A DNA stretch of 32,997 nucleotides from Singulisphaera sp. (GTDB taxonomy: Bacteria > Planctomycetota > Planctomycetia > Isosphaerales > Isosphaeraceae): the NCBI GenBank assembly GCA_027451445.1, contig DAIDJG010000441.1, forward strand, positions 1 to 32,997, in the 5' to 3' direction. Numbering within the stretch: position 1 is the stretch's first letter; the number at the start of each line of letters is the position of its first letter. Made by a program: the position numbers and the translations under genes. Below the pieces are notes generated by a model. It made no database searches. It worked only from the letters and a program-made list of their open reading frames with translations, and had not been told where the DNA came from. Shown here piece after piece: positions 1 to 32,997 of this stretch.

Positions 1-917
1 TTGCCCTGCATCGAGAGCGTCCAGTCGGACATGAAGATACTGGAGTGCGGGTTGCCGATGATGTCGCTGGAGACCAGCGGATCGGTCGCGTACTCGAGGA
101 TGCCCTTGAGTGGTCCGTCCGCCGCGGCCTTCATCGCGGCATTGACTTCGTCCTTCGTGACGTCCTTCTTGAGCACGGCGGTCAGGTCGGTGACCGACCC
201 GTCGGGCACAGGGACGCGCAGGGCGTAGCCGGTGAGCTTGCCGTTGAGGTCGGGGATCACCTCGCCGACGGCCTTCGCCGCGCCCGTCGATGACGGAATG
301 ATGTTGACCGCGGCGCTCCGGGCCCGGTAGGGGTCTTCGTGAACCTGGTCCGCCACCCGCTGGTCGTTGGTGTAGGCATGGATCGTGGTCATCAGGCCCT
401 TCTCGATGCCGAACGACTCGTGCAGCACCTTGGCCATCGGCGCGAGGCAGTTGGTCGTGCACGACGCGTTGGAGACGATCCGGTCCGAGGCCTTCAGCGT
501 GTGGTCGTTGACGCCGAGCACGATCGTGGCGTCGAGCTTGTCCTTGGCGGGGGCGGAGAGGATCACTCGCTCAGCGCCGGCGTCGAGGTGCTTCTGAAGC
601 GCGGCCTTGTTCGTGAACCGCCCGGTCGATTCGAGAGCGACCTGGGCCTTGAGCGCCTTCCAGGGCAGGTTCGCCGGGTCAGTCTCGCGGGTGATCCGAA
701 TCTCCTTGCCGTTAACGATCAAAGAGCCCTCGCCCGAGCTCACCGTGCCGTTGAACCGGCCGTGGACGCTGTCGTACTTGAGCAGCAGGGCAAGATGCTT
801 GGCGTCGGACAGATCGTTGATCGCCACGATCTCAAAGTCGTCGGGCCGGGCCGCCATCACTCGAAAGACAAGCCGGCCGATCCGGCCGAACCCATTGATT
901 CCCACGCGTACGGGCAT
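1..917 (-). CDS. gap: Glyceraldehyde-3-phosphate dehydrogenase (type I), C-terminus beyond the window edge
   Basis: Glycolytic/gluconeogenic enzyme that oxidises glyceraldehyde-3-phosphate to 1,3-bisphosphoglycerate with NAD(P) and phosphate, in the cytosol. The reverse strand reads [19 protein letters not shown], the Rossmann NAD-binding start of the family. The catalytic motif [12 protein letters not shown] with the active-site Cys follows in mid-protein, then [10 protein letters not shown] and the anion-binding segment [14 protein letters not shown]. About 305 codons are visible; usual family length is about 335, so roughly 30 residues lie beyond position 1. The ATG at 915-917 is preceded by AGGAG with 8 nt spacing, which fixes the start. 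A consensus-like promoter lies about 100 bp upstream, divergent from the DUF885 peptidase gene. Identity is very secure; I see no lesion in the visible part. Confidence 0.97.
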
Positions 918-1023
918 TCATCCAACTCCTGGAACAGCGACAAAATCCTATTTCTTTGTTCAATTCAGCCTCAATCCATCAGGCTGTGTGTGCGTACATT
1001 CCCCGTCTTGGATTCGAGTACGA

Positions 1024-1053
1024 ATTATAGGCGTCCATTCACAGACCTGTCAA
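1024..1053 (-). promoter_or_regulatory. Sigma70-type promoter for gap
   Basis: On the minus strand TTGACA (1048-1053) and TATAAT (1024-1029) are both perfect matches to the -35 and -10 hexamers, separated by 18 bp. Transcription would start near 1017, giving a leader of about 100 nt before the gap ATG. A perfect double hexamer is unlikely by chance in GC-rich DNA, and the orientation and distance fit a strongly expressed glycolytic gene. Assignment is by consensus only. Confidence 0.7.
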
Positions 1054-1179
1054 CGCACGCGAATCCGCGGCGCCTCTTCCCCGGTGGCGTCTGGCGGCTG
1101 GTCCCACGTTCTGCTTCAATTCCCCAAGTCGTGGAGTGTAAGGCGAAAACGTCGAGCCGATGGCGAAAGAGGTAAACGC

Positions 1180-2952
1180 ATGAAACGCCGAACGGTGGGT
1201 GCGGTTGCACTCGTCCTGTCCGTAACGGTCGCCTGTGCCGCAGAGCCGCCGAATGAAGAAGACGTCAAACTTACCGCCTTCTTCCAGGAATACCTTGATG
1301 CGGCGTTTCAGGCGCAACCGCTGATGGCGACGCGGCTGGGTGACCACCGTTTCGATGACCGGCTCGACGACCTGTCAGCCGAGGCACGCGCAGCCAACCT
1401 CGCGCGCGACAAACGCACGCTTGAGCACCTCCCCGAGCGCATCCGGTACAAAGCGCTCAGTCGCGACGGTCAGATCGATTTTGAGATTCTTCAACACCAT
1501 CTCGCCCGAGAAGTCTGGTTGGCCCAAAACTTCCAACCGTTCGAGGACGACCCCCGCGTCTATGGCGACTATTTGACGGAGTCGGTGTATCTGCTCCTGA
1601 CCCAGTCGTCGCTGCCGAAAGCAACCAACATCAAGAATGCCCTTGCCCGCATGGCGAAGATCCCCCAGGTGGTCGAAACCGCCCGGGTGACCATCAAGTC
1701 GCCGGCGAAAGTGAAGGTCGAAACGGCGATCCGTCAGACGGAGGGGGCGATCGGTTTCTACACGACCGAGGTCTTCCTGTTGTCGGGCGAACCGAAGGAG
1801 CGCGGGGAACTGGCGGACCGAGCGCGCAACATCGTCAGAGCGCTCCACAAACACCTGAGCTTTCTCAAGGACGATGTCCTGCCGCGTTCCAACGACCGCT
1901 GGCGGATCGGAGCAGAGAAGTTTGCTCACAAGCTTGACCTCGAGCTTGATGCGGACATTCCGTCGGACGAGGTGTTGAAGACCGCGCAAAATGAAGCGCT
2001 CCGGGTCGAGCGCGAAATGGCCGTCATCGCCCGGCAGCTCTGGGGGACGACCTTTCCCCGAGAGCCGGTTCCCCCTGATGACGAGGCGGGCCGGCGACTG
2101 ATGATCCGGCGCGTTCTTGGCAAGGTCGCCGAAGACTGCGGCAAGCCTGAGACCCTCGTGGACGACGCGAAGGCGAGCGTGGCCGGCATCAAGCGGTTCA
2201 TCACTGCGCACGATATTCTGCGGCTACCGGTACCCGACCAGTGCCGGATCGTGGCGATGCCGGAATTCATGCGCGGGAATTCGGTTGCGTACCTCAATCC
2301 GAGTCCGCCGCTCGACCCTCGAGGGTCGAGCGAATACGCCATCAGCCCGCCTCCGAGCGATTGGTCAGCCGAGCGGGTGGCCAGTTTCCTCCACGAGTAC
2401 AATCACGCCATGCTCAAGATCCTGAGCATTCACGAGGCGTATCCCGGCCATTACGTGCAGCTCGAGTACAGCAACCGGTGTCCATCCTTGATCCGCAAGG
2501 TGCTGTCGTCGGGGACGTTCGCAGAGGGGTGGGCTGTCTACACCGAGCAGATGATGCTCGACCAGGGTTTTGGTGAGGGGGACCTGGGGCTTCGGCTCAA
2601 TCAGTTGAAGTTCTACCTACGTGCCGTCGTGAACGCGATTCTCGACCATCGCATGCATGTGGATGGAATGACCGACGAACAGGCCCGTGACCTGCTCATG
2701 AATGGGGCGTTCCAGACCGAAGGCGAGGCTGTGGGGAAGATCATCCGCGCGAAGCAGTCGTCGTGTCAGCTTTCGACGTACTTCGTCGGTCGGACCGCGT
2801 TCTACCGGCTGCGCCAGAAGGTGCAACGCGATCAGGGCGACCGGTTCGCACTCGGGCGTTTCCACGAGGCGGTGCTAGCGCACGGAACGTTACCGGTGAA
2901 GTACTTGCCGGAGCTCGTTGGGCGGGAATTGACGAAGGGAAAGGGCGAGTGA
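1180..2952 (+). CDS. Secreted DUF885-family metallopeptidase-like protein
   Basis: A 590-residue exported protein of the DUF885 family, which is related to zinc peptidases. The reading frame is open far upstream to 607, but ATG 1180 is chosen because AGAGG lies just upstream and the product then begins with a Sec signal peptide (MKRRTVGAVALVLSVTVACA, likely cleaved near ACA/AEPP). The zinc-site candidate HEAYPGHY is at about residues 418-425, followed by FAEGWAVYTEQM at about 447-458, whose Glu is the expected third ligand. This HExxPGH variant is typical of DUF885. The length matches the family (550-600). It is divergent from gap and converges on the gene at 3024-4136 across a strong hairpin. 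The substrate is unknown; a periplasmic or surface peptidase role is inferred from the family. Confidence 0.88.
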   Translation: MKRRTVGAVALVLSVTVACAAEPPNEEDVKLTAFFQEYLDAAFQAQPLMATRLGDHRFDDRLDDLSAEARAANLARDKRTLEHLPERIRYKALSRDGQIDFEILQHHLAREVWLAQNFQPFEDDPRVYGDYLTESVYLLLTQSSLPKATNIKNALARMAKIPQVVETARVTIKSPAKVKVETAIRQTEGAIGFYTTEVFLLSGEPKERGELADRARNIVRALHKHLSFLKDDVLPRSNDRWRIGAEKFAHKLDLELDADIPSDEVLKTAQNEALRVEREMAVIARQLWGTTFPREPVPPDDEAGRRLMIRRVLGKVAEDCGKPETLVDDAKASVAGIKRFITAHDILRLPVPDQCRIVAMPEFMRGNSVAYLNPSPPLDPRGSSEYAISPPPSDWSAERVASFLHEYNHAMLKILSIHEAYPGHYVQLEYSNRCPSLIRKVLSSGTFAEGWAVYTEQMMLDQGFGEGDLGLRLNQLKFYLRAVVNAILDHRMHVDGMTDEQARDLLMNGAFQTEGEAVGKIIRAKQSSCQLSTYFVGRTAFYRLRQKVQRDQGDRFALGRFHEAVLAHGTLPVKYLPELVGRELTKGKGE

Positions 2953-2964
2953 AGACGCACATTG

Positions 2965-3001
2965 GGGTGGGCCGGAGCTCGATCAGTGTGCCGGCCCACC
3001 C
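2965..3001. terminator. Bidirectional hairpin terminator between convergent genes
   Basis: An 11-bp perfect stem (2965-2975 GGGTGGGCCGG pairs with 2991-3001) encloses a 15-nt loop. It starts 12 bp after the stop of the DUF885 gene and ends 22 bp before the stop of the convergent gene, so it fits a shared terminator. No T-run follows on either strand, so it would be an atypical intrinsic terminator. Confidence 0.6.
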
Positions 3002-3023
3002 GCGACGATTGGCGGCGACCCTG

Positions 3024-4136
3024 TCACTTGGCCGGTGGCGTCGTGCTTCCTTCCAGGTGGTCCAGGTGCATGCCCTCGAAGAAGTCCGTGGGCGGATTCT
3101 TCGGTTTGGGCGGAGGCGGAGTTTCCTTTTCCTCGAGACCAGCATCCTTCATGATCCTGTCTCGCTGGGCGGCCATGACTGGGTAAAGCTCCTGGTAAAC
3201 GGCCCGTTGGTGGGCGGTCGTCGATGCGCCGAAACGCAGGTTGAAGGTGTGCATGAACGCCAGGAGGCTACCGAGCGTGGTCTTCTCGATCGTGTCGAGC
3301 TCGGCCAGGATCTTATCGATGCGAGGTTCGCCGAGCATTCGTGAGAGGCCGAGAATCATTTTCACGTACTTCTTGGCTTCCACGGCCTCCTGGGGGTCCT
3401 TCGGCGGGAACTGGTCGAGCTTGTTCTGAAGTTGACGCGCTGCCGTACGCACTTCGTTCGCGGTCGCCTCAGACAGGTCCCCTTCCTCGTCTTCCTTCAG
3501 GGCCTTGTGCACGGCCGCTTCATAGGCCTCACGGGCCGGCGCAAACACCTCGCTCCGAAGGCCGGCGGGCCAGCCGTCCTTGGCCGTCAATTCGTCGAGG
3601 GAGATCGTGATGGCGTCCGTTGCACTCGTGAAGGGGATCGCGCGCACGACCTTGCTGCGAATCGGTGAATTCGCCGTGCGGAGCGCGGAGCTTTGAATGC
3701 GCGGATCGGCCAGTTGATCGAGGATGACGTTCAGGGCGTTCCCGCTGGCGATATCCTCCGGTGTCGGGTTCTCTTTCAGACGTTTCAGAAGAAGCGTGCT
3801 GGCGGACGCATCGCGCTTCATCTTTCGGTCCAGGTGTGCACGTTCCCGGATGTTGGCTTCCATCTGCGAGAGGTAAAGATACTGGTTCCATTGCCCCAGG
3901 GTGTTGGCATTGATGGCGGCGGCAACGGCCGTGTCGAGGTTGTATTGACCCGCGCCCGCGGCGTAGTAACCGAGGCCGCGAGCCACGTCACCAGCATACG
4001 TCGAGCCCCATCCGCCGAAACCGAATCCACCGTAGCCGGGTGGGTAATAGCTGCCGTACTGGGCCCTCGCCTCGTTCACGCCACCGGCGAGCACTGCCAG
4101 GAGGGCCAGCCGCAAGGTAAGTCGATGTTTGATCAT
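3024..4136 (-). CDS. Secreted protein of unknown function with Gly/Tyr-rich N-terminus
   Basis: A 370-residue protein that I do not recognise beyond being planctomycete-like. The start is ATG 4136, preceded by AGGGGA at good spacing; an in-frame extension to 4292 is possible but would bury the signal peptide. Residues 1-25 form a Sec signal peptide ending ARA before QYGSYY. A short Gly/Tyr/Phe-rich stretch follows (about 26-45), then a mostly helical, charged body with predicted coiled-coil character (for example QMEANIRERAHLDRKMKRD), and a Pro-rich C-terminus (about 335-355). Secretion is well supported; function is not. It lies downstream of the two FHA genes on the same strand with a 249-bp gap, so it probably has its own promoter, although I could not pick one out there. 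Confidence 0.75.
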   Translation of the reverse strand: MIKHRLTLRLALLAVLAGGVNEARAQYGSYYPPGYGGFGFGGWGSTYAGDVARGLGYYAAGAGQYNLDTAVAAAINANTLGQWNQYLYLSQMEANIRERAHLDRKMKRDASASTLLLKRLKENPTPEDIASGNALNVILDQLADPRIQSSALRTANSPIRSKVVRAIPFTSATDAITISLDELTAKDGWPAGLRSEVFAPAREAYEAAVHKALKEDEEGDLSEATANEVRTAARQLQNKLDQFPPKDPQEAVEAKKYVKMILGLSRMLGEPRIDKILAELDTIEKTTLGSLLAFMHTFNLRFGASTTAHQRAVYQELYPVMAAQRDRIMKDAGLEEKETPPPPKPKNPPTDFFEGMHLDHLEGSTTPPAK

Positions 4137-4385
4137 TGGAGCATCCCCTGACAAGATTGGGAAGGCCTGCAGTTGCCCGTGAAACGACCGGTGCGGAATG
4201 CCGGTCACTGCCGCGATCTTGATCGCGCACTCAGCGCATGCCCTCGCCGAACGGAAGACTACACACGCACAAGCAATGCCGCACACTGGCAATACACAAC
4301 GCCCAAGTGCGTGCGCTCGCGCGCGACAAGGGGGGACCGAGCTCCCGCTCAGCGTTCGAGAAGTCCCTATTTCCTATATACGGAA

Positions 4386-4805
4386 TCAGTCCAGCAGCGG
4401 GATGAGTTCTTCGTCATCTTCGTCCGGTAATGACGGGAGACCTGGCAGGCCGAGATTGGGTGCAGGGCGAGAGGCCGGTGGAGGGGAAGCTTGCGGTGAT
4501 GGCGCAGCGACGGGGGCTTCGACCCCTTCGACACGATAGATGATCGGTCCGATCGCCAGTTCGTCTCCGGAGCGAAGGTTGGCTTCGTCCACGACGAGGC
4601 CGTTGAGACGCAGGCCGTTCCGGCTGCCCAGGTCGCGAATGACGAGCCGGTCGTAAGCCTGAGCGATGCAGCAGTGGCGGCGGGAGACCTTCGGAGAGTC
4701 AATCCGCACGTCACATTCCGGATGCCTGCCGATCAGCAGCACGGGACGTTGCAGGGGGATGGGAGGTGCAGAACCAGGGGTCAGTGGGACGAGTCGGGCC
4801 GACAT
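4386..4805 (-). CDS. FHA-domain protein, short (second of a tandem pair)
   Basis: A 139-residue protein with one forkhead-associated domain (about residues 5-90), a phosphothreonine-peptide binding module. The conserved binding residues are visible: GRHPECD (Gly26-Arg27), SRRH at 41-44, and LGSRNG with Asn63. After the domain comes a Pro/Ala-rich linker (about 95-120) and a very acidic C-terminal tail containing DEDDEE. Its first 25 bp overlap the end of the upstream FHA gene in another frame, so translation is probably coupled. It resembles the neighbour in its opening (MSARLVPL against MTARLVAL) and across the domain, which points to tandem duplication. The target is probably a Thr-phosphorylated protein from a Ser/Thr kinase pathway, but no kinase is in this window. 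Confidence 0.85.
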   Translation of the reverse strand: MSARLVPLTPGSAPPIPLQRPVLLIGRHPECDVRIDSPKVSRRHCCIAQAYDRLVIRDLGSRNGLRLNGLVVDEANLRSGDELAIGPIIYRVEGVEAPVAAPSPQASPPPASRPAPNLGLPGLPSLPDEDDEELIPLLD

Positions 4806-5332
4806 TCGTCTTCATTCTCCGGACTCTGCGGATCGTTCGGCATCTGGACGATCACCTGGATCCGGCAACGCTCCGAGACCCCAGCGGCAGCCAGGGCACC
4901 TCGCACCTTATCCGCAATGCCGTCTTCGACTCGGGGGTCTTCCGTGAACGCTCGCTCGGGCGCCTCGAGATTCTGCGACCTTTGGGCCAAAACAGCGCGA
5001 TCTTGACTTGCGTGCAGAGACACTGGATCGGCCATTGTCATGGCGTGCCCGTCGCCGTTATCCAATCGATATCGGATATGCGCGATGGATAATTCATCGC
5101 CCGACTTCAGACGGCCCATTTCCACGCGCTGACCGTTGATCCGTATTCCATTCGTGCTGCCGAGGTCGCGAACAACGACCTCACCGTGGTCGTTCGTCAT
5201 GCAGCAGTGGTGGCGGGAGACTCGTAACGAGTCGAGTCGAGCGTCGCACTGAGGGTGGCGCCCAACCACAACCATCGCGCGATCCAGCAGAATATCCTGC
5301 CCCTCATCCAGTGCCACCAGGCGTGCTGTCAT
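4781..5332 (-). CDS. FHA-domain protein with C-terminal extension (first of a tandem pair)
   Basis: A 183-residue protein with an N-terminal FHA domain (about 5-92): GRHPQCD with Gly24-Arg25, SRHH at 39-42, LGSTNG with Asn61. These are the residues that hold phosphothreonine peptides in the family. The C-terminal part carries DGIADKVRGALAAAG and RIQVIVQMP (about 135-170), which faintly resembles the alpha-beta pattern of a BON domain; that is a weak suggestion only. The ATG at 5332 has AGGA about 9 nt upstream. It overlaps the next FHA gene by 25 bp. Upstream is a 213-bp gap to the methyltransferase gene with a TATAAT motif, so the pair likely forms its own transcription unit. Confidence 0.87.
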   Translation of the reverse strand: MTARLVALDEGQDILLDRAMVVVGRHPQCDARLDSLRVSRHHCCMTNDHGEVVVRDLGSTNGIRINGQRVEMGRLKSGDELSIAHIRYRLDNGDGHAMTMADPVSLHASQDRAVLAQRSQNLEAPERAFTEDPRVEDGIADKVRGALAAAGVSERCRIQVIVQMPNDPQSPENEDECRPDSSH

Positions 5333-5404
5333 GTTCGCGTGTCCTGGTCCGAAGCCGAGGTCCGATCACGGGTTAATCGCACCAGCCGAAGGCTTCATCA
5401 AGTT

Positions 5405-5410
5405 ATTATA
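5405..5410 (-). promoter_or_regulatory. Possible -10 box for the FHA gene pair
   Basis: TATAAT on the minus strand, about 73 bp upstream of the first FHA start codon. No convincing -35 hexamer sits 16-18 bp further upstream, nor is there a TGn extended -10, so this is a weak call resting on one AT-rich hexamer in GC-rich DNA. Confidence 0.3.
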
Positions 5411-5545
5411 GAGCGCTCGTCGAAAAAAGGGACCGCACGATTTCACAAAATGGGTAAGAATCTTCCTCGCCGAGCGCCCCACCTCCTAAAAGCCCTTCTC
5501 TACAATGCTTGAACGGAATGCCGATGTCAATTGTTTATTTTGGCT

Positions 5546-7036
5546 CTAATCTTCAGGGTCGTAGTCGGGACACGTCGCACACGCGGCGACCTTCGCGATA
5601 TCCAAACGCTTGAGCCCCGCAGCCAGCGCGGGAAGCTTTTCATCGTCAGGTGCGAACTGAGTGATCGTGCAATGACCGTGCAACTCGCATGCCCGGATCC
5701 AACGTCGGGGGCACGCACAGTCCAACCTATCAAGAATCGCGCCCAGGTGTTTGCAGTCGACATGTTGTCGAGGGTCAGGCGACTCGAGAAGCACGAACCC
5801 TGTATTGGCAAGTTCGAGCCACCGGCGCAGTCGTTCCGCTGGCGACTCGGAGGCACCTGTCTGCTCGGCGACCTGGGCATCGATCTGACCGCATGAGTTT
5901 ACATCATTGGTGCTTCGAAGCAAGAGGTCGGATCGGCGATCCAACTGGCCGAGTGCGCCGGTGACTGTGCGATAGACAACGCCGTTCGGCATCGAAGGCC
6001 GCACCGCGTCGTCATGCCGTGCAAGCCCGGTCAGGTGGGGAATGAGCCGGCTGATGGCCTCCGGATCGTCGCGGCTCTCGTCGGCCCAGCTTGGGACGTG
6101 GGGTTCGAAGTCGGCGTGGCAGGCGAAAATGCGGTACTCATCCGCGTGGAGAAGCGGATCAAGTGCATCGATGAGGATCGCGAGTTGGCGCGGGGGCAGG
6201 CCGTTGACGCGATCCTTGAGGGAATCCGGCACCGCACTCGTCGTCAGCACGCGGTTCGCCTGCCAGGGGGCGCGCGTGGCCGCGAAGAGGAAACGGTAGC
6301 CCGCGTCTTCGACCAGCGCGATGGCGTCGGGCAGTGCCCAGTCCGTCTCGGCTTCGTTCAAATAACCGGCGACGAAGCGCTCGATCGTGGGAAGTCCGTT
6401 GCCGCTCACGGCGGCCTCGTGCTTTCGGACCGGATGGTCGGGGCGGATGCTCCGCAGCAGGTCGAGCCCCACCTCGGCCCGATCTCGCAAGCTCGCGCCC
6501 GCGGGCACGACAGCGTCGATCGCTTCCCGCAACTGCCGCGCTGGGACTTGTCCGACGCGAGCCGGCAGGGTGATGTGCAGTAGCCCGCGGCGATCGAGGA
6601 CCGCGGCGAGGTTCTTCAAGATCCGTTTCGGATCGGCGGATTGTCCGAGAACTCGGCGACACACGATGAAATCAAAGGGTCCCCATGAGCCTGGCAGCGG
6701 ATCGTCGAGGTCGTGCTCGCGGAAGTCGATGCCTTCTGCGTTCGACGCGGCCACTCGCTCTCGGGCCAGGTCGAGGGCCTGCCTGGTCGCGTCGACGCCG
6801 AGCACGGTCGAGCCGGGGTTCAGGCGGCTGAGACCAAGGGTCGAGAGTCCCGTACCACAGCCTGCGTCGAGAATTCGCAAGCCCGTCGAGCGCCGGTAGC
6901 AATAACGATCGCGCGACCAGGACCAGCCGAAATGGTAGTTATCGTCGGTCCGGTCGAGCTGGCCCGGCCCGATCGGGACAACGGCGGGTGAGGGCTCGGG
7001 AAACTCTTCATACTGCCGGCGCACCGATTCGAGCAT
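5546..7036 (-). CDS. Class I SAM-dependent methyltransferase with Cys-rich C-terminal module
   Basis: A 496-residue protein. Start ATG 7036 has GAGGA 8 nt upstream; the TTG two codons earlier is too close to that site. SAM-binding motif I is ILDAGCGTG (about 55-63), with the acidic end of beta-2 in LGVDAT, so it is a Rossmann-type methyltransferase (about 50-165). A roughly 250-residue region of unknown fold follows. The last 70 residues (coded by 5546-5758) form a Cys/His-rich tail: CKHLG, CACPRRW, CELHGHC and CATCPDY, which looks metal binding. I recall similar tails on planctomycete glycosyltransferases; that is from memory, not searched. It is the last gene of a tight cluster with an epimerase (15 bp upstream) and a glycosyltransferase, so a role in modifying a glycan or glycolipid is inferred. 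The acceptor is unknown. Confidence 0.82.
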   Translation of the reverse strand: MLESVRRQYEEFPEPSPAVVPIGPGQLDRTDDNYHFGWSWSRDRYCYRRSTGLRILDAGCGTGLSTLGLSRLNPGSTVLGVDATRQALDLARERVAASNAEGIDFREHDLDDPLPGSWGPFDFIVCRRVLGQSADPKRILKNLAAVLDRRGLLHITLPARVGQVPARQLREAIDAVVPAGASLRDRAEVGLDLLRSIRPDHPVRKHEAAVSGNGLPTIERFVAGYLNEAETDWALPDAIALVEDAGYRFLFAATRAPWQANRVLTTSAVPDSLKDRVNGLPPRQLAILIDALDPLLHADEYRIFACHADFEPHVPSWADESRDDPEAISRLIPHLTGLARHDDAVRPSMPNGVVYRTVTGALGQLDRRSDLLLRSTNDVNSCGQIDAQVAEQTGASESPAERLRRWLELANTGFVLLESPDPRQHVDCKHLGAILDRLDCACPRRWIRACELHGHCTITQFAPDDEKLPALAAGLKRLDIAKVAACATCPDYDPED

Positions 7037-7051
7037 CTTCAAATTCCTCGA

Positions 7052-8116
7052 TCAAACAATCCGCGACAGGTGCGCGGTGTTCGCACTTCCCGTCTCTTTT
7101 CTGACAACATTCACGTCCTGCCGGTCTTCGAGTTGCCCGACCTCGCGCAGCCACCGCACCGCATCGGCGAGCGAATCGCGCACTGGACGAGGCACCAATC
7201 CCAGCGCCTCGAGACTGCGCGAGGCGTCAAAGTGCATCGTGCGCTGGGTCAGACGGACGCCCGTGACGGTCGCCTTGGGCGTTCGCCCGTGGCCGTAGTC
7301 CGCCCAGAACTCGCTCAGGTATGCTATCGCCAAACCCACCGGGAATGGGACACGGTATTTCGGAACCGGCACTCCGGACAATTCGGAGAGGATTGTGAGC
7401 AGGCTCACCAGCGTCAGGTTCTCACCACCGAGCAAGTACCGCCGGCCGGGTTCGCCGCGCTCGAGCGTGCGGATCAAGCCGTCGGCCACGTCGCGTACGT
7501 CGATCAGGTTCAGGGTACAGTCCATGCGCGCGGGGAGCTGACCGCGGCAAAAATCGCGAATCAGCCGGGTCGGTGGCGAGAGGCCACGATCGCCGGGTCC
7601 GACGGGCATGGTGGGATTGGCAATCACCACGGGCTTTCCCGCCCTGGCCCGCGCCATGGCTGCCTGCTCGGCCAGCAGCTTGGATCGGCAGTAGGGACCC
7701 ACGGCATCGTCAAGAGTAACCTCGACGTCCTCCGCGATTGGGCCGATCTGTCTCGCGCAGGTCAGAATACTCTCTGTGCTCGTGTGGAGCACGCGTTCGG
7801 CGCCGGCCTCGATCGCCGCGTCGAGCACATGGACGGTTCCTCGGTGGTTGACGGCGTCAAATTCCGCACGGTCGCGGACCCAAAGGTTGGGGTTCGCCGC
7901 CAGGTGGTAGACCCATCGGGCTCCCTGGAGGGCTTCGCGCACGGCGGCGGCATCTCGGATGTCCGCACGGACGACATCAGCCTCAGCCGGGAGGTGCGAG
8001 ACCGCCGCGCCCGGACGTTCCACCACGCGGACGCGTTGGCCTCGCTCGACGAGCTGCGCGACGAGGTGACTGCCGATGAAGCCGGCACCTCCTGTGACGA
8101 CCGTGAGTGCCTCCAT
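7052..8116 (-). CDS. NAD-dependent epimerase/dehydratase family protein (extended SDR, HpnA/dihydroflavonol reductase-like)
   Basis: A 354-residue extended short-chain dehydrogenase. The nucleotide-binding motif TGGAGFIGS is at residues 8-16, the catalytic YxxxK is PYCRSK, and a Ser/Thr active-site segment is HTSTES. The stretch NPTMPVGPGD, followed by NLIDVRDVADG and LLGGENLTL, resembles the HpnA/dihydroflavonol-4-reductase branch more than UDP-glucose 4-epimerases. Start ATG 8116 has AGAGAGGA 8 nt upstream; a GTG at 8140 overlapping the previous stop (GTGA) is the alternative. It sits 20 bp after the glycosyltransferase stop and 15 bp before the methyltransferase start, so the three are probably co-transcribed. 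Substrate is likely a nucleotide sugar or an isoprenoid-linked sugar; hopanoid work is possible from the family resemblance but no hpn neighbours are visible. Confidence 0.87.
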   Translation of the reverse strand: MEALTVVTGGAGFIGSHLVAQLVERGQRVRVVERPGAAVSHLPAEADVVRADIRDAAAVREALQGARWVYHLAANPNLWVRDRAEFDAVNHRGTVHVLDAAIEAGAERVLHTSTESILTCARQIGPIAEDVEVTLDDAVGPYCRSKLLAEQAAMARARAGKPVVIANPTMPVGPGDRGLSPPTRLIRDFCRGQLPARMDCTLNLIDVRDVADGLIRTLERGEPGRRYLLGGENLTLVSLLTILSELSGVPVPKYRVPFPVGLAIAYLSEFWADYGHGRTPKATVTGVRLTQRTMHFDASRSLEALGLVPRPVRDSLADAVRWLREVGQLEDRQDVNVVRKETGSANTAHLSRIV

Positions 8117-8136
8117 GCGTTGCGTCCTCTCTGAAC

Positions 8137-10467
8137 TCACTTGACCCGGAAGAGCTGCTGGCGTGCGCCGAGCATTGAGGGTGTTTCCAGCACGCCGGCC
8201 TCAATCAGCTTATCGAAGAGTTCGGGCTGCACATAGTCGGTGAAACCATAGTTCCCGGGTGAACGGTAGCGCTCGATCTCGAACCAGTCGACGTACACGT
8301 GAGTGACGCCCAGACGTCGCAGCGACTCGCGGATTTCGGTCGGCGATCGACCGCGCGTCAGGGTCTCGATGGTTTCCTCGTTGAAGACTGTGTTGTAAAC
8401 GATCGGGTGCTGGAAATGGAAGACCGCGGCCTGTCCGACCAGCAGAACTTTCGCGTCCGGCGGCAGTTCCGCATCAAGGCGCACAAGCGGCGCGTTGAGC
8501 ATGGCGGGGACGGATTTGCGCAGAACGTTCAGGTCGGCGGTCCACTCGTTCAAGCCGGCGAGTGCCGTGGAATCGTAGACGAAGTTGGTGAGGATCGAGA
8601 GGCTCATCAGGAGGGCGAGCAGGACCGTCCAGGCGTTGTGACGCACCCAATCGGCGCCGATTCCGGCCAGGACGGCGAAGGTGGGGAGCAGCGGGAGCCA
8701 AAAGCGATCGACCCTGTGGGTGAGGAACCACCAACTGAAAAACAAGTAGATGCCATAGGCCCAGAGTGCGATGGCCCAGCGTCGCGTACCCGGCCGGCAG
8801 AGCGCTAAAGGCGCGAGCGCGAGGTAGAGCGGGGATTGCCAGTCGGACCGACCCACAACGTCCGAGAGGCTGTCGACGAAGAAATCGAGCCGCACGGGTT
8901 TGGGCCCGTGCTCGTGATTCCACTTGGTATCGAGCTTCGAATTCCAGTACTGGCCACCAAAAACGCGATAGGCCAGCGGATAGACCGGGTTCCCTGTGTC
9001 GACGACGTTCTTGGCGAGCCAGGGTCCCATCACGACACTCCAGCCGAGCGCGTAGGCCAGGACGATCCGAGCACTGCGCTTCCGAAACGACTCAATCAGT
9101 GCGATGGCGCCGAACGGCAGGACGGCGGAGATCAGACCGGGGTACTTGCATGCCATCGCGCCCCCGGCAAACAGGCCGGCAAGGAGCCAAAGTCGTGACC
9201 GGTGACTCGCCGGGATGGGCTCACCCTGGGGCGACCAGAGTCGCGCGACGGTCCAGACGAGTGCGGCGTGGTAGTAGCAGAGGGGGCCTTCGACGTAAGG
9301 GATCACACCGAGTCGGTACACCCACGGGGTTGTCAAATAGACGACGGCCGCCATCCAGGCGGCTCGGGGTGATGCCAGGCGCCGGGCGGTCATGGCCACC
9401 ATGGCCGCGGTTGCGGGTGCGAACGCCGCAATCAGCAACTGGCCGGTGAGGGCGCCTTGCCAGTCGTTTCCTATCACCTCCATGCCGAGCAGGTGAAGCA
9501 TCTCGATTCCGAACGGCATGCTCGTGTAGACGTTGTGCGGCAAGAGCGCGATGCGCCCTTTCTGGAAGTACTCGCGAGGGCCCTGGAGGTGGTACTCGAT
9601 CGAGTCGAAATCGATCGTCGGCAGCATCGACCCGAGCGCGATCACCAGCAGAAATGGCGCGGTCACCAGTGCGAACGACACCCACCGCAATCCGGCTCGC
9701 GCAGGTTTCGCAGAGGCTTGGCGCTGACGTGTGCTCTGGTCCCTCGACCGGGTCCAGACCGAGTGCGCGATCGCCAGCACGATCAATGCGCCAAGACCCG
9801 CCCTCGTCGAGACGGGATTGAGCCATCCCATGCGGCCGACGAGCAGTGTGATCACACCCAGGAAGGAGACGCCCAGACCGAACGCGAGGGGCAGACGTTC
9901 CCACCACTCCAGTGGGATTCGAGCCGGAACCTCGTTGACCTCGTCCGGCACCGAGGTTTGTCCGAATCCGATGACGCGGAGGACGAAGAGCCCGAGCGCA
10001 GTTGCGGCGCCGCCGATCAGACACGCGGCCAAGACGATGGGAACGCGCTGGGTGAGGAACTCCACGTGGCTCAGTTCGCCCAACGCCATGCCAAGATAGC
10101 ACTGGTCGAACCGGACCCCGGGCACGACTCCGGGCAGAGCGCGCCAGAGGAACAGCGAGCGCTGGACGTTCCCGCCGACGTTACCGGCGTTCGGCAGCGG
10201 TTCGGTGAGAAACCAGCGAAGCCAGAGAAACTCAACGATGACGAGCAGAATCAGAAACGGCAAGAAGTTCCGGTAACACCACGACGGGTGGGTCTCGGAT
10301 GGGGCGAGGTTGACCATGGAATCCGTAGAGCGGTTTGCGTTTGGATCGCGCACGCCATCGCGTCGCGCCGCGCCCTTCGCGAGCGGGAGAGCCTCATAAC
10401 TCCCCCCCTTGGGAAGGGGGGGGTGGGGGGGTGGGGATTGGCCGTCCGATGCGTACGACTCAGGCAC
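8137..10467 (-). CDS. GT-C fold membrane glycosyltransferase (family 39/ArnT-like)
   Basis: A 776-residue polytopic membrane protein with about a dozen hydrophobic segments. After the first transmembrane helix pair the extracytoplasmic loop carries DFDSIEYHLQGPREYF, the acidic motif position expected for GT-C enzymes that use lipid-phosphate-linked sugars, and a second conserved segment is PYVEGPLCYYHAA. A soluble C-terminal domain of about 150 residues ends the protein. Predicted role: transfer of a sugar from a polyprenyl-phosphate donor to a protein, lipid or glycan outside the membrane. Two starts are possible. GTG 10467 has AGGAG 8 nt upstream but lies inside the 167-bp repeat, giving a Pro-rich, non-conserved leader. 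ATG 10317 gives a protein starting MVNLAPSE just before the first helix but has only a weak ribosome site. First gene of the cluster with the epimerase and methyltransferase. Confidence 0.85.
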   Translation of the reverse strand: MPESYASDGQSPPPHPPLPKGGSYEALPLAKGAARRDGVRDPNANRSTDSMVNLAPSETHPSWCYRNFLPFLILLVIVEFLWLRWFLTEPLPNAGNVGGNVQRSLFLWRALPGVVPGVRFDQCYLGMALGELSHVEFLTQRVPIVLAACLIGGAATALGLFVLRVIGFGQTSVPDEVNEVPARIPLEWWERLPLAFGLGVSFLGVITLLVGRMGWLNPVSTRAGLGALIVLAIAHSVWTRSRDQSTRQRQASAKPARAGLRWVSFALVTAPFLLVIALGSMLPTIDFDSIEYHLQGPREYFQKGRIALLPHNVYTSMPFGIEMLHLLGMEVIGNDWQGALTGQLLIAAFAPATAAMVAMTARRLASPRAAWMAAVVYLTTPWVYRLGVIPYVEGPLCYYHAALVWTVARLWSPQGEPIPASHRSRLWLLAGLFAGGAMACKYPGLISAVLPFGAIALIESFRKRSARIVLAYALGWSVVMGPWLAKNVVDTGNPVYPLAYRVFGGQYWNSKLDTKWNHEHGPKPVRLDFFVDSLSDVVGRSDWQSPLYLALAPLALCRPGTRRWAIALWAYGIYLFFSWWFLTHRVDRFWLPLLPTFAVLAGIGADWVRHNAWTVLLALLMSLSILTNFVYDSTALAGLNEWTADLNVLRKSVPAMLNAPLVRLDAELPPDAKVLLVGQAAVFHFQHPIVYNTVFNEETIETLTRGRSPTEIRESLRRLGVTHVYVDWFEIERYRSPGNYGFTDYVQPELFDKLIEAGVLETPSMLGARQQLFRVK

Positions 10468-10565
10468 GAGCCGTTCTCCTGGGCTTTATCGCCGAGGGGC
10501 GGGAGACCGACCGAATACGTGCGCTCACTCCTCAGCCTCCATCCTCCCCTTGCCAAGGGGGGAGT
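10399..10565. repeat. MITE-like palindromic repeat, copy A
   Basis: A 167-bp element with terminal inverted repeats. The left end (10399-10437) starts ACTCCCCCCCTTGGGAAGG and matches the left end of copy B (15800-15838) with one difference. The right end (10527-10565) is an inverted, more diverged copy. The inner part is roughly two-thirds alike between copies by eye, and the flank AATATGTTC after the right end is shared, so the unit may extend about 20 bp further. No transposase is coded. It spans the 5' end of the glycosyltransferase gene. Copies lie in the same orientation relative to the downstream minus-strand gene. No clear target-site duplication was seen. Confidence 0.85.
10465..10480 (-). 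promoter_or_regulatory. Repeat-borne ribosome site and GTG start for the glycosyltransferase
   Basis: AGGAG (10476-10480) precedes GTG (10465-10467) by 8 nt on the minus strand, entirely inside repeat copy A. The aligned position of copy B carries the same arrangement (AGGAG, 9 nt, GTG) ahead of purQ. Whether this start is used here is uncertain because an ATG lies 50 codons downstream. Confidence 0.5.
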
Positions 10566-10670
10566 AATATGTTCCCGCGTTGCGCACGGGGGACAGGCCG
10601 CCCGTCTTTTGCGACATTCCAGCTTATCAGGCGTTCGACGATGGCGGAATCACCGGGAGACGCAGAAACG

Positions 10671-11588
10671 TTAGGCCGTTCGTGCGGCACGGCCCGCGAC
10701 GAGCCGACGCGCGACCCAACGAAGCAGAACGAACGCGATCAGGACCAAGGGGAGCCAGGGGGCGACCGCCACAACGACGAGCACCAGGTTCTTGCCGAAT
10801 GTGGTGAGTGTCGCGACGGACTGGCCGAACGTTCTGCCGATCATCGCCGCAAACGTCGGAGCGACCGGCGGCGTGTAGTCTTTGATCTCTGACGCTTGAA
10901 TCGTCACCGTACTGAGCGCAGTCTGATTCGCCAGGTAGCGAAGCCTCCCCTGGCTCTGTTCGATTTCACCTCGGACCCGGCTCAATTCTCGCTCGACGGC
11001 CAGGATATCCTCGAGTTTGCCGGTTGAATCCGCCAGGTGTTTCAGGAGGCGCTTTTCCTCTTGCTGCTTGTTGGAAATCCTCGCTTCAACGTCGTAGTAC
11101 TCCTGCGTCACATCCTGCGAGTCGAGCTGATTACGACTGACCTCGCCGAGCCGTTCGACCGACTTCAGGAAGTCGTCGAACTTGTCGACCGGGATCCGTA
11201 CTTTCCACATCGCGGAACGGCGCAGATGCGTATAACTGTGCACCTCCGTTTCGGAGAGGTAACCACCGTCCTCCTTCACGAGGCGCAGGAGTTCGGTTCC
11301 GGTGGTTGCCACGTTCTCCACCACCAGATCCACCTGAGCGTTGTAGATGATCTTGCGGGGGACCGGGCGTTGATCCGGCGGATTTCCCTTCGACTCATCC
11401 ACGACGGCGTTTCCGCCAACAAATCTCGCAGCGATCCCCTCGGACGCATCGGCGGGAGACTTCGCTGGGGCAGCCGCAGGCGCACTGCCCACCGACGCGT
11501 AGTTCATTGAGCCGCCCTTTTCTCCGCACCCCATCAACCATGTCATTGTGATAACGGCACACCCGATCGGCCGAAAGCGCCCGCGCAT
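10671..11588 (-). CDS. DUF4349 family lipoprotein
   Basis: A 305-residue membrane-attached protein. The N-terminus has a lipoprotein signal ending in the lipobox LMGC (Cys21), so it is probably lipidated. An Ala/Ser-rich linker follows, then the DUF4349 domain (about 78-255) with the family pattern DVTQEYYDVEARI leading into a long coiled coil (about 165-220, for example EDILAVERELSRVRGEIEQ). A C-terminal transmembrane helix (about 265-290) with an Arg-rich end (RWVARRL) comes last. ATG 11588 is preceded by AGAGG at short spacing. DUF4349 proteins have no settled function; they resemble envelope proteins with a periplasmic coiled coil. It stands alone on the minus strand between the dehydratase gene and the repeat. 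Confidence 0.88.
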   Translation of the reverse strand: MRGRFRPIGCAVITMTWLMGCGEKGGSMNYASVGSAPAAAPAKSPADASEGIAARFVGGNAVVDESKGNPPDQRPVPRKIIYNAQVDLVVENVATTGTELLRLVKEDGGYLSETEVHSYTHLRRSAMWKVRIPVDKFDDFLKSVERLGEVSRNQLDSQDVTQEYYDVEARISNKQQEEKRLLKHLADSTGKLEDILAVERELSRVRGEIEQSQGRLRYLANQTALSTVTIQASEIKDYTPPVAPTFAAMIGRTFGQSVATLTTFGKNLVLVVVAVAPWLPLVLIAFVLLRWVARRLVAGRAARTA

Positions 11589-11691
11589 GACGTCACCTCT
11601 GGTTGCAATGCCCTCGTCCGGACGACTCGCGCCCCGCGTTACTGTGTTTGACGTTCTGCAAGACCCGCGAGTTCCCGCCGAGCGTATGGAC

Positions 11692-13263
11692 TCAAAGCGT
11701 CGGCCCGATGTGCCAGGGGGCGAATTCTTCCTCCCCGACCCCGCTACGCTCGCTCTTCGTGTGCTCCCCGCTGGCGACGTCCAGAATCAAATCAAACATC
11801 CGTCGCCCGGCCGCCTCGACCGGCTCGCCTTCCAGGATTGTGCCCGTGTTGAGGTCCATGTCATCGACCATGCGTTCGTACATCGGTGTATTGGTGGCAA
11901 CCTTGATGCACGGCGTCGGCTTCAGACCGAGCACGCTCCCGCGACCGGTCGTAAAGACGAGCACGTTGGCGCCGCCCGCGACCAGGCCCGTCGTGCACGG
12001 TGGGTCAAAGCCGGGGGTGTCCATGAAAACCAGTCCCGGTGTGGTGACCTGCTCCGCGTAGCCGACGACGTCAACCAGTGGCGTCGAGCCAGCTTTCGCG
12101 AGTGCACCGAGGGACTTCTCGTAGATGGTGGTGAGTCCGCCGTTCTTGTTGCCGGGCGACGGGTTGTTGTTGATCTCGGCGTTGAAGACGCCCGCGTACC
12201 ACTCCCACCACTTGATCCGATCGACGAGCTTCTCGCCCACGGCGCGGCTCACCGCGCGTCGCGTCAGCATGTGCTCGGCGCCATAGATTTCGGTCGTCTC
12301 ACCGAGTACCGCCGTTCCCCCCTGGGCGATGATGAGATCCGCCGCGACGCCGAGGGCCGGGTTCGCGGTAACTCCCGAATTGCCGTCGGACCCGCCGCAC
12401 TCCATGGCGAGGACGAGCTTCGACGCCGGCTGCTCGGTGCGGACCCAGTCGTTGGCCAACGGGAGAACCTGATGGACCGCGGCCACCGCGGCCTCGACAG
12501 TTTTGGTGATCCCCCCCTGCTCCTGGATGTTCACCATTCGCGGCCGAAAGGGTTCCGAGGTTCGGTTCGATCGGCGTCCGGCACCCAGTTCGACGAGGTG
12601 GTTGGCCTCGACCAGGTGCTGGGCGTAGCTCACCTCGCAGCCGAGTCCTACGATGACGTACGCGGCGACATTCGGATGGTTCGCGAAGCCGGCGAGCACG
12701 CGCTCCAGGGTCGTGTGGTCGCGACCGCCGAACGGGAGCCCGCAGCCCCCTTTGTGGGTGATGGCGAACACGCCGTCGACGTTGGGGTAGTCCTTGCGCC
12801 AGGCGTCGTCCCGAAAGCGGTCGGCGATGTAGCGCGACGTGCTCGCGGAGCAGTTGACCGTGCTGATCACGGCAACATAGTTCCGGGTCCCGACCCGTCC
12901 GTCAGGCCGCAAATAGCCCTGGAACGTCCGGCGCTCGGTCATCGGTGGGACCGGCGGTCGCTCGGATGCGTATGCATAATCGCGCTCGAACAGGTCGGCC
13001 CGAACGTTATGCTCGTGAACCCATGTTCCCGCGGGAATGGCTTTGGAAGCGAAGCCGATGATCTGGCCGTACTTCCGCACGGGTTCGTCCGGCTTGATCG
13101 GTACGGTGGCGACCTTGTGCCCGAGTGCGATCGGCTGGAGGGTCTCGACCCGGCAATCGCCGAAGTCGAGCGTGATCCCCTTGGGGATGGGTCTGGCTGC
13201 TACCGCCACGTTGTCAGTGCTTCTCAGAAGGACCGCCCATTGCGTCTCGGCCGCCGTCGCCAT
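11692..13263 (-). CDS. UxaA/GarD family sugar-acid dehydratase (altronate/galactarate dehydratase-like)
   Basis: A 523-residue protein with an N-terminal SAF domain (about 10-85) and a long UxaA/GarD catalytic region (about 110-510). Family segments seen: GRVGTRNYVAVISTVNCSAS, THKGGCGLPFGGRDH, LAMECGGSDGNSGVTANPA and TTGRGSVLGLKPTPCIKVATN. Conserved Cys and His in these blocks are thought to hold the catalytic iron. The reaction would be removal of water from a sugar acid such as altronate or galactarate to give a 2-keto-3-deoxy acid. Its length equals that of E. coli GarD, but domain wording alone does not tell altronate from galactarate, so I give no symbol. ATG 13263 has GAGG 7 nt upstream. 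No other hexuronate genes are nearby; the upstream PQQ-type sugar dehydrogenase is on the same strand but separated by 396 bp and a repeat. Confidence 0.87.
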   Translation of the reverse strand: MATAAETQWAVLLRSTDNVAVAARPIPKGITLDFGDCRVETLQPIALGHKVATVPIKPDEPVRKYGQIIGFASKAIPAGTWVHEHNVRADLFERDYAYASERPPVPPMTERRTFQGYLRPDGRVGTRNYVAVISTVNCSASTSRYIADRFRDDAWRKDYPNVDGVFAITHKGGCGLPFGGRDHTTLERVLAGFANHPNVAAYVIVGLGCEVSYAQHLVEANHLVELGAGRRSNRTSEPFRPRMVNIQEQGGITKTVEAAVAAVHQVLPLANDWVRTEQPASKLVLAMECGGSDGNSGVTANPALGVAADLIIAQGGTAVLGETTEIYGAEHMLTRRAVSRAVGEKLVDRIKWWEWYAGVFNAEINNNPSPGNKNGGLTTIYEKSLGALAKAGSTPLVDVVGYAEQVTTPGLVFMDTPGFDPPCTTGLVAGGANVLVFTTGRGSVLGLKPTPCIKVATNTPMYERMVDDMDLNTGTILEGEPVEAAGRRMFDLILDVASGEHTKSERSGVGEEEFAPWHIGPTL

Positions 13264-13333
13264 GTTCGAACCTCGGGGATGTCGCAGGAAGGATCATTCT
13301 CTAACAGCGTCTATCATTTGCATTGTGCAGGGT

Positions 13334-13500
13334 CGGGAGGGCGAGGCTCCGTCCGAGCCAGCATTGTTCGGAGGACGAGTCTTCGAGTCCTCAGAACATC
13401 GCGTGTGAACGGCCTTCTCGTGTGGCGACTCGCGATGATCCACCGGCTCGAAGACTCGCCGGTGGATCAAGGCTGGCTCGGACGGAGCCTCGCCCTCCCG
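13334..13500. repeat. Structured 167-bp repeat-like element with perfect 27-bp terminal inverted repeat
   Basis: The two ends (13334-13360 and 13474-13500) are perfect reverse complements over 27 bp, with core GAGGCTCCGTCCGAGCC. Inside, three stems abut end to end. Hairpin 1 is 13366-13397 (GAGGAC/GTCCTC core, loop GAGTCTTCGA). A 6-bp stem joins 13398-13403 to 13431-13436 (ATCGCG/CGCGAT). Hairpin 2 is 13437-13468 with a perfect 11-bp stem and loop TCGAAGACTC. The two loops are exact reverse complements over 10 nt (12 nt with the closing bases). The layout is cloverleaf-like and would fold from either strand. It fills most of the 396-bp gap (13264-13659) between the dehydratase and sugar dehydrogenase genes; the rest of that gap shows nothing clear. 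Only one copy is in this window; translated, the ends give the GEAPSEPA string I recall from planctomycete repeats. Confidence 0.85.
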
Positions 13501-13659
13501 GAGGGCCTGCGCCACTCGATTGTTACACGCTCTAAGTTTATGCGGTGGGCCGAGTTTTGGGAAGCAAACGGATGACGAGCCCAATACACCGGCCGGGGCG
13601 TTCGCCGCTTCCATCTCAGGTGGCGTCCGTCCCCGGCCAGTTGATGTCGTCGATTTTCG

Positions 13660-14943
13660 TCAGTTCTTGCTTGCGGACGGGCGCACCAGTTCGTGAATCC
13701 GCCCGTCGAACGCGAGGATGTACATCTCGCCCGCCGCATCTTCGCCGAACGCGGCGATATTCAGCTTCCCACCCTTCTTCAAATCAATGATCTCACCGTT
13801 GGCCACTGCCTTGCCCCGCTCTTCGCGCAGGGCCCAGATGCGGCCGGTGTCGTAATCTCCGTACACGTAGAGGCCGTACAGTTCGGGGAGTGCCTTGCCT
13901 CGATACACGTAACCCCCGGTGATGCTCTTGCCGTCATCCTTTCGCTCGGCGTTCTGGCCATGCGGGTATTCGGCGATCGCCGGACTGATCGGACTCGCCG
14001 AGTCCGGCCGCTGGCGGCGCTGGGGCTGGAAGGGGTGGAAGCCTTCCTTGATGCTCCAGCCGTAGTTCCCGCCGTTCTTGATGATGTGCACAATCTCCCA
14101 CGTATTCTGGCCGACGTCGCCGGCCCAAAGGGTCCCGGTCTGTCGGTCGAACGTGAATTTCCAGACGTTTCTCAGGCCGATGCAGTAAACCTCGGGTGCC
14201 CAGTGCGAGAACTTCCCGCCACGGGCGCGTGGGTTGTCCTTGGGAATCCCATAAGGTTTGCCGTTCGAGGGATGGTCAACGTCGATCCGCAGAATCGACC
14301 CGAACCAGTCCTTGGGGTTCTGGCCGGTCGTCAGCGGATCGTCGGCTGCACCGCTGTCGCCGAGCGAAATGTAGAGGTAGCCGTCCGGACCGAACGCAAT
14401 GCAACCGCCGTTGTGGTTTTCGAACGGATCCTTGGCGCTGACCCAGATCCGTTCCTCGCTGGCAGGATCGGCTTGCCGCGGGTCCGACTTCGAGACCCGG
14501 AAGCGCGAGACGACCGAGCACCGATCATGGCCGCCCTTGTCGCGGTCATTTGCCGAGTAGTAGACGAAGAACTCGCCGTTTTCCTTGTACTTGGGGTGAA
14601 ACGCCAGGCCCAGCAGCCCCTCTTCGTTGCCCGTATTGATCTTGTCGGGAAGTTGGAGGAAGAGTTTGGCATCCTTCGTGGTCTTTTCGTTGGGGAACGA
14701 AAACACCTTGGTCTTGTGCTGCTCGGCGACGAAGAGCAGGTTGCTGCCGTCGTCGGGATAAGCCATCGCGATCGGGCGATCGAAACGAATGTTCGGAAAG
14801 GCAACCGCCGTGGCGAGCTTGGGTAAGCCCTCCGACGGAGCCGGCTTCGGAATCTCGTTAGAGTTCTGGGCGAGTGCGAGGTTTGAGGCGAGGACCAAAG
14901 CGATCGTCAACGCAAGGCGCGGAAGTTCGGGCAGGGAAAGCAT
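13660..14943 (-). CDS. Secreted PQQ-dependent sugar dehydrogenase (glucose/sorbosone dehydrogenase family)
   Basis: A 427-residue exported beta-propeller enzyme. A Sec signal peptide covers about residues 1-25, ending LALA before QNSNE. Family landmarks: FDRPIAMAYPDDGSNLLFVAE near the start, EEGLLGLAFHPKYKENGEF with the conserved catalytic-type His, HNGGCIAFGPDGYLYISLGD, IGLRNVWKFTFD and GDVGQNTWEIV. The expected reaction is oxidation of an aldose or similar sugar using PQQ in the periplasm or outside the cell; the real substrate cannot be told from sequence. Length fits the family (about 400-450). ATG 14943 is preceded by AAAGGA with 6 nt spacing. It lies 76 bp downstream of purQ on the same strand, but a functional link to purine synthesis is unlikely. 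Confidence 0.88.
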   Translation of the reverse strand: MLSLPELPRLALTIALVLASNLALAQNSNEIPKPAPSEGLPKLATAVAFPNIRFDRPIAMAYPDDGSNLLFVAEQHKTKVFSFPNEKTTKDAKLFLQLPDKINTGNEEGLLGLAFHPKYKENGEFFVYYSANDRDKGGHDRCSVVSRFRVSKSDPRQADPASEERIWVSAKDPFENHNGGCIAFGPDGYLYISLGDSGAADDPLTTGQNPKDWFGSILRIDVDHPSNGKPYGIPKDNPRARGGKFSHWAPEVYCIGLRNVWKFTFDRQTGTLWAGDVGQNTWEIVHIIKNGGNYGWSIKEGFHPFQPQRRQRPDSASPISPAIAEYPHGQNAERKDDGKSITGGYVYRGKALPELYGLYVYGDYDTGRIWALREERGKAVANGEIIDLKKGGKLNIAAFGEDAAGEMYILAFDGRIHELVRPSASKN

Positions 14944-15019
14944 GCCAGTCCTTTCGTTCGGGTGATCGGCAAGGCGGCGGGACCCAGGGGATTCGGTTCC
15001 CAGGCTAACGGAGTAGGGC

Positions 15020-15868
15020 TCACGAAAGCAACGCCTCGACGGCGCTCTCGAAGATGCGCAAACCGTCGCAGGTCTCCGCCGCGGTGACGCGACGGGTCCA
15101 GCGGGGATGATGGTAAGGATCCACGAACCGCTCCGGGTGGGGCATCAGTCCAAAGATGCGTCCAGTCGGATCACACACGCCGGCAATGCCGTTGGGCGAT
15201 CCGTTGGGGTTCGCCGGATACGCGTCGGTCGGTCGGCCCGACTCGTCCGCATACCTCAGCACGACCTGACCCGATTTCGCGAGTTCCGATAACGCAGCGG
15301 GATCACTCATGACGAACTTGCCCTCGCCATGCGCCACGGGCAGTTCGATGGGATCCTGGCCCGTGATGAACGGCGAGTGTCCGGGATACTGAACCATGCG
15401 GACCCAGCGCGATTCGAAATGACCCGAATCGTTGAACGTCAGTGTCGCCGCGGAGGGATTCGTCCCGCCCGGCAGCAGCCCGGCCTTCACGAGGATCTGG
15501 AACCCGTTGCAAATGCCGAGGATCAGACCGCCTCGGTCGTGGAACCGCCACAGCGCCTCGCCGAGAACCGTTCCCATCCGGGTCGCGAAGATCCGGCCTG
15601 CGCCGAGGTCATCGCCGTAGGAAAAGCCCCCGGGAATCGTCAGGATTTGAAACGCGTCCAGTCCCTCGGGCGATTCCAGCAGTCGACCGATATGCCACGT
15701 TTCGGGCTCGGCCCCGGCGCGTTCCCAGGCGGCGGCGGTCTCTTCGTCACAGTTCGTGCCGGGCGCGCGCAACACAATGGCTCGCGGGCGGACTTTCAGA
15801 CTCCCCCCCTTGGGAAGGGGGGGTTGGGGGGGTGGGGATTGGCCGTCCGACACGTGCATATTAGCCAC
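15020..15868 (-). CDS. purQ: Phosphoribosylformylglycinamidine synthase glutaminase subunit PurQ, with repeat-derived N-terminus
   Basis: A 282-residue class I glutamine amidotransferase that supplies ammonia to PurL in step 4 of purine synthesis. Catalytic Cys is in LGICNGFQ (about residue 120); the His and Glu of the triad are in MPHPERF (about 244 and 246). The family start is visible as RAIVLRAPGTNCDEETAAA. The first 22-23 residues (SPPPQPPLPKGG region) are coded by repeat copy B. Between the repeat end and the conserved first strand there is no ATG, GTG or TTG in frame, so translation must begin inside the repeat: GTG 15868 has AGGAG 9 nt upstream. ATG 15877 abuts the ribosome site and ATG 15859 is 18 nt from it; both are less likely. 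The NYN-domain gene separates it from purL. Confidence 0.93.
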   Translation of the reverse strand: MANMHVSDGQSPPPQPPLPKGGSLKVRPRAIVLRAPGTNCDEETAAAWERAGAEPETWHIGRLLESPEGLDAFQILTIPGGFSYGDDLGAGRIFATRMGTVLGEALWRFHDRGGLILGICNGFQILVKAGLLPGGTNPSAATLTFNDSGHFESRWVRMVQYPGHSPFITGQDPIELPVAHGEGKFVMSDPAALSELAKSGQVVLRYADESGRPTDAYPANPNGSPNGIAGVCDPTGRIFGLMPHPERFVDPYHHPRWTRRVTAAETCDGLRIFESAVEALLS

Positions 15869-15969
15869 GAACCACATCTCCTGTGTTCAACCGCTGAGGG
15901 GCGCGGGACCAGCCGCACGCGAGCGCTGACTCCCCACCCCCCCAACCCCCCCTTCCCAAGGGGGGGAGT
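15800..15969. repeat. MITE-like palindromic repeat, copy B (perfect 39-bp inverted termini)
   Basis: A 170-bp element whose ends (15800-15838 and 15931-15969) are perfect reverse complements over 39 bp, beginning ACTCCCCCCCTTGGGAAGG. Each end also contains its own small palindrome (CCCCTTGGGAAGGGG type). It is related to copy A at 10399-10565. The left end lies within the purQ coding region and the right end stops 41 bp before the NYN gene's stop codon, so the element fills the gap between the two genes. No transposase is coded and no clear target duplication was seen. Confidence 0.9.
15866..15882 (-). promoter_or_regulatory. Repeat-borne ribosome site and GTG start for purQ
   Basis: AGGAG (15878-15882) is 9 nt before GTG (15866-15868) on the minus strand, both inside repeat copy B. 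This is the best supported purQ start because no usual start codon exists in frame between the element's edge and the conserved PurQ fold. Confidence 0.65.
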
Positions 15970-16010
15970 AATATGTTCGCTCGTCGCGAACTGAGAAAGC
16001 GTAAACGGCT

Positions 16011-16847
16011 CTAGTAGTGACTGTCCGACGGTCCAAAGGCCGTCGACGACGGGAAGTCCAGCTCCGCGCGATACGCCAGGTTGCGGCGGATCAACTCGGC
16101 CTCGTAGACCTGGACCACGAAATCGGCCGCGATCTTGAGCCGCGATGACGCCCCCTTCGCGGGAAAGTCGGTCGCTGCTCCTCGGCGGAACTCGACGACC
16201 CCAACGTGCTTCGACCGTCCCTTGACGTAGTTGATCCCCGGAATGCCGTCCGCGTCGCCCGAGATCAAGAGCGCAATGTCAAACGTGTCCTGCAAGGCCA
16301 CCATGTCCACCGCGAGACTCGTGTCGAGCCCCTTCTCGTTGAGCGTGTGGTGCAGGAGGTCGACCTTCCAGTGCCCCTCCTGGCGGATCTCGACGAAGTC
16401 GGTGGCCGCCTGGACCCCGTGATAGAACCGCTTCTTGCGCTCGAGCGCCCTGCGCTTCGTTTCGTACCACTCTCGGGTCTCGTTGAAGCACAGGTTCCAC
16501 GCCTCGTCGAGCCTGCGTTCGGGGCTCAACTCCGGCGACCGCCGGGCGATGTCTTCCAGGTAGCTGTCCCGGAGTCGCGGATTGAGCTCGAACCGGCTGC
16601 GCAGGCGCTGTTCCGCCTTGGGGTCGGACAGGTCCCATTCGTCCATCTTGCCGACGACGTACCAGTAGATCCTCGAGTGTTGCGCCGAGGGCCACGGGGA
16701 CCCTTCAGCAAAAGTCCGCCCCCAGTAATGGACGCTCTGTTCGAACACGTGCCGGTAGAACGAACCGTAATCGTCCACACGCAAGTTCAGATGTTTCAAC
16801 ACTCCGTCAAGATTTGATCCATCAACAAATGTGACGAATCTTAACAT
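16011..16847 (-). CDS. NYN-domain (PIN-like) putative ribonuclease
   Basis: A 278-residue protein of the NYN/LabA (DUF88) group, PIN-like nucleases thought to cut RNA. The acidic residues expected of the metal site are present: Asp9 in FVDGSNL, Asp175 and Asp181 in KGLDTSLAVDMV, and Asp198/Asp200 in LISGDADGIPGI. A long charged insertion (about 70-160, with IYWYVVGKMDEWDLSDPKA) lies between the first strand and the rest of the core. Start ATG 16847 has AAGGA about 8 nt upstream; a TTG 11 codons earlier lacks such a site. It lies 67 bp after purL and, across repeat copy B, before purQ, all on one strand. Nuclease activity is inferred from the family; the RNA target is unknown. I see no partner gene that marks it as a defence system. 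Confidence 0.85.
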   Translation of the reverse strand: MLRFVTFVDGSNLDGVLKHLNLRVDDYGSFYRHVFEQSVHYWGRTFAEGSPWPSAQHSRIYWYVVGKMDEWDLSDPKAEQRLRSRFELNPRLRDSYLEDIARRSPELSPERRLDEAWNLCFNETREWYETKRRALERKKRFYHGVQAATDFVEIRQEGHWKVDLLHHTLNEKGLDTSLAVDMVALQDTFDIALLISGDADGIPGINYVKGRSKHVGVVEFRRGAATDFPAKGASSRLKIAADFVVQVYEAELIRRNLAYRAELDFPSSTAFGPSDSHY

Positions 16848-16914
16848 TTGGGAATTCCTTCTATCAAACGGTTGCCTCAATGGGGAGAGACCGCCGGGTT
16901 CCTCGCGCGCGTGG

Positions 16915-19785
16915 TCACCAGTTGAGCGAGAGTTGCCAGGCGGTTTTGAGGTCGGTAACGGGGGAGGAGATCACGGCGTTACCCTTCAGGCCACGGATGG
17001 TGAAGGTTGGCGATACGTTGGTCGCGGGGGCGAGGACTTCGCCGAGTCGTCCCCAGGGCAGGCCATCGAACAGTGCATCGATCGCGGCGAGGTGCTCGGC
17101 GCGCACTTCAAGCGCGAACCGAGACGGAGTCTCTGAAAACAATAGCACAGGATCGTGCGCGGCGGCGTCCTCGTAGGGGACGTCGCGCAGCGAAACGTCA
17201 ACACCGAGTCCGCCGGCGAGGGCCATTTCGGCCAGGGCGACCGCCAGACCTCCTTCGGACAGGTCGTGGCAGCTTCGGACGAGTCCCTGCGTGATCGCGT
17301 GGTGAACCGCGCGAAACACCGCGCGGCCCATCGCGGGGTGGACCTTGGGGACACGTCCCCCCGTCTGGTTGCGGGTGAGCAGCCAGTGCGAGCCGCCCAA
17401 CTCCCGGCGCGTTTCGCCGACGATCAGCAGCACGTTGCCCGGCTCCTTCAGGTCCATCGTCACGCACTTGCGCACGTCGGGGACCGGCCCAATCGCACTG
17501 ATCAGCAGGGTCGGCGGGATCGCCAGGCTGCGGCCCTCGTGGGTGTATTCGTTGTTCAGGCTGTCCTTGCCCGAGATGAACGGCGTGCCGTAGGAGAGTG
17601 CAAGGTCGTGGCACGCCTGGGCCGCGAGGACCAGGGAGCCGAGCGTCTCCGGCCGCTCGGTATTGCCCCAGCAAAAGTTGTCGAGGAGCGCGATCCGATC
17701 AGGGTCGGCTCCGACGGCCACGCAGTTGCGTACGGCCTCGTCGATGACGTTGCCGGCCATCGCGTAGGGGTCGAGACGTCCGTACCTCGGGTTGATCCCG
17801 CAGGCGATCGCCACCCCTCGGGTCGAGCCCCGGACCGGCAGGACGACGGACGCGTCGCCAGGGCCATCATCGTGAACGCCGACGAGCGGTTTGATCACGG
17901 TTCTGGCCTGGACTTCGTGGTCGTACTGGCGGACGATCCACTCTTTGCTGCAGATGTCCCAGGTTTTCAGGAGCGCAACGAGGTCGGCCGTGTAGTCGGC
18001 ATCGTCCGGGAGGACCACGTCGGCCGAGGGTTGTGGCGTGTAGGTGGCGGACCGCACGACGGCGGGCCGGCCCTCGTGGAGGAACTCCATGGAGAGATCG
18101 CCCACGACCTCGCCGTGGTAGCGCAGGGTCAGGCGGCCGGTCGCGACGAACTGTCCGAGGTCGGTCGCCTCAACGTTTTCGCGGTCGCACAGTGCTTTCA
18201 ATTCCGGCCATTTTTCGGGTGGAACGGCCAGGACCATGCGTTCCTGGGCCTCGGAGATCCAGATCTCCGTGTACGAGAGGCCTTCGTACTTCAACGGGGC
18301 CCGATCCAGGTCGACCTCCGCGCCGAGCTCGGCCCCCATCTCGCCGACCGCTGAGCTGAACCCCCCTGCTCCGCAGTCGGTGATCGCGCGGAAGAGGCCT
18401 CGGTCGCGCGCCTGGAGAACGACGTCCAGCACCATCTTCTCGGTAATCGCGTTGCCGATCTGGACCGCGCCCCCGGAGACGCTCTCGCTCTCGCCCGTCA
18501 GCTCGGCCGAGCTGAACGTGGCGCCATGGATCCCATCGCGGCCAGTACGACCCCCGATGGCAACGATCCGATCTCCGGGCTCGACGTGCTTATCGGCCAT
18601 CCCCCGTGGAAGGACTCCGACGGTGCCGCAGAAGACGAGTGGATTGGCCAAAAAGTCCGCGTCGACGACGAGCGCGCCGTTAACCGTGGGGATCCCCATG
18701 CGGTTCCCGTAGTCACGAACCCCGGCGACGACGCCCTTGAGGACCCGCTTCGGATGTAATACACCGGTCGGCAGCGCGTCCGGTGACAGGTCGGGGGGCG
18801 CGACGCAGAACACGTCCGTGTTGCAAATCGGCTTGGCCCCCAGACCTGTCCCCATGGGGTCGCGAATGACGCCCCCGAGTCCGGTATTGGCGCCGCCGTA
18901 GGGGTCGATGGCGGAGGGGTGGTTGTGGGTCTCGACCTTGAAGCAGACGTCGACGTCGTCGTCAAACCGGATAACACCGGCGTTGTCGGCAAAAACCGAG
19001 ACGAGCCAGTCGCAATTCAACCGGCGGGTCGCTTCGAAGATCGTTTGCTTGAGGAGGTTGTCGATGATCTCGCCCTCAAACTCGATCTTTCCGCGCAGCG
19101 TTTTATGGGAGCAGTGTTCGCTCCACGTTTGGGCCAGGGTTTCCAGCTCGCAGTCGGTCGGGTCGCGACCGAGCTCGACAAAATGGCGCTGGATGGTTCC
19201 CATTTCGGCCAGGCTCAGGTAGAGCTGGCCAGACTTGCTAAGCTCCATCAGCGCTGTACTGTCCATTCCGCGTAGGGGCACCACGATGCGATGAAGCTGG
19301 TAGGGATGCCCCTGGCCGAGACGATCGAAGGGTAAAGGCCCGATCACGGCCTGCTCGACCGCATCGTTCGCGAGGACGCGCTGAATCAGACGCGGAAGCG
19401 CCTCAGTCGGCCCCTGAACGCGGTATGTGCGGATGGACCGCACGTTTTCGACTGCAACCTGCAAGTCGCGCAACAGCGCGAGCGCGCTTTGCGCTTCGGG
19501 ATCGGTGACGCCCGGCTTGGGCAGCACGTGGACGACGGTCCCCGACCCATCGGCCGCATGGCTACCCGGATGAATGCTATAGACCTCGACGACGCGATCG
19601 ACCAGCACGTTCTCCGCCGCGCTTTGGAGATCGCCCTGTGAAAGCGGGCCTTCGACGAGGAAGCCGCGACTGGCCGAAATCGTCCAGTCCGTTCCCAGGC
19701 CCAGTTCGATCGCCTCGGCGGCGATCCGTCGGCCGGTCAGATCAGGTTGCGCGGGGGCGGGATCAATCTGCAGATGCCAAAGCAT
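16915..19785 (-). CDS. purL: Phosphoribosylformylglycinamidine synthase PurL with two N-terminal PurS-like domains
   Basis: A 956-residue ATP-dependent synthase that turns FGAR into FGAM in purine synthesis, using ammonia from PurQ. The first ~170 residues hold two PurS-like units: about 3-78 (ending LVDRVVEVYSI) and about 84-170 (VVHVLPKPGVTDPEAQSAL). The synthase core follows: TLAQTWSEHCSHKTLRGKI, the ETHNHPSAIDPYGGANTG substrate/ATP loop, GLGAKPICNTDVFC, DCGAGGFSSAVGEMG, and later FISGKDSLNNEY and SCHDLSEGGLAVALAEMAL. No glutaminase domain is present; that is the separate purQ. The protein is thus longer than the usual small PurL (about 740) and shorter than the large fused type (about 1300). 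No separate purS gene is seen, which fits the built-in PurS units. ATG 19785 lacks a strong ribosome site. Confidence 0.95.
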   Translation of the reverse strand: MLWHLQIDPAPAQPDLTGRRIAAEAIELGLGTDWTISASRGFLVEGPLSQGDLQSAAENVLVDRVVEVYSIHPGSHAADGSGTVVHVLPKPGVTDPEAQSALALLRDLQVAVENVRSIRTYRVQGPTEALPRLIQRVLANDAVEQAVIGPLPFDRLGQGHPYQLHRIVVPLRGMDSTALMELSKSGQLYLSLAEMGTIQRHFVELGRDPTDCELETLAQTWSEHCSHKTLRGKIEFEGEIIDNLLKQTIFEATRRLNCDWLVSVFADNAGVIRFDDDVDVCFKVETHNHPSAIDPYGGANTGLGGVIRDPMGTGLGAKPICNTDVFCVAPPDLSPDALPTGVLHPKRVLKGVVAGVRDYGNRMGIPTVNGALVVDADFLANPLVFCGTVGVLPRGMADKHVEPGDRIVAIGGRTGRDGIHGATFSSAELTGESESVSGGAVQIGNAITEKMVLDVVLQARDRGLFRAITDCGAGGFSSAVGEMGAELGAEVDLDRAPLKYEGLSYTEIWISEAQERMVLAVPPEKWPELKALCDRENVEATDLGQFVATGRLTLRYHGEVVGDLSMEFLHEGRPAVVRSATYTPQPSADVVLPDDADYTADLVALLKTWDICSKEWIVRQYDHEVQARTVIKPLVGVHDDGPGDASVVLPVRGSTRGVAIACGINPRYGRLDPYAMAGNVIDEAVRNCVAVGADPDRIALLDNFCWGNTERPETLGSLVLAAQACHDLALSYGTPFISGKDSLNNEYTHEGRSLAIPPTLLISAIGPVPDVRKCVTMDLKEPGNVLLIVGETRRELGGSHWLLTRNQTGGRVPKVHPAMGRAVFRAVHHAITQGLVRSCHDLSEGGLAVALAEMALAGGLGVDVSLRDVPYEDAAAHDPVLLFSETPSRFALEVRAEHLAAIDALFDGLPWGRLGEVLAPATNVSPTFTIRGLKGNAVISSPVTDLKTAWQLSLNW

Positions 19786-19905
19786 GAGATCAGAAATCCA
19801 GGTCGTGTCGAGGGAAATCGATGACGTTGCGTCAAAGGATAATTTGATTCTAACGAAGTAGGAATAGTGCGCTGCGCCGGCAATCGGCCCGGTGTGTGAA
19901 GTCTC

Positions 19906-20769
19906 TCACGGTTTCGGCACCGGCTGCAAACTGAAGCTCGAACGTCGGTCGCGTCCGGATGCCCACCACTGCTGCAAGGCCGTCTCGTCGTCCGCTACGA
20001 GTGCACCCTCAAACGCCGCAAGCTGGGTTCGGAACTCGGCGAGCGCCTGGAGGAGCGGTTGGCGGTTGGCGCGAAAAATCGCCGTCCAGAGCGTTGCATC
20101 GGCGCTGGCGACTCGAGTCACGTCGCGATACGCGCCGGCGGCCAGGGCCAGAGCGTCCTCCGGGACTGTATTCGCCAGGGCGGAAGCGACGGCGTGAGGA
20201 AGGTGGCTGGTCAATGCGAGGACATGGTCGTGCCGCTCGGGATCCATCTCGACCAGCCGGCAGCCCAGCCCCTGCCAGAACTCCCGCGCCCGGCCCAGCC
20301 GGTCTGGGGGAGTTTGAGCGGTTGGGGTGAGGGCACAAACGCGTCCGTCGAACAGTTCGGCACGCCCGTGCGCGGCCCCCTGGCGTTCGGAGCCTGCGAT
20401 GGGGTGCGCGGCCACGAACGCTCGGCGAGCGCGTTCGGACTTCTCGACTGCTTCGACGATTTGCCGCTTGGTGCTCCCTGCGTCGGTAATCAAGACGTGG
20501 TCCGGTGCATGCTCGGCCAGTCGCCGCACATCGTCGGCAATCCGATCGACCGGCGTGCACACCACCGCCACGTCCGCCTCGGCGACACCGCGTTCCAGAA
20601 CTGTCGAGAAACGATCGATCGCACCCAGCCGCACAGCGTCCCTCAGTTTTGTCTCGTCCCGACCCACTCCGATCACCTGCCCGGCCATCTTACGGGCGCG
20701 AAGCGCCATTCCGATCGAGCCGCCGATCAAACCCACACCAACAATGACCACAGTCTCCGGGCGATCCAA
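19906..20769 (-). CDS. tyrA: Prephenate/arogenate dehydrogenase
   Basis: A 287-residue NAD(P)-dependent dehydrogenase of tyrosine synthesis, turning prephenate (or arogenate) into 4-hydroxyphenylpyruvate (or tyrosine). The N-terminal Rossmann motif is IVGVGLIGGSIGMAL (about 8-22). The catalytic-region motif AAHPIAGSERQGA follows, and LTSHLPHAVASALAN marks the helical dimerisation domain. There is no chorismate mutase or ACT domain, so it is the monofunctional form. Start is TTG 20769 with GAGGA 9 nt upstream; the Rossmann strand begins six codons later so little room remains for another start. It lies 120 bp upstream of purL on the same strand and is divergent from sdaA. Confidence 0.92.
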   Translation of the reverse strand: MDRPETVVIVGVGLIGGSIGMALRARKMAGQVIGVGRDETKLRDAVRLGAIDRFSTVLERGVAEADVAVVCTPVDRIADDVRRLAEHAPDHVLITDAGSTKRQIVEAVEKSERARRAFVAAHPIAGSERQGAAHGRAELFDGRVCALTPTAQTPPDRLGRAREFWQGLGCRLVEMDPERHDHVLALTSHLPHAVASALANTVPEDALALAAGAYRDVTRVASADATLWTAIFRANRQPLLQALAEFRTQLAAFEGALVADDETALQQWWASGRDRRSSFSLQPVPKP

Positions 20770-21114
20770 GTTAAGCGATCCTCGCGGTCCCTCGGGAAAG
20801 GAATCATCTTAACCGGAATCTTACCAAACGACAGTACCCACAAGGTAGAATGAGAAACGCACTGCCTAACCGCAAAGTGATTCCAAGATTTTGCGCAGAA
20901 TTTGGGCGCTATCCTTGCCGGCATGATTAAGTGACGGCTCGGACTTGGGATCAATCTGACAATTCTTAAGGTGTTACGTCGTTGATCGCCGGAAACTCCC
21001 AACGGGTTGCGCGAACCCGTCGACGCGGAGCAGCGCACGGCCACCGAAGCGGGAGCCCGCACACTTTTGGAGATTTGAGCTCGGCCGCGAGAGCCCCGGC
21101 AGGGTAACGAACTC
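20770..21114. other. Divergent intergenic region between tyrA and sdaA
   Basis: A 345-bp region that must hold promoters for both flanking genes. I could not find a convincing -35/-10 pair on either strand. A small perfect hairpin (21002-21020, ACGGGTT / AACCCGT, loop GCGCG) lies in the sdaA leader about 95 nt before its start. I checked by eye for a glycine or other amino-acid riboswitch core ahead of sdaA and saw none that I could support. Confidence 0.5.
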
Positions 21115-22542
21115 ATGACGAAATCAACCAGGCGATCATCAGAAACCGTGACTTCCGCCCGTTATTGCGGTGTATTCGACCTGTTCAAGATCGGGATTGG
21201 CCCATCGAGCTCGCACTCGGTCGGCCCGATGCGAGCCGCCGAGGCGTTCCTGGGTGAGCTGCGTGGCGCGGGTAAGTTCGACGACGTCTCCCGGGTGCAG
21301 ATCGATCTTTTCGGATCCCTGGCGCTCACCGGCGTTGGCCACGGCACGGACACGGCCGTGCTGATGGGGCTCCTGGGCGAGAAGCCCGACGAAATCGAAC
21401 CGGAATCGATCACCGGCAAGTTGTCTACGATCCGAAGCAGCGGAGAAATCATGCTGGGCGCCGTTCGCCGGGTTCCGTTTCGCGAGGAGACCGATCTGAT
21501 CTTCAACCGCACGATGTTCCACGACGCACATCCCAATACCCTACGTTTCCAGGCATTCCGCTCTTCAGACCCTACAACGCCGCTCGTCTCCGCGACGTAC
21601 TTTTCCGTCGGCGGCGGGTTCGTCGTTCGAGAGGGCCAGGCCACCGCCACGCCCGACGATTCGATGCCGGCAGTTCCCTATCCGTTCCAATCGGCCGCGG
21701 AGCTTCTGCGACTGACTCAGGAGGGTGGTTGCTCCATCAGTCAAATCGTGCGTGAGAACGAGCGAGCCTTCCGGACCGATGACGCGATCCGGGAGGGATT
21801 GCAGCGGATTTGGGCCACCATGACGGCGTGTATCGAACGCGGTTGTCGGACTGGCGGCGTTCTGCCGGGCGGACTGAACGTCGAGCGCCGGGCGCCCGCT
21901 CTGTTCAAGGTTTTGACCGAGCGCGAATCGTCGGGCGTGCATGATCCCCTTGCGGTTTTGGATTGGGTCGACCTCTACGCGATCGCCGTGAACGAAGAGA
22001 ACGCCGCAGGCGGTCGCGTGGTCACGGCGCCGACGAATGGGGCGGCGGGGATCGTGCCCGCGGTGCTGCGGTACGTCGAACGGTTTTGCACTCCCGTTGT
22101 GCCGGAGCCGATCGAGTCGTTCCTGCTCACCGCGGCGGCCATCGGTTCGCTCTACAAGAGGAACGCGTCCATCTCCGGGGCCGAGGTGGGTTGCCAGGGC
22201 GAAGTGGGCGTGGCCTGCTCGATGGCGGCGGGGGCGTTGAGCGAGGTGCTCGGCGGAACGCAGTTCCAGGTCGAGCAGGCGGCGGAAATCGGGATGGAGC
22301 ACAACCTCGGACTGACCTGTGACCCGATCCGCGGCCTCGTGCAGATCCCGTGCATCGAACGCAACGCCATGGGGGCGGTCAAGGCGATCAACGCCGCGCG
22401 GCTTGCCTTGCGGGGCAATGGCAGGCACTTTGTGTCCCTCGACCGTGTCATCCGGGTGATGAAACGCACCGGCGCCGATATGTCGTCACGCTACAAGGAA
22501 ACCTCCGAGGGCGGCCTGGCGGTGAATCTCAGCGAATGCTGA
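21115..22542 (+). CDS. sdaA: L-serine ammonia-lyase (single-chain iron-sulfur type)
   Basis: A 475-residue enzyme that deaminates L-serine to pyruvate and ammonia using a [4Fe-4S] cluster. The beta domain is at the N-terminus with [10 protein letters not shown] (about 29-38) and [14 protein letters not shown]; the alpha domain follows (about 190-475). Cluster ligand candidates are Cys360 and Cys368 in [11 protein letters not shown], and Cys402 and Cys413 in [14 protein letters not shown]. The chain ends in Cys475; in the Legionella enzyme the C-terminal Cys reaches into the active site and binds the cluster, so the same is likely here. ATG 21115 has AGGG about 10 nt upstream. Length matches the fused type. 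It converges on the DUF1559 gene with a hairpin between them. Confidence 0.95.
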
Positions 22543-22580
22543 GTGCTGTCGCCGTCTGATTCACTTTGCGAGAGGTAGCC

Positions 22581-22602
22581 GATCCCCCCAAAAAAGGGGA
22601 TC
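22581..22602. terminator. Hairpin between convergent sdaA and DUF1559 genes
   Basis: A perfect 7-bp stem, GATCCCC (22581-22587) with GGGGATC (22596-22602), encloses loop CCAAAAAA. It lies 38 bp after the sdaA stop and 58 bp before the stop of the convergent gene. No long T-run follows on the plus strand. It is a reasonable shared terminator but not a classical one. Confidence 0.5.
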
Positions 22603-22660
22603 GACTCGCTTGGGACCGTCCCCTGCTTTCTCCTCAAGGATGAAAACGAGGGAATCTGGG

Positions 22661-23743
22661 TCAGTAGCTATCGGCCGAGACGACCTCGCCTCCCGCTCGT
22701 GTTCCCAGGGCCCACCAGATGTTGGGGGAGACCGAATCCTTGATGAACTTCACGCTGCCGTCGGCGAACAAAACGTTGACGCCGCCCGGGTGCCGGCTCG
22801 ATGCCGACATCAGAGCACCGGTCGTCGTGTTGCTATAGCCGCACGTCCATTTATTGGGCGGCATACCGTGATTGTAGCTCGGACCGCCGGTCTCCCCAGC
22901 GCCAAGCCAGAACATGCCCGAGGCCCAGTTGGAAAAGGCACCGGCGGTTGACGTCGGTTTGAGTCCGAGACAGATCTGATACATCGCCATCGGGGCGCTT
23001 GTTTCGATGGCCACGTTATTGCAGGACGGGCAAGCTGCGGGGGTCGAGGTGGGGTTCAAGGGATCAAAGACTTGCTTCGACGAACTATTGGAGTAGCTAT
23101 TGGCGACCCCCAAAACCTTCTCGCTGAACGCGGCGGTGTTGCTCAGGCCGTCGACGATTGACTGAAAGCCAACACAGTTGACCTTGTCGATGTATCCGAA
23201 GAGGCCGTCGAAATTCTGAGCGCCGTTCCTCGCATAAAGGCTATCTGGGTTTGTGCCAGAACTTGCGCAATAGCTCACATGTCCGGGTGTTACGGGTTTG
23301 CCGTTCGCTGGCAGCCGAATCGAGTCTGATGGGCAGAGGAACGCGGCGACCGTCGTTCCATTGACCGTCGCGTTGACTCCCGAGCCCCCTGTGGGAGCTG
23401 CGGGCTGGGGATTTCCCGGGCACTGGCACCAGAAGTTCGCGGAGTTGAAGAGTGTCGCTTGCTCCATCTGGGCCAGGAGCATTGCCAGCGCGGAGAAATC
23501 GCACCAACCGTACTTCCCGTCGATGTGGCCATGGCCCCATGGCAATACGCCGATGGAACTATTGTAGTTGTGCAGCGCCAGCCCGATTTGCTTCAAATTG
23601 TTGACGCATTGGACGCGCCTCGCCGCCTCTCGAGCCGCCTGAACTGCGGGCAACAACAACGCGATCAGAACGGCAATGATCGCAATCACTACCAGCAGTT
23701 CGATAAGAGTGAATCCACGGGCCGAACGCTGAGACCGAAACAT
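22661..23743 (-). CDS. DUF1559 domain protein with pilin-type N-terminus
   Basis: A 360-residue planctomycete surface protein. The N-terminal [20 protein letters not shown] is a type IV pilin/pseudopilin leader: the prepilin peptidase would cut after the Gly and the helix anchors the protein in the membrane. [21 protein letters not shown] is the start of the DUF1559 domain, and the C-terminal motif [17 protein letters not shown] is the family hallmark. Planctomycetes carry many copies of such genes; their function is still unclear, with a role in pseudopilus-like or surface structures proposed from the leader. ATG 23743 has AAGGG about 11 nt upstream. It stands alone, convergent with sdaA. 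Confidence 0.93.
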
Positions 23744-24237
23744 GGGCGTTTCATCCCTTAGAAATCGAAATGAACGGATCCCGGGCCAGGGGCACGCCGC
23801 CCTGCCCTTGGGACCATTCGCTCTGTTCGAAAACTCGCGACGGGGGGAATGCCGATGATGTTAATCGGTGACTCAATGGCATGCAATGATCATGACGGTG
23901 AAATTGTTTATGCGCAATCTTGGTGAACTTATAGTTCATGGGAGAACCGAAGATTCGGTTTCCATTTTCCGCGAGTCGGCGCAGAAAACCGGCCGCAGGA
24001 TATTGTGAAAGGCCGATGATTACGCGCGCAGCGATGCGCGCGTCCGCGTTCATTTGCTTCGTAGGCTTTGGGATCCCCTCCCCTCAGGACCCAGGAGTTG
24101 ACAGGATGGAAACAAGCGGGCTCGCCTGGCCGACGACCAGCGCCAGCGACGGGACGATTTCAGCGAGCGACGGGGAGGTTGCGTTGAGGATCGGGCCTCA
24201 GTTACGCGGCGTCCCGAGAGCCGGGATGTCGCAGAAA
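23744..24237. other. Gene-free stretch upstream of the DUF1559 gene and the toxin-antitoxin relic
   Basis: About 490 bp without a supportable gene. Short open frames on both strands lack recognisable domains and good ribosome sites. It contains a strong 9-bp hairpin at 24022-24043. The plus-strand frame running into the antitoxin relic (from about 24106) reads a low-complexity Ser/Ala/Thr string and is not believed. The DUF1559 promoter should be here but I could not identify it. Confidence 0.5.
24022..24043. other. Perfect hairpin with GCGA tetraloop
   Basis: A 9-bp perfect stem, ACGCGCGCA (24022-24030) with TGCGCGCGT (24035-24043), closes a 4-nt loop GCGA. On the plus strand this loop fits the GNRA tetraloop pattern, which makes a very stable RNA hairpin. 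It has no T-tail. It lies in the gene-free stretch 215 bp before the antitoxin relic. Role unknown: a terminator, a fragment of an RNA, or a chance palindrome. Confidence 0.45.
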
Positions 24238-24504
24238 ATGGAACGACTCAACGTTGTGGAACTGCGTAATTCACTCTCGGACAATCTGAACAGGGTGGAA
24301 TAACGCGGTGAGTGAGTCATTGTCCATCGAAGAGAATAAAGACGCTGCGGCGATCAATTCGATCGAGGATTTGCAACTCCTGGAGCGGCTGGTTCGTGCT
24401 GAGGAAGATCGAATCGACACGGCTGCTGCGTTAGCCGCCCAGGAAGAGTCAGACGAACGAATCTCCTTCGGCGCGGTTTGCGACAGGCTGGGGGGCGCCG
24501 ATGA
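24238..24504 (+). pseudogene. Decayed Phd/YefM-type antitoxin
   Basis: The remains of one antitoxin gene, read in pieces. From ATG 24238 the frame gives MERLNVVELRNSLSDNLNRVE, the DNA-binding N-terminus of Phd/YefM antitoxins. It is then hit by TAA (24301-24303), and the same frame goes on as RGE, TGA (24313-24315), VIVHRR, which matches the expected middle of the family. A frame change near 24331-24335 leads into NKDAAAINSIEDLQLLERL and a C-terminal tail ending ISFGAVCDRLGG. One more G in the G6 run at 24490-24495 would bring the frame to a TGA overlapping the toxin ATG (ATGA), the usual coupling. So at least two stops and two frameshifts are seen. Part of the frame could still be translated from GTG 24308, but without the N-terminus. 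Confidence 0.7.
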
Positions 24505-24775
24505 GCCGAGGCAACGATCCTTATCAGATCGTCGTAACGCGAGCTGCGGAGCGCGCCCTGCAAAAGCTTCCAAGAAAGGACCTTGAGCGGATCGCCGCCA
24601 AGATCCGGGGACTCGTCGATAACCCGCGTCCCAAGGGGTCGAGAAACTGACCGACCGAGGGGATACCTACCGCATACGATCAGGCGACGATCGAGTGATC
24701 TACGGAATCGATGACAAGAATCGGATCGTCGACGTCGAGACCATTGGCGACCGGCGCGACGTCGACAGGGTGTGA
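24501..24775 (+). pseudogene. Frameshifted RelE/ParE-family toxin
   Basis: ATG 24501 opens a frame reading MSRGNDPYQIVVTRAAERAL and on to KIRGLVDNPRPKG, the N-terminal half of a RelE/ParE mRNA-interferase-type toxin, but it stops at 24648-24650 after 49 residues. In the +1 neighbour frame the second half follows at once: VEKLTDRGDTYRIRSGDDRV, then IYGIDD and RRDVDRV with a stop at 24773-24775. Adding one G to the GGGG run at 24635-24638 restores a single 91-residue protein, the normal family length. The C-terminal YRIR..D.RVIY pattern is the family core that cleaves mRNA at the ribosome. As it stands the toxin should be inactive, matching the broken antitoxin before it. Confidence 0.8.
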
Positions 24776-24861
24776 GTCCGTCGGCAACGCTTCGCGGCCA
24801 CCGCCGGGTTCAACGTCGCATCTCCGTCGAAACGCGCACGGACAGATCACGTTCGCCTCCC

Positions 24862-24879
24862 CGCCGCATTAGGGCGGCG
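24862..24879. terminator. Possible hairpin between the toxin relic and the beta-helix gene
   Basis: A 6-bp GC stem, CGCCGC (24862-24867) with GCGGCG (24874-24879), loop ATTAGG, between two convergent reading frames. There is no T-run. The stem is short, so this is a weak call. Confidence 0.35.
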
Positions 24880-24910
24880 AGGATCGGACTTCCGGAGCGC
24901 CCAATTCGCT

Positions 24911-27900
24911 TCAGAGGCGAGCGTGGCGGCTGTTCCGCTTAATGGCGATGACGCTCGGGCCCAGTGGTCCCTGCGGTGGTCGGATCGACGGTTGCGAAGG
25001 AACCTTCCGTGCGGTGCGTGAACCGCCGCTCACGAACGAGGAGGTCATCGTCGACGTCCGGCTCACGGACGCAGTATCGGCCGCCGTCAGCAACGGGGCA
25101 TCGCGGTTCGCCACATCAATGAATGGCGACGCGCCGTACTGGAGCAGGAATGTTCGGTACCCCGGCGCATTGTGGGCTAAGTCGTTCAGAAGTTCGCCGT
25201 TCGTGGCCACGACCGGCGTTTGATGCAGGGCGATCGCGTGCAGGAGGTCGTTGATCACCTGGCCGGTGGGTACGATGATCAGCGTGTTGGTATTGGGGTT
25301 GAACGCCAGCTTCGCGTTGTACGGCACGTCCGCATAGCCGGAATTCCCCGTGGTCACGCCGCCGCTGTGGGGAACGAGCATCACGCCGAAACGGCTCAGG
25401 GTCTGCGGTGTAAACGACAGCGGTTCGCTGAAGCTCACCGAAACGTAGCCCAGGGGGTTGGTAATCAGCGACTCGGGCGGATTGGTCGATGTGATCCTGA
25501 AGGGCGATTGCCCGGCGCCGATGGGGTTGGAGGTCACGCCGAACGTCGTGTAGAAACTCGCTCCGTTGGATGCGGAGGGCGACTGGTTCAACAACGTTCC
25601 GTTATTGGGGAACTTCGTATCGTCGGTCACGTTGCGAGAGACCGAAACCAGGTAAAGCATTCCGCGCGTGAGTGTGGTCTCAGGCGTCAAATAGGCCGTG
25701 TGATTCGTGGGGCTGTACGCGACTGCAGAGGGCTCCAACTGATAAGAGCCACCACTCACCGGCTCGCCCAGAAGCTGGATCGTGTTCGTGTTGATCGTGT
25801 AGGGATCCATCGCCTTGTTGAAAACGATGGCAATCGTGTCCGGCTGAGGAATCCCATTGTTGTTGATCGGTACCGTGCCCTCGTACGCGGAGACGGACGT
25901 GACCACCGGGGCCGCGGACGTGATCGGCGGGGGAAGGTATTCAAACGAGGCGTAGTAATTGCCGGGCACGCCGGCATTGCTCAATAACGGGTTGCCCGCG
26001 AGGTCGAAGAGGTTGTTGATCGAAATGAGGTAAATGTTGGTTGTGAGGGGTTCATGCGGTGTGAGTATGATCGTGGACGTGCCGTTGGCGTTGTCGGTGT
26101 AGGTGGCCGTCGCGGGGACGGGGAGGTCGCCCGCGTCGATGCCGCTGGGCGCGGTCCATAAATTGCCCGTCTGTTGCTGGGCAGTCTGCCCATCCGGGCC
26201 GCTGGGAATCAGCATGACGCAGAACGGATTGCCCGCGAATCCCGTCGCGTTCGGGTCCTGCGACGAAAGTCCGGTAAGAGGATGGCTGAGGGTGACGATC
26301 ACCTGCCCGTTGTTGGGCAGCGGGAGCGTGGTGCCATTGTAGAACCCGCCGGGGTTGTTGACGCTGACGACCTTCAGCTTCGTCCAGATCGAGACGGGTA
26401 GCGAGGCCGGCGAAAGTGCGCTCTGGGTACCGCCCGACGTCAGCGCAGCGGAGGCCGCGAAGGTGTAAACGCCATCGGCCAGGGGCAGATCGCTGCCGCC
26501 GTTGAGCGTGACCGTGGCCGTGCCGTTGATGGCCTGAACGGGGTTGCCGAGGCGAACCGGGAAACTGGGATTGGTGTCGTTGTAAAGCTGGACGAAGGCG
26601 TTTGCGGGCGACACGTTGGCGACGGTGAACATGAGTGGAGCCGTCGCCGACCCGTCGTCGCGGGTGATCCGGTCGGAGTGGCTTACGCCGGTGTCACTGG
26701 TGGGGCTTAGCACGGGTCGGCCCGGCACTCCGGATGCCCCGCCGGCGTTGGTGACGGTTGTCGCTGAGAACTCGGACGTGTTGCCACTCGGATCGGTCGC
26801 GGTGGCGGCGAGGTATTGGCCCGAGAGAACCTCGTTGACCTGGAACGTGAACACGGGCGTATTGCCGCTCGCGTCCGTGGTCGCGTTCACGAAACCGAGA
26901 AACGTCTGCCCCTGGCCGTACCCGGTGGGATCGGCGGCGGGGTTGGAGAAGAACTCGATGCGGAACGTTGTGTTGGGTGTGCTGTTGAGCGTGCCGGTGA
27001 TCGTCGTCGTGCCGCCGCTGATGCTGGGCGCGTTGAGCACTGGGTAGTTTGGCAGGTTGTTGACGCCGGCGTGCGGACCGCCGGGCGAATTGATCAACGG
27101 CGCTCCAGAGCCCCCGAGATCGATGCCGAGCCCGGCGTTGCCGAAGATCTGGTTGCCGAGGATGCTGTTCCCCTCGGTGGTGGTGCTGGCTGCTGTCGCC
27201 GTGTTGATCGCAATGTCCACTCCGTCCGCCGGGACGACCGCGGTCCCGGTTGGGCTGGTGCCGTACGCAATGATGTTGCCCGAACCGCTGGAGGTGCCGC
27301 CGATCGTGTTGGCGGACGCGTCGATGATCGCGACGCCGGGTCCCTTATTGCCGAGCGGGGCGTTGCCGACCGCGTTGGTCCCAATGAAGTTGCCCGCGAC
27401 GAGGTTCCCGGTGTTGGTGTCGCCTGCGAGCTCATTTGCCCCGTTGATCGAGACACCGCCCTCGCCATTGCCCGAGATCACGTTTGCTGCGCCGATCGAC
27501 GTGCCGCCGACGGTGTTGTTCGCGCAGTCGACCCCAACGCCGTAGCCGCTGTTCGGCGCGGCGGCGGTCGCCGCGGCGTTGGTACCGAGGAAGTTCCCTT
27601 CGACGAGGTCGCCGCCGGTGCCGATCAGATCGATGGCGTCGAAGGCTTGCCCGCCGCCTGTTCCCTGGTTTGGGATGAACGCGTCGAAATTGCCGATGGC
27701 CAGGCCGCTTATGGTGGAGTTGCCCCCGGCGATCTCGAGTCCGTTGACAGCGCCGGCGATCGATCCGTCGAGCACGATCTTGAGCACAGCGTTGTCGCCG
27801 AGGCCGGAACCGTTCGTGTCGGTCGCTGCGCCGGGTTGCGTGTAGCCGTCGATGACGACGGGGTTGATCACCGTCGGTAGCGCAGACTCCGGCTTGATCG

Positions 27901-29962
27901 TCCAAATGCCCCCCAGGAAACCGCTGTCGGAGCTCGGGATGTCGAAAGTGATCTCGTCGGTGCCCACTGGCAAGGTGGTGACCTGGGCCTGTTCCGGCGG
28001 GGTGAGCGAACCGATGCCGAGCGTGCCGTTGACCAGCTCGATCGCCTGGCGCAGGGAGAGCGTGTTACCCAGCGTGTTCGTGTCGGACGTCGTATTCACC
28101 ACGATCTGCAATCCCGCGGGCAGGCCGGCCTGGACGGCCTTCGAGAACTCCGACGTGTTGCCGTTCGGATCAGTTGCGGTTGTCGTGATGAACTTGCCGA
28201 CGAGGTTTTTCCCGGTGCTGATCGAGAAGTCCGCGTTGCCGTTGGCGTCGGTCGTGACGTGAGCGTTGATAATCGCCTGCTGCCCCTGACCGTAACCCGA
28301 GGGATCGGCAGACTGGCTGGCATACACGAAGATGGTGAATGACGTGTTGGGTATGCTGTTCAGCGCACCGATGATGGACGTGTCGCCGCTAGTCGTCGGA
28401 ACACTGGTGATGATTGGGTAATTCTGCAAGTCGTCGGGGCCGGTATGTGGTCCACGAGGCGTGTTGACGAGGGGGACGCCGGTACCGCCGAGGTCGATCC
28501 CGAGTGGCGCATTGTCATAAACGTTGTTGCCGTCGAGCCGGTCGCCTGTGCTGGGGGTGAAGGAGCTGTCGAAAGAGACGACGATGCCGCCGGCCTGCGC
28601 GAGGCCTGAGCGGCCGTTGTTGTCGATCGTGTTCGCTGCGCCGAGCGCGGTGCCGCCGATCGTGTTGTTAGAGGCGTCGACGATCAACACGCCCGTGCGC
28701 GCGTTCCCCAGCGACTTGTCCACCCCCTCGTCGGTTCCGATGAAGTTGGCAGCGACCTCGTTACCGGTGGCGCTGGCGCCTGAGATGAGCACACCGACGC
28801 CGGAGGGGCCAGAACCGAGGGCCGTGTGCGCCGAGATGACATTGCCCACGGCGAGGCCGTTCTGGGCATCGACCCATCCGACGGAATTGTCGGGTGCGTC
28901 GTTCAGCATGACGCCGAAGGCGCCCTGAGGATTTCCGTGTGGGGTGAGTTCCCCGGTGATGTCGGTGCCGATTCGGTTGTCGGCGATGGTGTTATTCGTC
29001 GAGTTCGAGTCCGCGATCTCGACGTCGCCCGTTTGGTCGTTCGTGGAGCCGTTCCCGGCGATCGTGTTGGTCGGACTACCGGTGTAGCCAGCAATCGCGC
29101 CGACGACGTTATTCGACGCTCCGTTGTTGATTAGCACACCGTCGCCGCCGTTGGCGAGTACGGTCTGGCCGCCGGAGTCGAGACCGATCAGGTTGCCCTG
29201 GACCATGTTCCCTGAGGCGCCGGGCCCCGTGATCTGAAGCCCGGTCGACAGGTTGCCGGAGATGACATTGACTGCGGCTCCCGCGTCTCCGCCGATGGTG
29301 TTGTTCGTGATTCCCGTGACGAGCACGCCGAACGAATTGGGAACGCGGGAGAGCCCCAGTGCATCGGTGCCGATGAAGTTACCGGTGATGAGATTACTGC
29401 CATTCTGCTCCAACTCGATTCCTGCACCTGGAAATCCACTGATCGCCAGCCCCTCGACCGTGCTGTTCCCCCCCTGGAGGACGAGACCGTTGGCTGTCGG
29501 GCCAGCATTGGCGCCGCTGAGAGCGATGACGATCTTGGCATTGTCGGTGGAGGCCGTATTGCCGGTATTGACCGTGGAGCCCGGCTGTGAGTACCCGTTG
29601 ACCGTAACCGGGGAAGTGATGATTGGCAGTGCACCGAAGGGGGCGATCGTCCAGACGCCATTCGTAAAGCCAGGGTCCGACGACGGAATGTCGAAATCGA
29701 TCGTAGACGAGCTGCCCAGCGCGGAGCCACTGATTTGCTCTTGCTGTTTCTGACTCAACGACGAGACGGACAAGGTCCCGTCGACGATCTCGATTGCGTC
29801 TCGCAGCGTGAGGAATAAGGTGCCCGCTGCGTCGGACGTCGTGTCCACCGTGAGGATCGTCGCGGGCAAGCAGCGCCGTTCGAGTGGCTCGACCGAAGGG
29901 GCTCGGCTGTTGCCGCGGCGCAGGCAGTTGGAATACCGGGGGCGTCGGGTTTGAGACCCCAT
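24911..29962 (-). CDS. Giant secreted parallel beta-helix protein with duplicated N-terminal half and Ig-like C-terminus
   Basis: A 1683-residue surface protein. Start ATG 29962 is preferred because AAAGGA lies 10 nt upstream; the ATG at 29971 sits almost on that site. The N-terminus SVEPLERRCLPATIL resembles the planctomycete LEPR-XLL export motif. Two similar units follow: about 37-613 and 619-1071. Each opens with a CSLREA-like block (TTSDAAGTLFLTLRDAIEIV; TTSDTNTLGNTLSLRQAIEL), then FDIPSSD, a GYSQPG/GYTQPG segment and rows of right-handed beta-helix turns with NFIGTD, NTIGG and NVISGN repeats, and closes with a GYGQGQ plus DPNGNTSEFS domain. After about 1080 come Ig-like and SbsA-like domains (for example IAIVFNKAMDPYTINTNTI). 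Probably an adhesin or envelope component. No cell-wall anchor or sorting signal was recognised at the C-terminus. Confidence 0.9.
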   Translation of the reverse strand: MGSQTRRPRYSNCLRRGNSRAPSVEPLERRCLPATILTVDTTSDAAGTLFLTLRDAIEIVDGTLSVSSLSQKQQEQISGSALGSSSTIDFDIPSSDPGFTNGVWTIAPFGALPIITSPVTVNGYSQPGSTVNTGNTASTDNAKIVIALSGANAGPTANGLVLQGGNSTVEGLAISGFPGAGIELEQNGSNLITGNFIGTDALGLSRVPNSFGVLVTGITNNTIGGDAGAAVNVISGNLSTGLQITGPGASGNMVQGNLIGLDSGGQTVLANGGDGVLINNGASNNVVGAIAGYTGSPTNTIAGNGSTNDQTGDVEIADSNSTNNTIADNRIGTDITGELTPHGNPQGAFGVMLNDAPDNSVGWVDAQNGLAVGNVISAHTALGSGPSGVGVLISGASATGNEVAANFIGTDEGVDKSLGNARTGVLIVDASNNTIGGTALGAANTIDNNGRSGLAQAGGIVVSFDSSFTPSTGDRLDGNNVYDNAPLGIDLGGTGVPLVNTPRGPHTGPDDLQNYPIITSVPTTSGDTSIIGALNSIPNTSFTIFVYASQSADPSGYGQGQQAIINAHVTTDANGNADFSISTGKNLVGKFITTTATDPNGNTSEFSKAVQAGLPAGLQIVVNTTSDTNTLGNTLSLRQAIELVNGTLGIGSLTPPEQAQVTTLPVGTDEITFDIPSSDSGFLGGIWTIKPESALPTVINPVVIDGYTQPGAATDTNGSGLGDNAVLKIVLDGSIAGAVNGLEIAGGNSTISGLAIGNFDAFIPNQGTGGGQAFDAIDLIGTGGDLVEGNFLGTNAAATAAAPNSGYGVGVDCANNTVGGTSIGAANVISGNGEGGVSINGANELAGDTNTGNLVAGNFIGTNAVGNAPLGNKGPGVAIIDASANTIGGTSSGSGNIIAYGTSPTGTAVVPADGVDIAINTATAASTTTEGNSILGNQIFGNAGLGIDLGGSGAPLINSPGGPHAGVNNLPNYPVLNAPSISGGTTTITGTLNSTPNTTFRIEFFSNPAADPTGYGQGQTFLGFVNATTDASGNTPVFTFQVNEVLSGQYLAATATDPSGNTSEFSATTVTNAGGASGVPGRPVLSPTSDTGVSHSDRITRDDGSATAPLMFTVANVSPANAFVQLYNDTNPSFPVRLGNPVQAINGTATVTLNGGSDLPLADGVYTFAASAALTSGGTQSALSPASLPVSIWTKLKVVSVNNPGGFYNGTTLPLPNNGQVIVTLSHPLTGLSSQDPNATGFAGNPFCVMLIPSGPDGQTAQQQTGNLWTAPSGIDAGDLPVPATATYTDNANGTSTIILTPHEPLTTNIYLISINNLFDLAGNPLLSNAGVPGNYYASFEYLPPPITSAAPVVTSVSAYEGTVPINNNGIPQPDTIAIVFNKAMDPYTINTNTIQLLGEPVSGGSYQLEPSAVAYSPTNHTAYLTPETTLTRGMLYLVSVSRNVTDDTKFPNNGTLLNQSPSASNGASFYTTFGVTSNPIGAGQSPFRITSTNPPESLITNPLGYVSVSFSEPLSFTPQTLSRFGVMLVPHSGGVTTGNSGYADVPYNAKLAFNPNTNTLIIVPTGQVINDLLHAIALHQTPVVATNGELLNDLAHNAPGYRTFLLQYGASPFIDVANRDAPLLTAADTASVSRTSTMTSSFVSGGSRTARKVPSQPSIRPPQGPLGPSVIAIKRNSRHARL

Positions 29963-30534
29963 GGGTCGCATTTCCTTTTACGATCAGTCGCCGGTGTGTG
30001 CCCGCCAGGGTCCGTCACAACCAAGCTGGTATTCCTTATGCTGGACCGCTCGCGCTTCCGGTTGCCACCGGGGCCATCCGGAAAGCTCTCCGCAGGGCGG
30101 GAATGGTCCACCACTTCTCCACGAAACCGGCGGGCACCGCCGTGACGACGTCTTCGGACAGATGTTTTCAGGACATGTATTCTATCTGGCGGGTCGTCTC
30201 CATGGAATCATGCTCCCACGACAGCAAACGGCAGATCCCGACTCGTGGGTGCGCCCGTTGATAACGAGGTGGGAAGGCGCTCGGGCCAACGACGCAGCTC
30301 GCGTGGGGGAGGCAAGTCGCGCTCAATTAATCCCGAGCGTCTCGAAATTGTTTGACTTTGCTTGAAAAACCGGGCACCGTTCCGTTACAGTGTGTCGATA
30401 GATAATCCTTAAGTGGATCGTGCTTTGCCGACCATCGAAACCACACCGCACGCACGGGACGGGTCGCAGCCACTGACCTACCGGGTGCGAATTCCCGCCG
30501 TGATCGATCCAAACCACGAAGAGAGGAGCGACCG
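29963..30534. other. Divergent intergenic region between the beta-helix and DUF1549 genes
   Basis: About 570 bp between two divergent genes, so it should carry both promoters. Short open frames cross it on both strands but none has a recognisable domain or a good start. A moderate plus-strand promoter candidate is at 30362-30391. Nothing convincing was found for the minus-strand gene beyond its ribosome site. Confidence 0.5.
30362..30391 (+). promoter_or_regulatory. Possible promoter of the DUF1549/DUF1553 gene
   Basis: TTGAAA (30362-30367, 5 of 6 to the -35 consensus) and TACAGT (30386-30391, 4 of 6 to -10) are 18 bp apart, about 140 bp before the start codon, in a locally AT-richer patch. 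Suggestive only. Confidence 0.35.
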
Positions 30535-32997
30535 ATGCACGCTCGTCGTACCACGGGGCTGAGGCTGGCGCTGGCTGGCACGCTCCTGTTGGCGCTGGGA
30601 GCTGAGACGGTGAAGGCCGGCGAGGATCCGGCCCAGGTGATCGGGACGCCCTCCTCTGTGGCGATCACGCCGAACGACGCCAAGCTACTTGGCCGCAGGG
30701 CGACCCGGCAGCTCATCGCGACGGCGACTTATGCGGACGGGACGGTTCGTGACCTGACGCGGGCGCTCGAATGGGTCAGCCTCAATCCTGAGATCGCGGC
30801 GGTCTCCGCGAAGGGGCAGGTCGTGCCCAAGGCAAACGGGACCGCGGCCATCGTGGCGAGGCGAGGGAGCGTCGAGGCAAAGACCGAGGTGAAGGTCGAG
30901 CGGATGGAGCAACCGGCGCCGGTGAGCTTCCGACGGGACGTGATCCCGGCGTTTAGCCAGGCCGGCTGTAACATGGGGGCGTGCCACGGGACGCCGACCG
31001 GGAAGGGAGGCTTCAAGCTGAGCCTTCGCGGTTACCTCCCCGACCAGGACTATTCAATCCTCACCCGCGAAGCGGGCGGTCGGCGCATCGCGCCGTTGGC
31101 GGCCGAGACCAGCCTCATCCTGCGCAAGCCGCTCGGAGAGGTTCCCCACGAAGGGGGGCTACGGCTGTCGCGCAGCTCGAAGACGTACGAGTTCCTTCAC
31201 GACTGGGTCCAGGAGGGGGGGAAGGACGATCCTAATGCCGTCGCCCCCGTTAAGCTGGAGATCCTGCCCGGGAACCGCGTACTCAACGCACCCGCCAAGG
31301 CGCAACAGGTGGTGGCGCTTTTGACGTTGGCCGATGGGACGGTTCGCGATGTCACGCCGATTTGCTACTACGACTCGTCGAACCCCGAGATCGCGGGAGT
31401 TGATGCGGACGGTTATGTGACGTTCAAGTCGCGGGGCGAGGTGGCCGTCATCGCCCACTATCTGAGCCTGGTGGCCAACGTGCGGCTCACGCACCTGGTC
31501 GACGTGCCGGGATTCAAACTGGCCGACGTGCCTCAGGACAACGTGATCGACAAGGCGGTGGTGGCCAAGCTCAACCGGATGCGAATCAGCCCGTCGGAGT
31601 CGTGCACGGATAGCGAGTTCATCCGGCGCGTCTATCTCGACACGATCGGTATCCTGCCGAAGCCAGAGGAAGTGCAGGCGTTCCTCGCCGATCCCTCGGC
31701 CGACCGTCGGGCCAAGGTGGTGGACCGCTTGCTCGTCCGGACGGAGTTCTACGATTTCTGGACACTGAAATTCGCCGACATCCTCCGCTCCAACGGCCGG
31801 CTCATTCAGCCGAAGGGGGCGTATGTCTTCAATCGGTGGATCCGCACCGAGCTGGAGCGGAACACGCCGATGGACCAGTTCGTGCGCGAGCTGCTCACGG
31901 CGGATGGGTCGAGCTTCAATAACCCCGCGACCAACTACTATCGGATTAGCCGGGACCCCGAAAACTCGGTCGAAACCACGGCCCAGCTTTTCCTCGGGGT
32001 CCGCATTCAGTGCGCCAAGTGCCACAACCATCCGTTTGAGCGGTGGACGCAGGACGATTACTACGGCTTTGCGGCGTTCTTCTCGCAGATCGGCCGCAAG
32101 AAGGGGGCACAGACGGAGGAGGAGGTGGTCTTTTCGACCGGGTCAGGCGATGTCCGGCAGCCTCGTACAGGGCAGGTCATGGCGCCGAAGGCGCTGGGGG
32201 GACCGGTGCTGGACGATGCCAAGGTGCCCGATCGCCGGACGCGGCTCGCGGCGTGGCTGACCGGCCCGAGCAACCCGTTCTTCGCGAAGAGCCTGGCCAA
32301 TCGGGTCTGGTATCACCTCATGGGCCGGGGGATCGTCGAACCGGTCGATGACTTCCGCGACTCGAACCCAGCTTCGAACGACGAGCTGCTCGACGGCCTG
32401 ACCGAGGAGTTCGTCAAGAATGGGTTCGACCTCAAGAAGCTCATCCGCTCGATCCTGACCAGCCGGACCTACCAGTTGAGCGCACGGACGAATGAGCTCA
32501 ATGCGGACGACTCTCTCTACTTCTCGCACGCCTTGACCAAGCTTCTCCCGGCCGAAGTCTTGCTCGACGCGATCTCGACCGTCACTGAAACGGTGACGCC
32601 CTTCGACGGCCTGCCCAAAGGCGCCCGCGCGACGCAGATTCCCGATGGCAAGATGGAGAACCCGTTCCTGAAAACCTTCGGCCGGCCGGCGCGCGAGCTT
32701 GCCTGCGAGTGCGAACGCGAGAGCGATTCGAACCTGTCGCAGGCGCTCCAGCTCATCGGTGGTGCCACGGTCAACGGCAAGCTCCGCGACGACAACGGGC
32801 GAATGGCAGGTCTCGCGAAGAGCGCAAAGACGCCGGAGCAGATTACGCAGGAACTTTATATGATCGCGCTGGCGCGCACGCCGAACTCCACCGAGCTCGC
32901 TGCGGCCATCAAGCATCTGTCCGGGGCCTCGGATCGCCGGCAGGCGGTGGAAGACCTCGGGTGGGTGTTGATCAACTCGAAGGAATTCCTGTTCCGC
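30535..32997 (+). CDS. Planctomycete DUF1549/DUF1553 surface protein with BIG2 domains, C-terminus beyond the window edge
   Basis: At least 821 residues, open at the right edge. ATG 30535 has GAGAGGAG with 6 nt spacing. A Sec signal peptide spans about 1-30 (LRLALAGTLLLALGAE...KAG). A BIG2-like Ig domain (about 40-115) is followed by AGCNMGACHG (Cys145, Cys150, His151), a cytochrome-like CNxGxCHG motif. A second BIG2-like domain (about 250-310) leads into DUF1549 (about 340-540) with CAKCHNHPFERW, a CxxCH haem-binding motif (Cys493, Cys496, His497), and then DUF1553 (about 565 on) with NPFFAKSLANRVWYHLMGRG. Family proteins are abundant in planctomycetes, usually followed by a DUF1501 gene, which would lie outside the window. 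Haem binding is inferred; function is unsettled, and polysaccharide use has been suggested from context in other genomes. Confidence 0.92.
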   Translation, partial: MHARRTTGLRLALAGTLLLALGAETVKAGEDPAQVIGTPSSVAITPNDAKLLGRRATRQLIATATYADGTVRDLTRALEWVSLNPEIAAVSAKGQVVPKANGTAAIVARRGSVEAKTEVKVERMEQPAPVSFRRDVIPAFSQAGCNMGACHGTPTGKGGFKLSLRGYLPDQDYSILTREAGGRRIAPLAAETSLILRKPLGEVPHEGGLRLSRSSKTYEFLHDWVQEGGKDDPNAVAPVKLEILPGNRVLNAPAKAQQVVALLTLADGTVRDVTPICYYDSSNPEIAGVDADGYVTFKSRGEVAVIAHYLSLVANVRLTHLVDVPGFKLADVPQDNVIDKAVVAKLNRMRISPSESCTDSEFIRRVYLDTIGILPKPEEVQAFLADPSADRRAKVVDRLLVRTEFYDFWTLKFADILRSNGRLIQPKGAYVFNRWIRTELERNTPMDQFVRELLTADGSSFNNPATNYYRISRDPENSVETTAQLFLGVRIQCAKCHNHPFERWTQDDYYGFAAFFSQIGRKKGAQTEEEVVFSTGSGDVRQPRTGQVMAPKALGGPVLDDAKVPDRRTRLAAWLTGPSNPFFAKSLANRVWYHLMGRGIVEPVDDFRDSNPASNDELLDGLTEEFVKNGFDLKKLIRSILTSRTYQLSARTNELNADDSLYFSHALTKLLPAEVLLDAISTVTETVTPFDGLPKGARATQIPDGKMENPFLKTFGRPARELACECERESDSNLSQALQLIGGATVNGKLRDDNGRMAGLAKSAKTPEQITQELYMIALARTPNSTELAAAIKHLSGASDRRQAVEDLGWVLINSKEFLFR

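Follow-up and report, generated by a model that had tools for sequence, protein, structure and literature searches.

The methyltransferase encoded at positions 5546–7036 on the minus strand of the window (the entire 32,997-nucleotide stretch of Singulisphaera sp. DNA analyzed here) ends in a small Cys/His module that is conserved among its orthologues, portable between proteins, found in characteristic gene contexts and, where it forms the tail of a methyltransferase, confined to a single clade. The family libraries, as searched, offered no convincing entry for the module, which characterizes a group of glycan-modifying enzymes both in uncultured viral contigs and in planctomycetes, whose cell surface is unusual. 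It is present both on enzymes that handle sugars and in gene clusters for virus tails, which suggests that viruses and their bacterial hosts have exchanged it as a common docking part; the docking role and a phage-to-host direction of transfer are what we infer.

A conserved Cys/His module ends the window methyltransferase

The gene, its module with the eight candidate metal ligands (numbered from the ATG) and the neighboring genes are as follows:

5546..7036, minus: class I SAM-dependent methyltransferase with C-terminal Cys/His module (ATG at 7036, 496 aa)
6536..6886, minus: methyltransferase domain, P0001 residues 53-169 (Pfam PF13847)
5549..5764, minus: Cys/His module, 72 residues (searches and alignment of 54 copies)
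5753..5755, minus: C1 = C428, kept in 54/54 copies
5717..5719, minus: C2 = C440, kept in 51/54 copies
5711..5713, minus: C3 = C442, kept in 51/54 copies
5687..5689, minus: C4 = C450, kept in 54/54 copies
5678..5680, minus: H5 = H453, kept in 46/54 copies
5669..5671, minus: C6 = C456, kept in 48/54 copies
5579..5581, minus: C7 = C486, kept in 54/54 copies
5570..5572, minus: C8 = C489, kept in 53/54 copies
7052..8140, minus: NAD-dependent sugar epimerase/dehydratase, upstream neighbor (PF01370, 7e-33)
8137..10467, minus: PMT_2-type (GT39-like) membrane glycosyltransferase, upstream neighbor (PF13231, 1e-7)
4781..5332, minus: FHA-domain protein, downstream neighbor (PF00498)
4386..4805, minus: FHA-domain protein, downstream neighbor (PF00498)

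The open frame (5546-7042, minus) extends upstream to a TTG at 7042, and the ATG at 7036, from which the orthologues align, is the likely start codon. PF13847 scores 64.9 bits against a cut-off of 27, which identifies the protein as a class I SAM-dependent methyltransferase, and no evident signal peptide was seen by eye. The original prediction had singled out a tail with the motifs CKHLG, CACPRRW, CELHGHC and CATCPDY, all of which lie at the C-terminal end of the frame; C1, C2, C3, C4, H5, C6, C7 and C8, the ordered set by which module membership was judged, are found 8/8. The Cys enrichment of the tail exceeds chance: 7 of the 12 Cys of the protein fall within 72 of its 496 residues (hypergeometric P = 4.5e-4), at least 7 Cys in 72 residues have P = 1.8e-5 at the 1.1% Cys of 16 other window frames selected by hand, and the densest 72-residue stretch of those frames holds at most 5. 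The tail alone matched no family in Pfam (E up to 0.1) or in NCBIfam (E up to 1), which was queried with the window protein and its tail only.

Searches with the full-length protein among 59 genomes (its own and relatives) returned five orthologues at E up to 1e-15, namely that of its own genome, where a single copy of the module was found, and those of four other Isosphaeraceae (loci L065-L068). All five keep the tail. Loss of the Cys in close orthologues had been named beforehand as grounds for abandoning the idea of a module; all seven are kept in 5/5 and, together with H430 and H453, are invariant. Invariant columns number 30/72 in the tail and 101/424 in the body. Homologues of an altronate dehydratase, the PMT_2 glycosyltransferase, the sugar epimerase and the two FHA proteins flank the methyltransferase in 3/4 orthologous loci, and none of these conserved neighbors was found in the fourth, L066 (13.1 kb).

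The module recurs in planctomycetes and uncultured viral contigs

Profile and single-sequence searches showed that this order of ligands occurs in other planctomycetes too, as it does in uncultured viral contigs. Whereas the prediction would have lost its ground had no other protein shown the pattern, 54 distinct copies were found after identical and contained sequences were dropped, copies that are mutually related and hence non-independent. All eight ligands are present in 38/54, with few exceptions to the usual spacing C1-x(9-19)-C2-x(1,2)-C3-x(7-11)-C4-x2-H5-x2-C6-x(4-29)-C7-x2-C8, and the pattern is supported by alignments A1 (n=7 sequences), A2 (n=10) and A6 (n=27). The DNA pattern searches fixed C2, C3 and C4, or C2, C3, C4, H5 and C6, and the related-locus patterns fixed part of the region around C3-C4, while C1, C7 and C8 were free in every scan that yielded members. 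Two subtypes can be told apart: a short W-type, C-x-C-x3-W-x3-C, to which the window tail belongs, and a longer one in which a V-x-L-K-V-F stretch separates C3 from C4. By eye, a second Cys motif immediately precedes the module in L035, L036, L048 and L049 (fusions and, in one case, a small protein), and L069-L072 and L088 bear an additional N-terminal Cys-rich segment.

The L026 module has matches in 12/95 genomes of family f3 at E up to 0.01. Scans with A1 over the class and with A2 over the phylum gave 18/397 and 13/392 genomes, respectively, at the same threshold, figures that are not counts of true modules because only 14 and 17 first-look candidates were scored per genome and short chance matches are included. 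A strict pattern, which picks up one subtype only, was present in 5/397 class genomes with a reversed control of 0. The L026 module, used as a query on viral contigs, yielded nothing that could be confirmed. Annotated phages were negative with three module queries and with a GT9 fusion query, as were plasmids with one query. A further query against annotated phages reached E 0.2 with the jumbo-phage record LR756502, where the matched stretch looks by eye like a DnaJ-like zinc repeat, and E 4 with Arthrobacter phage Maja. With 0/27 module copies matching PHROGs at E up to 0.01, Pfam, NCBIfam and PHROGs as searched hold no convincing family for the module. Titles and abstract openings of the searched literature yielded no description of it, and the passages on cysteine-rich proteins in PMC8567305 treat other, cell-wall proteins.

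Recognized fusion partners are mainly glycan enzymes

Portability of the tail, as first proposed, is borne out by copies on planctomycete and viral-contig glycosyltransferases. A Pfam scan covered 18 non-orthologue fusion frames, read from stop to stop so that the beginning of a frame does not mark the gene start, and omitting L059 and L064, which are close to L057. Eight match glycosyltransferases above the curated cut-off (PF11051 in L049, L052, L054, L061 and L062; GT9 in L053 and L088; GT2 in L097), four match glycan enzymes below it (L051 GT25, L026 GT4, L085 GH130, L035 GT2), and one, L060, carries a phage tail component above it (PF04883). The remaining 5/18 (L036, L055, L057, L086, L095) match none of these classes, L036, L057 and L086 resembling glycosyltransferases by eye. 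Three of the eight glycosyltransferase fusions, L049, L054 and L061, additionally carry a PF05050 FkbM methyltransferase; the window is thus not the only place where the module has a methyltransferase partner.

The module had been expected at the end of planctomycete glycosyltransferases. It does occur on these enzymes, but mostly at their N-terminus (L026, L049, L051-L054, L061, L062, L088, L097); a C-terminal module is seen in L086, glycosyltransferase-like by eye only, and in the phage component L060. Apart from the fusions, many copies are encoded as small proteins of their own.

In a tree of the 54 modules, the five methyltransferase tails group into one clade (support 88/95; present in 86% of bootstrap trees), nested among viral-contig and planctomycete copies in a group of 21 rows (support 96/81). 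The tree was built on 58 columns, its bootstrap is unsettled, and neither its root nor its direction is fixed. A single fusion suffices to account for the methyltransferase tails.

Phage and prophage tail operons contain many copies

The glycosyltransferase setting proposed at the outset holds for the fusions, but it did not foresee the phage and prophage tail operons in which many copies lie. On the viral contig L080, a tape measure gene (PHROGs) is followed by the module gene, a glycosyltransferase-like frame recognized by eye and lacking a Pfam or PHROGs match, and tail fiber and collar genes. Among stand-alone viral copies, only the near-identical L077, L079, L080 and L081, a group that recurs as L099, L103 and L106, have a glycosyltransferase-like gene directly downstream, as judged by eye. 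The next gene looks structural for a phage in L071, L072, L073, L074 and L104, again by eye; nothing recognizable lies directly downstream of the remaining stand-alone viral copies. That the module groups glycan enzymes together, as first proposed, is a hypothesis: in most stand-alone copies the next gene downstream is not recognizable as one for a glycosyltransferase or other glycan enzyme.

PHROGs identified a tape measure near the module in 4/12 chromosomal regions (L133, L134, L137, L138), the phage-gene scans of these regions leaving out L127, L130, L131 and L136; a fifth candidate, in L132, had no PHROGs match. Two other regions, L128 and L135, contain an integrase, and the L136 region spans the phage-component fusion L060.

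A second feature of these loci is the composition of the gene directly upstream. It exceeds 3% Cys in 24/31 loci, several of them related, versus 3/79 other genes, with mean Cys contents of 4.8% in the upstream frames and 1.0% in other genes of the same loci. Length and not Cys content decided which upstream frame was used. A composition score served to pick the 79 comparison genes, with those beside the junction excluded, and near-duplicates as well as L084, L086, L127, L129 and L136 were left out of the count. These Cys-rich proteins, encoded in viral and prophage-like loci (for example L069 6763-7785, L070 6781-7818, L091 7840-8850, L098 10480-11559 and L137 5993-7510), contain up to 25 Cys (in a stretch of 336 residues), and CC..C motifs occur close to the N-terminus of several. 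None of ten matched PHROGs, so their place in the virion is only putative.

Two further arrangements were noted: L128 5680-6257 (genome G092) is a tandem pair of module genes with a phage integrase gene ~3 kb away, and in L129 6384-12277 (G236) the genes next to the module gene encode a heptose kinase/nucleotidyltransferase-like protein, a GT2 and a GT9-methyltransferase fusion.

Comparison with known families and structures

The body of the window protein resembles class I methyltransferases generally. By sequence, residues 56-161 match PKMT1/2 of Rickettsia (5doo, 3.4e-8) and residues 53-296 match Rv2067c of Mycobacterium (8hkr, 5.5e-7), both protein lysine methyltransferases. In structure, 8hkr aligns over 305 residues (25-412) at Z 18.3, the longest alignment among the matches listed, but with an rmsd of 10.1; 3mgg is better by sequence (2.2e-8) and 26 entries rank above 8hkr by Z. 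The range aligned to this lysine methyltransferase excludes the Cys/His tail, and membership of this kind, which would call for similarity along the full length with the helical C-terminal part, is no more than a possibility for the window protein. Methyltransf_13 (PF08421), the N-terminal zinc domain of sugar C-methyltransferases, is likewise a zinc module attached to a class I methyltransferase that acts in sugar metabolism, but the window module is C-terminal with up to eight ligands, and PF08421 is absent among the Pfam families (E up to 0.1) reported for the window protein.

Two known families resemble the module itself. TerY-C (PF15616), which sits on VWA-type proteins, is matched by the viral-contig protein L086, with its module at the C-terminus, at 3.8e-4, but at 21.0 bits, below the curated cut-off of 28.4; by eye, the planctomycete TerY-C proteins L111-L114 have a Cys layout similar to that of the module. 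With 0/27 copies matching at E up to 0.1 and none in G000 at E up to 0.001, TerY-C was rejected as the module family. A RING finger was rejected as well. Its ligands run C-x2-C, C-x(1-3)-H-x(2,3)-[CH]-x2-C, C-x2-C; a PDB profile search aligned the third RING of MIB1 (RING3) via C-x2-C, C..HG.C and C-x2-C, at a non-significant E of 6.1, whereas the 54 copies show C-x(1,2)-C, C-x2-H-x2-C, C-x2-C, without the second C-x2-C that follows the His in a RING and with an additional N-terminal Cys. The other Pfam matches among 27 copies are weak: DUF7563 (one copy, 0.0079), DUF7351 (one, 0.015), DUF7129 (four, best 0.02) and the GRXCR1/2 C-terminal family (one, 0.025), besides L036 with IHO1 (0.083) and L048 with Ocnus (0.13). 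By sequence, the PDB entry that the window tail matches best is HERC2 (E 0.026).

AlphaFold modeled the methyltransferase core of the full window protein well, with block means of pLDDT 41-57 in the tail, too poor to establish how the tail folds. The only module copy that folds confidently is the stand-alone L091, predicted as a small beta-rich fold (mean pLDDT 83.8). This model had no Foldseek match in the PDB below E 1 and none in BFVD at E up to 0.001, and not one of 84 chains reached Z 2 with VIA-align; Foldseek paired it with three uncharacterized uncultured Caudovirales proteins (probability 1.00, E 0.007-0.022). This absence of a solved-fold match shows neither that the fold is new nor that the module lacks a known one.

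A putative zinc-binding docking adaptor

From the ligand pattern only, we infer that the tail binds metal. Our tentative reading, in which doubt slightly outweighs belief, is that it is a zinc-binding module, probably with two sites, acting as a docking adaptor for a modifying enzyme. C1, C4 and C7 are universal and C8 is kept in all but one copy, while the others are lost in some, which suggests an indispensable site of C1, C4, C7 and C8 and a looser one of C2, C3, H5 and C6. C2 and C3 are jointly missing in the same three copies of 54; C6 is missing in six and H5 in eight, with no copy lacking both, a pattern that does not single out one second site.

The same residues might serve as a structural zinc clip that stabilizes the attached domain and docks nothing. 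Small Cys4-type modules often merely stabilize folds, and every orthologue found has kept the tail; yet the module is seen N-terminal, C-terminal and stand-alone, and with several catalytic domains, for which a clip belonging to one fold would have no need, and we consider this explanation somewhat unlikely. An Fe-S cluster, or a thiol redox or metal sensor gating the enzyme, would fit the seven Cys with their C-x(1,2)-C and C-x2-C pairs, but is improbable given the His of C-x2-H-x2-C in 46/54 copies and given that the joint C2/C3 loss (three copies) and the loss of H5 or C6 are tolerated while C1, C4 and C7 stay; His frequency and tolerated losses would be better accommodated by zinc sites. 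A nucleic-acid-binding zinc ribbon recruiting the enzyme to DNA or RNA, comparable in size and Cys pairs and favored by the L123 copy, which by eye shares an open frame with a truncated DNA-methylase-like stretch, is very improbable, as the recognized fusion partners are mainly glycan enzymes and a glycosyltransferase and a sugar epimerase adjoin the gene in 3/4 orthologous loci.

Under the docking reading, fused copies would serve enzymes acting on surface or virion material, namely glycosyltransferases, in some cases with an FkbM methyltransferase beside them; stand-alone copies often lie behind the gene of a Cys-rich protein in a phage tail operon, and this protein is the likely partner. 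One fusion would have placed a copy on the C-terminus of the window methyltransferase, where it may keep the enzyme bound to the protein or glycan on which it acts. A wider scenario, which we regard as unlikely in its entirety, would make the module the docking part of a planctomycete-phage tail-modification cassette, composed of a Cys-rich virion protein, the Cys/His module and a glycosyltransferase with or without a methyltransferase, and captured by hosts; the window methyltransferase would be one such capture, now directed to a cell-surface glycoprotein. If the module is a docking part, it would help to predict enzyme-substrate pairings and would draw attention to tail operons as the possible site of a virion-modification cassette, open to direct test.

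Within the window, the frames adjoining the methyltransferase gene have at most 2.7% Cys and Pfam identified a phage protein among 0/9 window proteins scanned, so that the phage setting may not carry over to this locus. Farther along the window, positions 24911-29971 on the minus strand encode a 1686-residue protein with only 4 Cys, whose N-terminal PLERRCLPA is, we presume, reminiscent of planctomycete surface proteins.

Follow-up and report, generated by a model that had tools for sequence, protein, structure and literature searches.

The element and its genomic setting

In the window, meaning the whole stretch of 32,997 nt that was analyzed, a palindromic element separates two leftward genes, one of them D-galactarate/altronate dehydratase-like (11692–13263, minus strand) and the other glucose/sorbosone dehydrogenase-like (13660–14943, minus strand). 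The near end of the element is 39 bp away from where the former is listed to start. The repeated unit is wider than the cloverleaf core described in the initial annotation and runs from about 13302 to 13534; it is short and non-coding, is flanked by TA and has terminal inverted repeats (TIRs). The two TA dinucleotides (13302–13303 and 13533–13534) are presumed to be a target-site duplication, from the comparison of the flanks of copies and the count of TA ends among related elements. Inside them, comparison with other copies places a degenerate form of a repeat designated TIR-I, the left one at 13304–13331 (plus strand) and the right one at 13506–13532 (minus strand), which by eye are roughly two thirds identical to each other.

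The core itself, 167 nt in length, is closed by a terminal stem, recognized from the sequence, the fold and repeat searches. Its left arm (13334–13362, plus strand) contains a REP-like repeat, GGGAGGGCGAGGCTCCGTCCGAGCC, and its right arm (13472–13500, minus strand) holds the same repeat inverted. This stem had first been described as a perfect 27 bp; perfect it is, but its length is 29 bp. A gap of 3 nt separates it from each of the outer hairpins, hairpin a (13366–13397, plus strand) and hairpin b (13437–13468, plus strand), both with 11-bp stems, that of hairpin a including one G.A mismatch. The centre (13398–13436, plus strand) is an imperfect hairpin and, on comparison of the copies, the most variable part. 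The positions of these three inner stems and the absence of unpaired bases between them could be read directly from the sequence and agree with the initial annotation, as does the exact reverse complementarity of loop a (13377–13386, plus strand, GAGTCTTCGA) and loop b (13448–13457, plus strand, TCGAAGACTC), the latter being loop a on the other strand.

The core folds far better than expected by chance, with z = -11.8 under RNA parameters and z = -12.7 under DNA parameters, and no shuffle was equally good in either case. For the window copy, the cloverleaf is the minimum-energy fold with DNA parameters. With RNA parameters the cloverleaf is not the minimum, which is instead one long rod with the loops paired inside. 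Among the 85 copies described below, the rod is the minimum-energy fold in 68 (RNA) and 49 (DNA), and rod and cloverleaf are near in energy.

Copies in the host genome

The cloverleaf is not unique but a multi-copy repeat. Searches of the host assembly, a 10.9-Mb draft in 622 contigs, point to a copy number of around 100 or more. Among 147 candidates, 40 places were scored which, the window itself aside, are 88–93% identical, each of them matching on the other strand too. The comparison set used throughout consists of 85 distinct cores that could be parsed; as motif searches supplied many copies, the counts of REP-like repeats and loops are biased. The full core was seen in this genome only, and a strict core pattern gave no match among the named genomes, from which the records of this genome were possibly left out. 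Shortened forms were also encountered. For example, copy L056 is a deletion derivative in which nearly the entire core is gone, while L149 and L156 lack the segment bounded by two GGCTCG repeats, one at hairpin b and the other at the REP arm.

By a heuristic prediction of ORFs, 38 of 39 copies lie outside coding sequence; the same rough heuristic puts 9 copies between convergent genes, 1 between divergent genes and 20 between genes in tandem. An intergenic position and such an arrangement of neighbors would suit a transcription terminator or a hairpin that stabilizes the mRNA of adjoining genes. However, promoter and terminator scans of the region of the element found no site, the element is nearly symmetric, and changes confined to one copy are almost as common as decay predicts, which gives little sign of selection at each site. 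A role of this kind is quite unlikely. The view that the structure is more than a simple terminator is borne out.

Compensatory changes in the outer hairpins

Reading inward from either end of the core, each half has the REP-like repeat and then an 11-bp stem with the loop GAGTCTTCGA. Stems a and b are unlike in sequence and both are still paired, in 0.963 and 0.917 of cells, respectively, over all 85 copies. This pairing is above that of all 1000 shuffles, and slid partners reach only 0.15–0.51. Double compensated changes within families amount to 43 cells, where cells are copies and not events, and some ten of the compensated pairs are each confined to a single copy (L035, L141, L022, L055, L152, L036 and L192). 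Taken alone, family II has a hairpin a that pairs no better than the shuffles. In the register of the rod, stem pairing is only about 0.6, and it is therefore the local hairpins that the compensation maintains. Judged from these alignments, the outer hairpins are conserved structures, since their stems vary with compensation across copies. To this extent the earlier proposal of selection on a fold stands: the compensatory changes indicate that something keeps the outer hairpins paired. Counted inward from each end, G.T mispairs outnumber A.C mispairs by 104 to 18 cells, which reduces to only 19 versus 10 distinct types, so that the excess hints only weakly, if at all, at selection acting on single strands.

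Another potential reason for the compensation is that it is a mutational by-product, with template switching, as the palindrome is replicated, repeatedly copying one arm onto the other and no selection acting on the fold. Several double changes are present at once in L035 and L141, as copying in one step gives, and the deletion forms L056, L149 and L156 suggest that replication has gone wrong at the palindrome. Nevertheless, the main subfamily has a persistent G.T in hairpin a and a persistent C.A in hairpin b, which means that the arms are not always perfected. Template switching also leaves unexplained why the loops and the REP-like ends are constant while the stems between them diverge, and why an identical loop is present in a second repeat. 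We consider it somewhat unlikely as the source of the pattern.

Near-invariant loops

Loop a is unchanged in 79 of the 85 copies and loop b in 75. A loop change is present in 14 copies, and is matched in the other loop in one of these (L059). The initial annotation had proposed a kissing interaction between the loops, which would be expected to covary; with 13 of 14 changed copies lacking the matching change, they fail this test. The exact complementarity of the loops, together with the matching changes in both loops of L059, would be in keeping with a folded RNA in which the loops really kiss. It can be set against this that the loop changes in the 13 other copies are unmatched, that the loop strands lie within the continuous rod in the RNA minimum-energy fold of 68 of 85 copies, and that no Rfam model matched in the window, nor around the element with E values up to 1. 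Such an RNA is thus highly improbable. The loops are complementary because the two halves of the inverted repeat carry the same loop in opposite orientation.

It is unusual that the loops are near-unchanged while the stems around them drift. In the 50 copies of family I, a set that was fetched with no requirement for an exact loop and that includes copies selected by their TIRs, differences from the majority, counted as site-copies, were 6/1000 in the loops, 131/2200 in the stems, 51/3100 in the REP arms and 171/1404 in the centre. The skew is smaller for changes found in only one copy (4/1000 versus 27/2200, p = 0.03), from which it can be deduced that the conservation of the loops was mostly imposed during the spread of the families and not at each site.

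The loop can be found elsewhere. The 12-mer CGAGTCTTCGAG has 324 occurrences in the genome, compared with 2 for its reversed control, and 19 of 20 loci fetched as single occurrences of the 12-mer represent another, dissimilar repeat with ends of about AGAGTCTGTCCC. This second high-copy repeat (L118–L137; for example, L119 around position 301) has long palindromes and, at these loci, ends of about TAAGAGTCTGTCCC, and in it the 12-mer is again a hairpin apex, GGGGACTGGCTC-CGAGTCTTCGAG-GTGCCTGTCCCC. A tentative and rather doubtful idea is that the C[GAGTCTTCGA]G loop is a recognition module, read in hairpin form by a protein of this bacterium and common to mobile repeats that are otherwise unrelated, and that the TIR shells of this family routinely swap palindromic cores, giving one element two layers of mobility, the outer one of transposon ends and the inner one of a single-strand hairpin element.

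Two further loci involve the second repeat. At L347 (see also L337), a TIR-I type element has it inside its end, at what looks like a TA. At L066 and L073, on contig C119, it is broken within the loop sequence, between CGAGTCT and CCTGTATATG..., with an IS5-type transposase gene nearby; the break suggests an insertion into the hairpin apex.

The REP-like terminal repeat

The terminal stem consists of a 25-nt REP-like repeat in two inverted copies, a repeat that is spread over Planctomycetota and Verrucomicrobiota. The last 21 bases of this repeat, allowing up to 2 mismatches, occur 212 times in the genome, while the reversed control gave 0 occurrences. Among the matches listed, the exact repeat was found in records of Isosphaeraceae, Pirellulaceae, Phycisphaeraceae and Verrucomicrobiota, as well as under a few other labels, and in those records two copies often face each other in inverted orientation, with unrelated sequence of about 10 to 180 nt between them. 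From the distribution of these matches, the terminal stem is a REPIN-like pair, more widely distributed than the cloverleaf core. Two inverted REP repeats surround a spacer, and the conserved ends enclose a variable, paired interior with compensatory changes. The repeat is also arrayed in relatives; for example, relative G003 has it in a tandem array with a period of about 176 bp (L092), and in other relatives the periods are about 36–39 bp.

The core could itself be what moves, as a REPIN that a RAYT (TnpA-REP, HUH) enzyme mobilizes in the form of single-stranded DNA, its presence in MITEs being a mere matter of where it landed. Inverted REP-like doublets with variable interiors are present in many genomes, the core occurs in two different shells, and its rod and cloverleaf are close in energy, which can be compared with the pair of folds, hairpin and clover, put forward for REPINs (PMC3116915). 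There is also a cloverleaf copy some 0.4 kb downstream of one Y1-transposase gene. However, this gene is flanked by a different palindrome, and no RAYT linkage was found when up to 1.5 kb of fetched DNA was inspected on each side of the transposase genes, the REP-like repeat being at 3 of 37 Y1 loci, close to the background, versus 1 of 10 DDE loci. We therefore regard movement of the core by a RAYT as unlikely. The Y1-transposase gene in question (L111, 401–1800) lies between copies of a palindrome, CCTGGGGC..GCCCCAGG, that is possibly a REP of its own.

A GTAG or CGTC end tag marks two large groups of REPs (PMC3733652). Inspection of the repeat by eye found no such end tag: it starts GGGAGGGCGA and has CGTC internally only. 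None of the papers searched contained the letters of the motif. The core is accordingly called REPIN-like only, as the features of a MITE were found except for a known partner, whereas the RAYT association of REPINs was not.

A reusable shell with TA ends

Most copies lie within a longer element that has the TIR-I inverted ends TA[GC]AGCGGTTT[TA]C...CGCGTTGCGCAC. TA is present at both ends in 32 of 61 TIR-I elements. A second family of about 20 copies has TIR-II ends, read by eye as about TTAGGGC.CGGGCA...TAAAGTC. For cloverleaf copy L036, the joined flanks match an uninterrupted palindromic repeat elsewhere, across the junction, at 84%, a match which supports insertion at TA; this filled/empty comparison covers one cloverleaf copy, with a diverged target. 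A related TIR-I element was found inside another repeat (78%). Of 45 genomes in the family, 8 had TIR-I ends with up to 3 mismatches, the host genome being one of them. The TIR-I shell was also seen around different palindromes, several in relatives and, in this genome, at L046–L052.

An autonomous partner with the same ends, of the IS630 or IS5 type, is the usual support for a MITE, though not an obligatory one. In the draft genome of 622 contigs and the relatives examined, the search for an autonomous element that combines TIR-I ends with a transposase of its own found none. Three kinds of candidate were considered and rejected as mobilizers or autonomous elements. An IS630 beside a copy (C343) has different ends (about TTGCTTGTCAGGAAAATAATGCC) and merely abuts the copy, and the IS5/DUF4096 and DDE_Tnp_1 elements have no surrounding TIR-I pair. 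A 1.3-kb TIR-I element in relative G010 (L376, 1501–2829) appears to be a short palindromic-core MITE split by an inserted IS110-type transposase gene, as judged from the ORF and layout without a family search.

We consider it likely that the element is one copy of a non-autonomous, TA-targeted MITE with a REPIN-like palindromic core. It is short and non-coding, with a high copy number, TA ends and shared TIRs, degenerate in the window copy. The flanks of L036, the REP-like pair, the reuse of the shell, the compensated stems, the near-invariant loops and the location of copies outside ORFs are further evidence for this. The approximately 20 TIR-II copies stand against an account with a single shell, as the TIR-I shell does not explain all copies. 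In the proposed mechanism, the TIR-I shell would be cut and joined by a TA-specific transposase supplied in trans. The core is an inverted duplication, each half having the REP-like repeat and then the 11-bp hairpin with its loop, and when single-stranded it can fold either into a long rod, in which the loops pair together, or into a cloverleaf of local hairpins. The hairpins and the loop were kept during the spread of the families, probably through a protein that recognizes the hairpin with its loop.

The initial interpretation is thus partly supported. Maintenance of the fold is retained, as is the idea of a transposition substrate, in that copies, TIRs and TA ends assign the cloverleaf to a mobile element. 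The claim that its order exceeds that of a MITE is not supported, the cloverleaf being best understood as the core of a MITE, and neither is the kissing pair.

Comparison with known systems

REPINs and MITEs are usually held to be separate classes, with different enzymes moving each. Here, one family combines the layouts of both, with a core whose fold and loop persist despite drift in the stems, and with a TIR shell that serves again, in related genomes, to enclose other palindromes. The set of 85 natural variants offers material for testing what recognizes hairpins of this kind and whether REP-like repeats owe their spread in Planctomycetota to MITEs.

In layout, the element resembles the BOX elements of Streptococcus pneumoniae (PMC3049150), which are likewise modular and strongly structured, with fixed ends and variable inner modules. 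The likeness noted is one of layout, with no sequence relation seen, and unlike in BOX, the inner modules here are palindromes that are also found as repeats in their own right. Bacterial MITEs with TA ends and strong pairing, such as Correia/NEMIS, RUP and ERIC, have been reviewed (PMC2229807), and the element shares with them its short, non-coding nature, TIRs, TA ends and strong pairing. It differs from them in the exchangeable REP-like palindrome inside, with an invariant hairpin loop, and, whereas RUP has the partner IS630-Spn1, no partner IS was found for the element here.

REPINs are inverted REP doublets with compensating spacers, for which hairpin and clover folds have been proposed (Bertels and Rainey 2011, PMC3116915). 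Although the core described here is longer, has two extra hairpins with invariant loops, is seated in MITE ends and came without RAYT linkage, it shares with REPINs the two inverted conserved repeats, the less conserved spacer with compensatory changes, the extragenic location and the alternatives of hairpin and clover (PMC3116915).
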